From: Rhododendron vialii
Taxonomy: Eukaryota; Streptophyta; Magnoliopsida; Ericales; Ericaceae
DNA: 64,000 nt
Assembly: GCF_030253575.1 (NCBI RefSeq)
Contig: NC_080568.1
Span: 28,850,001 to 28,914,000, forward strand
Direction of reading: 5' to 3'
A program made the position numbers and the translations under genes. The notes under the pieces are model-generated. The model was not told where the DNA came from. It saw only the letters and a list, made by a program, of their open reading frames with translations, and did no database searches. Numbering within the stretch: the stretch's first letter is position 1; each line of letters begins with the position of its first letter. Positions 1 to 64,000 of the stretch are shown here, in pieces.

Positions 1-49
1 GAAGCTCCACGAGGAAAAGTTCTGTTTTTCCTTCTTTGTTTTTTTTTGT

Positions 50-130
50 TTGATGATCAGGGTGTTCAGGTCAGTTTACGGACACCTCAACTAATCTCCT
101 TCCCAGTCCGGTCAAAAGTAGGCCATCTCA
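50..130 (-). mobile_element. SINE 3' end relic (Au-like)
   Basis: A T-rich run at about 39-52 is followed by text of the form GGTGTTCAGGTCAGTTTACG then CACCTCAACTAATC. This matches on the minus strand the 3' end of a common plant SINE type, which reads TTAGTCGAGGT-GCGC-GCTGGCCCGGACACC followed by poly(A). The same module occurs at 39900-40076 and, shortened, near 8295-8345. The family name is from memory of plant SINE 3' ends, and the 5' part is degenerate here. Confidence 0.4.
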
Positions 131-623
131 TGCTAGGGCTAGGGAATTTACAAAAAACTACTTTCTTGGTGTCTGACCCTGGTCAATTGTGTGGGGAGTA
201 AACCGGCCGACCACCCGGACTAAGCTTGGGGGCTAAGGAAAAGTTTCTTTGCCTTCTCGTGCTTGTTATTTAGGCATCGACTGCAAATTAATGTTGAGAG
301 AACTTATTTGAGCTTTGATGAAGTGGAAAGCAAAAATTTTTGGTGGTTGCTAAGGCGTTCCTGTTGTAAATTGGTAATAGAGATACAAATGTAGTTTTTT
401 ACAAAAATTTGGACACAGATGTGTCTAGAACCGTTTGGAGTCATGTGCATCAACTTGTATGGGCCATATACGTGTAGGGATCTGTGTCGGTAAGAACAAC
501 CACATCAATTGCTAAATTTGGTATAATTTGTTGCCATTTCTCAAAAATGACAAAAGAAATGGCAAATAGCACTCTACACCCACAAACTCAAAAAAAAATT
601 CAAATTTGGCAAAATTGACATTT

Positions 624-624
<1 letters not shown>

Positions 625-653
<29 letters not shown>
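625..653. repeat. (GA)n microsatellite
   Basis: Uninterrupted GA dinucleotide run of about 14 units in intergenic DNA. Confidence 0.9.
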
Positions 654-656
<3 letters not shown>

Positions 657-2070
657 GTAATGGCAAAATGGCATACATGGATGTACCACTCTTGTTATTT
701 TTACAACTTAGTAACATATTCATTGGTAATAAATGAGAATAACAATGGAAAAGTGACATTCATGGGTGTGGATGCTCTAAGAAATAGATAGATTGAGCTG
801 ACTTTATCTCCTGCGCAATTAAATTAATCAATCAAAGTGGATTAGATTGCTTCATCCGATCAGTAAAAGTACCATATCAATCAATAGTTCAATACACCGA
901 GAGTTGTGGTTCAAAACCAATGAATAATACTCGGGAATGGAGTAATGGCAGCTAGCGAATGAGATACTTTTCTCTGTACTTTAGAGATTGGAGGATTATT
1001 CTTTTGCAAAATACTAGGACCATCGGATGCTAAAGTAAAAAGACAAGTATCTCATGTTGGAAAAGGCAAAAGGGTCACAACCCATGGCTTCATGTTTTGA
1101 AAGGTGCCCTCATTTGTACTCCACATTTGGATTTAGAGGAATTTGTTTAATTGGCAAGAGAAAACAAAGTTGAGAGAGAATTTTGTGTGCCTTTACTTTG
1201 GTAGAGAAAGGCAGAAAGCTATCCCTAGTTGGTTCATGATTAAGCCTCCACTGGTATGCATAATTTTCGACAGGGTGTTCACTTTTCCTTTTGAGTAAAT
1301 TAGACACCTTGGACTTGGCTTTTCCTTTTTGTTTTTTCTGTTCTAGCTAGCTTGCTTTATGAACCAGCTAATTAAGTTGAGTTGAGTTGAGTATTTATGC
1401 TTGACTTGACCACACTTATTATTAGCAGAGAGCCGTGACAAGTATGGCTGGTGGTGCCTCAAAGGAAATGCCGAGCATGAATGGCCCGAATGGGCCTAGC
1501 ACCCATGCTGTTCCTTAAGGGGACAGCAGGGTCCCCGGGTTCGCTCAAAGTGGATGGGAGGATAAGTACTAGTTCCTACTTTGTAGACAGCATGGAAATT
1601 ATGCACGTAGTTATCAATTTTCTTTTGAAAGCAACACTATGGTGACATTTGATCTGCCACTATTAATTATAGAACAAGCTACCTACCATATTTCCAGTCA
1701 TTTGGTTCCAAAGCTTCTTCTCTCTTACCACATTTTAAAATAAAAAACTTTTGCTCTCACTCATTTAAAATGAAGGCAATAATTGCATGTATCTCCTTGT
1801 TATTAATCTTATGATTTTGGATAATACTGTTTGCGCTGTCAGCCTAGAAGGACCTCAATAATTTGTAGCACTAGGATAAAGTAGATTTTAACGAATGGCA
1901 AAATAAAAAATAAATAAAACGAAGTTGGCGATAAATCAATCATATTCTTTATTTTTTTTAACCTATCAGTCGACGTCTCTGGGGGATATATTCTTAGTAA
2001 TACGTGTGACGATCCACAATGGACCCCCTTTCCAAACCTTCATATAGTTTTCTAAAATGGCATTTGCTTT

Positions 2071-2205
2071 CGCTCTTTATCGTCGCTCTACGCTTGCGCT
2101 CTTAATTCTAGCGCTAACAAATTTTACTTGTTCAAAATGTTTCTGAAAGATTTTTTTACACTTGCGCTCATGCTCCCGCACCCGCTCGCACATTACGTGA
2201 CTTAC
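2071..2205 (+). repeat. GC-pyrimidine dispersed repeat upstream of the CASPL gene
   Basis: The segment has an unusual make-up, with repeated CGCTC and GCGCTC words, then ATTTTTTTACA, then GCTCGCACATTACGTGACTT. A recognisably similar string in the same order lies at 16025-16130, just upstream of the kinase start codon. A weaker version lies at 2719-2775. It is therefore a dispersed element, type unknown, near the 5' ends of two genes. Confidence 0.5.
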
Positions 2206-2289
2206 GTCCACACATATGCGCGCCACGTTAACAACAACTACAATTATTAAATTCACATCCAACTTGTCAATCCCTGATTAGTTGCTTCT

Positions 2290-2381
2290 ACACGTAAAAG
2301 TCATTATCACTACCGACCTGTATAAACTAAAGCTCAAGTCCGCTTTCACTCTGTTTCCTCCAAAGTCCCCAACAAAAACAA
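2290..2381 (+). repeat. First copy of duplicated CASPL upstream segment
   Basis: The order ACACGTAAAAG, CACTAC, CAAGTCC-CTTTC, TCCTCCAAAGTCCCC and AACAAAAA is repeated at 2776-2852, directly in front of the coding start. The proximal promoter or leader region has therefore been locally duplicated about 480 bp apart. Which copy holds the transcription start cannot be told from sequence. Confidence 0.6.
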
Positions 2382-2775
2382 TCTTCGTCCCACACACACG
2401 TAAATGATCCAAACCGTTCGTACTTAAAACAATAAAACTATTGATACATTATTTGGTGTGACACCAAATTCACGTCGGGTTGTACTTGTGATCAGTCTCT
2501 TGGGAGTGTCTTGTGTTGGGCTGATTCGAGCCATCCATACTCGTCAATGAATGACTTTGCATCTCTGCCGACACATCTTGATCGTCCATTATTGTTTGGC
2601 TAAGATGCAATCTGAGTCGTCTATTGTCGAGCATGAACAATCCGAATCGACCCAACATGTATGCTTTCCCCGAGGGACAGCACAACCTCGGACATCAGAG
2701 CCACTCATTTTTAAAATACGCTTTCATATTTACACTCGCGCTCGCATACCCGCCCCGGCATGTAACTTATTAGTA

Positions 2776-2960
2776 ACACGTAAAAGCCGTTTCCACTACT
2801 AGTTCAAGTCCACTTTCTTCCTCTTTTTCCTCCAAAGTCCCCCAACAAAAAGCAAAGCAAACAAAAGCCGATGCCTTCCCTCTCTTTTCCTTCCACTTTC
2901 TTCTCTCTCCTCCCAAACACAAACAGCACAGAAAACCAAGAGAGAGAGCCGAAACCCCCA
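2776..2960 (+). promoter_or_regulatory. Probable 5' leader of the CASPL gene (second copy of the duplicated segment)
   Basis: A pyrimidine-rich leader runs up to the ATG at 2961 and includes the second copy of the upstream duplication (2776-2852). An in-frame upstream ATG at 2871 would add 30 residues rich in Ser, Phe and Pro. I preferred 2961 because MDSRG fits the usual soluble N-terminus of this family, but 2871 is possible. Confidence 0.45.
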
Positions 2961-3525
2961 ATGGACAGCCGAGGAAACAGCGTGAGGAGCAACAACCGAT
3001 CCTTATCGATGTCCGACACCGAGTCCCAGTACCAGTCCCCGCTCCGCTCCGACTCCCCCCTCCGCTCCGACGACCCGGATCCGCCGCCCGCCTCGACCAA
3101 GTCCCCCTCCAAAGCAATCGATAAATTCTTCTCCCCCCTCCGATCTCCCCTCGAAAACCACAACCACAACCAGAAGCAGCAGAAGAAGAAGAATTTCGAG
3201 GCGCCGTCGTCGACGGTGGTGTTGTATAATAACAGGGCGGGGAGGGAGGAGGCGGTGACGAAGAAGGTTGCTGCGGGGTTGGGAGGAGTAGGGGAGGGGG
3301 ATTTGGAGGATGGAGTGGTGGGGGAGGAGGGAGAGGGGAGGGGGGATGGGGTGGTGAGGGGGATAGTGAGGAGGACGGAAAGGGAGGTGGTGGTGAAGAG
3401 GGGGGAGTTGGGGTTTAGGGTTTGCGAGGTGGCGTTGTGTTTGGTTTCGTTCTCGGTTATGGCGGCAGATAAGACTCAGGGGTGGAGTGGTGACTCCTTT
3501 GATCGGTACAAGGAGTACAGGTTAG

Positions 3526-3566
<41 letters not shown>

Positions 3567-6500
3567 TAAGCAAAATCATGTTTTCAATTTGTAGGAGATT
3601 ATTTGCTAGTATCGTGAAAAATTAATTCAAACTAGATAATCAATCTTTTGTGGCCGAGTAAAAAAGATGGGAAGGGGCGACCAGTGTAGCTTCTTCCCAT
3701 GCCCCATGGCGTGACCAACGGTAGGGCTGATAAACACCCGGAAAGAGCATGATTAAAAAAAAAAAAAAAAAAACCCCGAAAGAGCATGATAGCAAGTTCT
3801 AAAAATATGTTTGAGTTTGGGTTGTTTACGAGACGAACCAATCTTAAATGAGCTTTAATCGAGCCAATCATAAACCGATATGAGTAGCTGGGAATTTTCA
3901 AACATCAGAACTCGAACAAGCTGAGCAGTAGTTTGTTTGATCGTTCTAAAGCTTCACGAACTTCGAAAAGATGTTCAAACATGCATAGTTTATGTAATAA
4001 ACTGATCTTAAATGAACAAACACGAGCTTGAACTTGAGCGGTTTGGTACATTTATCAGCCATAACCAATGGGGTTCCCACCCACTATGGAATGTTTAGCT
4101 AACTGTCCCAATTAAGGTCATCGCCACAGCACGTTCTTGCAAATTAACCATTGCCTGGAGCTGGAGGAGGACAGCATGTCACCATAGCTCCACCAAGGTG
4201 CGAGCAGGACCAAGGGCCCCCCACAGCATCTGGTTCAAAAGCTCAACAACCCGCAAGCGGGATTTGGACCCAAGACTGTGTGGGAGGGAGGGAATCCCAG
4301 CTACTTGGCCATCTCGGCTGGCACCTTGGCGGTAACTCGACAATCAATCGAATAAGAAAGTCCATGTCCCCTCACACTGGATAATCAGTCATGTATGGTT
4401 ACCTCAAACTAGATTATCAGTGAAATGTATAATTGTGTGTATGCATATAGGTATTTGTGCGTAGAGTACTAAATAGTTCCGTGTTACCTCTACATGTGGT
4501 GTAGTTTTCTGGAATTAAGATTAGTAGACTTGTGTTTTTGTTACATCGTTTTTCTTTTTCCTTCCCATGTGAAGTTAACAGTGCTCAATTTTGTACTGAG
4601 TGTTTGATTTTCAATTTTCATTATTTGATTTTGCTGAATATTGCTGGGATATTGGTAAAAAGAAGATTGAAAAAGAGAGTTGAAATTTTTGGTGTAGAAA
4701 ACAAAGTCAATAATTGTGAAAATCAGACTGCTTAGTGGGTGGCCAAATATAGATATGGGTGAAGTTTGTTTGAAATTGCTTTTTGGAACTCTTCTGAACA
4801 CGTTTGAGATATAATGTTCGAGTAGGTTACTTGTGGAATTCCATTATTTTGGGTTGTTAATTATGGGTAAGGATCACCCAATCTATTTGCAAATTTGAAG
4901 CTATGTCTGAGAGCTGCAATATATTTGAACACCTCATATGCTGAAGAAATTAGAGAATATCAATTGGTAGGTAAATTGTCAAATTTTGATGATTTTCTAC
5001 ACCACTAGCTACCTTTGTTGTTTCTATTACATCTGGGAATAGCAAGGTTCTGCAGTTAGGGAAGCCACTTGGTAAGATTTTTGTGGTGTCCCCGGCGTGT
5101 CTCCGTGTCGGACACGGGGACACACCGGTCTCTAGGGATGTCTGTGCTTCATAGCTAGTGGGTTATGTAACCATTTTGTTTTGTTCCCCATAGGTTTTAT
5201 ATTCCTAGACGGGGATTTGGCTTCCATTCTTTTGAGATAACTTGTTTGGTAAGGTTATTGCTGGAACAGACTTCCAATTTAGAATTCCTTTTGTTATCTA
5301 GAATAGAAGGTTATCCTAAAAGCATGTCTTGTAGTCTTTTGCCCAACAACAGTGTTTTTTTTTTTTTTGGTCTCTAAAGGTGTAGAGAGGTACCTTTGGT
5401 CTTTTGCACTGGCTCATAAGGCCCTGTTAAGTTGCAAGGAAAGGAAAGGAAAGTATAGGAATGTCTGACTTTCCTGCATTTTTTTGGGTGTTCAGTTACT
5501 AAGAAAGTTGTGTGACCCACATCTCTAACTATCCTACTGAGATTAGTTTTCCATCAAAACTCATCCTACAAGAAACACAAGATTTGCAGGAATCTTGTTT
5601 TTGTCTTTCCCACAAATTTCTTTTTATCAAAAGAACTCATGTAGGAAAATACTTTACATTTTCTTTTACTTCAGAGTTCAGAGTCTTCACTTCACTACAA
5701 AATTTTATTCAGAACAATTTTCCTGCATCAATTTCTTGACAAGTGAATAGAGCCTAAAGTTGAAGTCTTGAGGATCGAAATCAAAAAATTCATGCATCTC
5801 TAAGGAATTATTGGAACTACATAACAGTTACTGCAAAACAACTGCACTCCAGCTCTACGATCTACAGAAATGTTTACTTCCAAACTGTGGATTCTCGATT
5901 GCATGCAAGTGACTAACAATATTCTTTTAGTTTTTCAAAGTTTTTTGGTATTCCCCCATTCATTCTTTGTAAAGGTGATGACAGACCTAATTCATGACAG
6001 GTACTGTGTTGCTGTGACTGTTATTGGGTTCGTATATGCAGCGTTTCAAGCATGCAATCTATCCTACCATTTGGCCACTGGGAAACACCTTTTCTTTCAC
6101 CCCCTCCGGTGTTACTTTGATTTTGCAATGGATCAGGCAAGAGTTTTATATCCGTATTCCCCATTTTTATTATACTGCTGCTGATTGTTACTTCTTATGA
6201 CATGGATGTACCAGTTTGTCATAATTTAGCTTTACTAGTAATTGGGGTGGTACCCTTTTGATTCGAGGCTCCAAGGTTCACTTCTCTGTAATGATTTTTT
6301 TATTTTCAAAACGATGAAAGAATCTAGGGACCAGTTTGGTCAATCTGACCCCTGCACTGTTAGCTGGTTTCTGCTCTGTCTGGGGTAATCTGTGACGTTA
6401 AATTAACTTAAACGCCTGTTTGAGTGGAATCCAGCCCCTTCTACGTTGAGGTTGGCAGCAAAGACAATAAATCATATCAAATATATTTACCTTCTCAGTT

Positions 6501-7412
6501 ACCAAGCTCTACTTATAAGACTTTGCTGAACCATCTTATTTATGGGATTCCTTCTGAATTTTTTAGCTCTGTTTCTCTTCTTCGGGACCTCCTTGTTTGT
6601 GATATTTTAAATTTAGTGATGAGGTTGATTGTGTCCAGAATAGTTTTTCTGATGAAGCAAACCTTATTCTTTTGGTTTGAGCTTCCTGTTTCACAGCTTG
6701 GGTTGGCACTTGCGAGAGTTTAGCACATGAGGGTTGATGATCAGTTTGTTGTGTTTGTTCTTGTTCCCGGAGCATGTTCAAAGATATAGTTTATTTTGTT
6801 ATTCTAGGGCCATACTTTCCATTAGTAGAAGCTTGTTCAGATGGTTGAATCTTTTAATATTTCTCTCCTCCTTTCGTTGTGTCTGTAAACCAATTTGTGG
6901 ATAAGACGCCCCACCTTCCTTGGATATGTGCCTGCAACTGCATGAATTTGAAAACCCTTAGTTATACCATCGGCTTGTCTCACTGCATTTTTCGCTGCCT
7001 GCGGTATAAACTGGCACTTTTGAAGCTGTGTTTAGTTCATGTATTGGTGGAACCGTTTGTGAAAGGAAAATATAAGAAAGATGATCCAGTCAACGAGCTA
7101 AATCTGTTTATTTGATCTTCAGATAAATCCAAAAACAATAAAAGTTTCCGCTCCATTTTTGTTTCGCTTTAATAGAAGGAATCATGTTATTGATTTCTTT
7201 TTTCATTTTACTGGCAGATTCTGGCGTACCTTCTAATATCTGCATCATCATCGGCAGCCACCAGGGTAGACGACTGGGTACTGAACTGGGGGAAAGACGA
7301 GTTCACAGAGATGGCCAGCGCTTCTATTGGGATGTCGTTCTTGGCTTTTGTTGCCTTTTCCCTTAGCTCTCTCATATCTGGCTACAACCTTTGCAACCGC
7401 AGTACTACTTAG
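2961..7412 (+). CDS. CASPL4A: CASP-like membrane protein, 4A type (CASPL4A)
   Basis: Exons 2961-3520, 6001-6136 and 7218-7412 give 296 aa. CASP-like proteins are four-span membrane proteins related to the Casparian strip scaffold; individual CASPLs are mostly of unknown function. Residues 1-150 form a soluble tail, first Ser/Pro/Asp-rich with [12 protein letters not shown], then Gly/Glu-rich. The four membrane spans are near 153-171 ([20 protein letters not shown]), 188-208 ([20 protein letters not shown]), 233-252 ([20 protein letters not shown]) and 268-290. [14 protein letters not shown] between spans 1 and 2 and the end [12 protein letters not shown] are family hallmarks. Exon 2 ends in CAG|GCAAGA, a GC-AG intron: the next GT would add two residues inside the conserved DQ-ILAY junction. 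Intron 1 (2480 bp) starts with a GT microsatellite and holds two transposons. A possible poly(A) signal AATAAA lies at 7602-7607. Family call is firm; the subgroup is from recalled homologs. Confidence 0.9.
3531..3563 (+). repeat. (GT)16 microsatellite at the 5' splice site of CASPL intron 1
   Basis: A pure GT run begins 11 bases after the exon 1 donor (CAG|GTTAGT at 3520/3521). Each unit is another GT dinucleotide next to the true donor. Confidence 0.95.
3722..4063. mobile_element. Non-autonomous hAT-like element in CASPL intron 1
   Basis: The ends are TAGGGCTGATAAAC and TTTATCAGCCATA, inverted to each other. They are flanked by the 8-bp duplication ACCAACGG (3714-3721) and ACCAATGG (4064-4071), one mismatch. 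A poly(A) tract at about 3754-3772 and a short internal repeat of GAAAGAGCATGAT lie near the left end. No transposase frame. An 8-bp target duplication and TAGGG-type ends fit hAT. Confidence 0.65.
4141..4380 (-). repeat. Possible tRNA-derived SINE relic
   Basis: Read on the minus strand, the segment contains GGTCCAAATCCCGC, which resembles a Pol III B box, in a more GC-rich context than its surroundings. No clear A box or poly(A) tail was found, so this is tentative. Confidence 0.25.
5420..5754. mobile_element. Tourist-like MITE in CASPL intron 1
   Basis: The ends GGCCCTGTTAAGTTG and CAAGTGAATAGAGCC form imperfect inverted repeats. They are flanked by TAA on both sides (5417-5419 and 5755-5757), the target duplication typical of PIF/Harbinger-derived MITEs. 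335 bp, no coding capacity. Confidence 0.65.
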
Positions 7413-8416
7413 TCTCCGCCGATCACCATCCACGCATTCGTAGGCTTTATGGCCATGAGGGAACTAGAAAGTGGCGTAAACAAATTGTGTATTGTACAGA
7501 CGATATATTTTTTGTTTTTGGGCATGTTACACTTTTGGGGCAAAGTTTATTAGGTTGATCCGATCGCTTTTGTAAATGAAATAGTTCCACTGTGTTTGAA
7601 TAATAAAACGGCCTTTTTTTTCATTGCAGACAACATTTTGTATATGAATCCTGTCCAGTCGCTCCAGACCAGTTTGGTCTAGGCAAAAAAACAAAAAATC
7701 CTTTCTAGGCCTCATTCCAGAACACTTTTTAAAAAAATAAGTATTTGTTTCACATTTTCAAACTCAAAAATAATGTAAATAAAAAATAATTTATTATATT
7801 TTTGTACTGTTTCAAAAGATCTCAATGAAATCTATCAAACAAGATCTATATTGTTTCATTGTGCACGGTATGATTTGGGCTTTTAAGCCTACCATGGGTA
7901 GCGTCCCTCTTCAAATAGTCCGTCAAGTTATTTCGTGAGTTCTGTCATGCAGATATATTATTACAGTACAGCATTACCAGGAGAAAATCAATTTCATTAA
8001 TTAATCTTTTGCAGAATGATTGATTAATGAATGCTGAAAATTTGATAAGGTTGTCAATTTTGAGAGAGTACTCCTCGTTCATTTGTCATGGTTCAGTAAA
8101 TGATGTTATTAATCCTTTTGTAATCCAGCCCAAAGGGCAAATAAATCCTTTCATCTGCTGTGAGCTAAGGCCGCTAAATCCCTTCTAGGCCCCAAATTCT
8201 AGCCCAGTCTCAATCTTGCACTATTTTGAATTGGGCCATAACATACACAGACGGACCTAGTCAAAGGAGAAACATGGATTTTTGATAACTCAAGTGACTG
8301 GATCAGTTTACGGCCGCCTCGATTATTTTTTTAGAATCTCATCGTATATTTGCAAGGATCCCAACTAGAGAAATTTGTTGTATGAATTAGCCCGAAAAGA
8401 ATTGATAATACTTGAG

Positions 8417-8730
8417 GAGCTTGTTTGATTGGAATGATTGACAATGGAATTGGATTAGGAAAAAACATATGGGGCCCACCTCGTAAGCCGACCCAAGGAT
8501 TATTAATCCTGGGACAAGCCAACATTCAGATTATCTTGCCAATTCGATCCAATGGCCAATATTACTATTCAAAATCTTATCTCATCATTTTTATCACATC
8601 TTAACCAAATACAGTATAAAGCTATATAATCTTCACCCTTATTCACGTGAGATAAAAAAAAACACAGGTGGACTAATCCCATGGTATTAATTTATTACTG
8701 ATTTTACAATCCCTCCAATCAAACAAGCCC
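8417..8730. mobile_element. MITE-like inverted-repeat element
   Basis: The left end GAGCTTGTTTGATTGGAATG and the right end, which reads CTTGTTTGATTGGAGGGATT on the opposite strand, form inverted repeats around an AT-rich core. No convincing target duplication was found, so the superfamily is undetermined. Confidence 0.5.
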
Positions 8731-9933
8731 GAGGGGCTTTGAGACATGGATGTTCCTCATTTTATTTATTGGGAAAAAAAATATTCAGTTCCTTGGGAGA
8801 GCCAATATTTATGATCGTCAATTAAATTAGATGATGATGTTGTTGAGCCCCTCTCTGACATTCCACATGGTCTCATATACTTTGAGAAAGAGTGTTGACT
8901 CGCTTTTTGAACTATGTGGTCGAGCTAAGCCAATTTAATGAACTTAAAACTGCACTCATATGTTTTTATTTTTTATTTTATAATGTCAAATGTCCCGAGT
9001 TAACTTGCGTGTACCTCGAACTAATCCTTACAACACATCCCACAGCCGTTCTGCACTCATATATTGTTCAAGCTAAGTAATAGTAGTAGTAGTAATGGAG
9101 CCTTAATTTGGGTTAAATTTTCTCTCCAGCTGCTCAGTGGATATACTTCTTTTTTGTTTATTAAATCTTTATCAGAGTTCAACAAGAATGTTGTAGATGA
9201 TAATATGTAAGAAAATCGAGTTTCGATGGGTATTGAGTTTACTTCTTTATTTATTAAACTTTTGTTGGAACGTTCCACAAAAATCTAGATGATAGTTCAG
9301 AAGAAAATCTAGTTTCGGTGTGCATTGAGTTTACTTCTTTGTTTATGTTTATTAAAGTTTTGTTAGAGGATAATTGAGATGCCTAAGTCGTAGACCTTGC
9401 CTATCGGGCCAACCTGAGATTTTTGAATGGCCTTTTCTTGAACAACCTCTGCATAAACCAGTATGGTGTGACCTTACACCTAAATTTGGTGTCATTGTTG
9501 TGCATCCGGTCTTTGAAACCATGATTAAATACAACAGATAATTATTGTTGTTCATAAACAAGAATGATGTTGCGCGCATATAATTATTTCTTCATAACAC
9601 CGATATTGACAAGAAATAATTTGAAGATGGCTAATTTTACAATACATATGAAATCTTCAATGAGATATATAATTTGGTCGGAGACCCGAATTGTTCAATG
9701 AAATTTTCATTTGTGCAATTCTTGGAATCCCGTCGTACGTACTGGCTTCTTGTGCCGCCTCTATTATGCTTGAACAATCAAAATATTTTTTAAAGGTTTG
9801 CATTTTAAAGACTCCAGCCAATTAGGACTAGAAAACTCGCTAAATAAGGAATTAGAAAGAGTTGCTTCATCACATGCGCTTCGGGCGCAAATAGAGTACA
9901 CTCCGGGCACATCAAAGTTCTCTTTTGATGTAG

Positions 9934-10035
9934 TGCGCCTCAGGTGCATTTAAATTGCACCTTGGGCGCATTCTAATTTTCTCAATCTCTTTATGTAATG
10001 CGCCTCAGGCACATTTGAATTGCGCCCCGGGCGCA
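9934..10035. repeat. Pair of GC-rich imperfect palindromes
   Basis: Two 37-bp imperfect palindromes at 9934-9970 and 9999-10035 share TGCGCCTCAGG, an AT-rich middle and GGGCGCA. They are spaced 65 bp start to start. A shorter variant (GGGCGCA, CCGGGCAC) precedes them near 9880-9910. Their origin is unknown. Confidence 0.6.
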
Positions 10036-10708
10036 TCCCGGTTTTCTCTTTTGTTTATAGCAGGGTCTCAGATATAGCAGGTGTACAACCTTGCTCTTAT
10101 AATGTGTCCGGATCTAGTAGAAATTAAGGAAGATAAAATGACTGGGGAAGTAATTCTAGAGAATGATAAAAAAAGAAGAAGAAGAAGTAATTCTAGAGAA
10201 AATTAATTGTAGTTTTCTTTGTTTAGCTTTGCAAGGAAAATGGGTAGGAAAGTGAGAAGAAAATGACTATAGTTGTTTGATGAAGGAAGAGTTAAAGTAA
10301 AATAATGAGGTACCTAACGCACTACAAAATGTAGGATGGAAAATTGGAAAGAAGAGAGCAAGGCCATCTTTCGGCACGACTTATATAGAGAGAGAGATGG
10401 AATCTCTGGCGCATGAAGCCTTTAGAGTCAAGCTACTAAAGAAAAAGACGAGAACTCCTCGATCTCGTAATTAAAGTCAATGCCAAATTTGAATTAGAGT
10501 TCGACTTCCATCAAGCAAGAGACAAGAAATAGTTTATCATTCGGGTGTGAAGAAAAGATAAGAAATATTGAATTCGATTGTTGAAACTATACGATGAGGC
10601 TTTTATTTATACAAGAGGAGAGAGAGCCTAACTATGGAAAGAAAATCATACTGATTAACTATGGAATAAAATCATTCTAATTACAATCAAATCACAATCT
10701 CAAGATCA

Positions 10709-11081
10709 CGATATTATTTTATATATGCATTTATTCTAACACCCCCCTCAAACTCAAGTAGGTTTAACAACTTGAGTTTGAAAAAGACGAGAGAAACTAG
10801 GAACATTCAAGCAAAAAGAAACCAGGAGCCGCCATGTCATGCCAAGCCAAGCCAAACTCAAGTAGGTCTACTAATTAGAGTTTGAAAGAAAAGAAACGAA
10901 GAAGCCATGAATCAAGAAGCCACGAGCGTTGGTTGTGAAGACGTGCGCTGGAGATGAAGAGACGTTCTGGTGGGTGAAAGCAACCAGAAAGCATGGATGA
11001 GATTGACAAAGTAACTAAGTGCCAGGGGGACGAAAGCGATGCTTAGGCGATATTATTTTGTATATGCATTTATTCTAACAC
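10709..11081. repeat. Direct-repeat-bounded segment with internal hairpins
   Basis: A 34-bp sequence beginning CGATATTATTTT and ending ATTCTAACAC occurs at 10709-10742 and 11048-11081 with one difference. Just inside the first copy is a hairpin CAAACTCAAG...CTTGAGTTTG (about 10750-10781), with a degenerate second hairpin at about 10852-10883. The string AACACCCCCCTCAAACTCAAG resembles text seen in plant Copia-type LTRs, so this may be an internally deleted retroelement. That is inference. Confidence 0.4.
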
Positions 11082-11788
11082 GTGGTTTCCGATATTTCAT
11101 TTCCATATCAAATTTATACCGAGAAAAAAGGAAGAAAGAAAAATAATGACTTTTTCCTTTCTTTTCTCTCATGTTTCATGACTACTGACATGTCGATTAA
11201 GTTAGTTTCGAATGTTGTTTAATATTCCATATCTTTATAGATTAAATCATTTCAAAAAGAATTCTCAAACCTACATGGAACATACTTAGTTTAGATTTAA
11301 GAAACTTATACGAAGATTATCAACAATCGCTTCATATAGGGTTTGCATACGTAGTCTCCACGGGCAGAGATTTGGCCAATGCGGCTTGGACTACATAAGT
11401 CGCGACTTTCAAAACTTATGAAAAAGGTGAATAAGACACAATATCAACATCGAACCATATCATGGCTTCTTTATTCTTTATGTTATACGTTTTAAAGAAT
11501 ATTAATACTTTTTCAACAACAAAAAAATTACGACAACTTATTAGTCCGTACCTTCACGTATGCGGACAAATAGGGACATAATTATTAGTAGTATTATTAT
11601 TTTTATATCTAAATGAGACAATTAGTTCACAGTCAACATGATAAGTTGACAGTTAATTAATTGATTAATCATTGAGGCCCTCAATCACATGTTATCTAAT
11701 CCTATGCATTAGAAAAATAGCAACTGATTTCTTTTATACTTACATATAGTCGACAAAGGTCTTGAACTTGTAATCTTAAGATAATTAA

Positions 11789-11911
11789 GGGAAATGATAT
11801 TGGCACTCCCAAAATTGATGCAGACACTCCAAAAACAAAATAAAATGGCTTTGGAATTACACTGATTTTGGAGTGCCTGCAACAATTTTTTGAGTGCCAA
11901 TATCATTTCCC
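11789..11911. mobile_element. Short palindromic MITE, copy 1
   Basis: Ends are GGGAAATGATATTGGCACTC and its inverted form, with a second inverted pair (GCAGACACTCC / GGAGTGCCTGC) inside. Flanks ATAATTAA and ATAATTAG give a 7-8 bp target duplication. A second copy lies at 41328-41446. 123 bp, non-coding. Confidence 0.7.
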
Positions 11912-13829
11912 ATAATTAGTCTATTTAGATAACTCGTTTTTAATTAATATATTGTTAATTACTTCTGTCACTACAAACGAGGTATTGGATTGGCTAGATG
12001 TGATGATTTCTAATTGAATAGATCCAATCGAGATATAGGATTCGCTAGAAAATGTTTCCATTCCCTCCCATACATGTTGCGGACGAATTGAAATGCGTAG
12101 CCATATCTCATTCGTGAGAAGAATTTCGTTCACCTCCGAAATATCGATTTCACACTCCTACGGGCTATATATTGACATGCCTTCTTTATCTTTGCGTTTT
12201 TGTCTTTATTCGAGTAAAGTTACAATATTGTCCTTTTCAATTTTGTATACATGAAAGAGCATTGTTGTTCTAAAATTTCCGGGCATGACAAAAACGAGTG
12301 CGACCCGGTAAAAAGGAAAGATTGAAATCCAAATGTCTATTTCATCAAAAAAGGCTGTGGTTCCACTTTCTGTAGTGGTCTAAAGAAAAGAGATAAAACT
12401 ATGGGTCTTTTCATTCCTTAAACTTATCAAGAATAATTGAATCTTATCATCACACTTTAGTGTACGAAAGCCACCTTACTGGGGTCCTGATATATATTGT
12501 TTGTCAATTATTGTACTCTTTAATAATTGAGTTTTAGCCAATGAAATTATAAATCTAGTCTAGAGGTCGTAAGCTTGAGATTATTGAATTTGGCGTTGCA
12601 CCGTAATATGGAAGTTATATAATCCAATTCGCGTTTAGAAATATGAAATATAGTTGCACGTTTGATTTATCTAAAGCGCTCTCCCTTTCTTGAGTAAATA
12701 TTTTTAGCTTTTCGTCCACTATAGTTTGTTGTACAATTCGATCGGAATAAAAGGAATCAGTAAATGAACAACAAGTGGATCATACTTGGAATTAAAGAAA
12801 TTTTCTAAACAAAGAAAAATTGGTTTCCCCAACTTTTTGTAGCTTTCTTTTATCTCTAGTGTTTTTCTTAAATTTTTTTATTTTTATTTTTGTATTGGCG
12901 TTGTTGTGTCCAACTTAAAAGATACATAATTGAAAAGAAAAAAAACACAATGTCAACACGATTCGAAAAAAGAAAAATGGACTCGTTTTGTTTTTCACTA
13001 CACCCTCGCCTTGACTTGATGTGAAAATAATAATTACTCCAATTCATGTGTAAGGTGAATTCTACACGGTAAATGTAGCTAATTAATCCAATTCATTTCA
13101 CTAATTGTCACATCTGAATAGTGAGATTTATTATGCATACATACATGACAACATGTTACCAAATAATTTTTTAAAGATACTATGCTAAAACTAATAATCT
13201 CGTAAAACGGTCGTTGAAGTTTTCTTATGGGATAAAGAAATAACATTTTTGGATTTTGGTTCTCTTCTTGCAAAAGAGTCGAGAGGCCAACCAATTCTTC
13301 CTAGCTCCGCCACTCACCAGCCCAAAACCAACGCCAAGATCGCGCGAAGCATGTCTTCACGCGCCACCACAAGGGATGAGATAGAGATGACATTTCAACA
13401 CAATGATCTGTGATTTGCTTCTTTGTAATCCAAGCAGTTCCGGTCCAGTTTCTATTATGATCATTAGGTTTGGTCCGGTTTTAAGTTATATATTGTGAGC
13501 TTATCTCAGAACTGCAACAATGATTGGAAGTGTTCATATTTTCAACGAGCACAGTGTTATTGGACTTAGTTAGCTACGTAAACAATTCATATTTGTGCAC
13601 ATGAACAAAATTCGGAAGGATTATTTTATCATCAACAAACATATATAATCTGTTGAATCTGTTTACATAGATATCAATAGTCTAACGTATTCCGCTTGAC
13701 CAAAAAAAAAAATAGTCTAACAAACCAAGTTTTAAAGGATCGTGCTTATTTGAGCGATTGAAAGGATAATGCTACGGTATCCTCGCTCTTGTCATAGATA
13801 GATACCGTATCCCTTTATAATACAACCAC

Positions 13830-14032
13830 TCGAAGGCATAACATTAACCATCCGAAGGCATAACATTTTATCACCGAAAGACATGACATTTCACCTCTCG
13901 TAGGCATAACGTTTTTCAAAAAATTGCATAACATTTTTAATATGATTAATTTTTAATTTTAGTGTTTTCTATCATAATACTGAATCGCTCGAAGACATAA
14001 CATTATTCACTCGAAAGCATAACATGTTACGA
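13830..14032. repeat. Degenerate repeats of a GCATAACATT motif
   Basis: The words GAAGGCATAACATT, GAAAGACATGACATTT, GTAGGCATAACG, TTGCATAACATTTTT, GAAGACATAACATT and GAAAGCATAACATG recur with spacing of roughly 20-60 bp, several preceded by CTCG or CCG. Not a fixed-period satellite; function and origin unknown. Confidence 0.6.
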
Positions 14033-14201
14033 TCCATAAATCCACAAAGGGCGCACCTTAGGCATCTCCTTGAAAATGTCAACTGCTCAAATTATTATTG
14101 TGGACCCAGAGTAGGTCCACATGCAATGGCCCACAACTTAAGGCTTAAGCAAACTGGACAATCTAGAAACCAAACTGAACCATAACTTGGTCGAACTGTA
14201 A

Positions 14202-14239
14202 ATGGAGAGAGAGAGAGAGAGATAGAGAGAGAGAGAGAC
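14202..14239. repeat. (GA)n microsatellite
   Basis: GAGAGA run with one GATAGA interruption. Confidence 0.85.
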
Positions 14240-14627
14240 CGTATACGGAAGGACGGCATTGTCCTGCAAACCATAGGACACTCCCACCCGGGCTGCGTGG
14301 TCCCCACCACTGTTGCCCTTCCGTTTCGGCCTTTACCATAATGCCCTTCTGTCTTGGCCTCACCTAAATGCTTAATTAATTTGCTCCTATGTTTACCGAA
14401 CCACATGCATGCATTGCCTTCTTCCTTCTTGTTACCACATTTCAGGGTCCCATCACCTGCAACTTCACGAACAACAATGGGTCCATCACGTGGTTTCCCT
14501 AGTTTCCTAACATGAAGTTTGGACCGACAAGGAATGCTGCAGACTGCAGAGCGGTATTTTTATAAAGCGGTAAGCAACCGATTCGGTTGTTCATTTGGAT
14601 AGATTTTTATTAAGTTTATCAGATACA

Positions 14628-14838
14628 CTCCCTCCATCCCATTTTCATTATTTATTTTTGAGTTGCGTGTAATTTTTTTTATTATTTTTATCTTTCAATT
14701 TATAATATTTTCATAATTTTAAAAATTTTGTATTATAGAATTAATCGAGATCTATCAAACAAGATTCATATTGAAAGATATAGACAAAAGACATAAAAGA
14801 GACAAACAGAATAATTGACAATGAACATAGAATGGAGA
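14628..14838. mobile_element. Degenerate Stowaway-like MITE
   Basis: The left end CTCCCTCCATCCCATTTTC is the classic Stowaway terminus. The right end, GAACATAGAATGGAGAG, is a decayed inverted copy. The TA target duplication is not clear. Confidence 0.45.
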
Positions 14839-14930
14839 GAGCAGTAAACTGGTAGTTGTGCACTAGAAGGATGTTGTCAATTTTTGGTACTCTCTCGTTC
14901 CAAATTGTTAGTCCTATTTATCATTTGGGA

Positions 14931-15080
14931 CCTTCCTTCTGTCCCAAAATATTGTGTTTGTTTTTTGAAATGTTTGAAAAAAAAATTGAATCTTGAAAAA
15001 TATTATAAATTGTGAGATATAAATAATTTTTTGTAAGGTCCCAAAAATAAAATAGACACAACAATTTGGGACATATGGAG
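14931..15080. mobile_element. Degenerate Stowaway-like MITE
   Basis: CCTTCCTTCTGTCCCAAAAT at the left and ATTTGGGACATATGGAG at the right are inverted forms of a Stowaway terminus. It lies just upstream of the kinase gene's likely promoter. Confidence 0.45.
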
Positions 15081-15226
15081 TAATGTTTTTTTTATCTCAA
15101 ATATAAATCTTATTTGATCGATCTCAAACAAAATCTTTAAAATCATAAAAAAAATTATAAATTGTAACATATAAATCATTATTTAAGTGAAAAAAAATAG
15201 GATCGATAAATTTTGGAGAAAGGAAG

Positions 15227-15590
15227 TATATATATTATAAAATTGTTTTCCCATGTGGGTGGGCACTGGGCAGAATTGCGTAGAGGAAAAAGGTTGGGGT
15301 CATTATCGGTATACCCCGTTTGCCTCCTCAGGAGTTGATTTTCGCACGTTATGGTTGTACGTATCTACAAGACAGATATGTATAGCTAGAGAGAGAGAGT
15401 GCGTGTTTCTAGAGCGAGAGAGCTCCTGCATGTGCTTTCACTGCATCACCAGAAACCATACCTTCTCCCAACCGAACCCCTCCCCATCTCTCTTTAATCC
15501 TCGTTTCCGTTTCAAACCCTCTCTCTCTCTCTCTGAACGTAGCTCCGGCAACGCTCATGGAGTTGGATTTCTGATGCAATGAGGAAAGGT
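15227..15590 (+). promoter_or_regulatory. Possible promoter and 5'UTR exon of the kinase gene
   Basis: A TATA-like run TATATATATTATAA at 15227-15240 precedes a transcript-like stretch rich in CT/GA (CTCTCTCTCTCTCT near 15519-15534) and a plausible donor AAG|GTTAATG near 15588. A 5'UTR intron to somewhere before 16168 would fit, but no acceptor could be chosen with confidence. Confidence 0.35.
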
Positions 15591-16024
15591 TAATGTTGAT
15601 TCTTTGTTTTTAACGAAACTTCATGTCTAATTTGGGGCTTTTGAAACTTCGGCCTTGTTCGTCAGGGAGACTCAAAACTTCTGAACGCGGTCTTCAATAA
15701 ATTTTCTCTACTTATTTTTCTTCGCTCATTATTTTCAAAAATCTTCCACAAAACCCAAAACAAACAGGATCTTCCTGTCGAAACGGCAATCTGTATGCGC
15801 TTCTCTGACAGCTAACCGTTTAATCAATTTATTACTGCATGTATCCTTCATTTGAATAATTGAATGTGTTATTTGTCGATCATGTTTGCAATTAGTCTTT
15901 TTCCAATTGCATACGATGCACACGGTTTGTTGTAATTTCTTTTATCAACGAAGTTTTTACTCTTTCTCAGAAAAGAAATCGCTTGTGTGATCTGATCCTA
16001 GTCACATACATAATCTTTGACCTT

Positions 16025-16130
16025 CCGCTTTCCGCTCTCGATTCTCGCACGCGCTGGGGCAAATTTTAGTAGTTCAGGATATATTTTTTTACAGCGCTTA
16101 CGCTCACACGCGCGCATCATGTGACTTCCG
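16025..16130 (+). repeat. Second copy of the GC-pyrimidine dispersed repeat, in the kinase leader
   Basis: CGCTCTCG, GCACGCGCT, CAAATTTTAGTAGTTCA, ATTTTTTTACAGCGCT, GCTCACACGCGCGCAT and GTGACTT follow the same order as the segment at 2071-2205. It ends about 38 bp before the kinase ATG. Confidence 0.5.
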
Positions 16131-16167
16131 ATGAATTTGGTCAAGCACTCGTTCTGAACTCTGATCC

Positions 16168-19100
16168 ATGAAGAAGTTCCACTGGTTCAAGCAAATCTCC
16201 AACGACGGTACAAAGCTCAAGAGGCGTCTCTCTCTGGGAGAGTACAAGCGAGCCGTTTCGTGGTCCAAGTACCTGGTCTCGTCTGGCGCGGAGATTAAAG
16301 GGGAAGAGGAGGAGGAATGGAGCGCGGACATGTCGCAGCTGTTGATCGGTAACAAATTCGCGTCGGGACGGCACAGTAGGATTTACAGAGGGGTGTACAA
16401 GCAGAGGGATGTGGCGATTAAGCTCGTCAGTCAGCCCGAGGAGGACGGAGACTTGGCTGCCTTGCTGGAGAAGCAGTTCACTTCCGAGGTCGCTCTGCTG
16501 TTTCGGTTGTGCCATCCTAATATCATCACTGTAAGTGTTTAATTTTTCTCCGCCTCAAGTGGAAGTTTTTAATATCGTCTATATCTATACGGAGTGTTGC
16601 CTTGGCTGTAATTGGACCCGATCAGTAGAAGTTTACTGCAACACCTGAGTTATCAGAATTAATGTGTAGTAGATTTTTTACTTGGGCAATGTTAGGGTAC
16701 ATGAAAAGTTTACCCGAAAATGTCCGGGAAAGAGAAACGAATGGTTCGGATTCACTTTGATGTTTGGCTCTTACACATCAAAGTAAATCTCAATTATTAA
16801 TTTTACTTTCCTTTCCTGGACATTCTCGGGAAAACTTTTCTTAGATCCTAACATTTTTCGTTTTTACTTTGTCCGGTTTGTTTGACTGAACTAAGAATGA
16901 AGTACATAATTTTTTGGTATATGTAATCTTATTGGCTTATTGCCTATAGATTATATAAAACTCAAGAAACTGAGTACTGACAATGAGGGGTTAATAATAC
17001 CGCACCCCATGTGATTATACATCCCAACTTTTGCGGGATAATCAGGACAGTAGAACTTTGAACTAAAACCGAGATGTGGTCCCTTAGTTATGCAGTCTAA
17101 TCCGAAACATGCCCTTTGTGTATAATTATTGTGCCTGGGTCAGATATAATTGAGTGACCATGTTGTTCTTGTACAAAGAAGCTAGACTAATAACTTGAGC
17201 ATTGTTGTGATTTGTTTCCTATGGGTTTACAATTGGGAATATTCCATGGGATTTTAGAATCTCCCCTTTGTTTCTATTCTTGTGTAATTTGAGAGCATTT
17301 TATACCCGATACAGAATTTGTGTTGGGTTCGTAATTGGTGATTTCAATTGGGATGTTGTGGGGGGGGGGGGGGGGAGGGACCAGGCGGTCCACACTACTT
17401 TTAAATATGTAGAAATGCCCCTTTTCCGCACATGTTATCCAAATAATGAAGTGTTTTCTCAGTGAAGCTACTTATTCCCTTGTTTCTTATTCCCATGGAC
17501 TACCTGTGAGGCTGTAAGCATTATTCTATATTCAGCCTTTTAAGACTTCTTCTTTCTGTGAGGGTTTGGGCCTTGGCAGCTGGACAAAAATAGTGTCAAT
17601 AGAAGTGATTACTATTTCTTACCTTTGCTTGCATCGTGGTACTAGTGCAGTTATTAAAGACTAGCACATCCTAACTTTTATTTCTTGTTCCAACTTCATT
17701 TTTGATTCTTTAGGCTGCATTGGTCCAAGAATTTGTGTAGGGATTTATGAAAGGAAAGGAATGGGTTAAAGAAACGATTGGAATAGATTAAGGAACGAAT
17801 CTAAATGAGAATATATTAAGGGACGAATCTGAATTTCTTTATATGCATTCCCTATCCCTTTCTGGTATTAAATCCCTTCACAAATCCTTGATCCAAATAC
17901 AACCTTTGCTATGCTGTGGGGACATGACATTGATAATGTACACATTCACATAAGCACACAAAAATCCTATTGGCAATAGCTGGAAATACTCAAAAAATTG
18001 GTGGATCCACGAGCCCACTCCATTTGATAATTACATCTGCATTATACAGAGCTGCGCCTTCCCATCCGAAACTTATTGGACCCTTGTATTTCTCCACTTC
18101 GTCCATGCAGTTTGTTGGAGCATGTAAAAAGCCTCCTGTGTTTTGTATCATCACTGAGTACTTGGCTGGGGGCTCCCTGAGAAAATACCTTCATCAGCAG
18201 GAGCCTTATTCACTTCCTCTCAACCTAGTTCTGAAGTTGGCCCTTGACATTGCACATGGGATGCTATATCTTCATTCCCAGGGTATACTTCACAGGGATC
18301 TCAAATCAGAAAATTTATTGCTTGGGGAAGATATGTGCGTGAAGGTTGCAGATTTTGGAATCTCATGCTTAGAATCTCAATGTGGCAGTGCAAAGGGATT
18401 CACGGGTACTTACCGTTGGATGGCACCAGAAATGATCAAAGAAAAACATCATACAAGGAAAGTTGATGTTTATAGCTTTGGCATAGTCTTCTGGGAGCTT
18501 TTAACTGCATTGACACCTTTTGACAATATGACTCCTGAACAGGCTGCATTTGCAGTCTGCCAAAAGGTAATTTGCCTGCATTATGGTTTGCATTTGTGGT
18601 TTCTTTATGCAATCCCATGAATGTGATACCCTTCCTCTTGTCTGGCATTTTTCATAAGATATTGGATAGCCTGCATTTTACTCTCAGATATTATTTTCCT
18701 TGATAAGAAGCTTCATTATAAAAGCCTTGTTTAACCTTAGCTAGAGTATTATGGCACTTGGCTACGAATAATGATCTTGGGGGTTCAGTTCCTCCTTGCC
18801 TTCAATCTGCCCAAAAGGGAAGAACCTTTGTCTCTGGGGGTGGGAAAATCATGATCAGGATAGCAAACCATTAGCCACGGAACTTGGGTTTGGGTCTTCG
18901 TTGGAATTGAATGATCGTAATTTTTTTAAAATTATTCTTTATCACTAGTGGTAGAATCATTGCCAGATTCACTTTTTGCTAATGTCCCATAACTTTTGCA
19001 TGAGAGGGTTTGACCTTTGAAAGTAGTGTTCATGGAAATCCCAACAGCATTGGGTTCAGCGCTGTTCTGCCTATCTTTCCTAACCCAAACACTCAATCTC

Positions 19101-20488
19101 AACTCAATGTTCAAATTACAACCAGCCAACAACTGCTGCTCCTGAAAGATGGATAAATTGCTGATGAAAAATGTCTATATTGAAATCAATTAGTTGTTGA
19201 CATTGATATCAGTAAATGATTTGTTCACATAAGTTGGTTAGGTACCAATATCAAAGGCAACCTAAATTTCTCACATAGGGGTGGATGGATAGACAATGTT
19301 TACGTGCATCACTGAGTTTACGTGGATCACCGAGTTTAAGCTTCAAACATGAGGATCTTTCTCAGCACTGTAATTTGAAGCATGGTAAGACAAAGGTCAT
19401 GGTTGAAGTTTGAACTTCTGGAATCATAATAATTGTTCGAGTTTGTCTAGTTTGAGTTTGGCTAATTTGACAGCAGGAGAAATTTCCTGTACCTAAAATA
19501 CCACACCGCCTAAAGTTGCACGTTCTTTGGCTTTCTGTAATTTTACCACTTAATTTGTTAAAGAAGGAATTAATTGGTACTAAGAAGAGATAATATAGCT
19601 CTCATGTTTGGTAATTCTAGTTTAGTTGAAGAAAAAGTACTTCGAGGTTAGAATATCAAACTAGGGTGAACTGCTTTGTACTCATAATCAACTGTATTAA
19701 GTTTTGCTGAAATAGGGGAAAAGAAGCAATATAGTTAATTGTGATTTACAATGCAATTTAGGAACTGTTAAGTTAGTTGGGTGGATACCTATGGAGCGGC
19801 TTGATGTTCCAAGTTGTTAGTTTACTACATGCGACTTTCTGATTTTCAGTTTGGAAACAGAAACCTGAATCATTTGGAGGCAAAACTTTCCTGGTTTTTA
19901 TAACATTGCAACCACCCCACCGTCCCAAAAGGGATACCGTCTAATTTGCCCACCTTCTCCTTTTGTTGGGTTACAGTTTTTATTCGTTTTGGCCATTTTA
20001 CCCCCATTATGATGCTAAAATGCTTGTGAGAATGATAGGCCGTGGGAGCATCTGTATCCTAGCCTATGATCATGGCACCCTATGATGATTTTGGATTTTT
20101 TTTTTTTGTAGTGCATGACACTAGTTAAATACTATGAAAAACTTATTTTCGGAGCTCTTCAGCTAGGTGTAGCTAGGTGTAGTTGACTATTAAAACTTAC
20201 TCTATTTTGTTGGTTAGATTTAGCCGTCGTTTAACCATAATGGTGATTTTTGTGCAGAATGCTAGACCACCATTGCCATCCACATGCCCGGTTGCATTTA
20301 GACGTCTCATCAACCGATGCTGGTCAAGTAATCCCAACAGACGTCCCCATTTCGAGGAGATAGTGGATAATCTTGAAAATTTTGCGGCTTCTCTCGAGCA
20401 GGATCCAGAATTCTTGATATCCCACACCCCTTCCAATGATCATACTCTTCCGCGATGGCTCCCAAAATGTATTGCTGTAAAAAATTAG
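16168..20488 (+). CDS. HT1-like Raf-type serine/threonine protein kinase
   Basis: Exons 16168-16530, 18111-18566 and 20258-20488, both introns phase 0, give 349 aa. The protein is a soluble kinase of the plant Raf-like MAPKKK class, closest by eye to HT1-like kinases; HT1 itself acts in guard-cell CO2 signalling, which need not hold here. Residues 1-57 are a basic then acidic leader (SLGEYKRAVSWSKYL, GEEEEEW). The kinase domain follows: FASGRHSRIYRG in the nucleotide loop, VAIK lysine 85, HRDLKSEN with D184, DFG 202-204, GTYRWMAPE ending at 228, and CW near 294-295 before RRP. All residues needed for catalysis are present, and HRDLK is of Ser/Thr type. The tail after 315 is short and basic. 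Introns of 1580 and 1691 bp hold two inverted-repeat MITEs and a G16 tract. A start at 17970 joined to exon 2 would be intron sequence. Confidence 0.93.
16690..16856. mobile_element. Inverted-repeat MITE in kinase intron 1
   Basis: The left arm starts TGTTAGGGTACATGAAAAGT and runs through CCCGAAAATGTCCGGGAAAG. The right arm carries the reverse complement with a few changes, ending ATCCTAACA. 167 bp and non-coding. Confidence 0.6.
17360..17375 (+). repeat. G16 homopolymer in kinase intron 1
   Basis: Sixteen consecutive G, followed by A and GGGA, on the sense strand of the intron. Confidence 0.9.
17712..17907. mobile_element. Inverted-repeat MITE in kinase intron 1
   Basis: GGCTGCATTGGTCCAAGAAT and GTGTAGGGATTTATGAAAGG at the left are matched in inverse by the right end around AAATCCCTTCACAAATCC and TTGATCCAAATACAACC. 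About 196 bp, no frame, superfamily not determined. Confidence 0.55.
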
Positions 20489-20864
20489 CTTCTTTAGGTG
20501 TTAACAGAAGCACTTTCCTTTGCCTTGTATCACTGTTCAGTAAGGATTACATATGCTTTTCTCATATATTCCCCTTTCTCTTTTCGGTGAAATATGCAAG
20601 AACAGTCGCTTGTTAAAACATCCAACTTCAAACCAATTGGCAAAGAGTGGAGAGGCCGCCTAAGCTCATATACTAGTTTTGGAGGAGATGTTTAACCGAT
20701 GTGGGATAAATCCCAATACTGTTCCTTCGATCAATACCCATACCCAGAAAGCAAGTAATTTGTACCTGTACCTCTAGTCTCATGTGCGTTTTAGTCATTG
20801 AATCACATAAGAATTTTAAGACACCAGAATTTCGAGACACACAACGTTACGGCTAAAAACAGAT
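20489..20864. other. Kinase 3' region and short spacer
   Basis: Downstream of the kinase stop. No gene or clear repeat was seen, and no unambiguous poly(A) signal could be chosen. Confidence 0.5.
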
Positions 20865-22310
20865 AGGAAGTTAGGAACATGGTTGCAGAGAAACCTGGAA
20901 GAACGTTGTCAAACCCGAACACATAAGTGGTCTTGGTATCCGTAGCTCCCATGAAGCTAACAAAGTGGCATTAGCTAAGCTTAATTGGAGGTTCCATAAC
21001 GAGCCTAACTCCCTTTGGTACAGGGTTCTCAAAGGTAAATATGGGAGCATAGATAGACACACTCCTTTAAACTGTCTCCTCTTTGGAGGAGTGTTTGCAA
21101 AGGCAATGAGTTACTCAAAAAGAGGTGAGAGGGTTATTATTCGCAGTGGTGCTAACTGCTAACACTAGTTTTCGGTTTGATAATTGGCTTGGCATCGGGC
21201 CTCTCCGTGATATTGGGACCTTGGTTCTTTCAATTAGGAGTTTGGTTGTGAGCCAAAACCGTGCAATGGTTCAGTAATGACCCTGGTGGCGTTTGTTGGA
21301 ACTCCACTTCGGGCTGTTTTAGCAGCAAGGAGGCTTTTATTCCTTTTGCTTGGATGGGTTCAGTTGTGTGCCTTGTGAGGATTGGAGTTGGTTGAGGAAA
21401 ATCAGTGCTAATCCTCGCGTTGTCCATTATTTATAGTAGTTAACTGCTCATGGGCGCTTAGCTACCAAGGATAATTTGTTCACTAGAAAAATCGCGACGA
21501 ACCCTTTTTGCATGCATTGCCCGTACACGATTGAGGATAATTTGCACGTTACTCGTGATTGCCCTTCTCCTCCCTCCCTCGATTAGTTCTCAGTTCTTCC
21601 TTGAGTCCACCCCCGAGTGGCTTAAAGCCAAATGCCAGTCTAGGCACACGCACCCCTCTGGCATTCCTTGGTCGTTAATTTTTCCTATCGATTGTTGGAG
21701 CATTTGGGTCAACCGGAATAGGTTCCATTTTCGGTCTCTTAACTCCTAATAATCCACTGGATCGAAAACATTTCACCCGCCATGACATTTTGGCCCGGGC
21801 ATCCGAATGGTATTTCACAGTGCTCACGGCCAAGTGGGGTAACCAACCTGTTGAGAAATTGATTGGTTGGGGACCTCCCCCTTCTGGTTCAGGTGACGAT
21901 CAACACGTACGTAGCTGTGGACGGATTTTGTTAACTCTGCGGCGGGGGGCTTGATTAGAGATCACCATGGTAAATTTGTCAATGTTTTTCCAAAGACATG
22001 TTGGTGTATGTTTGATCAATTGATCTTGGCGGCAGAATTGTGGGGATTGCGGGGATCGATTTCCTCAATTTAGCTAAAGTTCTGAATTGCCACAGTATTA
22101 TTGTTTGCACCGATTCAAGCTCAGCCATCAAGGCCGTTCAAGAGCCATCAAATAGGCTCACATGATCACATCCATTGAGTAACTTGATAATCTGATTGCA
22201 GGTTCCTATTGGAGAGGTTCACAACTATGCAGCTCAAGCACGAATTCCGCAAGGCCAACAAATGCGCAGACATCGTAGCGAAGGATGCTCTCATCCAGGC
22301 GTGTTGGGTT
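20865..22310 (+). pseudogene. Decayed L1-type LINE, reverse transcriptase tail to RNase H
   Basis: Broken frames read in order as the C-terminal part of a plant non-LTR retrotransposon ORF2. First comes GLGIRSSHEANKVALAKLNW then NSLWYRVLKGKYG (20920-21045), the region after the reverse transcriptase. Next are FRFDNWLGIGPLR (about 21170-21210), a zinc-knuckle-like RVT module with FCMHCP and DNLHVTRDCP (about 21440-21570), and an RNase H-like part with GLIRDHHGKFVNVFPK, LAAELWGLRG and KANKCADIVAKDA (about 21950-22290). Stops and frame changes interrupt it several times and the catalytic reverse transcriptase core is absent, as in a 5'-truncated insertion. It lies between the kinase gene and the tRNA. 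Confidence 0.8.
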
Positions 22311-22714
22311 TTATGTCCGTTAATATTATTCCTTCAGTATTGTCAAATTACATGAAACTTGGATACCAATAGTACCTTTTTTTTTGGGTACTTACTTTCC
22401 CTCTCCCATTTTTAATAACCACGTGTCCTTTTTATCTTTTTGTGGTGTGAATTTACAATGTTGTTCTTCCAAGTGTAAAAGTATATACAAATAAAATGTT
22501 AGTTTTGAAAATTCACATCACAAGAGGACAAAAAAGAAAGTATGAAAATCAATTACCTTTTTCTTTTTCTTTTTTTTGGGATAAAGGAATATGGAATGGG
22601 TTTCTGCATAAACGCTCTTATTAGATCTTTTTTCTTTTTTCAATAATTCGTATTAGAAATTGACTAAAGTTATAGTAAAGGGTCTATATGATTTTTGATC
22701 CTTCAGCGTTACAG

Positions 22715-22717
<3 letters not shown>

Positions 22718-22797
<80 letters not shown>
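22718..22797 (+). tRNA. trnL-UAG: tRNA-Leu (anticodon UAG)
   Basis: An 80-nt cloverleaf. Acceptor stem GACAGTT pairs with AGCTGTC (one G-U) followed by discriminator A. Anticodon stem CCAGA/TCTGG encloses loop TTTAGGC with TAG at 22752-22754. A short variable arm and the B box GGTTCAAATCC (22776-22786) are present. A TTTT run directly follows and would serve as the Pol III terminator. No CCA is encoded, as expected for a nuclear gene. The long type-II shape and TGGCCGAGTGG D-arm are typical of Leu. Confidence 0.95.
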
Positions 22798-23400
22798 TTT
22801 TGTTTTGGATTTTCCTTCTACCGTTGTTCCTGTTTTTGGGTCCAAAACTAGAAGGGAAAAATCCAAAAAAGCTCTTCCTCGTGTTTAAGTTAATGCACGT
22901 CAGCCTCAAATCCGGGGACTGTAGTGAGCACCCTGTAGGTTATAAAGTAAAATGAGTTTAATTCAATGATTTGGATTTGCCAAAATCTCATTGAGTCCCA
23001 TGGAGAAATCAGAAACTACTATCATAAGTGAATGAGTTTGATGAAAAATACGAGGTCTTTACGATCCGTTGAATCCAAATCGTGAGATAGGGTGAAGTTG
23101 CTCCCGGACGATCCGAGATTCTCTGTGCCAAAAAATGGCGTGCCTCTGTATCAAGTGAATTTTTGACTGTTGGATCACACACAAATTTTAAAAACATAAA
23201 GAAAATTCACACAATCTAACAACCCAAATACACTCGGTACAAACGCATACTATTATTTTTCTGCACAGAGAATCTCAGGCCTTCCCGGACACATTTGCGC
23301 CAGGAGACAGAGTGGGACAATGTGTGGTCAATGATGTAGAAGTATAATTTTTTAGGGGGTAAAATTGTGAAATTTAAAACTCATGGGTTAAATTTGAGAG
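22798..23400. other. Spacer between tRNA-Leu and the RRP40 gene
   Basis: No gene seen. CGGACGATCCGAGATTCTCT (near 23105) and GCACAGAGAATCTCAGGCCT (near 23264) are partly inverted to each other, suggesting a small decayed element at about 23060-23290. This is unconfirmed. Confidence 0.4.
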
Positions 23401-23403
23401 ACT

Positions 23404-24559
23404 AATGATGTACTCCGTATCTAGTGTCGGCCCTAAAAAGCGAGTACTCCCCAAAATCAGAACCCTCCCCAAAGTCGACCGAAGTTCAGCAGCTCCGGCT
23501 ACGACAGGCGGCTCCGGCGACGAGAAAGGTTCCTATCTTTCTCTCTCCTCTCTTTATGTTCTTCGTCGTCGCCGTCTCTCTCACTCTCGGTTATTTTTTC
23601 ATGGGTGATGTTTAAACATTATACTTGTGGTCTTGTGAACAGAAGTAGTAAGCATTTAGACTGTATTCGCTTTGGGTTTCTAGACTCAACCCCTCTTTCT
23701 GCTCACGATCTCTAATAAGTTTTCTCTTCAATCATTACTCCACTAAAAAAAAACCTCCCACAAAACCAAACAGAGCCTTAGGCAACCGCCCTTTTATCGT
23801 TGCTTCCTTTCATGAATTCCTATTCCTATGTTAATGTGGAAATTTTTTGACCTAAAGCATAAAGAAAACAGTTTCAAACTCAGGTTTTGTATAAATGAAC
23901 ACCTTGTTCTTTGTTCATCTAAACAAGGTCCTTTTAAGTTGGTAAGAATTTTCTCAACTTGGTGAATTTTTTTTAATATAATATCATTGAATGGTTGCGT
24001 AAAATTGTACTGAAAATGGAGTGCGAATATCACTCCGACCAAGTATACACATGTGTGCATATGAATCTTAGGCTACATTATGTGGCACCACGCCCACAAA
24101 TTCTGAAACCATAGTGTCCGAAAAAGTGAGGGTGCTTAGCGGATAGAGGCCGCTCTGGGCGGATGACTTCTCAATAAAAGCCATATGTAATCGATAGGAG
24201 GTGAAGAAGTTAGGTTATAAAGGGTTGTGCAAAAGTTTAGTCTGGCTTCTTTTGGTAAGCAAACACCACCTGAAAGTGAAACGGTACTGAGTTGTTTACG
24301 ATTGATTAATGCAGCTAAATTGTCACTTTTTATTGTGAGAAAATTTGATAGGAAAAGCTAAATGGTAAAGTTACATTAGGTTTTCCCTCTTTCTCCCGTT
24401 TAGTCTAGCAAAACACAATGGGAGATAGACCACTCTTGGTTCACTCCAGCACATCCAACTGGGATGGAGAGGAAAAAACGTACTTTCCTTTTGAGTAATT
24501 ATCACTTTCTTTTCTATCCTGGTTTTTGAAAGTGATTGTGCCACTGTTTGCCTCGACAG
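23404..24559 (+). promoter_or_regulatory. Probable 5'UTR exon and 5'UTR intron of RRP40
   Basis: A stretch up to AGAAAG|GTTCCT (about 23528) looks like an untranslated first exon. The intron would end at TCGACAG|GAAAATG (24559), four bases before the start codon. Frames open in the first exon stop right after the junction, so it is judged non-coding. Inside, 23640-23780 ends in AAAACCAAACAGAGCCTTA, which resembles the end of a decayed MITE. Confidence 0.45.
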
Positions 24560-24563
24560 GAAA

Positions 24564-27500
24564 ATGATGGAAGCTAAGCCCTCAAATCTGCCAAAGAGCT
24601 TCATTGACCAACCTGTCGTGAGTGTTAACATCAACTATTTCTTAACAAGAAAAAGACATTCCCTGTTTTATGTACACATTATGTTTCAATGCATAAATCT
24701 ACTGTGAATGTAAGTGTTTTTGCCATAATGAGTTTAGGTTCCAGGGGATGTGGTTCTGGATCTCTCTAGCATGGCCAATCAAACAATCAAGCTTGGGGGC
24801 GGTCTTCGTCAGGTCTTGTTCTTCTTTCTTGTTTGTTCTTCAATTCACAAGCTTATTTCATTCACTATCCCTCAGTCTGGTTTATTATGAATCGCCTTGT
24901 GGATTTTGACAACGGTAAAGAAAGTGGTATGAAGACTGCGTATATGGTTACTGGGCCTTCTCAAATAGACTATTTGTAACTCTTCATAATTCTTTTGTTT
25001 CTTAGGTATTGCTCTTAAACACTTGGTTTTCGCTCCGGGTAGCAGTTTTCCCATTTGTAATGTTTGAACTTTTTTTTTTTTTTTTTGTCAATGCTGAAGT
25101 GTGGAGTCCCACAATCCGATGCACACTTTATTCCTCAACTTCTGCTTTATTGCTGTCTGTGTGACTCAAATAAATTGCTCATCAATTATTTTCTCTGTCA
25201 CTTGACTCTCGACATTCTTCGTGTGTACGAAAAATTTCAGGACTGTGATGCCCTTTCGGTCATGAAGTCTGGGAAGTTGAGGTTTCTAAAGCCAAACAAG
25301 TATTGGGTTGAGAGCTCCCAGAAAAGAGTGAGTATGGCATTAAATTGTATGGCAATATGGTATTATGTGAAAGTTTGCCTTTGTCCTTTTTGATGCTGTA
25401 GGAACTACACAGTGTGTTGGTTTTTGTCCAAGTAAATCGCTTGGGAAATCTGTACATTTTATGTGTTCATTCTATGTATGCATCTTGGATTATTGTCTGC
25501 TGCTGAATTGTCAAGCTTTAAATGATCAATGAGTTATTGTACATTGATTTTACAGTGGATTCACCTCGTTCTGTTAACCTTGCTTATGATAGCATAATGC
25601 TTGAAGTTAGGTGATGCAAACAACCTTCCAAAAGACTCTTTTCAAACATGAGGTTGGCAAATATGCATTTCTGATATATCCTGTTGAAAGGGAGGAGAAA
25701 GACAAGAATGAAAGAGAATGAGTTGACAAAAATTAGTACCCCATATAGTTTCTGATTCACGAGGAGGAAAGCAGGCGAACGTGTATGCTTCTTTAGCGAC
25801 TTAATCATGAGAAAAGAAGGGGAGTGCAGGAGAGACGAGAAAAAGGAGTGGAGGACTGAGATGAATTCCTACTTTCTTCAGTACAAGGATAGTGGTAGAG
25901 ATTAGAAGCCAACAAGGTAAGAAGCAATGGCGGAGCTAAGATTTGAACTTGGAAGTGGCACTCAAAAAGATCAATATACTCCCTCCATCCCAAAAAGAAT
26001 GTTCGATCAGCAAACCAAGAACTTAAAAACAATATGCTTCTATTCGAACAAGTGCAGATTTTTTTCAGAAATTAAAAAGGAACTCGTTGATCTTGCAGGA
26101 AAAAGTTTAAAATGTTTCGAACCAAAATGCATTTTTTTAATTTCTCGTTTTGCGGACAAGACAATCTTTTTGGGAGTAAGGGAGTATCTTTTTGGATGGA
26201 GTCTCAGCATTAAGTTATGTTGCTCTTACTCTGCATTTGTTTGTGACATTTGCTTTGCCTTAGTAGCTAAATGTTCATCTATGTTTTCAATATTTTTTGA
26301 TTGGTTTGGTCTTATATACTAGGCTTATTAATGGACACTCCAATCTACATCACAGTTTGAATGATTTTTCATGTTTTATAATTCTTCTCTCAAAACTGAA
26401 TGTGTTGGGTTTTGCTGTCTATTGCACTATCTAGTTATCAGTTTTAGTGCATTTATTACATTTAATTATTCTGTGTCTTTTTCTCTTACAGAGATGTTCT
26501 AATTTGTGTTTGAACATTCTTCTATACAGTATGCACCTTCTGTGGGGGATAATATTCTTGGAATTATGGTGGACTCTAAAGCAGATGTAAGCACTCAAAT
26601 GATGTGCATGTTGATGGTCTATTAATTTCAGATATGGTCAAACTTTCTGATTAGAGGCTTGTCGAAAGTAGAAATATTTTGGTTTGGTCCTCCACTATGT
26701 GCAATGAATTTATTTTTAAAGCCATGCTAGTTAATTTTTTTTTTTTTCATAAAGCGAAATGGTTCTGCTTTTGTATTATGGAAGAAGTCCATGACTTTGA
26801 GTCATTTAGAAAGTAAGGCTCTATCCAGTAGCAATATAGAGAACTGAGAGAAAGTAAGGCTCTATCCAGTAGCAATATAGAGAACTGAGAGCAAGGGAAA
26901 CTTGGGTAAGTATAAGAAGTACATACCATGGTGCTTGGAAAAGAAACTGTCTTTTTGTCTTTAGTTGGTTGAGCATGAAAGGAGGATGCTAGCCTTCATT
27001 CAACCGTGATGTTTTAATGCAAATATTGTGTTTGAAGGTGTCTTGAAGAACCATTAGGGGTATGGTACCAGTTTGAGTCCCAAAACTTGTTGAAGCCCAA
27101 ATCTGATTAAACATGTGAAGACACGTCAAACTAGCCAAAACTTAAGCTATTAGTTCCTTCCCAATCACTAGCCAGCTATGTTACATGGACTCAGGTATGG
27201 GTATTGGCGCAAATATGTGTTTAAGGGTTGGATTCATATAATTCTCATTGCAAGGATAAGGGACATGACACAATATGTTTATTTGTTACACATACTAGAT
27301 GACTGTCCAACTTAAAATGCGAGACACATATTTCATACTCGTACCCAAGTCTCGAATGTCCTACACAGATACCTTACACGTGTAGAAGTCCATGTAACAT
27401 GGCTTGGCAATTCCTAGTGTGGGTGGCCTTCAAATACTTTACGAGGGTTCATCCTAGAAATGTTTGGAAGAATGTTTTTTTGTTATCTGTGCAGTTTTGC

Positions 27501-30500
27501 AATTTTCCATAATAAGAAACAAAGGAGTATATTTCTACTTATAAGGATGAACGGTTTGAAAATCATCTGGTATTATGACAAAGGACATGACAAATTAAGT
27601 AGAAAGCAACCCTTGGAGGCTCCATAGCTCTCGCATCTCCTTTTTGCTGAGAGCAAGTTTTGAAGAAGTGAGATCATAAAGTGGATTAAGGACATTTTGC
27701 TGTTGGGAAGATCAAATGAATTGAAGGCACCCACCCTCTTTCTCTCGTGAAGGGCTGTGAAGGGGAGAGACAGTGTTGGGTGCGCTCTCTTCTTTTTTGA
27801 GAGACAAAAGATCAAAAAAATCTGACTGCCGTGTATGCTTTAGAAGTTAAGTTCTTAAGTGCTATTAGCTAGAGGTACTCCAACATTAATATTTGGAGGG
27901 AAGAAAAAGAAGATTTGGTTACCAAAAAAAGAAAAAAGAAGATTCGGTGGAGGGAAACTTCCCCAGTTGTAGATACTTAAGCATATGTAACAGACTTTGA
28001 AGCACCTACACTCCTAGAGATCGCCATATCTTTGTCGGACAATTTAGGGACACTTGACACCCCCTTAAATTCTAATTTTTTTTTTTATAGTGGGATACGC
28101 TGCGGACATGCCGGGGACACATGAGATGAGTTTTGTAATTTTAAAAGCTTTTCTGGGGGTGAAATATTTATAGCTTTTTAGGTATTGGGCCAGACTTGTA
28201 ATATGAAACATAGGGGTATGTGTATAGGCACACATCATCGGTCGATAATGCATTCGATGGGAGTTTTAACCTACATATTTAGTGGTTACAATGCATGTTT
28301 GCATAAATAAAAAAGATACTAAAAACATTGACGTGACCCTTGCCACGTCCATGTCCCCAATTTATTAAGAATTGACGTGCCCACGTTTTTTGGTCTGTGT
28401 CACCCGCTGTATGTATGTCCTCTGCTGAGTCTGTGTCCGTATTCGTGCTACATAGGTCGCATATGTCTATGAACCAGAAACTTAAACATGGGGAAGAAGA
28501 GCAGTGAAAAAATACAAATCAATATAACCAAATCTCACATTCTGTTAAGTTTGAGTTATACAAAATCTTATCCACCTGTAAAAGTGTGAAACATGCATAC
28601 CAGACTTCATTTTGGTACATATGTTTCAAGTATTTTTTTCTTTTAAGGAAAACTTCAAACCGCACTAAAATTTGTCTACTTTTTGACTTTCTTGACTATG
28701 ATTACTATTTCTGAGGTACTTTTTGATTTTGCTAAGCGATTTAGAAGGGATGTAGACAGACATCACAAAAACTGATGTAGACAAATTTAAAAAAAAAATG
28801 ATAATAATAATAAAAACTTATGTATGTCACAGACTCTGACTTGAGTCACTGTCCAAGCATTATGCTTATCAATCTAGTACCTGCTAATGATCCAGAAAGC
28901 TTCTCCTCCTTTCTCTACTTGAGTAGTTTGTGTTATTGTTAGAAGTTAGCATTAGAATCGAGTCTATCGATTCCAACTTCGGACAATTGATATGGATCGA
29001 GCATAAAGTACAGGTTAAATGCATCTTTGTGCTGGATATAAAGAGGGTGGACTTCGTTTGAAAATGCTGAATTGTGTTGATACTAATGGGCTAGTCATTG
29101 GGAATTTTTTCTTGATTGTTGGGTCAGAATGCATTGTGATTTGCTCAGAATGCATTGTCACTGGTGTCCAATATATTTTGCTGTTCAGTATTTTTATTTA
29201 AAATCTATGTACGTCATCTATAACCTGTTACTAAGAGTCTCTATTTGGTTAATTTCAGAACTTCCTTGTGGACATTAAAGGGCCTGCATTGGCGTATCTT
29301 CCTGTACTCGCATTTGAAGGAGGAACAAGGAGAAACATACCTAAATTTGAGGTGCATGCCTAATGTTCAACTACTGCAATACGCAATTGTGTTTTTTGTT
29401 GACTGATACTGGAGATTTTGAGTTCTAGTTACTTGTGATAGTTAACATGAACATGCTTATGATCTAAGAATCACGTGCACGGGTACGATGCGGCAAAATC
29501 TTGAAACTGTAGGGTACGACTATAACAAATGCATTTTTATAATCTACAGAAGTGAATGACCCGTAATTATTACACTGCAAAAAAATGAAATAGCTAAATG
29601 ACTTGGCTATTAAGAATCCAACATCAAATAACAGTTTAACACCAATTTTGAGGTACAAATCAGAAGTTAATGCCATTGTAATAATGAATTTGTGGACCAA
29701 ATATTTATTTACAATCATGTTAAGCATAGAAAAAGGATGTCTTATCAACTTAGCTTCATCTTTGTGTTGGGTACTGCTTGATGTATACTGGGGTATTGCT
29801 TGATATATCAGTGTACTTTTGGGTGCATCAAAAGTCATGGAGAGAAATTTCGGTATGTGTTTCATATACCTGGTATATATGTAGAAGTACCATGCAAAGT
29901 AGCAGTATGCGGTATGTTACAGGGTACGATTACAACTTGATTTTAGAAGTACCCATGATTCATAGCGCATGATAATGGAAACTTTTGATGGGGTAAATCA
30001 CATCCACTAGGAGGATATGGGGTTCCCATGGGATGTGATTTGAAAAAAACGATGGGCCATATGTACCTTTAAGTTCAGCAATTGTCCTTGAAATTGAAAA
30101 TATTGTCCATGGGTTTGGAAGATGTTATGGCTGTATTGAGTTTTATAGACATGTCCTCTATCATCTTTCAATGAACAGCCGTTACTGTAAATAAGTTGAT
30201 GTCTTTGATATTTGTCCTTCATTGCCCCCCTATGTTTTCTCATCTTTAAACCTTACTTTTGTGACTACCGATCTGAATTTGAACTTGTCTAGTGACTCTA
30301 GTCTTTGGAATGAATTTTTCCAGATGGGTCTTACACGTGTCTCTGTCTTTTTCCAGTTAATTGACAACACATTTAAGTGCTTCACAGAAGGTGGAGACGT
30401 ACAATTTCTCTCTGAATGCTAACTTTGGCTTTAGGTTATTTGGCTGATCTGCTCTTGTACTCTGGGAAGGATATATCAAAATATAAAGAGAGATGTAATA

Positions 30501-31677
30501 TAATATATCCTCTTCTTGCTCTTCCATGAAGAACAGCATAACCAATATCATGAGGATTACTTTGTTCTGCGACAACCTATCAAAATTGCTGTCACTACTC
30601 AAATATATCACGTTGCATCATTTGTAATGAAAGGAATGTACCTATGATTTTCTCTTATGCAAATGGTTGTGAGTGTCCCCGAGGTTACGTCTTGTGTAGG
30701 TGATTGTTTATACTTTATAATGTACATTTGCAACCCTCAACCTTGAGATTTTTTTAATTCTTCGTTTGTGATAATATTTGCCCTATTAGCACCATTGATG
30801 TCCTTTAAAATTCACTATTAATTTGTGCTTTCTGCTGTATTGCATCTTTGCCTCTTTGGTAAATGTTCCAGTTGGTTTTGACTTGATCTTGCAGGTAGGT
30901 ACTTTGCTCTATGTTCGGGTTGTGAAGGCAAACACGGGCATGAATCCTGAACTGTCATGCACTGATGGTTGGTTTTTTGGACTTCCGAACTCCATTCTAT
31001 ATGGCGCCCATAGATATTGTTTGTTACTTCTGAAATGATTGGCCAATTAAGCATTTTATTTGATCTGTCATTTCTGCAATACTATTCATGTGTCACAGCC
31101 ACTGGTAAAGCAGCAGAGTATGGCCCTCTTAAAGATGGCTACATGTTTGAGTCCTCAACCGGCCTTGCACGAATGTGAGTTCTCGTCTGCTTCTAATTTT
31201 TTGATTTCTAAGAAAAAAGATATTTTTAGTTGTGACATGTTCTGAGATTTTATTTTTTCCTAGGCTCCTCAACTCCCCAACATGTCCGGTTCTTGAAACT
31301 CTTGGGAAGAAGCTCTCCTTTGAGATAGCAGTTGGTTTAAATGGCCGTGTTTGGGTATGAGCTTGACTTGCCTTCTTACTTTCAGTCGGGTTAAAGCAGT
31401 TCCTTGCTCTTAAATTGGAATTGTCAACACACTTTTCTCTATTGAGACATGTTTTCGTTTGCTACCCCTATTATTTTGTAATTCAGTTTGGCTCCTTGTT
31501 TTAAGCTAAAAATACTTGCTAATTCTGCTGCTTTCGTATTTTTCTCTATCTTTGTAGGTTAACGCAGAGGATCCATCTACAGTCATCCTTGTATCGAATG
31601 CAATCATGAATTCAGAGTCTTTGAGCGGGTTGCAGCAAAAGATTATGGTGGATAAACTGCTCCAAAGAGTGCAATGA
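24564..31677 (+). CDS. RRP40: Exosome complex component RRP40 (EXOSC3)
   Basis: Nine coding exons: 24564-24617, 24738-24812, 25241-25327, 26530-26586, 29259-29351, 30895-30967, 31099-31174, 31264-31354, 31558-31677. All junctions are GT-AG and keep frame, giving 241 aa, the usual plant length. RRP40 is one of the three S1/KH cap subunits of the RNA exosome, which guides RNA into the complex for 3'-5' decay and rRNA and snoRNA processing in nucleus and cytoplasm. Residues 1-70 are the N-terminal domain (VPGDVVLDLSSM, IKLGGGLRQD, KPNKYWVESSQKR). The S1 domain is about 72-146 (VGDNILGIMVDSKADNFLVD, GTLLYVRVVKANTGMNPELS). The KH part is about 148-241, with the GLNGRVW motif. The protein starts MMEAKPSNLPKSF and either Met may be used. 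Introns carry a Stowaway MITE, another inverted-repeat element and a 41-bp tandem duplication. Confidence 0.95.
25979..26184. mobile_element. Stowaway MITE in an RRP40 intron
   Basis: Ends CTCCCTCCATCCCAAAAAG and CTTTTTGGGAGTAAGGGAG are inverted repeats flanked by TA (25977-25978 and 26185-26186), the Tc1/mariner-type target duplication. 206 bp. Confidence 0.85.
26810..26891. repeat. 41-bp tandem duplication in an RRP40 intron
   Basis: AAAGTAAGGCTCTATCCAGT followed by AGCAATATAGAGAACTGAGA occurs twice head to tail (26810-26850 and 26851-26891) with essentially no divergence, so the duplication is recent. Confidence 0.9.
27174..27404. mobile_element. Inverted-repeat element in an RRP40 intron
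   Basis: The left end AGCTATGTTACATGGACTCA is the inverse of the right end GAAGTCCATGTAACATGGCT. About 231 bp, no frame. No convincing target duplication. Confidence 0.55.
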
Positions 31678-31770
31678 TCAAGTTGGTCCATCACATTTCT
31701 TATGCACGCTTTACTCAATTGGTACATTCTTCTTTTTCTTAAAATGGCTGTTTGTCCGTGAAATGAGAAG

Positions 31771-31980
31771 TTTTTGGGTGCTGGGCGGTACCACACATGT
31801 GGTACTCCATCGACGATTCCAGCCGTCCTAATGTGTTTTGGACGGTCCGGATTTTAGAGAGAAAAAGAGTGTCGGGTGAGGGGAGAGAGAGGGAATAAAT
31901 ACGGGCCGTCCAAAACACGTTCGGATGGCTGGGATCGCCAATGGGCACCGCCACGTGGTACTCACTCGGCACCCAAAAAA
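31771..31980. mobile_element. MITE just downstream of RRP40
   Basis: Ends TTTTTGGGTGCTGGGCGGTA and the inverse of CGGCACCCAAAAAA enclose a second inverted pair (TTTTGGACGG / CCGTCCAAAA). About 210 bp. It lies 94 bp after the stop codon and may fall within the 3'UTR. Confidence 0.6.
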
Positions 31981-32794
31981 GAAAGCTTTGGGTCCTATTA
32001 GTGGGTCTTCAGCTAATTTCTTCGGTCTTAATCCTCTTTCTTCTCTTTACTGCTTATGACTACATTTGATATTTTTCTCAGGGCATTTACTTGCTGGTTT
32101 GAAATCTACCATTATTATCTGTCTGGAAACGACTCAAGCTGGTTAGAGGAAGTTGAAGAATTGGAAAGTATTTCTTTTAAAAAGAATTAAAAATTCATGT
32201 GCAACACTCTGAAATGTTGTATAGTTCCAGAAGCATTCTGGGGAATTTTGGTAATGTATGTCCTAACACAAATTTTTATAGGTGTCTTCTGAGTTTCTCT
32301 TTTTATTATAATTTCTTGGGCTTTATGAATACAACTGTTTTTCCAGGCAATGCAATATTTACATTTTTAGAACTCATTGTAGTGGTTTTGCATTTTGTAT
32401 TTCTGGGATTCTTTATTGGTTTTTCATGGATTTTAAGCAGCTCTATTTGAAATGCCTTTTCGTTTGATTCCCTTTTCTGCTTTGCATAAAAAAGCTCTTA
32501 AAGTATGCAACTTCTTCAAAATAAAAAAAATATTGTCAGAGGGAAGTTGTATATATATATTTTTTTGCACGGTTTTCTAATTTGTCAAATATAGTTCTAA
32601 TCTATGAAACTTTAGTTTATTTTACTCCATAATTTGTCAAAATACTATGAATAAAGATTTTAAAAAAAAAAACTAGTCCTGTTGAACTATTGAGCCAAAC
32701 CGGGCCTATGAAACTCTTGGAGGTCATTTACTTCACAGCTTGAAGTTGATCGGTCTCAATTTTAAGAAGCAAGGATGGAACTAGGAGCAGACCA

Positions 32795-32896
32795 TAAATT
32801 CATCCCTTCAACCCTTTCGGGTTGCGGGGTTGGCGCAATGGCAGTAAATTCATCCCTTTCAACCCTTACAGGTTGCGGGGTTGGCGCAATAGCAGT
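32795..32896 (+). repeat. 50-bp tandem repeat with a SINE-head-like sequence
   Basis: TAAATTCATCCC ... GGTTGCGGGGTTGGCGCAAT occurs at 32795-32844 and 32845-32896. GGGGTTGGCGCAATGGCAGT followed by GACCTAAGAGGTGGAGGTCT resembles a tRNA-like SINE 5' end with an A box, but the SINE assignment is tentative. Confidence 0.6.
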
Positions 32897-33194
32897 GACC
32901 TAAGAGGTGGAGGTCTCAAAAAGTCTTTGGTCTGGGTTAGATTTGCATTTGGGGGATATTAGTTCTTGGGATAAGTTCATATGGGGCTTTGTTTTTGTTT
33001 TAATTTGCTTTCAAGAAGATGGTGGGATTAGGGTGTGTAATTGTGTATGTGAAGTGTTTGTTAATGTCATCAAATGAGAAAGACAAGGGTTTGTCATTTA
33101 TGATCGAATTTTCTTTTTAAAGCTCATGAAGTAGATTATTTAAATAAAAAACTAACTTGATTGAACATAGAGCTCCTATTTTTGGGCGTAGGAT

Positions 33195-33355
33195 CGATTA
33201 AGCTTATACGGAGCTAATTTTTTACAAGAATATTTAAAAAATGTTTCGAAAAAGTTGAGTGGCACCAATCATTTGTATTAAATTCCTAAATGGGTCTCAT
33301 AAGAGTCGGTGTAAATTTAATGTACACCAAATGATGTACCCTGTGCCCATAGTTT
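33195..33355. mobile_element. Half copy of the 33511-33857 fold-back element
   Basis: The succession GAGCTAATTTTTTACA, CAATCATTTGTAT, TGGGTCTCATAAGAGTC, AATGTACACCAAATGATGTA and CCCATAG parallels the right arm of the neighbouring element, in the same orientation. Confidence 0.45.
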
Positions 33356-33510
33356 TATTGAAGGTTTGAAATCTATTTTACCCCACTGAGGATGATATGA
33401 CACAACGTACATAAGAAAGCCAATCAATTATCTAGCCTCTGGTAAGTACATAATTGTATGGACTATTTGTATGAGCCGTCTGAATCACATTCAATGTTCA
33501 AGCCCTGCTA

Positions 33511-33857
33511 TGGGTATACCATTCGGCGTACGCTAAATGTACACCGCATCTTGTGGGATTCATTTTGGGTTTTACACAAATAATTGGAGCCGTTAAATTT
33601 TTTAAAATATTTTTTTTGAGGATTCCTGAAAAAAATTAGTTCATCCGGATATTGGTAAGGGCTTGTTCAATTTCCTGTTAGCAAATCGGGCATAGAATCG
33701 TTGAAGTCTTTACTGATATCCGGATGAGCTGATTTTTTGCAGGGGCCCTTAAAAAAGTGTTAAAAATATTGAGCGACTCCGATCATTTGTATGGAACCCT
33801 GAAGTGGGTCTTGTGAAACTTAGTGTACATTTTGTATACACCAAATGGTGTACCCAT
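33511..33857. mobile_element. Fold-back MITE, about 347 bp
   Basis: Left arm starts GGGTATACCATTCGGCGTAC; the right arm ends ACACCAAATGGTGTACCC, its imperfect inverse. Internal pairs (ATCCGGATATTGGTAA / ACTGATATCCGGAT) continue the stem almost to the centre. No coding frame. Confidence 0.6.
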
Positions 33858-33903
33858 AGTTTTACAACATTATATATATATATAAAAAAGTGTATATGAG
33901 TCC

Positions 33904-34250
33904 GGATCTCTTGAGGGATCCCGCATGGGCTTACCGTGCGGGACTCCCCTTTCCCGAGCAAATTGCGACGATTTGAGCAGCTCAAAGTGATCAGAACGTG
34001 ATTTTAAGGATACCCGCGAGAAATTAGCAAAAAAAATAATCGGGAAGGGCTTGTTCCGAACAGTTTTTTATTGAACGGTTCAGTAAAAAACTACTCGAAT
34101 CAAGCCCTTCCAGATCTTTTTTTTTGCTGATTTTTCGCGGGTATCCTTAAAATCACATTCTGAACACATTGTGCAGCTCGGATCGTTGTAATTCGCTTGG
34201 GAAAGGGGAGTCCCGCACGGTAAGCCCGTGCGGGATCCCTCATTGGATCC
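33904..34250. mobile_element. Second fold-back element, near-complete hairpin of about 347 bp
   Basis: The arm GAGGGATCCCGCATGGGCTT, CCGTGCGGGACTCCCCTTTC, TTTTAAGGATACCCGCGA, GGGAAGGGCTTG is repeated in inverse order on the right with moderate divergence, leaving almost no loop (centre near 34075-34085). TA-rich microsatellites flank both sides, so the target duplication cannot be read. Confidence 0.7.
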
Positions 34251-34966
34251 TAAGTGTGTGTATATATATTACATACACCGTAGGAACCCAATTTCTCTTT
34301 ATCAACACCCTTAAATGTTAGGGCATTTTCCCTACGAAATCCAGCCTCTTCAACCTTCGAATACTTTACCATTATTCTTTAGTTTTCCCTTTCCTCTCTC
34401 TGTCTTGAAAACTTTCTATGTCAAATGGAATTTTTCTATGGTACACCAAAATGCTTTGGTATATTGTATCCTAAAAGTGAATTGTGATATGTATTCCAAT
34501 GCAATACTGGTAATCATATGATGATCTAGATCAGCACGATATATATTTTATCGAACATGTTTGTCCTAATGGTCAAAACTCACATTCAAAACAAAAATTA
34601 CCTTGAATGAGACACTTATATATCTGATCAACATGATTATGTCATTAAGATCAACACATTGAGGTTCTATGTAAATTAACGAATTGGATCAATGGAATAA
34701 AACCTAAAGCCAGTTTCTTGTTGTGCACTATTGTCTTATAAAGGTGTGTGAGTAAGAACAAGAGCGTCAGTATGATATTATTGTTTTTCAGAAACATCAC
34801 AAATTATTAAAATTCTCGAGAGCCAGTGCTAAGAATGAGAGCGTAGTAAGATGATTTTTTAGAGCGAAAACAGGGAATTCTATATCTTTAGTGCATTGAG
34901 ATGCACGGTAGCAGACGGAAGTTTTGCACATGTGGTCATAACTCATAAAAGTAACTATTAGAGGAC

Positions 34967-35099
34967 AGGACAATGACGGCCAATAACCTGTTTTGATAAT
35001 TAATACCCGCTAAGGACATGCTGAGAATATTTATTAATGCTGAAAATATTATTGACGGGTATTAATTATTAAAATACGTGCTGGGCCTTCATTTTCCCA
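34967..35099. mobile_element. Small MITE, family X, copy 1
   Basis: Flanked by the perfect 8-bp repeat TAGAGGAC (34959-34966 and 35100-35107). Ends AGGACAATGACGGCC and GGCCTTCATTTTCCC are inverted. The core GGTATTAATTATTAAAATAC is shared with copies at 48396-48500 and 53220-53351. 133 bp, hAT-type target size. Confidence 0.7.
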
Positions 35100-35242
35100 T
35101 AGAGGACTTGCAGAGAAAGTTTTGTACGAATATGGACTAATAAAAAACGGTTATGGACGTGGTGGCCCAGAGAAACTCACGGATCAGGCCATCGTCAAAT
35201 CACACTTCTGAGTGCCAACAAATCCTGATAATCTCTGAATCT

Positions 35243-35365
35243 TAGGACGGTAAACGAACCGAGCAGCTTGCGAGCTAGGCTCATTAAGCGAGGCTGGTTC
35301 AATTAAAGCGGCTTATTTAGTAAATGATGATTAAGCGAGCTGAGCTCGACTCGTTTACAACCCTA
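35243..35365. mobile_element. GCTCG-rich hAT-like MITE
   Basis: Starts TAGGACGGTAAACGAACCGA and ends ACTCGTTTACAACCCTA, in the inverted sense TAGGGTTGTAAACGAGT. Internal GCTCG/CGAGC words are frequent. A larger relative lies at 54218-54522. No clear target duplication. Confidence 0.5.
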
Positions 35366-36338
35366 TCTCCGATGCGAAACCCAAGAATTAATGGATGGCC
35401 AATTAATTCTACTGGTTGGCCGATGTACGGTAGAAAGAGAGAGAAGATAAGAAGCCATGGTCATACCTCTTTGCCGAAAACTCATGTGTCGAGGGATTTT
35501 TCAGCCATTAAATTTAAAACATTAAAACAAAAATTCACTCAATTCAACAGCGAGAAAATCCCAAGAGGAGATTTTTGGGACGGGGGATCGACCCCAGGGG
35601 GACAAATGATGACAGGTCACTCAAACATTAATGATAGTAGGTCCCAAACATTTATGAACATACGAAGTGTAAACGTCGTGGTTTACAGGGCACCATACAA
35701 TACGTACAAAACAAAGCCTCCCCTCATTGCATCGATCTGCTCTCACTGGCAACTAGCTAGGAGTACAACAACGACAGGCTTCACCACATGCTATCGTAGC
35801 AGACGTATACTCTACTCCGACACTTTCTCTGAATCGTTGGTGCGATCACTCTAGCTAGTTTGAAAAGTGTGGCCCCCATGCAGCCCCTCCCTAGCATCCG
35901 AGTCGTGTTCGTTGCCGAGATGAAATATAGACTGTTGGATTGCCGAACCGGATGACCCGAATGTACACGGCATGTCCCCAGGTTCGTTGTCGAGATGAAA
36001 TATAGACTGTTGGATTGCCGAACCGGATGACCCGAATGTACATGGCATGTCCCCAGGTTTGAAGGCAGACATTTACATTAAATGCCTGCCTCTCTCAGAT
36101 TGCAAATCTAACCCGAATTTAGTTCAAATGGAGTAGCTTGGTTCGGTGGTTCAAGTCTCAAAGAAAATTAAAAGACAATTCATAGGATTTGATTTGTGAA
36201 TTTACCTACACTAATGATTCCGGTTCCAAACTACAGTTCTATCTATGTGTAATGATAAAAAAACCAAACTTATTTGATTCTATTGTCAGGAACGGACTCA
36301 GCATTCAAGGGTAGTGTGAGCGAACATTAATAATATTA
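35366..36338. other. Intergenic DNA with an in-frame 75-bp tandem duplication
   Basis: Apart from the tandem repeat at 35907-36056, the stretch has open frames on both strands but no sequence I recognise. Confidence 0.45.
35907..36056 (-). repeat. 75-bp tandem duplication, 25-residue units on the minus strand
   Basis: Two head-to-tail units (35907-35981, 35982-36056) differ at about two positions. The length is a multiple of three. The minus frame (35851-36072) stays open and repeats PGDMPCTFGSSGSAIQQSIF plus HLxNE. The plus frames contain stops. It may be a stray fragment of an unrecognised gene; no family could be assigned. Confidence 0.8.
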
Positions 36339-36798
36339 GAGCATTCACATTGTAATAAGCAAATTGGTATGGATAAATAAACTTAACAACAATGCTAAAA
36401 AAATACCTCACATTGTAATAATCAAAGTTACAACAAATCTTTTAGCAAATAACCAAATTCCACCTATTCCATAACCAAACTTAACAACTTTTACCAATAA
36501 CCAAAACTCAATAATCAAACCCAATAACCAAATTCAAAACTAAAAAACTAAAAAACACCCCACATTAGAATCGTCTCATCGAGAAAAATAATTTGGTGTG
36601 GTCGGGTGCGTGATTAGAACTCGTTTGTAATTCGACATAGGTGCATTGCGTATTGTGGGGGTTTTTTTTTATAGGGATGCAAAAATAACCAATGTGGAGG
36701 TAAAGTTTGTTAAGTTTGATTATGCACTAAATGGATAATCAAATGCTGCCGTTACACATTTTGGTTATTAATTTTAATTATTTCCATTGCGGATGCTC
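36339..36798. mobile_element. Tourist-like MITE, 460 bp
   Basis: Ends GAGCATTCACATTG and CCATTGCGGATGCTC are inverted, flanked by TTA (36336-36338 and 36799-36801). AT-rich core with repeated AACCAAA/TAACCAAAC words. This fits PIF/Harbinger-derived MITEs. Confidence 0.7.
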
Positions 36799-36955
36799 TT
36801 ACAACAAAAATTAGTCCAACTTGCAAAAATACATGTCCTATCTTGGTCCTAGTGTTTCATCTGAATGTAAAAGTCAAGAAAATAATGTCGACGCTCTTTC
36901 ACGAGGTAAAGTGCATATTTTTTAAAATGGAACTTAGATAAGCATTAACCTACTA

Positions 36956-37168
36956 CTCTCCCCGTCCCATAATGTTTGTCCGATTCACAAATAAGTACGT
37001 AAAAATAATATAATTTTTGCAAGAATAATTAAAAGATTTTTCAACAATTTACTAGATATTGATGAGTTCTTTCAATTTATGAAAATTTTTGAATTTTTCC
37101 TTGAGAGAAATGTATTATTTTTGAGTTCTTGTTTTGCAGATCAGACAAATAATTTGGGACGAAGGGAG
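36956..37168. mobile_element. Stowaway MITE
   Basis: CTCTCCCCGTCCCATAATGT and ATTTGGGACGAAGGGAG are inverted ends flanked by TA (36954-36955 and 37169-37170). 213 bp. Confidence 0.8.
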
Positions 37169-37526
37169 TATGTTTTTTTATTTTAAAATCAAATTTAACT
37201 TCAAAAATAATCATAAAGCACTAACAGATATCAATTAAGTATTAAGCTATTAAATTTATCTTCAGAATAATTAAGTAAATCAAATTTATCACGAGATCAA
37301 GTAAACAATCTGAGAGAGGTTAGCAATTAAATGCCTTCAAATTTATCTCGAGATCAGGTAAGCCACAAATTATTTGACACTACAGTTGGGGAGAGTGGGT
37401 TTTGTGGCTGAAAATTTAGAGATGTCACACACATAAACCTTTAAATTTTATGTCATGTCCCAATATTTGAAGCCAAAGTTGGAGTTGCTCCAAGGGGCAT
37501 GCTCGTTATTGGGAGAACAAAGAAGA

Positions 37527-37736
37527 GGAGATCCGGATCCTCTCCGGTTCATGTTTTGGACTGGAGAAAAAAGTCCTGATCGAGACCGTTTATCTGTTGC
37601 AATTAATAGTTTAGATGTATTTTCAATAGTTTAGATGTATTTTTAAACTTTGACCTTCTTACCAATCAACTAATGGACGGTCACGATTATGATTGTCTTC
37701 TTTGGTTCAAAACATAAACCGTAGAGGATCCGGATC
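37527..37736. mobile_element. MITE with 8-bp target duplication
   Basis: Flanked by AAAGAAGA (37519-37526 and 37737-37744). Ends GATCCGGATCCTCTCCGGTT and its inverse, AACCGTAGAGGATCCGGATC, pair. A short internal tandem of AATAGTTTAGATGTATTTT occurs at about 37601-37642. 210 bp. Confidence 0.7.
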
Positions 37737-38136
37737 AAAGAAGAAGGGAGGAATAATCTTAAATTGGATAAGGAAGAATTCCACTCTTTATTCCCATAAA
37801 GCCAAATCAAGTATTACCCAACACTTCTTAATTCCCACATAATTTTCCTATCACAATCTCATCTTTTTCCCTCATTCAAGAATTACCTCTCAAAGATTGA
37901 TTTCAGAGTCGACCAAATATGCCGAAAGATTGTTCCCGGCCAAGGGGACGAAAGGATTGGTCTCCGAAGATTGTTCAAGGTGTGTAGAAATTGGTGTTGA
38001 CCCTATGAATAGTGTATATATCAAAAATACAAAAAATACAAAAAAAAAAACACATACGTGCCTAATAGAATTGTGGAGACAAGCGGGTTTTATTGAGGTA
38101 TTTTTGGGTCAACTTTACACACTTACTATTCACATG

Positions 38137-38253
38137 TATATATAATCGCCATTGGCCACGCATACACAACACACACTCCCCAAATATCAAACTCCAATCC
38201 CCCAACATTGCAACACCCTCTCTCTCTCTAGAACACCTCTCCCTCCTTCCCTT

Positions 38254-38299
<46 letters not shown>

Positions 38300-38323
38300 C
38301 GTAGTTCTTAGCTTCCAAGAAAA
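38137..38323 (+). promoter_or_regulatory. MYB core promoter and CT-rich 5'UTR
   Basis: TATATATAAT at 38137-38146 is a good TATA box, with an inverted CCAAT (ATTGG) just after it. The leader is CT-rich and ends with a pure (CT)19 run at 38259-38297, 26 bp before the ATG. CT/GA runs in plant leaders are known binding targets of BPC/GAGA-type factors; a role here is inference. Confidence 0.6.
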
Positions 38324-40992
38324 ATGGAAAGAGGAGAGAAGGGACACAGAAAAGGGTTGTGGACAGAGGAGGAAGACAGAGTTCTCATGGACTACATAAG
38401 GCTGCACGGCAAAGGACGGTGGAATCGAGTTGCTAAAGTCACAGGTTTATTTAATTTAAGTCGACCATTCAAAAGTGGAGTAAACGGATTTTAGTTATAA
38501 AAAAAAAAAACAGGGAATTTCTTGGATTTGCGACAGGAATTTATGTTCAAATTTTTTTAGTAACTGGAAATACTTTGGTTACAATTGGGTTTTTGTTGTT
38601 GTTGTTGTTGTTATGAGGATAGGATTGAAGAGGTGTGGAAAGAGTTGCAGATTAAGGTGGATCAATTACCTGAGTCCGAGCATTAAACATGGCAATTTTT
38701 CAGAGGAAGAAGACGATCTCATTATTCGGCTGCATAATCTACTGGGAAACAGGTTTTCTTCTTTTCCAATTTGCATAAATACTCCCTTTTTTTTTTTTTT
38801 TGGGAAATACAGGATGTCCCGTGCTAGAATAACAATGCTACTTACACTTCTACCGACCACTTTCCTTTTACATATGAGTCAGTCTCACACATTTAATTGT
38901 AAGATAGGTCTCATACATGTGTGAGAGATGAGTGATTGGAGAGTGGCCGGTCAGCGTGTCCGTAGTATTATTGATAAACTAAAGACCTAAAGAAAGATTA
39001 GGTGAAAAAAAGAGGCTTTTTATTTTCTTTGGTGGGGGCTGGAGTTATGGAAATGAGAAGACAATGACTAGTTTATTTAGTTCAAAAAAAAATCACTTTT
39101 GTTCGAGTATTTCATTGACAAAAGTAGACTCTTATTCAGGAACGAATGGAGTATTTATCTTTATGGTTTTCCTCCTTATCTTCTTAATTCAACTAGTTGC
39201 ATTTAATTTCTACATCTTAGGTACCCAGTTGAGAAATTGAATAATGCAGCAAATTCAAACAAATAAAAAAGAGTGCAATAGTACAAATGAAAAGTGCGAA
39301 AACCAATTCTATATCGGTTTTCCTATCGCCTTTTTTTTTTTTTCGGGATTGATTTTACACTCTTTTTTCTTTCATAACACGTGCTTGTTTATTTCTAATC
39401 ACGTGAATATATAATGTTGCCCGCTCAAGAATGAAGCAAGAACTATATTATAATTTATAAATGTACATGAATAAAGAAAGAAATTGAAAACACAATAAGA
39501 GAGTAGAAATCTTCCTCTCTTTTTTTTTTTTGTCTTCTCTGTTTTCTTTAGGAAATGTGTCTTTCCCATTAGCTGTTTCACTGAAATGAAGTTATGAGAA
39601 AATTAATACTTGTCATCAGAGCACCCATGTGGTACTCTAGGAGCCTTCTTCACCACACGCCTACACCCAATGTGTGGTGTAGTAGGTGCCCCCAGACGGT
39701 GCTCTAGGGACACTGATTAATTGCTCGATGTTACGGCAATCACTGTTGTTTTTTCCTACTTCTATTCCTATTCTGCTATTCATGTCTCCTTTCAACTCAC
39801 ATGTATTCATTTGTAGTTATCGTTGATTGACAACATATAGTACATGGCATTCAAATACCTGTGTAGGATTACACACACTCACTAGTTTGTGTGGTAGTAG
39901 CATTTTTTTTTTTTAATAACCGGATATCCGGGTTAGTTTGGGCGTACCTCGACTAATTCCGGGGTCCTGAAGGTAACGACCAGGCATAATCTCCGGTGGC
40001 CCCAATGTTTGGAATGTTTGACCTCCGTAAGAATGGAACCTAGGACCTCATGTAAGTTTTTGCCCAAAGGAGCAATTAATGCTACGCGTACTGACTTTGG
40101 TGCACAAATTCAGATTCGATTAAAAATATGGTCGGAATGATCTAATGAATGTGATTCTAATTAAACACTTCTGTATCTGGATTTATGCACAGTGCTAAAC
40201 TTTCCGCATATACAGTGGGGTGATATAGATTTTGTGGTTCTTTTATCTTCCTTTAAATTTAAAACACCTACATTAAATGTCAATTTGATGCCACACTATC
40301 CAAGATAAGTTTTTTATTTTTTGGGTTTTTGTAAATTAAATGATAGTAAAACAGAAAATTAAATGATAATAAAATTAAATGCCACACTATCCAAGAATAT
40401 ATTAATAAATGATTGTAAAACAGAAAATGTTGTACACAAATTCTGCACAGAAGGTCCTTCAGTTTTCATTACAGTCCCTGCTCCAATATTTTTTTTTGGG
40501 ACCATATCCCCTACTACAGTATTACCGTTAATTATATTTGTTTAATCAAATTGAATTAGTGAATTCTAATCTTGTAGGTGGTCTTTAATAGCTGGGCGAG
40601 TGCCGGGACGAACGGACAACCAAGTGAAAAACCACTGGAACACTCATTTGAGCAAGAAGCTCGGAATAAAAAGGAAACAGAGAGCCACACTCAAAGCTCC
40701 ATCAGAACCACTCCCACCAAAAGGAAAAGGAGTGGAGAACGTTAGTGCCCCCGCCGACACATGTTTTGAGCTACCATCTAACAACAATGTTAGAACCGGT
40801 GACCAAAAGTACATCGACGATGGCGCCCAGGGTGAAGTCGGGTACTTTGGATTAGAAGAGCCCATCACAGCGAATGAGGGTTACGAAAACCCTTTCTGGT
40901 TTACTAATGATGAGAGTAATCTAAGTGCTCCTACTTTAACTCAACTCTTGGATCAACATTCTCTGGACAATTTGTTTTGGCATGGCTTGTAA
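38324..40992 (+). CDS. R2R3-MYB transcription factor, WER/GL1-like
   Basis: Exons 38324-38444, 38623-38752 and 40578-40992 give 221 aa. The introns sit at the two canonical R2R3-MYB positions (codons 41 and 84). R2 spans about 10-60 with Trp 13, 33 and 53; R3 spans about 63-111 with Phe66, Trp85 and Trp104. The bHLH-contact signature [DE]Lx2[RK]x3Lx6Lx3R is complete at 72-91 ([20 protein letters not shown]), so it probably works in a MYB-bHLH-WD40 complex in the nucleus. After KKLGIKRKQ the tail is acidic and ends in a Leu/Trp-containing stretch ([18 protein letters not shown]) that recalls the C-terminal activation motif of WEREWOLF, GL1 and MYB23. That motif and size suggest subgroup 15, with roles in epidermal cell fate; other bHLH-binding subgroups are not excluded. 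A 35-bp piece of exon 3 (40664-40698) recurs at 46328-46362. Confidence 0.93.
39900..40076 (-). mobile_element. SINE (Au-like) in MYB intron 2
   Basis: On the minus strand it reads from TTTGGGCAAAAACTTACATG through a B-box-like GGTCCTAGGTTCC, then GGAATTAGTCGAGGTACGCC and CGGATATCCGGTTATT, and ends in a poly(A) tail (T-run at 39903-39914 on the plus strand). The 3' module is shared with the relics at 50-130 and 8295-8345. The family name is a recollection, not a database result. Confidence 0.55.
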
Positions 40993-41327
40993 TCCAAATT
41001 CTTTGCCATCATTTTACTTCTCTGCAATATAATCTTCATTTCGTTGCCTTTTTCCGGTTGTTTTATGCGTATGAGCGAGTGCACGTGTTCAGAATTTGCC
41101 CGAGTCCTTCCGTAGAGGAACGATAATTAGGCTACTATTGAACGCCCATTCTCACTGGAAGGGTTGAACACCAACCAACCTACCCTGCCCGTTATGTTGC
41201 TGCCAATGTAGTCAATAACCGATTATCAACAGCCTGATTTCAGAACATGTATTTCCTGTGCAATATTGTGACATTTCGGATACAAATAGAGCGGTCCTAC
41301 ACATGTTTGGGGCCATTTTTCTGTACG
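40993..41327. other. MYB 3' region
   Basis: Downstream of the MYB stop. No gene or repeat was identified. Confidence 0.5.
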
Positions 41328-41446
41328 GTAAATGATATTGACACTTCAAAAATTGATGCAGGCACTCCACAATCAGTGTAATTTCAAAGCCATTTTTTTT
41401 TTTGGAGTGCCTCCATCAATTTTTGGAATGTCAATATCATTTTCCT
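41328..41446. mobile_element. Short palindromic MITE, copy 2
   Basis: Same structure as 11789-11911: GGTAAATGATATTGACACTT at the left, inverse GTCAATATCATTTTCC at the right, and GGCACTCC / GGAGTGCC inside. The hAT element at 41447 is inserted at its right edge. Confidence 0.7.
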
Positions 41447-42150
41447 TAGGGGTGAGCAAAATAACCATGAAACCGTGAATCCAATCCAAACCGAATAGTT
41501 TGGTTTGGTTTTTAAATGATGTGGTTAGGTCTCGGTTTAAAAAAAAATTGAAACCATGTTAAATGATTTGGTTTATGGATTTACGTTAATGGTTCTGGTT
41601 CCAAACTGATCCGAACCGTGTGATATATGTGCATATATATAATTTGTTTAGATATACTTCATAAACTTAATTTCCTTATCTAATACTCTATTCCACCACC
41701 CTATTCTTTTCTTTCACTTCCAATATTAATTTCCTCAACTTCTTATTCCTACAATTTCATTACGCTAAACATACACGATTTGGACTTAGTAAAGTGATTT
41801 CCTACTCTTTTTTCTTGGTAAATTATTTTCTGATGCATTCCATTCTTATTTTAGTTGGTTGATGTTAGTGAGTTTTAATGATTTTAATATACTAATTTCA
41901 ATATAACTTTTAGTCTAAGTTATCTATGCAATTTTAAGTACTTAAAATAGTTTATAGTGATGATAGCTCAATTTTAAGCAAACCGTGGTTCAAAGCCGAA
42001 ACCAAACCGCCTTTGAATGGTTTGGATTGGTTTGGTTTTATGAATTTTATGGGTTGATTTGTTTATCTAAATTCATAATCCGTAAGTAATAGTTTGGTTA
42101 TTGGATTACTATAAAACCAGACCAATCCGATCCATGCTCGATCACCCCTA
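41447..42150. mobile_element. Non-autonomous hAT element, 704 bp
   Basis: Ends TAGGGGTGAGC and GATCACCCCTA are inverted and flanked by a perfect 8-bp duplication ATTTTCCT (41439-41446 and 42151-42158). Subterminal regions carry many AACCAAACC / GGTTTGG words. No transposase frame. Good hAT-superfamily structure. Confidence 0.85.
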
Positions 42151-42158
42151 ATTTTCCT

Positions 42159-44166
42159 TGCACACGTTTCGAACTTTTCTTAATTTTCTAATAACTTTGT
42201 CAATGGCTTGAATTCTTGTGGTAGACAATCATACCCTTTTGAAATTATTCAAATGATATTTGTCTTGACTTAAAGAGAGAGTACCATCAATTGACAAAGA
42301 AATCCGAATATAGAGGTTTTCGGATTTGTTTGCTTGTAAGAAGAAGAGACAGTATCCTTAACCATTTTTGTCATGTAAATCTGAGGAAGACAGGGACCTT
42401 TAAGGCCGAGTATAAGCCAGAACAACAAAGAGCCAAAGGGGTTCACTTATCATGATCTTGTGCAAAATCACACACGTGAGAGGTGAGGTTATCATTTGGG
42501 GCACGTGCATAAATCACTCTAGAACTTCATCTTCTGTTATGAAACATCCTAATGAACAAATTCAAGATAAAAGCTTCATTAAAGATATCGTTGCAATAAG
42601 AAGGGGAGAAATATGCTTGCAAATTTTAGTCTAATTCAAATTGAGTAAAAATTTGGGTAAAATTCAATTTGGTATAGGGTTTTTTTAATACAAAAAATGG
42701 AGAAGGTTATATTTATAATAGCCTAGCTACACTTACATAACGAAGTTCATTACAAATATTTAGGACAAAGCCAAACTAATCATCTAACTACTATAAGACG
42801 AGAAAAACACAAGGCAGCGATGTCTTTCACCCCGACCCAGATATTGAGCATGACGCAAACAACGACACTCGTAATCTGATGTATATTCATATATCTAGAA
42901 TCAGCGATCTCAAAAGGGATAAAGTGCTACAAAAAATAAAACACCATTAAATACCCAGACGATGACTCCAACCAAGTATGAACGCACCTATGAACCTCCA
43001 AAAAATTACAGATCTGCTAAGTCACCACAAGTTGCCCCGCCAAAGATATCATGTAGGCCGCGTAAGAGCACTGTTGACACATATATCATTGTGAAACAAT
43101 ATCGTCTCTGAAAGGACATGATATATAGACGAAACTAACTCTCGAAAAGACGAGAGATACTCCGTAAAGCTCTCACAAATCATGACAAGTTGTTGATCTG
43201 AAGAGACGAAAAACAAAACTATACCATGCCTTCCCCTCTCACCGTCGTACAAGGGTGTGAAATTCTAGGGGGAGAGAAAGGGAGGAGAAAGATATTTGTG
43301 GCAGCTAGAATTTTGATCCGCAACCGAATTATTTCAGTTTACCCTCAATCACCGGACCCTCAAAATTAAAATCCTCAATCTGTTATTATGAAAATTCTTC
43401 TGAATACAATGTTGAATTGGCGTCATTCTCCTTAATTTCTCTTTGTATATTTTCCATTCTTTTTCACTTTTTGTTAGATTCACATCATAATAATCTGAAA
43501 AGTAAAAAATTATAACTTAAAGCAGAAAATAATTCAATAAAAAGACGAAAAAATACCAAACAATTGTCTTTTTTGTTTAACGTGTCATCTTATACTCTTA
43601 TACAAATTTTTTTTCAATAGCGGTTCACATTTTTATATTTTTCTGATTTCTCTCGTCTAGACGAATGATTAACTCAAAAAATTACAATGAAAAACTCAAC
43701 AAAAAGTTACGATGAGTAACAAAAAAAAAATAAAAAAAATTGAGACAAAGAAGTACGGTAGAATGGAGCCAAATCACTCATCACCTCAAGAGATCAAACA
43801 GAGAGAGAGACGGGATGAGAAATCAGTGATGGGGCCGGAATCTTTGGTGAAATCTAGCGATCCTAAATAACGTCCCAAGTAAAGCAATGGGACATGGTAA
43901 AGTTTTACAGCTACGCACTCACAGAGTACCCATTACAGCTCAGCTAGCTGCATGTGTGAAAAAGTTCTCATCACAAATGAGGCAAAAGGACTTGTCTTTC
44001 TGTTCCAAGAAAAGAACAACATCTACAGAAGGGAATGGCAATGGGTACTTGACCTCTTGTCATTTTGCCCTGCTACACCGGGCATTCAACGCTATTTGGT
44101 TTTCAGTTCCCTCATGTTTTGGTACGAGTAATAGTTTTTGCCTTGATGATGATAGAGCTACCTTTT

Positions 44167-44219
<53 letters not shown>

Positions 44220-44765
44220 GTCACCCATCTTTCCCTTTCCACTACAAAATCATTGGTCCGGAGAAAGGTATGGGGGAGGAAAGGTGATTTGGTCCTTTCT
44301 CTATATGTTGGATTCGGATCGGAAATGCTGTGTTTAAAGTGTAGTTCTTTTGGATGTTCACTGTGGGCTGAAACTTTTTGGAGAAAATTTGGCAGTGCTA
44401 CGAACACAGGTTGCTAGCTTTAAATCACAGCTCCAACCACAACTGCATCGAGAGCTATTCGATGCATGTGGATCCACACGCATCAAACGGCTCCAAACAA
44501 AGTTGTGTCCGGAAGTTGTGTTTCTCGACTTATTGAGAATTTTTTTTTGAATTATCCATTCAAGATCAAGACCCTTCTCACATGTGATCACATGAAGAGA
44601 AAATCATTGGATACTCAAGAAATATTATGTGTCGTTGTCTACGAGATATTTCCATCGAGGGACGGCAACATATATAATGTGTGTTACCTTTGGCTTCTTT
44701 AACTACCAACAAAGGTGGCTAGCGTCGGTATCCCACCTGCAAAGATTAATTGTCACCGCGTCATT
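42159..44765. other. Intergenic DNA, no recognised gene
   Basis: No recognisable protein. Frames at 43887-44417 are open partly because they cross the CT microsatellite. The DNA is AT-rich with a (CT)n run at 44170-44215. Confidence 0.5.
44170..44215. repeat. (CT)23 microsatellite
   Basis: Uninterrupted CT run. It creates long Leu/Ser and Arg/Glu frames on the two strands that are not genes. Confidence 0.95.
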
Positions 44766-46329
44766 GGTCGAGAGTAGTGAATATTTGATTATTTTAGCTA
44801 CTATGTTCACTACAAAAGCCTGACTTTTTCAAGCATTTAAAGATTTTTTATACCATAATAATATCATGCGAAATTACCACACGGTACTTTGGGAGTAATT
44901 TGTTTGAATGGATTGAAATTTGGAGTGGATTGGCAAAGGTTACCCCCGCCCCCCCGGCCTTGGGTTTGATAATTCCCCGTTCTTGGGGATTCATACACTC
45001 CCCTATTGTAATATTCCTTTTGCACAAAACATGAGCTTTGGTGGGTCACTCTTTTCAGAATTAAAAGTGGACCACTCTTTTCAGAATTAATGAGCAACAT
45101 GCCAACATGATACACGGGATTCCCACTCTCTCTCCCCCGCGAACGCCAAGTTTTTTCAACAAACAATCATTTTATAATCATAAATACTGACACAAACTTA
45201 CGCACATTTACATTAGGATTCATACACATTATACCTCAAATGTATATGGACTCCACCAAAAGATGTGAATGTATGTAAATATTTTTTGGTTGAACTTTTG
45301 GAAAAACGCGGTGGTTTAACAAGTTAGCACCAGAACACACACACAAACTTTTTCTTACGCAGCTTTGTACTTCTTTGGTGATGTGGCGAGAGAAGATTGG
45401 CTTGGAGGAAAATGTGGATTTTTGGACAGCTGGTGTAAGGAACTTTTTATTAAGAGTATACGGATTAATGTATTAGGTGTTCAATTGTGATTTTATTTTA
45501 TTTTATTTTATTAAGAGTGTTCAAAGAAGACATAAAATGAAATTACTACATGTATAATATGTATTTTCGGGTGTTCAATTGACAACCCAAGCTTGGCTGT
45601 AGAGCCACCAATGATTTTAGGCTCCCGAAAAGTCAAGACTGGCTATTCATGGGATCCTTGAGCCAGCCCTCCCCAATACTTGATTCTGTTTTCACTTTTC
45701 ATACCAAAACAAATTAAGTGTTCAAAAAAAAAAAAACATAAATGAAATTACTACACGTATAATATGTATTTTTGGGTGTTCAATTGACAACCCAAGTTTT
45801 GGCTATAGAGCCGCCAATGGTTTTAGGTCCCCGAAAAGTCAAGGTTGGCTATTCGTGGGATCTCTTAGCATAGGTGGAGAGACATAGAGACAAGGGTGGG
45901 CAGCCGACTCCATTGGCTATCAAATTTTCTTAGAGATAGGTATAATTTTTACCCAATTTTTACTAATTTTGATCCCACTTTAAAATTTATTTTTGCTCCA
46001 GCCCATATAAGGGTTTTGTAGTTAGGAAAAAAGAGAGTCAAATAGAATCTTCACCCACAAAATTTCCAAACATAGTGCTAATTTGTTCGTTCCTCAAAAC
46101 AAATCAAGGGTTTTTGAAACCATTACAAACGAGGCTATCATCCATAGTTTTCAAAGTATGAAAAGTCGTCGAGATTGTAAATCGAAGCTACATTTTATTA
46201 TTAATATATATCTACTTTTTGATTAACTTGTTAATCCTAAGTGTTTCTTTCAATTAGCAACTAGAAAAGTGAATTACACATAGTTTAAAGTTCTGACCCC
46301 ACTTATCGAAAAACCTAGCTTCGCCCTGA
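44766..46329 (+). repeat. Tandem duplication, copy A
   Basis: Runs from GGTCGAGAGTAGTGAAT to CGCCCTGA and aligns along its length with 46380-48599. Copy A lacks the 789-bp palindromic element and the small MITE of copy B. It has an extra internal duplication: 45530-45665 and 45735-45868 both carry GAAATTACTACA ... GGGTGTTCAATTGACAACCC. No coding sequence was recognised, and the nature of the unit is unknown. Confidence 0.85.
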
Positions 46330-46379
46330 ATAAAAAGGAAACAGAGAGCCAAACTCAAAGCTACTATGTTTAAAAACCT
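46328..46379 (+). other. Filler DNA at the tandem junction, partly a copy of MYB exon 3
   Basis: 46328-46362 matches 40664-40698 of MYB exon 3 (GAATAAAAAGGAAACAGAGA, then GCCAAACTCAAAGCT) at 34 of 35 positions, same orientation. 46361-46379 (CTACTATGTTTAAAAACCT) resembles 46412-46434 inside copy B minus a CTAC. Joins share GA with the end of copy A and about three bases (GCT) between the two fillers. Confidence 0.75.
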
Positions 46380-46944
46380 GGTCGAGAGTAGTGAATCTTT
46401 GATTATTTTAGCTACTATGTTTACTACAAAAACCTGACTTTTTCAAGCATTTAAAGATTTTTTATACCATAATAATATCATGCGAAATTACCACACGGTA
46501 CTCTGGGAGCAATTTGTTTGAATGGATTGGCAAAGGTTACCCACCCCCTCTTGGGTTTGATAATTCCCCGTTCTTGGGGATTCATACGCTCCCCTATTGT
46601 AATATTCCTTTTGCACAAAACATGAGCTTTGGTGGCCCACGTCTTTGTCAATTGGGCCTTAAAAATGGACCACACTTTTCAGAACTAATGAGCAACATGC
46701 CAACATGATACACGGGATTCCCACTCTCTCCCCTGCGAATGCCATGTCGATTCAACAAACAATCATTTTACAATCCCAAATATTGACACAAATTCACGCA
46801 CATTCATATTGGAACCCATACGCACTACACCTCCTGTTTGTATGGGCCTCATCAAAAAATGTGAGTGTATATAAAATGTGTGTAAATATTTTTGGTTGAA
46901 CGTTTGGGAAAAAGCGGTGGTTTAACAAGTTAGCACTAGAACAC

Positions 46945-47733
46945 GGACCCAGGGGCGCAGGAGCCCCTGCCCACACCCACAAAACGGCAACGTTTTGGTT
47001 AAATTAAAAATTCCAACCACCGATTTGCAATCCTATGAAGCAGAAACGTGATTATGAGAGCTTTAGAGACAAAATTTGATTATGTCTCTTTAGAATAATA
47101 TGATCAGAATAGTAAGATCTCCACACCCGTTCAAACAAATTAAAAATTGAACCACTTAATTTTTTAACCATATTTTTTAATATATAAACGGTCTCAAAAA
47201 ATTAGTGCTCAAATTTTCACCCCGTTTGAATCGGTGCAAAAATCTTGTTATTCTTATCATATTATTCTGAAGGGTCGTAATTCATTTTTATCTCTAGGGC
47301 TCTCATATTAAGTATATATTCTTTATTTAGGACCATATCGAGCAGAAATGTGATTATAAGAGCTCTAGAGATAAAAATGAATTACGACCCTTCAGAATAA
47401 TATGATAAGAATAACAAGATTTTTGCACCGATTCAAACGGGGTGAAAATTTGAGCACTAATTTTTTGAGACCGTTTATATATTAAAAAATATGATTAAAA
47501 AATTAAGTGGTCCAATTTTTAATCTGTTTGAACGGGTGTGAAGATCTTACTATTCTGATCATATTATTCTAAAGAGACATAATCAAATTTTGTCTCTAAA
47601 ACTCTCATAATCACGTTTCTGTTTCATAGAATTGCAAATTGGTGGTTGAAATTTTTAATTTAACCAAAACGTTACAGTTTTGTAGGTGTGGGCAGGGCTC
47701 CTGCGCCCCTGGGGCAGCAGAGCCCCGGGTCCC
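46945..47733. mobile_element. Palindromic (fold-back) element with 9-bp target duplication, MULE-like
   Basis: Flanked by CTAGAACAC (46936-46944 and 47734-47742). Ends GGACCC and GGGTCCC. The left arm from AGGGGCGCAGGAGCCC is repeated in inverse by GGGCTCCTGCGCCCCT on the right, and pairing continues for roughly 350 bp per arm to a small loop near 47310-47350. Each arm is also an imperfect palindrome in itself. Copy A at about 45333-45345 shows the site without the insertion. A 9-bp duplication suggests Mutator-type mobilisation. No coding frame. Confidence 0.85.
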
Positions 47734-48395
47734 CTAGAACACACACACAAAAACTTTTTTTTTACCGAGCTTTGTACTTCTTTGGTGATGTGGCGAGAGA
47801 AGATTGGCTTGGAGGAAAATGTTTTGAGCCGGCCCTCCCCAATACTTGGTTCTGTTTTCACTTTTCATACCAAAACAGATTAAGTGTTAAAAAAAAAAAA
47901 AACATAAAATGAAATTACTACACATATAATATGTATTTTTGGGTGTTCAATTGACAACCCAAGTTTGGCTATAGAGCCGCCAATGGTTTTAGGCCCCCGA
48001 AAAGTCAAGGTTGGCTAGTCGTGGGATCCATGAGCATAGGCGGAGGGATATAGAGACAAGGGTAGGCAGCGGACCCCATTGGCTACCAAATTTTCAAATA
48101 AATATGTATAATTTTTACTAACTTGATCTCACTTTAAAATTTATTTTTGCTCCAACCCATACAAGGGTTTTATACTTGAGGAAAAAAGAGTCCAAATAGA
48201 ATCTCCGCCCACAAAATTCTCAAATGTAGCGCTAGTTTGTTCGTTCCTCAAAACAAATTATGGGTTTTTGAAACTATATATTACAAACGAGACTATCATC
48301 CATCGTTTTCAGAGTATGAAAAGTCGTCGAGGTCAATTGTAAATCGAAGCTACATTTTGTCATTAATATATATCTACTTTTTGATTAACTTGTTA

Positions 48396-48500
48396 GGAAA
48401 AATAACGGCCCATGACAAGTTAAGAACATTTGTTAATGCTGAAAATGTCCTTGGCGAGTATTAATTATGAAAACACGTCATTGGCCGTCATTTTCCCAAC
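48396..48500. mobile_element. Small MITE, family X, copy 2 (absent from copy A)
   Basis: GGAAAAATAACGGCC and GGCCGTCATTTTCCC are inverted ends around GAGTATTAATTATGAAAACA. The matching position in copy A reads AACTTGTTAATCC without it. The flanks fit either a TTA target or a damaged 8-bp AACTTGTT duplication. Confidence 0.7.
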
Positions 48501-48599
48501 TTAATCCTAATTGTTTCTTTCAATTAGCAACTAGAAAAGTGAATTACACATAGTTCAAATTTCTGATCCCATTTATCGAAAATCCTGGCTCCGCCCTGA

Positions 48600-49550
48600 G
48601 CTAGCGCTCCCCTATACTTGGTTTTGTTTTCACTTTTCGTACCAAAACTTTCTCCTTGAGCAATTGACCCATTGAAGAATTCATCAACCAAAAGGGAACA
48701 GATTATAGTCATCTATCACCCAATTGTCAAAACTCATATCCTTTCTGCTACTACAACGAACTTGAAGTCAGGATGAAAACTTGAACATGGAAAACAAAAC
48801 AACATACTCCCCAAGTCAAAATATACTAAGAAAAACTCATATAAAAAAGATGCAAGTTTTTCCTGAGATTGCCACTACCTGTCTACCCATATGCTTTGTT
48901 GTTCACATTCAAAATAGCAACTTGCATTCTGAACATCTCCGACAACGGTCAAACTCTTCAGCTCTACCTCCGTTATGGGTTCCTTCCGCTCTTTCGGGCA
49001 AACGCGTTTGAAGTGCTTGGCAAAAAACCGGTTGGTGCTTTGAATTGCTGCAGCATCGAATCGATTTCTCCGAGTCAATGTAAGTAATACCCCAAAAAAG
49101 TACACATATCGTAAGGTTAGCCAATTACAATATTTAAAAAAAAAAATTTCAAAGGTTAACTATTTATCAACATAGAACAACAATAAACTCATCTTGTGCC
49201 TATCCTTTTTTCACCAATAGTATACAATTTCACTAAGGAATCCATCTTGGGGTCTCACATAAATGAGCCATGAAGTTCATTTTGTTTAAAACATTCTTTT
49301 AAGGGTCCTTTCCAAAATTTTTTTTTTATTTTTATCTCAATTTGATATCTGGAAAGACTTGGTCAATTCATTAAAGTTTTGGTCTCCCTAGGAATTTAAA
49401 GACAAAAAAGGAAATTAAAAAATCAAGTCTTTACAGATATTCGATTGAAATGATTTATGTGGGACTTCGAGATGGGTCCCGCACATAAGCTGTATCGTCT
49501 GTTCTCGAACCAAGGTGGTACGTGCCACCTCCCCCTCTCAGGCCAAAATA
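48600..49550. other. Intergenic DNA between the tandem duplication and the SRO gene
   Basis: A more GC-balanced patch at about 48930-49085 is open on both strands (plus frame with LQLYLRYGFLPLFRANAFEV, followed by AAT|GTAAGT). It could be a stray exon fragment, but I recognise neither translation. The rest is AT-rich. Confidence 0.4.
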
Positions 49551-51475
49551 TCAGAGACGGCTGAGGAAAGGAGAGTTAAGGAAATAAACACACACTACAC
49601 TAACGCATACAGTACTATTAATTTCTCCTTCAAAGTGATTTGAGTTCATGTTAAACGCAGAAAACCACCATATTATTATGAAAGAAAGCCACACCTTATC
49701 TCCGAAAGATTTTATGACTGCAGTCAACAATTTGTCCCCGGCGACCTGCCTTACTCGTCGCACCAATTCATGTCGCGAAATCTTCTTCTCCTAGAATACA
49801 TACAAAATTCCTTCAAAAGGTTCTAAATCTGGAAAAGTATGTGAAACAATCACGCACTTCCCTGTATGCGATCGGTAGTTACTTACTCTATGATGAGCAT
49901 GATACTTGGAGATTAAACTGATGCTATGAGGAGGCAAGAGCTTCGAAAGCACTGGAATCAGAGTCGAAAATGGCATCCACGGCGAACTTGGTTTCCTCAG
50001 TACTGGATCTCCTACCCTTTGAACACCTAATTAATTCCCAAGAAACGAAAAGGAAAGAATCATAAAAACCCACGTTATACCAATGAATCAGATTGACACT
50101 AGGGAGTAAACCAATGTGCTCAGTGCTCACCATTTAAACAGGGAGCTCTGAAACTTATAACATACTCCGGCAATATGTGAGTATCCATGTGGGCACTCCA
50201 CACTATATACTTCTTAGGAGCCGTTAGATTGTCTACACCAGAATCAAACTGTTCGGAACTCGAATGAAACTGTTCTGAACCCGGCTGGACAAGCTCCACA
50301 TTCCCCAGGATAACGCGACACAGCAATACGTGGCTTAGTCCGTTTTCGTCAGCGATTGAGGATTTCACACTATGGCACGAATAAGTTAACAAGTTACGCC
50401 TCTTGTTTTGTGGTTGATCCGATGGATTAGCGATAGAATAGCGGTGAAAAATGCAAGAAAACAAATATTCTTATGCAACTCACATGTGCATGAAGACTTT
50501 CTTGCAAAACACACAAGTGAGATTTTTTTTTTGGTAAACCACAAGTGAGATTTATTCAAATCTCTCTCTCACTTTCTTGCAAAACACACAAGTGAAATTC
50601 TCTAACTAAAGTGGTTATGGATAATTTGACACTCAAAATTCTCTCTCACTTTCCTACAAGGCTACAACTTATTCACAACTCCTAAGCAAGATGATGTTCC
50701 AAACTATCTATTGGAAGTTGTCAGATTATTCTCTGTGAATCAAATACACGAGATACAATAAATTTTCTTTTCTTTTACTTCACTGTATACACTTTTGACT
50801 TTCTACTATTATGTTCTTTTTGATCAAATGGACCACTGAAGATTACAATTATGCATGATAGACAATTCTCATTATTAGATGTATCAAGAAACAATTGAAA
50901 TATGTTCGTGGAAAATGCAATGATTTTGCTTACCTATCGATAGAGGAATCGTCGGGAGAGAGATAGATGCCGCGGCCAAACAACCCCTTGTTCTCGCAAT
51001 GACCAAAGCCATGAGAAACAATCCTCTCAATCTCATCCTTGGAACCACCAAACCAAGCGTACTTCAAGTTTCCATTACCACCACATTTGTTCGCGATTGC
51101 CCTAGCAAAAACACGGAACGATTGAAGCCTGGCTTGTCCTAAAAAACCGGAACAAGAATTCCTGTGGATGGCAACCACTGCGGTTTCCATTCCAAGAGAA
51201 CCCAAACCCGAAATGAACTTCCGTTTGATGATCTCGTGCAGCCTGTCCCCTTCGTCGATTGCGACTAACCCGGGACCGAACAATTGGGGTTGTTCAAGTT
51301 CAATTGTGGGACCAGATATCCCACTTTCACAATCAGAAATCGACGACTCTTTGTCATGATCACGATCTTCACTATTGCTGAAATGACTATCTAATGAAGG
51401 GGTCTTTGTTCTGTGAGAAGATAACCCATTTGCATACCCATCTGTAGCTTCCAATGGAACAGAGGGAGACTCCAT
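49551..51475 (-). CDS. RCD1-family protein, short SRO type (PARP-like plus RST domain)
   Basis: Minus-strand exons 51475-50934, 50369-50131, 50026-49887 and 49790 onward. SRO proteins are plant-specific nuclear stress-response regulators whose PARP-like domain is usually inactive and whose RST domain binds transcription factors. There is no WWE domain, so it is of the short SRO2/3/5 type. Residues 1-60 are acidic and Ser-rich. The PARP-like domain is about 65-258 (ARAIANKCGGNGNLKYAWFG, GLFGRGIYLSP, HVLLCRVILGN, APKKYIVWSAHMDTHILPEY). The RST domain is about 275-338 (IPVLSKLLPPHSISLISKYH, RHELVRRVRQVAGDKLL). Two PARP triad positions look replaced: WFGG where HG is expected, and KKYIV where the catalytic Glu stands in NEYIV. 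The 3' end is uncertain. Reading on to the stop at 49551 gives 386 aa with a hydrophobic, intron-like tail; a donor at AAG|GTGTGG (49694) would end this exon at residue 339, with a last exon I could not find. Confidence 0.88.
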
Positions 51476-51860
51476 TAAAAGGGGTTAAACTGGCTTAATT
51501 ATGCTGTGGAGAAGGGATCAAATATCTGCATATTAACACTCCGAAAATCAGAACCCATATGAAAAGAGAATAAAATCAATTTCGACAACAACTAAAGCGA
51601 TAGGAAATGGGATCATGGGTTCGAATTATCAACGAACAAAAAGGAATTCTATTCGGAATGGTATTCTAATTTTGTTGAAGTGGATTGGAAAGGATCGAGA
51701 ATGGGAATATTTACCACACTAATATGAAGAGAATCTACGCTAACCGCCACGAGTGAGGGAAACTGCGATAAATCCATGAACAGAGTAATTTGTGTAATTG
51801 TGAGTATGTACGATATATATGTGTGTGTTTGAATGGTGTGTCATTTATATATGGATTTGA
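51476..51860 (-). promoter_or_regulatory. SRO gene 5' region
   Basis: On the minus strand a TATA-like TATATAAAT lies at about 51843-51852, roughly 370 bp before the ATG, leaving a long leader that may contain an intron. The distance and context are reasonable, but no transcript evidence exists. Confidence 0.4.
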
Positions 51861-52187
51861 TTAATTGGGACTTGGATTGGGGAAGAAGAATGAGGAAGTG
51901 GGAATGGAGAAGTGGTTTGCAAAAAAACTAACGGAAAACTCCGACCGCCTCACGATTTATGTGCCTCTGTTTCTCCCTCTCCCTCTCTCTCTCTCTCTCT
52001 CTAAAGAAAAATTGTGTACTACTACTTGTTCGAGTGCAGCACGCAGAGTGTATGTTTGGGCGGTCGTTTTACGTTTACCGGGGGCGGCTAAATTAACCAG
52101 AAATGCTAATAAGGGTATTGAGTGTTGACCAAGTTTATAAGGACGGTGGGCCCACTTTGGAGTCTTATACAAATGACTTGAACCGCT

Positions 52188-52425
52188 TAATGATTTTAAA
52201 GTTTTTTTAAGTGGTTACGTAAAAAATCAGCTCGATTGAATATGTGTGAGTACTCGATCCGATATTTTAATTTGTCATTCAGAATTCAAGATTCTAACTT
52301 CTGAATGAACTTAAAAATCTAAAATTAAGATATTCGATCAAATACTTACACATACTATATTGAATTGAGCAGATTTTTATTGGAACCACTCAAAAAATTA
52401 TTTTAAAATTATTGAACGGACCGAA
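52188..52425. mobile_element. Inverted-repeat (fold-back) element
   Basis: TTTTTTAAGTGGTTACGTAA, AAATCAGCTCGATTGAATAT and GTGTGAGTACTCGATC on the left are mirrored by GATCAAATACTTACACATAC, AATTGAGCAGATTTTTATTG and GAACCACTCAAAAAATT on the right. The centre is near 52300. No frame. Confidence 0.6.
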
Positions 52426-53219
52426 TTATTTATGAGGAACTTCAGAGTGAGCAAAACACAGCGTCTGACACCATCTGTACTGACTTGGCCCTACAAAGAT
52501 ATGTGTGCACCCGATTATGCTTAATTTAAGCCCCCGAACTTTGAATTGAGGTGGAATTCTAATTTTACCCTTGCATTTTCCAGGAGGGACCTAAAATTGC
52601 ATAGAAAGTTATTCACATTCAATTTGGTTTCAATGCACTCTAGAAAGTTATTCACACACACACATTGTTTCCAATTGCAGTTGAATTTGGTTTCTAGAAT
52701 CTATAGATCTTTCTTAAAAATTATATTCTCAATTCATTTATGCCTGGTAGCAATAATGCTACATACACAAAGATTTATCACAATCTATGCATACATATAT
52801 ATATGAGGAGTTGTCTAAAGGAACCTCGGCTTTTTGGACCTTACAGTAGGTTCCACTTTTAATATTTGAATAGAAATCATAATGACTCTATTCGACAAGT
52901 CCATAATTTGGGGTAGAAAGTTTTTTTTTTTTTGTCTTCCTCGACATTTATTTCGCTTGGTATCCTTTTCTTTTCTTCTCTCTCCACTAACTAAAAATCG
53001 GAATATGTTGAGCCTTAATGAGAGGAAGTATGAATGAATGCATGCCTCGCAAGCTTTTCATTCACATGGTGATTATTAATTTGTGGATAAAACTATTTCT
53101 TTTTTAGATAAATAAGTTTCCTAATAAACATGACCAATATACTAGTAGTTTTTAGGGCCTCATGACTATGTGCATGCCCTGCCAACTGAGTGGGAGTTAT
53201 AGATATCAGAAAAACTTTT

Positions 53220-53351
53220 GGAAAAATGAGGGTGAATGACGTATTTTGATAATTAATACTTATCAAGGATATTTTTAGCATTAATAAATATTTTCAGCAT
53301 GTCATTGGCGTGTATTAATTATCAAAACACGTCCTGAGCCGTAAGTTTCTC
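53220..53351. mobile_element. Small MITE, family X, copy 3
   Basis: Flanked by AAAACTTTT (53211-53219 and 53352-53360). Its core GTGTATTAATTATCAAAACA is shared with the copies at 34967 and 48396. 132 bp. Confidence 0.65.
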
Positions 53352-54217
53352 AAAACTTTTTTATGGTTGTTTTCGTAAAGAATAAGTTACAGAACCCAAA
53401 CGCGACCGTCCAAAGTGTTTTTGGACAGTCCATATTGAAAATCAATTCTTACTGTCTTACCGGTAAGAATTGAAAACGAATCTCAATCATTAATTGTGCG
53501 AATAGACGGCCCAGTGGTAGGAGTGATATAAAACAGCTTTAAGAGGTTTTGCATCTCTCTCTCTCTGGCAGTCTGGTGTGTGCATGTATTTTATCCACAG
53601 CATTTAGATTATTTCTTAATTTAGTTGGTTTAGTTCTTAAACTATTCCAATAACTAAACCAGTGCGTCAATCTTGTGATGTCAGTTGCTTTGGGGCCATA
53701 GAAGGTTTCCACGGTCACTAGTTTCAAGACCATGAGATCAGTCGAGGTGCGTGCAAACTTTTGGACACCAAATAAAAAGATTTATTCTTTTTCCAAGTCC
53801 TTACATGAAGTTTTAGAAGGGGTAATAGTTTTCGAACTTCATATTTTGATAAACACACTCCTGTTATTGTCTTTTAGTAAAAAAAAAAAAAACATACAAA
53901 AGCTTCGTTAAGAGACGAAAAATGAATTACATTATAAATAAATAAAAAAAGGTGTGTTTTTTCCTTGCTTCTAGAAGCTGCGTATAATCATTTTCCTGTT
54001 GACGCACTAAAGAATGAACCCATTAATATTACGACACGTGTCCTGAACATGAAAATGGTGGTGGTCTTCCTACGTCGAAGTAGGTATTGGACAGCAGCAT
54101 AAATAGATTTTTTTGCTTGCATTGGTTTGACACAAAAACAGGCCTATGGTTTTGGCAAGATGATCACTGCACCATCCACACTGCATCAGCCAATGCTTGC
54201 CAGTAATCTCCTCCAAG

Positions 54218-54522
54218 TAGGGCCGTAAATGAACCAAATAGCTCGCGAGTTTGGCTCGTTAACGCTCGGCTCGGTTAAATTCGTTTAGTAAACGAGCTGG
54301 GCTCGAGCTAGCTTGAGTTTTTGGGCTATTTTAGTAAACGAGCCAAGTGGAGCTCGACTCGTTAAGGGGGGCTCGGCTCGATTAAAGAGGCTTGTTTAGT
54401 AAATGACTAAGCTCGGCTCGTTAAGGCTCGAGCCGAACTCGAGCTCAAGTTTTTGACTTGTTTAGTAAACGAGTCGAGCTCAAGCTCGACAAAGCTAGGC
54501 TCGACTCGGCTGTTTGCAACCA
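54218..54522. mobile_element. GCTCG-rich hAT-like MITE, larger copy
   Basis: Starts TAGGGCCGTAAATGAACCAA, then AGCTCGCGAG, like the element at 35243. The interior is dominated by GGCTCG, CGAGCT and TTTAGTAAACGAG repeats. The right end is near GTTTGCAACC. Boundaries approximate. Confidence 0.5.
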
Positions 54523-56012
54523 AAACTGTTCATTTTATAGACCCTCAATATGTTCATCACCTGTACAAAAAAAATCAGATTAATGGACATTAGCATCCAC
54601 CTGAAGGAAGTTAAAACGGCACCAGAGAAATAAATCATAGTCAGACATCGACCGTATATTTCTCGTATGACCAATACGATCAGATTAAGCTATTACCAAT
54701 ATCTTATCAATTCGAAGGAATGATTTATACCTCTAGATTGACAAAAAAAAACAAACAACTACATATCGTCATGCGAAATTGTGGTGTGTTTCATTTTACG
54801 TCACATGAAGGTCACATGCATGAAAGAATCATGACATGAAAAGATCGATCTTGATTCACACACACCTTCCCTGTTTGGTTAGTAAATTGCCTTGGAGCCG
54901 AAGATAGAATAAATACTGATCGTGTAAGGTCCAAAAGAGTATAGAGGAAGTGTGTTCACTTGCGGCCTTTTCCTCATTTGATTTGCCTTCAAGAAAATAT
55001 GAAAGCTGTGTCATTTTCTTTCAATTGTTATAAATAGACATTTCTTGGCCCCCAAGATTATAATAATAATTAGGTATTTTAATAAATAAATAAAATGACA
55101 TCACCCATCTAGGTATTCACCTAACCCATTTACATGGGCTGCCAGAAAAGTTCCAGGTGTGCGTATTACGTACGTATGGAAAGGGAAAATTATTCTATGC
55201 TCCTGAAACATTGCTCGACCTGTCACAATAGTTTGTGGGCATGGGACATAAGTAGGTCTGTTTCGTAATGAAAATCCATTACGATCAAAAGCTGAATAAA
55301 GAATAATTAAGCCGGTCCCGTGCATAAATTTTTCAATATCTTTGCAATACTTTGAATATTGGGTTAATTTTTTTTTGTTGTGGGAAAAAAAATTAAACAG
55401 TATGTAGCAAAGTGCTTTATTTTTCTGCCCGAACACAATTATTGTAATGTACAATCGTTATGGAAAACAAAAATTGGTGCTCATGAAATTTCCGTCAATT
55501 GATTCATAAGAATTTGCTCGCAGAAGAGATCTTTCTCTCTTTCTTTCTGAATACTTGGTATTTGAGTTAATTTCCATGCACCTCTTCTAATCCTCGGGAA
55601 CCAATCCCACCACCAATTTGTATTGTTTTACCTCATGCAAACACCAATGCTAAGCAAGACAATGGTCAATTTGATTTGATTTTTTCTTTTTTTCTTTTGC
55701 TACGGTTGTCAAGCTCAAAAAAGCAGACTAATAATTCCCGTATGTTATGGTGTGTTTTTTCTTAGAAATGGCAAGGGCACCGGTCAGTCACAGATGTTTT
55801 TGAAACCGTCCGATGAACGTGGTTTACACGCTATGTCCATGGGACCCATGCACATCGAACATCTTCGGATTTGTGTCCCGACATCTGTGTCCAAAGCATT
55901 TCCCTTTAACCAAGTGGCATAAACAACAAAATTACAATCTAGTTGAGCAGAAGAGAGTTTTAATCCCTCCCAGATGTTACATCCACAACACAAATGATGT
56001 CATCCGGGTTGA

Positions 56013-59000
56013 CTAGCACAAGCTTGAGGATTGAAGATCTGAACTAGCAGGTTCGTATCTGCAAACACAATCATATATGTTTCCTTTAATCAACTTCTCC
56101 GCCAGCCGCTGATTCTTCACCATTGCAAGCTGCAGAAAGAAATTTTCATGTTATGTAGACAGTTGAAAGAAGCCTAAGAATCTACAAATGTATCGTGGAC
56201 CCGACCCAAAACCACAGCGCCACAATTGCACAAAGAATAATCTTCAAAACACACGAAGAAAGCACAAGATGGGATTAACGTGGTTCTCTAATTGGGTACA
56301 TCCGCGACTCACAAAAACTTTTCACTATGTGCCCAATGAAGAAGATAGTACAGAATATATCAGTTGCTGCGTATAGATAAAATATAGATCCTAGAATCTT
56401 ACATCACCAATTACAGTAGTTATCACAATACCCCAGTTCAGGGCACACTCCGTCATAGTTTGCAAGTAGCAAACCAAACCCAACACATTCTTCCATTGCT
56501 TCTCGAACAAGCTATAGTTTCACAAATTAAGAGAGCAACATATCTGTCTAATGCATAAACGCATCTTATCTTTGGTTGATGACCTTACATAAAATGTACT
56601 CATCCGAGGAAGACGACTTCAGATGATGCAAACCAACAAACCCTCGTAGTCCATTGGGTAAAAAATCGTGGTCCGTCTCTCATCTTGGTGAGAAAGAGAA
56701 GACATGGTTGTGTTTTCTTATTGTCATTTGTCGTGTTTGAATGAGAAAGAAAGCAAACCACCATGTAAGATATTAATATGGATGAGATTTACTACCCTTC
56801 ATCGTATTTTGATGGGCAACTCGGTATTATAAATCCACTTCGCACAGAATCTTACATTTTATGGTGAGAAATGGGCCCAGCAAAGTAATAGAGTCGTTTT
56901 TCTACATCTCTTATCTTATCCGGACATATCACTCAACACAGCAGGGTGTTAGTTACTTAGTTTTATAGGTCAGACTTGGAATCTCCTAGAATGGCCAACA
57001 TATTACAGAAAAGTACTCTTACCTTCAATGCATCACACTTAAACTGAGCATTATAGTTAGTGTGTAGAGATCGACCCATCCCTTCCAAGATTACCTGCAA
57101 AAAAATGTCCAAGTCCGATAATCAACCCAACGTGCCTATACACTGATTTGTCATACTTGAGAAACCATAACCCCCACCCCCTACCCAAAATGAAAGGAAA
57201 AATACAATCTCTTTGCGTCCCACCCCGATAGTCTATTTTTCACTATTCTAGACATCTCAAATGGAGATATTGTCAATTTATTCTTTTTCATATGGTTTTG
57301 AAAACTTTGTTTACAAGAACTAATGGGAAATGATTGAACTCATTTTCACGGAAACACATTATCTGTTGACCTGAGTAAAGGGCACGACAGCCAAAAAAGG
57401 AACCATTGAAGTGGGACGGAGGGAGTATAAAGAAAACGAGTTTGAAAGCAAAACAAAGTTGAACTACACCATATGAAGAGAAAAAGAGCATCATACCAAA
57501 TCAGCATCTTTTGCAGCAGCAGCGAGCTCTGAGCTAACCTGCCTCAAGTCTATGCAAGGGCTTCCGCAACCATTCTCAACAACCATCAAAGGAACCGAAG
57601 AGAAATTTTCTTTGTTAACATCTGCGGCGTTAATCATCACATCCACCAGTAGGCCTCCTGCTTCAGCAGCCCTGCGAAGAATGTCACAATGCTGTGGACC
57701 AGAGGAATCAGTTTCTTGTGCAGATGTTGTGCAAAAAAAACGTGGGATTGTGTAAAGGAAATCCACACAAGGTTACAAATGATGGAATAGGAACCTCAAA
57801 AAATGCTAATATGGTTCGGGGTTTAATATATTTCACCCAATATCGCTATGAGGAATGGAAATGAGAAGTGGTACACTACGTGTTCTAAATTTTGGTGCGA
57901 TACTGATAGGCATAGTCCTTGATTGATAACCAATTAGAAGATACTTATTTCATGACAACCATCAGTTAGTTCACAACTCCTTTCAGCCCTTCACAGCAAC
58001 GCATTATACATTTGACAATACCGTGAGCTGAATTAGCAATTGAACACAATATCATTCTATCTTCAGTTATTCATACTCGTACTAGCAGGGCTGGCCCTGG
58101 AGTAAAGCCCAGAATGCCATCGCTATGGGTCCCCAAATTTTATAGACCGGTGCACTAGCTGGGCCTATATAACATGACTTTAGCCCGTCTGAAAACTAAA
58201 AAGGCCCGATTCGAAGTTAGGCCCAAACTGAAAAGTCCATGATTACATTCGGTCTGGAGCTGTTATTATAAAACTTAAAGGTCCGAATTGAAAAAGACAA
58301 ACTTTTTGTCCTAATTCCTTCCCTAACACATCAACATTAAACTTTAAAGCCCTAATGGATAGACAACCCCAATCTTCTCATTACTGAACCAACCAAATTA
58401 TCCACTCACTGAACCAAATCGCCCATTCAAACCATAATCATGAACAGATCCACAGAAGTCTGATACAGAGGATCGGTCATATTTGCAGGCGTACCAAGTT
58501 TTTTTGTTCAGCCACCAATTTATATGAACTTTTTTTGGTATACCATTCCTTTTAACGAGATTCTAGGAATATATTGTGAAGGTGATTTGGATAACTTCTG
58601 CTATTTATTTGGGAAGTGGGTTTTCTATGTTGTTTTCAGCTACTGATTACGTGGATTTTGCGGGGTATTTATGTTTCTAAATCCTAATAATGATTTTTCA
58701 TGAAGGCTTTTATTTTTGGAATACTTTTTTACAGAAAATGAATAGAGGGCCCCACTTGAGGAGTCAACTTTGGCTCACTAATCTAAGGGCCGGCCCATCT
58801 TACTAGAACTTAGTAGCAGGATCCTTCTAAAATGGGCGCGCTCCCAAGACGGGAGCTTGAATCGGCGTTCCGAAGATGGGAGCTCGACGGAAGCTCCCGT
58901 CGAGATGGGAGCTTGCTCCTAACTAAGATGGAAGCTTATCGGGTCATTAAGGCAATTATTCTCTTACTTTCAAGGGAGCTATGCCATTGTGGAAATAAGA

Positions 59001-62000
59001 ATATGAAAATAAAATCAGTCAAGAAGTTTTGAAAGTTGAAAATATCTTACTTCCAATAATTACCCTTTAAGATCGGGAAAATTCTCATTAAGTATCACTT
59101 TTCCCACAATGGTTAAGTATTTAAAGATATTTTATACACGTATTCATGTATACTCTCGATACGCTCCTTAGGCGCTCCCAACCTTAGGAGCTTCTAGGTG
59201 CCTCTGCTCCTCTGCACCAGCTTCCGCTCCCGCTTCGTGCTACTAAGTACTAGAATGCATGATGCTAACCTGGAACAAGGATTCTAGGGAAGAAAATACT
59301 TTTTCATCGACTATGCATAATCCAACACGAACCTTAGCAGCCTCGGCCACAATATCAGGAAGCTCCATAGCAGTAACATCATTTAGTGCAGGGAGTGAGT
59401 TCGCCACCAGAACAACCTGCAAAACATCCTCATTACTCATGGAAGGCTTTCAGATAAAGCCAAGTAAGGCCAAAAGGAACATCCATAGTTGTCAACCACT
59501 CATGTGTAGCAAATCATTATATACTTCTAAAAAAAACAGGTTGAATGAAATAGGTAAGTAACCAAAAAAAAATATTGTGCAGAGTCTGGCATTGTACCAA
59601 TACCACATTACTCATAACAATTGAAAAGAAAAAACCTGTCACATTCGCTCCTTTACATATCGTTAGACCCAAAAGGTATGTCTCAGTCTTGTACCTAAAA
59701 TAGGCCTTCAGAGCTTCAAACACAAGTATCACATCACCGCACTTGGACCCAGATACACACATAAAAACATGGAAATGAATTGGAGCACCGTGGGAAGATT
59801 TTTTTGAAGTCATGTGACAAGAGTGCACCTTGGCCACAGAAACACTAAAAAAGTGCAGTACAACCTCATTAATCCTGCGCCTTTTAATCCCTTCCAAATT
59901 TCTGTTCGCAGAAAAGTCCTCTATGAACAGATATTTTTCGCTGAGTAGTTAAGACTTCAGCGTTATGAAGTCTCCTTTATTCAGGGAAACCCAAATCTAC
60001 TGGACACTACCCAAAGAAGCGTTACTTGTGTGCTATAATTCTAAGTCATGTCATATGATAAAGTATAAGACGTCTAATGTGTCCAATATCCTAAGGGCGT
60101 TGAGTTTAGCGCCTACTAGACCCAATATCTTCCACACTGACTTTGAATGTGGCAATTAATACACCACCATGTTTCACAGTCATTGCGCATCAATCATTCG
60201 ATACTGAGATTTAAAAAAACAATTGCATAATAATCAACCTTTAACAATTTTTAACAATCATAATTCATCTGTCAGATCCTCTTCTTTCCTATGAGTCTTT
60301 TGCACATAGCAATACAACTTCATCAAATCAGATATCAACAAATTGGTAACAAGTCAAACTTTAATTGAAAGATTCAGAACCATTTCATTAGCACTGTGGG
60401 AAAAAAAATTTACTTCAGTTCCCCGTCGGAGGAGCTCCCGTGCTAGCGGAAGCATTCCCAGGACTACGTCAGCACCAGCGTTGTCCACAAAGAGCAATGC
60501 TCTTTTATGTGGGTGGGGTTTCTTTTCCCCCGACCCTAATACTCTCTCTTTAAAAAGATCAAAATCATCGACCTGAAATGCACGAACAAAAGCTTTATAG
60601 CTAGTTTCTTACAATAGAATATCCTCCAATTATATTGATTTCTTTCCAGTTGACCTACCCGCCAAGGTCTTTGCATCTTGTTGCGACTCATTCTATATAT
60701 TTCAATAATTGTTCCTTTATGGTAGAGATCAACACAGGCACGAGACCCCCAATCAAAGATGTTTGCAGCAAGAACACCTTCAATTAGTGTAAGCAGCCTT
60801 GCTTCCTGCAGATAAAGGAATGCTGAAGACAATTAGCAGAATAAGGGAGAGGGTGCCAAATAAGGGTCATCATCGGGCCGGGCCGGGCCAGCCCGCCAAT
60901 GTACTACCCAAGCCCGCCCACGGGCCGGGCCGATCGGGCTTTTTCTTTTTTGCGGGCCGGGCTACCTACTATAAATTGAAGCCCAAACCCGGCCTGCGGG
61001 CTAGCCCAATTGACGGGCTAGCGGGCCAAAAACCGGGCGGGCCACCGGGCGGGCTTAAATTTCCTTGAGAAAGGGAAAAAAGAAAGGATTTTGTGGGATT
61101 TGGGGCTAATGCGCGGGCCCGTGGGCGGGCTTTTGGACGGGTACCACAGGCGGGCCGAGTAAAAATTTATAGGCCCGAGCCCGCCCATTACAAACTATGG
61201 GCCGGGTAAAAGCCCGATGGGCCGGGCGGGCTTAGGGCGGGCCGCGGGCCTTCGGGCCAAATGATGACCCTTAGTGCCAAAGGGTACAAACTAAGGATGG
61301 AAAAAAAAACCCGAATGAGCACTTCTGCAACTATCTTTTATTGATCTCAGCAACATTATATGTACCTCATTCATACTATCAAGCTCCATTAGCAGGTCAG
61401 GTAGTACGGCAAGAGATGCCTCATTTTCCCTATCACATGCCATGGAAAAGAGAAAAATAGCAGTGAAAGGGTGTTAATAAAAACATGTGTGCATGTTAGT
61501 GGGTAACTGAATGCATAGATTCTATAGAAGCTCCAGTCTGAGTACTTAATAACCAAGCTAGATCCAAAAATAATGTCAGTTTGTCTGCTGAGACAAGTTA
61601 TATGAGGTTACTAATGATAGTACAAACAGAAAGAAAAGATCAGTTGTCTACTGAGACAAGTTACATGTGGTTACTACTGATGGTACAAACACAAAGAAAT
61701 AGTTATATGGTTATAGGTGGATACCTTTGTTTTATGCTTCTATAGGCATCAACAAATTGGAACTCCCTCAAGCACTCTTCCCTTAGTTCCAACAGATTGG
61801 CCAGCCCCAACTTTCCATATGCAGCAGGCTCCTCCATCAACCTATTTCACAAAACAGAGTTTTTGAGGAAGTGAACAACTTTATACCTCATTTGAGTTGT
61901 CCAAAAACTATTTCTCCAGACTTATCACCATTCACCAGTGGAAGCAACAGAAAGGGTCTCGTGGTTCCAATCTTTTTCACCAGCGACCAGTATTTAATAG

Positions 62001-64000
62001 ATAGCTTTATAAGTTAGTATTTAAGCACAAAATCATGACCTATAACAGGTGAAAGTTTTAAAACCATCAAAATGACAAAACATCCATGATGAGGATTTCT
62101 TGAGTAAGGTTGACAAACAACACTAACGAGGCAAGCAGTAAGCACCTAGACTTGGAGATTGTTAAATGAGTCAAATTAGGCTAGATCACCACCATGCAAA
62201 ACTAAAAGACATCACAGGTATGACAATTCTCTAAGACAAACCAACAAATTCATGGCAAAGTCAACGTAATAGAATTTATCTGCTAGAAATTGCCCAGAAG
62301 GCTGCAGACCCATCTAAAGATTTAGGCACTTTGCGAAGGAAAAGTTCAAAGTCGTTCCATTTATGTACTTCCCTTACTCTCCCCCATGTGAATTTGTACA
62401 CTACTTTTCCCAGGTTAGCATTTTCTACAAAAGCAAGATCTCAAATCTAACCAAGGATATGCAATAATGCTTATCAGTTTGTAGATACCTTGCCAGGTGA
62501 GCAGAAAATGCACGAGCAAATGCATCACCCCTCCGTTTGGCATCTTCGGTTCCACCTTCACTTGCTACTGCCTACATAATTATCAAAATTCTTACCATTA
62601 TAATCTTGAAAAATATCTTGTTTATTTTGTTAACAAATACGTGACAATTCAAAAACGCATGGCATGTTGATAATAAATCAACGATGACATGAAAAAATGG
62701 CTAGCGCATTTAGGACCTCGACTTCATATCACTATGTTGCCTTCCATTTGTTTGCTTGCCATATATTCTACACAATCAATTAAACCATTATGCTTAGCCT
62801 GATTGCCTAGTAGTTGTTAGAAAGAGATGAAACTAAGAATCTTGACTTTAAAATTCCAAAGCCAACTGCTGCTGCACTTGACTTTTTTTTTCCTCGAGTT
62901 TGAATGTCTTGATTATGCAATCAGGTTCCATTGTAGTCCATGATTAAAACCAGAGAGTTCACTCATTAATAACTTTTTGATCACAAACTGATGTTGATTG
63001 ATATGATGAGGAACAGAGAACTTGTAACTGCAAGGGTGGTTCCAGGATAATAAAAATTTCATGGTTTACCTTATCAACAAGGTCTGGCAAATGCTCTGAC
63101 AGCACAGTGAACCAATACCTACAACGAAGTGGACAACCGCAATAAATTCGGAAATACTATAATTGTGATGCTCTTACTGACAACTACATATAAATATCAT
63201 AAACTAAACGAAAATAACATCCATCAACTCACTCTAGCTCACCGTGATCAGCAAGATCTATAGTGTTGGGTTCATATCTGTAGAAAGGAGATCAATAGAC
63301 ATTAGACTATAGCATGATGAGCTCTATTTGATAATTGACTTTTGTTTTACATATTGAAATGCTTACCAAGGTATAGTCAATCATTGCAAATTCAAGCATT
63401 TCGCAGATATGAGCAATTTCAAGTTTATTACAGCAAACAGTTCCAAAAATAAAGAACAAAAAAGTTAAAAGCACGCTTAAGCTCACCATAATAAGCACTG
63501 AATAAATAAAGAATTTGAGAAAAAAAATTCATTTGTTTCTGGCTAGTGATTGAATTGTATCAGTAGGTCGAGTGACTGGAGGATTATCACTTCTTCGTAG
63601 AGAAAGAGATGCACAGAAAATGCAGCAATGCAACAAAAAACCTGATTCAACAACTTGAAGATGACTGCTATCATGAAGAGAAACAAGAACTTTATGAGAA
63701 CCTTTAAGACTAACGCCTCACCACTAATCCAATAATCAGAAAATGAGAAAAGGTGACTCGACACGAGAAATTGGATATAAACTCCAAACAACCTGATTTA
63801 CGCAGAAGGAACACTAGATGACACATTGAACAATACCACGTATGGAGGAAAAGAAAACAACGCTGTTTCAAAATTTTGCATACGTTTTTGGGTCTGCCAA
63901 TAATGGAAACACCTCCAAAGTGGGTACAAGATGGAGAACACCGACGTTGAGGTTACTTGCATCGGAACGCAAAGTATCTCCCTTGGATGATGGGACTTCA
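56013..64000 (-). CDS. PANK2: Pantothenate kinase 2, C-terminal part with DUF89 phosphatase domain (runs off the right edge)
   Basis: Twelve minus-strand exons are in view: >64000-63884, 63277-63233, 63118-63070, 62571-62489, 61841-61725, 61429-61366, 60805-60659, 60572-60414, 59416-59333, 57691-57497, 57094-57023, 56129-56013. They encode the last 415 residues. Plant PANK2 joins an N-terminal pantothenate kinase (first step of CoA synthesis) to a DUF89 damage-control phosphatase that removes phosphate from 4'-phosphopantetheine and its damaged forms. Visible marks are LNVGVLHLVPTLEVFPLLAD at the linker, GVLAANIFDWGSRACVDLYH, the metal-site motif FVDNAGAD, VVLVANSLPALNDVTAMELP, VVENGCGSPCIDLRQVSSEL and LEGMGRSLHTNYNAQFKCDA. 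The DN and later Asp of DNAGAD are kept, so the phosphatase is probably active; recalled homologs have DNSGAD. The tail YEPASSDLQSSSLC ends at TAG 56013-56015. The kinase domain lies beyond the window. Introns hold a Stowaway and two good hAT elements. Confidence 0.95.
57209..57425. mobile_element. Stowaway MITE in a PANK2 intron
   Basis: CTCTTTGCGTCCCACCCC at the left and GTGGGACGGAGGGAG, followed by TA, at the right are inverted termini of the Stowaway type. The left TA is lost. About 217 bp. Confidence 0.65.
58086..58798. mobile_element. Non-autonomous hAT element in a PANK2 intron
   Basis: CAGGGCTGGCCCT at the left pairs with AGGGCCGGCCCAT at the right. The flanks CGTACTAG (58078-58085) and CTTACTAG (58799-58806) are an 8-bp duplication with one mismatch. 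No transposase frame in 713 bp. Confidence 0.65.
58808..59250. mobile_element. Inverted-repeat-ended element next to the hAT insertion
   Basis: ACTTAGTAGCAGGA at the left is mirrored by GTGCTACTAAGT at the right. ACTAGA flanks both ends. The interior has several GGGAGCTT/GCTCCC and GCGCTCCC words at both ends. It directly abuts the element at 58086-58798. Confidence 0.5.
60861..61273. mobile_element. GGGCC-rich hAT MITE in a PANK2 intron
   Basis: Ends TAAGGGTCATCAT and ATGATGACCCTTA are perfect inverted repeats flanked by a perfect 8-bp duplication GTGCCAAA (60853-60860 and 61274-61281). The 413-bp interior is packed with CGGGCC, GGGCCGGGC and GGGCGGGC words on both strands, far more GC-rich than the surrounding DNA. 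Confidence 0.9.
61578..61700. repeat. 63-bp tandem duplication in a PANK2 intron
   Basis: CTGAGACAAGTTATATGAGG ... GATAGTACAAACAGAAAGAA and CTGAGACAAGTTACATGTGG ... GATGGTACAAACACAAAGAA are adjacent diverged copies (about 61578-61637 and 61641-61700). Confidence 0.8.

Follow-up and report, generated by a model that had tools for sequence, protein, structure and literature searches.

The 49 bp (46330-46378) separating the two copies of a tandem duplication in Rhododendron vialii are very probably filler DNA, laid down during repair of a double-strand break with an exon of a nearby MYB gene and the duplicated unit itself as templates. The filler consists of two pieces, and their donors and the bases shared at each join were read directly from the alignments (Table 1). 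The window, meaning the whole 64,000-base stretch that was analysed, corresponds to C12:28850001-28914000. The genome searched comprised 532,647,506 bases in 13 contigs.

The duplication is flanked by the MYB gene (open frames 38484-38921 and 40570-40989; PF00249 match) and by a minus-strand frame at 50930-51481. A PARP domain was matched weakly in this frame, at 20 bits where the curated cut-off is 26.7; we take the frame to be an SRO/RCD1-like gene. An Rfam search of 36000-52000 at gathering thresholds returned no match.

Copies A and B align in the same order and have diverged. When A was compared with B by BLAST, the left ends fell at 44765 (A) and 46379 (B), and A 46329 corresponded to B 48599 at the right; the coordinates given for both copies and the filler in the initial annotation were correct to within 1 bp. 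Exactly two copies of the unit were found within the window, both ending at the same hAT-like MITE end (within 0-3 bp, a coincidence that is not provably exact). Differences were counted at 64/626 and 64/660 aligned sites (K2P 0.111 and 0.105, approximately 10%), with two insertions in B and a 241-bp stretch of A omitted from the count. Divergence was lower at the unit start, where 8 of the first 177 aligned bases differed compared with 120/1109 elsewhere (p 0.007, for a 177-base boundary picked after the data were seen). The slowly diverging segment is possibly a conserved non-coding element or a product of regional conversion.

An assembly error at the junction is highly improbable. The approximately 10% difference between the copies, together with the insertions private to B, makes a collapse or false joining unlikely, and the size and scaffold number of the genome suggest, by comparison with the available text of PMC10338486, that the assembly was built from HiFi reads.

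Table 1. Features of the tandem duplication, its filler and its borders (window coordinates)
Feature	Position	Strand	Basis or remarks
Copy A of tandem unit, approximately 1.6 kb	44765-46329	+	BLAST; end 0-3 bp from MITE terminus
Copy B of tandem unit	46379-48599	+	Two insertions absent from A; lacks A's 45416-45657
Ancestral left flank of copy A	44724-44764	+	Joined to unit start in C6 paralogue
Ancestral right flank of copy B, Y piece	48597-48648	+	Homologous to 45656-45710, which comes after X1
Filler piece 1	46328-46362	+	MYB exon match 34/35; GA (left) and AGCT (right) common with neighbouring donors
Filler piece 2, 22 bases	46359-46380	+	Unit +31 to +57 with 5 bp skipped; TG common with unit B start
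Donor of filler piece 1	40664-40698	+	MYB coding exon, just 3' of DNA-binding repeat
hAT-like MITE, right end of copy A	45869-46328	-	Termini, dispersed copies
hAT-like MITE, right end of copy B	48035-48598	-	Broken by insertion at about 48401-48499

Composition of the filler and its donors

Approximately 33 bases of the 49-bp patch derive from the MYB gene, 5.7 kb upstream of the junction. The initial annotation had reported a same-orientation match of 34/35 positions to the MYB exon; this was recounted and stands, with E values of 6.7e-10 in the window and 8.5e-8 in the genome. The donor lies in the open frame 40570-40989, of which residues 3-27 give the PF00249 match.

The remainder had been described as about 19 bp resembling the start region of the unit. 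The source was right and the size was not, since 22 bases are involved and a 5-bp skip divides them. Compared within the window, their donor is 46410-46436 in copy B. The joins overlap, in order, by 2 (GA), 4 (AGCT), 1 (A, at the skip) and 2 (TG) bases, where 2-3 shared bases had been claimed. The summed overlap exceeds that expected from random joining of the donors (p 0.006-0.016); a single 2-bp overlap is common by chance (P 0.16 each). Both donor matches end abruptly.

Chance had been called an unlikely source of the MYB match. This holds against shuffled sequence, in that 1000 mononucleotide shuffles of 46330-46379 gave at most 36.2 bits, compared with 61.9 bits for the real match. Local repetition is not in itself unusual, however: 18/400 random 50-mers from the window match elsewhere in the window at 61.9 bits or more, because the window is rich in repeats and duplications.

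The genome was searched with a 34-mer from the filler, allowing up to 3 mismatches; repeat counts from this pattern search are lower bounds. Two places were recovered, the filler itself (0 mismatches) and the MYB exon (1 mismatch), and the reversed 34-mer, used as a control, was found in 0 places. A better match elsewhere had been named in the initial annotation as grounds for giving up its reading; within 3 mismatches the genome holds none besides the MYB exon, and no other donor for the MYB piece. The search supports the MYB exon as the probable unique donor, as far as 3 mismatches reach.

The filler might instead be left over from a duplicated MYB gene, or belong to a repeat that supplied part of the MYB exon as well. 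Nothing beyond the 35-bp match speaks for such an origin. Only two places in the genome match within 3 mismatches, homology breaks off sharply on either side, and the donor lies inside a coding exon of the MYB gene. A remnant or shared repeat was rejected on the genome search at this stringency, and we regard it as extremely unlikely.

Polarity of the junctions and the MITE border

A paralogue of 44257-44945 is present at C6:40982858-40984398 on the minus strand, interrupted by insertions. Its last stretch crosses the left border of copy A unbroken (44724-44945), and there the unit start and its flank are 89% conserved with C6:40982858-40983071 (L009). As the paralogue is contiguous at this border, the left flank of A is old, and it is B that has the new left junction. 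The right border was polarised by the internal order of the unit, which in A runs X1 (45523-45656), Y1 (45656-45710), X2 (45729-45862) and then the MITE. Another Y follows directly after the MITE of copy B. This places the MITE between an X and a Y, so the right flank of B is old. Taken together, the two borders show, by sequence comparison, that the A-filler-B junction is the derived one and that the insert is missing from the ancestral arrangement so reconstructed.

The initial annotation had expected relatives without the duplication to lack the filler. This is the case for the C6 locus, an old intragenomic paralogue and the sole relative compared, in which neither duplication nor filler was found in the 26 kb read. 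The reading of C6 as part of a larger syntenic block was rejected; 44257-44945 is the sole colinear stretch in those 26 kb, and other matches are out of order. With the derived junction and the result of the genome search, the proposal of repair by template switching or strand invasion with the MYB exon as donor is supported.

The point at which both copies stop matching, CGCCCTGA, had been identified correctly. It is also the end of a dispersed MITE, which the initial annotation overlooked; both units stop 0-3 bp from its terminus. When the genome was searched with the junction, at least 35 matches outside the window stopped at or just before CGCCCTG (40 of 61 candidates were scored, and 35 of the 40 are MITE copies outside the window). 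Sequence was read for 23 of the 35, and L012 and L026 were left out on account of an unresolved 3' end, leaving 21 resolved copies of 300-705 bp. Their ends are CAG(T/G)GGCGGAG...CTCCGCC(A/C)CTG and variants of these. Target duplications of 8 bp (at least 6/8 positions, with ends shiftable by 1) flank 16/21 of these copies from outside the window. Under the same rule, 22/600 mixed-flank pairs scored as duplications; both window copies and both unresolved ones contributed to these 600. Judged by its termini and 8-bp duplications, the family is hAT-like.

The flanks of the two window copies do not match as target duplications (A 2/8, B 4/8). Five resolved copies elsewhere (L013, L016, L023, L028 and L029) also lack such a duplication, and their 5' ends are altered too. 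The end CCTATG occurs in four of the five (not in L029), as in both window copies; L019 ends in CCTATG as well, yet has a perfect target duplication.

The MITE end in B, CGCCCTGAGCTAGC, was compared with the X1-Y1 sequence, GGGATCCTTGAGCCAGC. The simplest reading, of few bases, is that the MITE would once have ended in CGCCCCTG followed by TCCTTGAG and has since lost 7 bp. Such a deletion at the MITE end could explain the 4/8 outer flank of B. Because A has the same shortened end, the 7-bp loss would be older than the duplication. Because the right border of the unit is a hAT-like MITE end, the position of the break may not have been a matter of chance.

This border bears on a second explanation, in which a hAT transposase produced the duplication, or set it off, by reversed-ends transposition: after cleavage at the MITE end, the cut end would have been re-inserted or repaired at the unit start, and the filler would mark the join. 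In the available sections of PMC3744419, maize is described as having nine Ac duplications, and three small natural ones beside other hAT elements, that arose by this route. Like these, the locus has two copies with the same hAT end as the border of each (here within 0-3 bp). Its breakpoint also lies no more than 3 bp from a transposon end, the published criterion for rice excision scars in the text available from PMC5023962; by our estimate such proximity is only mildly surprising in a stretch with several repeat borders. It is unlike the maize duplications, as far as the same sections of PMC3744419 describe them, in the filler at its junction and in the outer 8-bp duplication, which is not intact. 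The 49 bp of filler separate the middle element end from the unit start, leaving no direct join, and no 8-bp duplication matches at the outer element (B 4/8, A 2/8). Moreover, the shortened terminus common to both copies, best read as a deletion that preceded the duplication, would have damaged the end that a transposase needs. With two features agreeing and two not, the locus is not classed as a reversed-ends-transposition duplication, and we consider that origin unlikely. A combined course, in which a hAT cut at the MITE end began the duplication, re-insertion failed and template switching through the gene exon completed the repair, is likewise doubtful, with a rather low probability. Were it true, it could be a regular source of duplications.

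Repair route and timing

The direction of copying, the pathway and whether one event gave both patch and duplication are matters of inference. For templated break repair, the following course is proposed. The broken left end (...CGCCCTGA) at the MITE terminus would have used GA to pair with the MYB exon, which lies 5.7 kb upstream, and approximately 33 bases would have been copied before release. Pairing through AGCT at unit position +31 would then have allowed approximately 22 bases to be copied with the 5-bp skip. After a second release, the shared bases TG would have served to join the end to the beginning of one of the unit copies. The pathway may have been polymerase-theta end joining or synthesis-dependent strand annealing; the scars of the two can be identical.

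In a two-step course, the duplication would have come first and a later break between A and B would have been patched with MYB and adjacent copy-B sequence. The repair chemistry would be the same, and the two courses differ in timing. The two copies differ at two sites in the donor of filler piece 2 (46422 and 46432, B coordinates), and at each of them the filler agrees with B. At 46422 the C6 paralogue is gapped; at 46432, G is present in A and C6, and A (adenine) in copy B and the filler. The latter site is thus polarised by C6, and the filler carries a base derived in B. A later patch is one possible source of this base; others are joint copying of filler and B from a single template, such as the other homologue, and an independent repeat of the change.

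The match of 34/35 between filler and MYB, set against a difference of approximately 10% between the copies, also favours two steps. Against this, a single site is polarised, and joint copying of the filler and copy B from another allele would give the same sharing of bases. The perfect match between piece 2 and B is unremarkable at the divergence of the unit start (P 0.37), and one mismatch or fewer to MYB has P 0.44 under one-branch divergence. A filler clearly younger than the duplication had appeared from joint P values of 0.07 or 0.015 under mean divergence; this was dropped, because divergence at the unit start is slower (8/177) than in the remainder (120/1109). We judge two steps to be quite possible without favouring them. 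The earlier claim, in which the patch is a record of how the duplication arose, may hold, or the patch may record a later repair of the A-B junction, given the B states of the filler.

The repair mechanism is already established and well described in plants, and the scar is ordinary in kind and unusually legible. Patch-mediated tandem duplications in rice were reportedly attributed to break repair by Vaughn and Bennetzen in 2014; the present locus is likewise a tandem duplication ascribed to such repair.

Breaks induced by I-SceI in tobacco and Arabidopsis were repaired with 1-36 bp of filler from one or several nearby sources, and strand invasion with template jumping is one model for such fillers (available text of PMC3289645). 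Templated insertions, or "fillers", are characteristic of polymerase-theta end joining in Arabidopsis, and plant fillers have been interpreted as iterative primer-template switching by this enzyme (PMC10923293, in the sections accessible). The insert described here is similar to the fillers of these two sources, as far as their texts extend, in being short, derived from nearby and joined through microhomology. In size it is roughly comparable with those of PMC3289645, at 49 bp in two pieces against the 1-36 bp given in that text. Unlike them, it sits at the junction of an old tandem duplication and takes most of its sequence from a gene exon 5.7 kb away. In rice, fillers accompanied 58/94 putative DNA-transposon excision events, with a range of 1-123 bp and a mean of 13 bp (PMC4423477, available portion). 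The present filler likewise lies within 3 bp of a DNA-transposon end; in contrast to the excision sites in that portion of the rice study, both copies retain the MITE and no excision is seen.

The locus is a clear natural example of an exon piece placed in intergenic DNA at a duplication junction, still legible after approximately 10% divergence. With a single donor, polarity established on two sides and a border at a MITE, it is well suited to asking whether tandem duplications are seeded by transposon ends.

Further differences between the copies

Copy B alone contains a 789-bp fold-back insertion (46945-47733) that is 93% self-complementary over 46948-47713. It ends in GGACCC...GGGTCC and has 9-bp direct repeats, CTAGAACAC, at its flanks; it resembles a Mutator-type element. 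A further insertion, at approximately 48401-48499 within the MITE of copy B, ends in GGAAAA...TTTTCC and has relatives at 35002-35099 and 53218-53309. The stretch 45416-45657 of copy A, containing X1, is absent from B at the point between AAAATGT and TTTGAGCC; either B lost it or A gained it.
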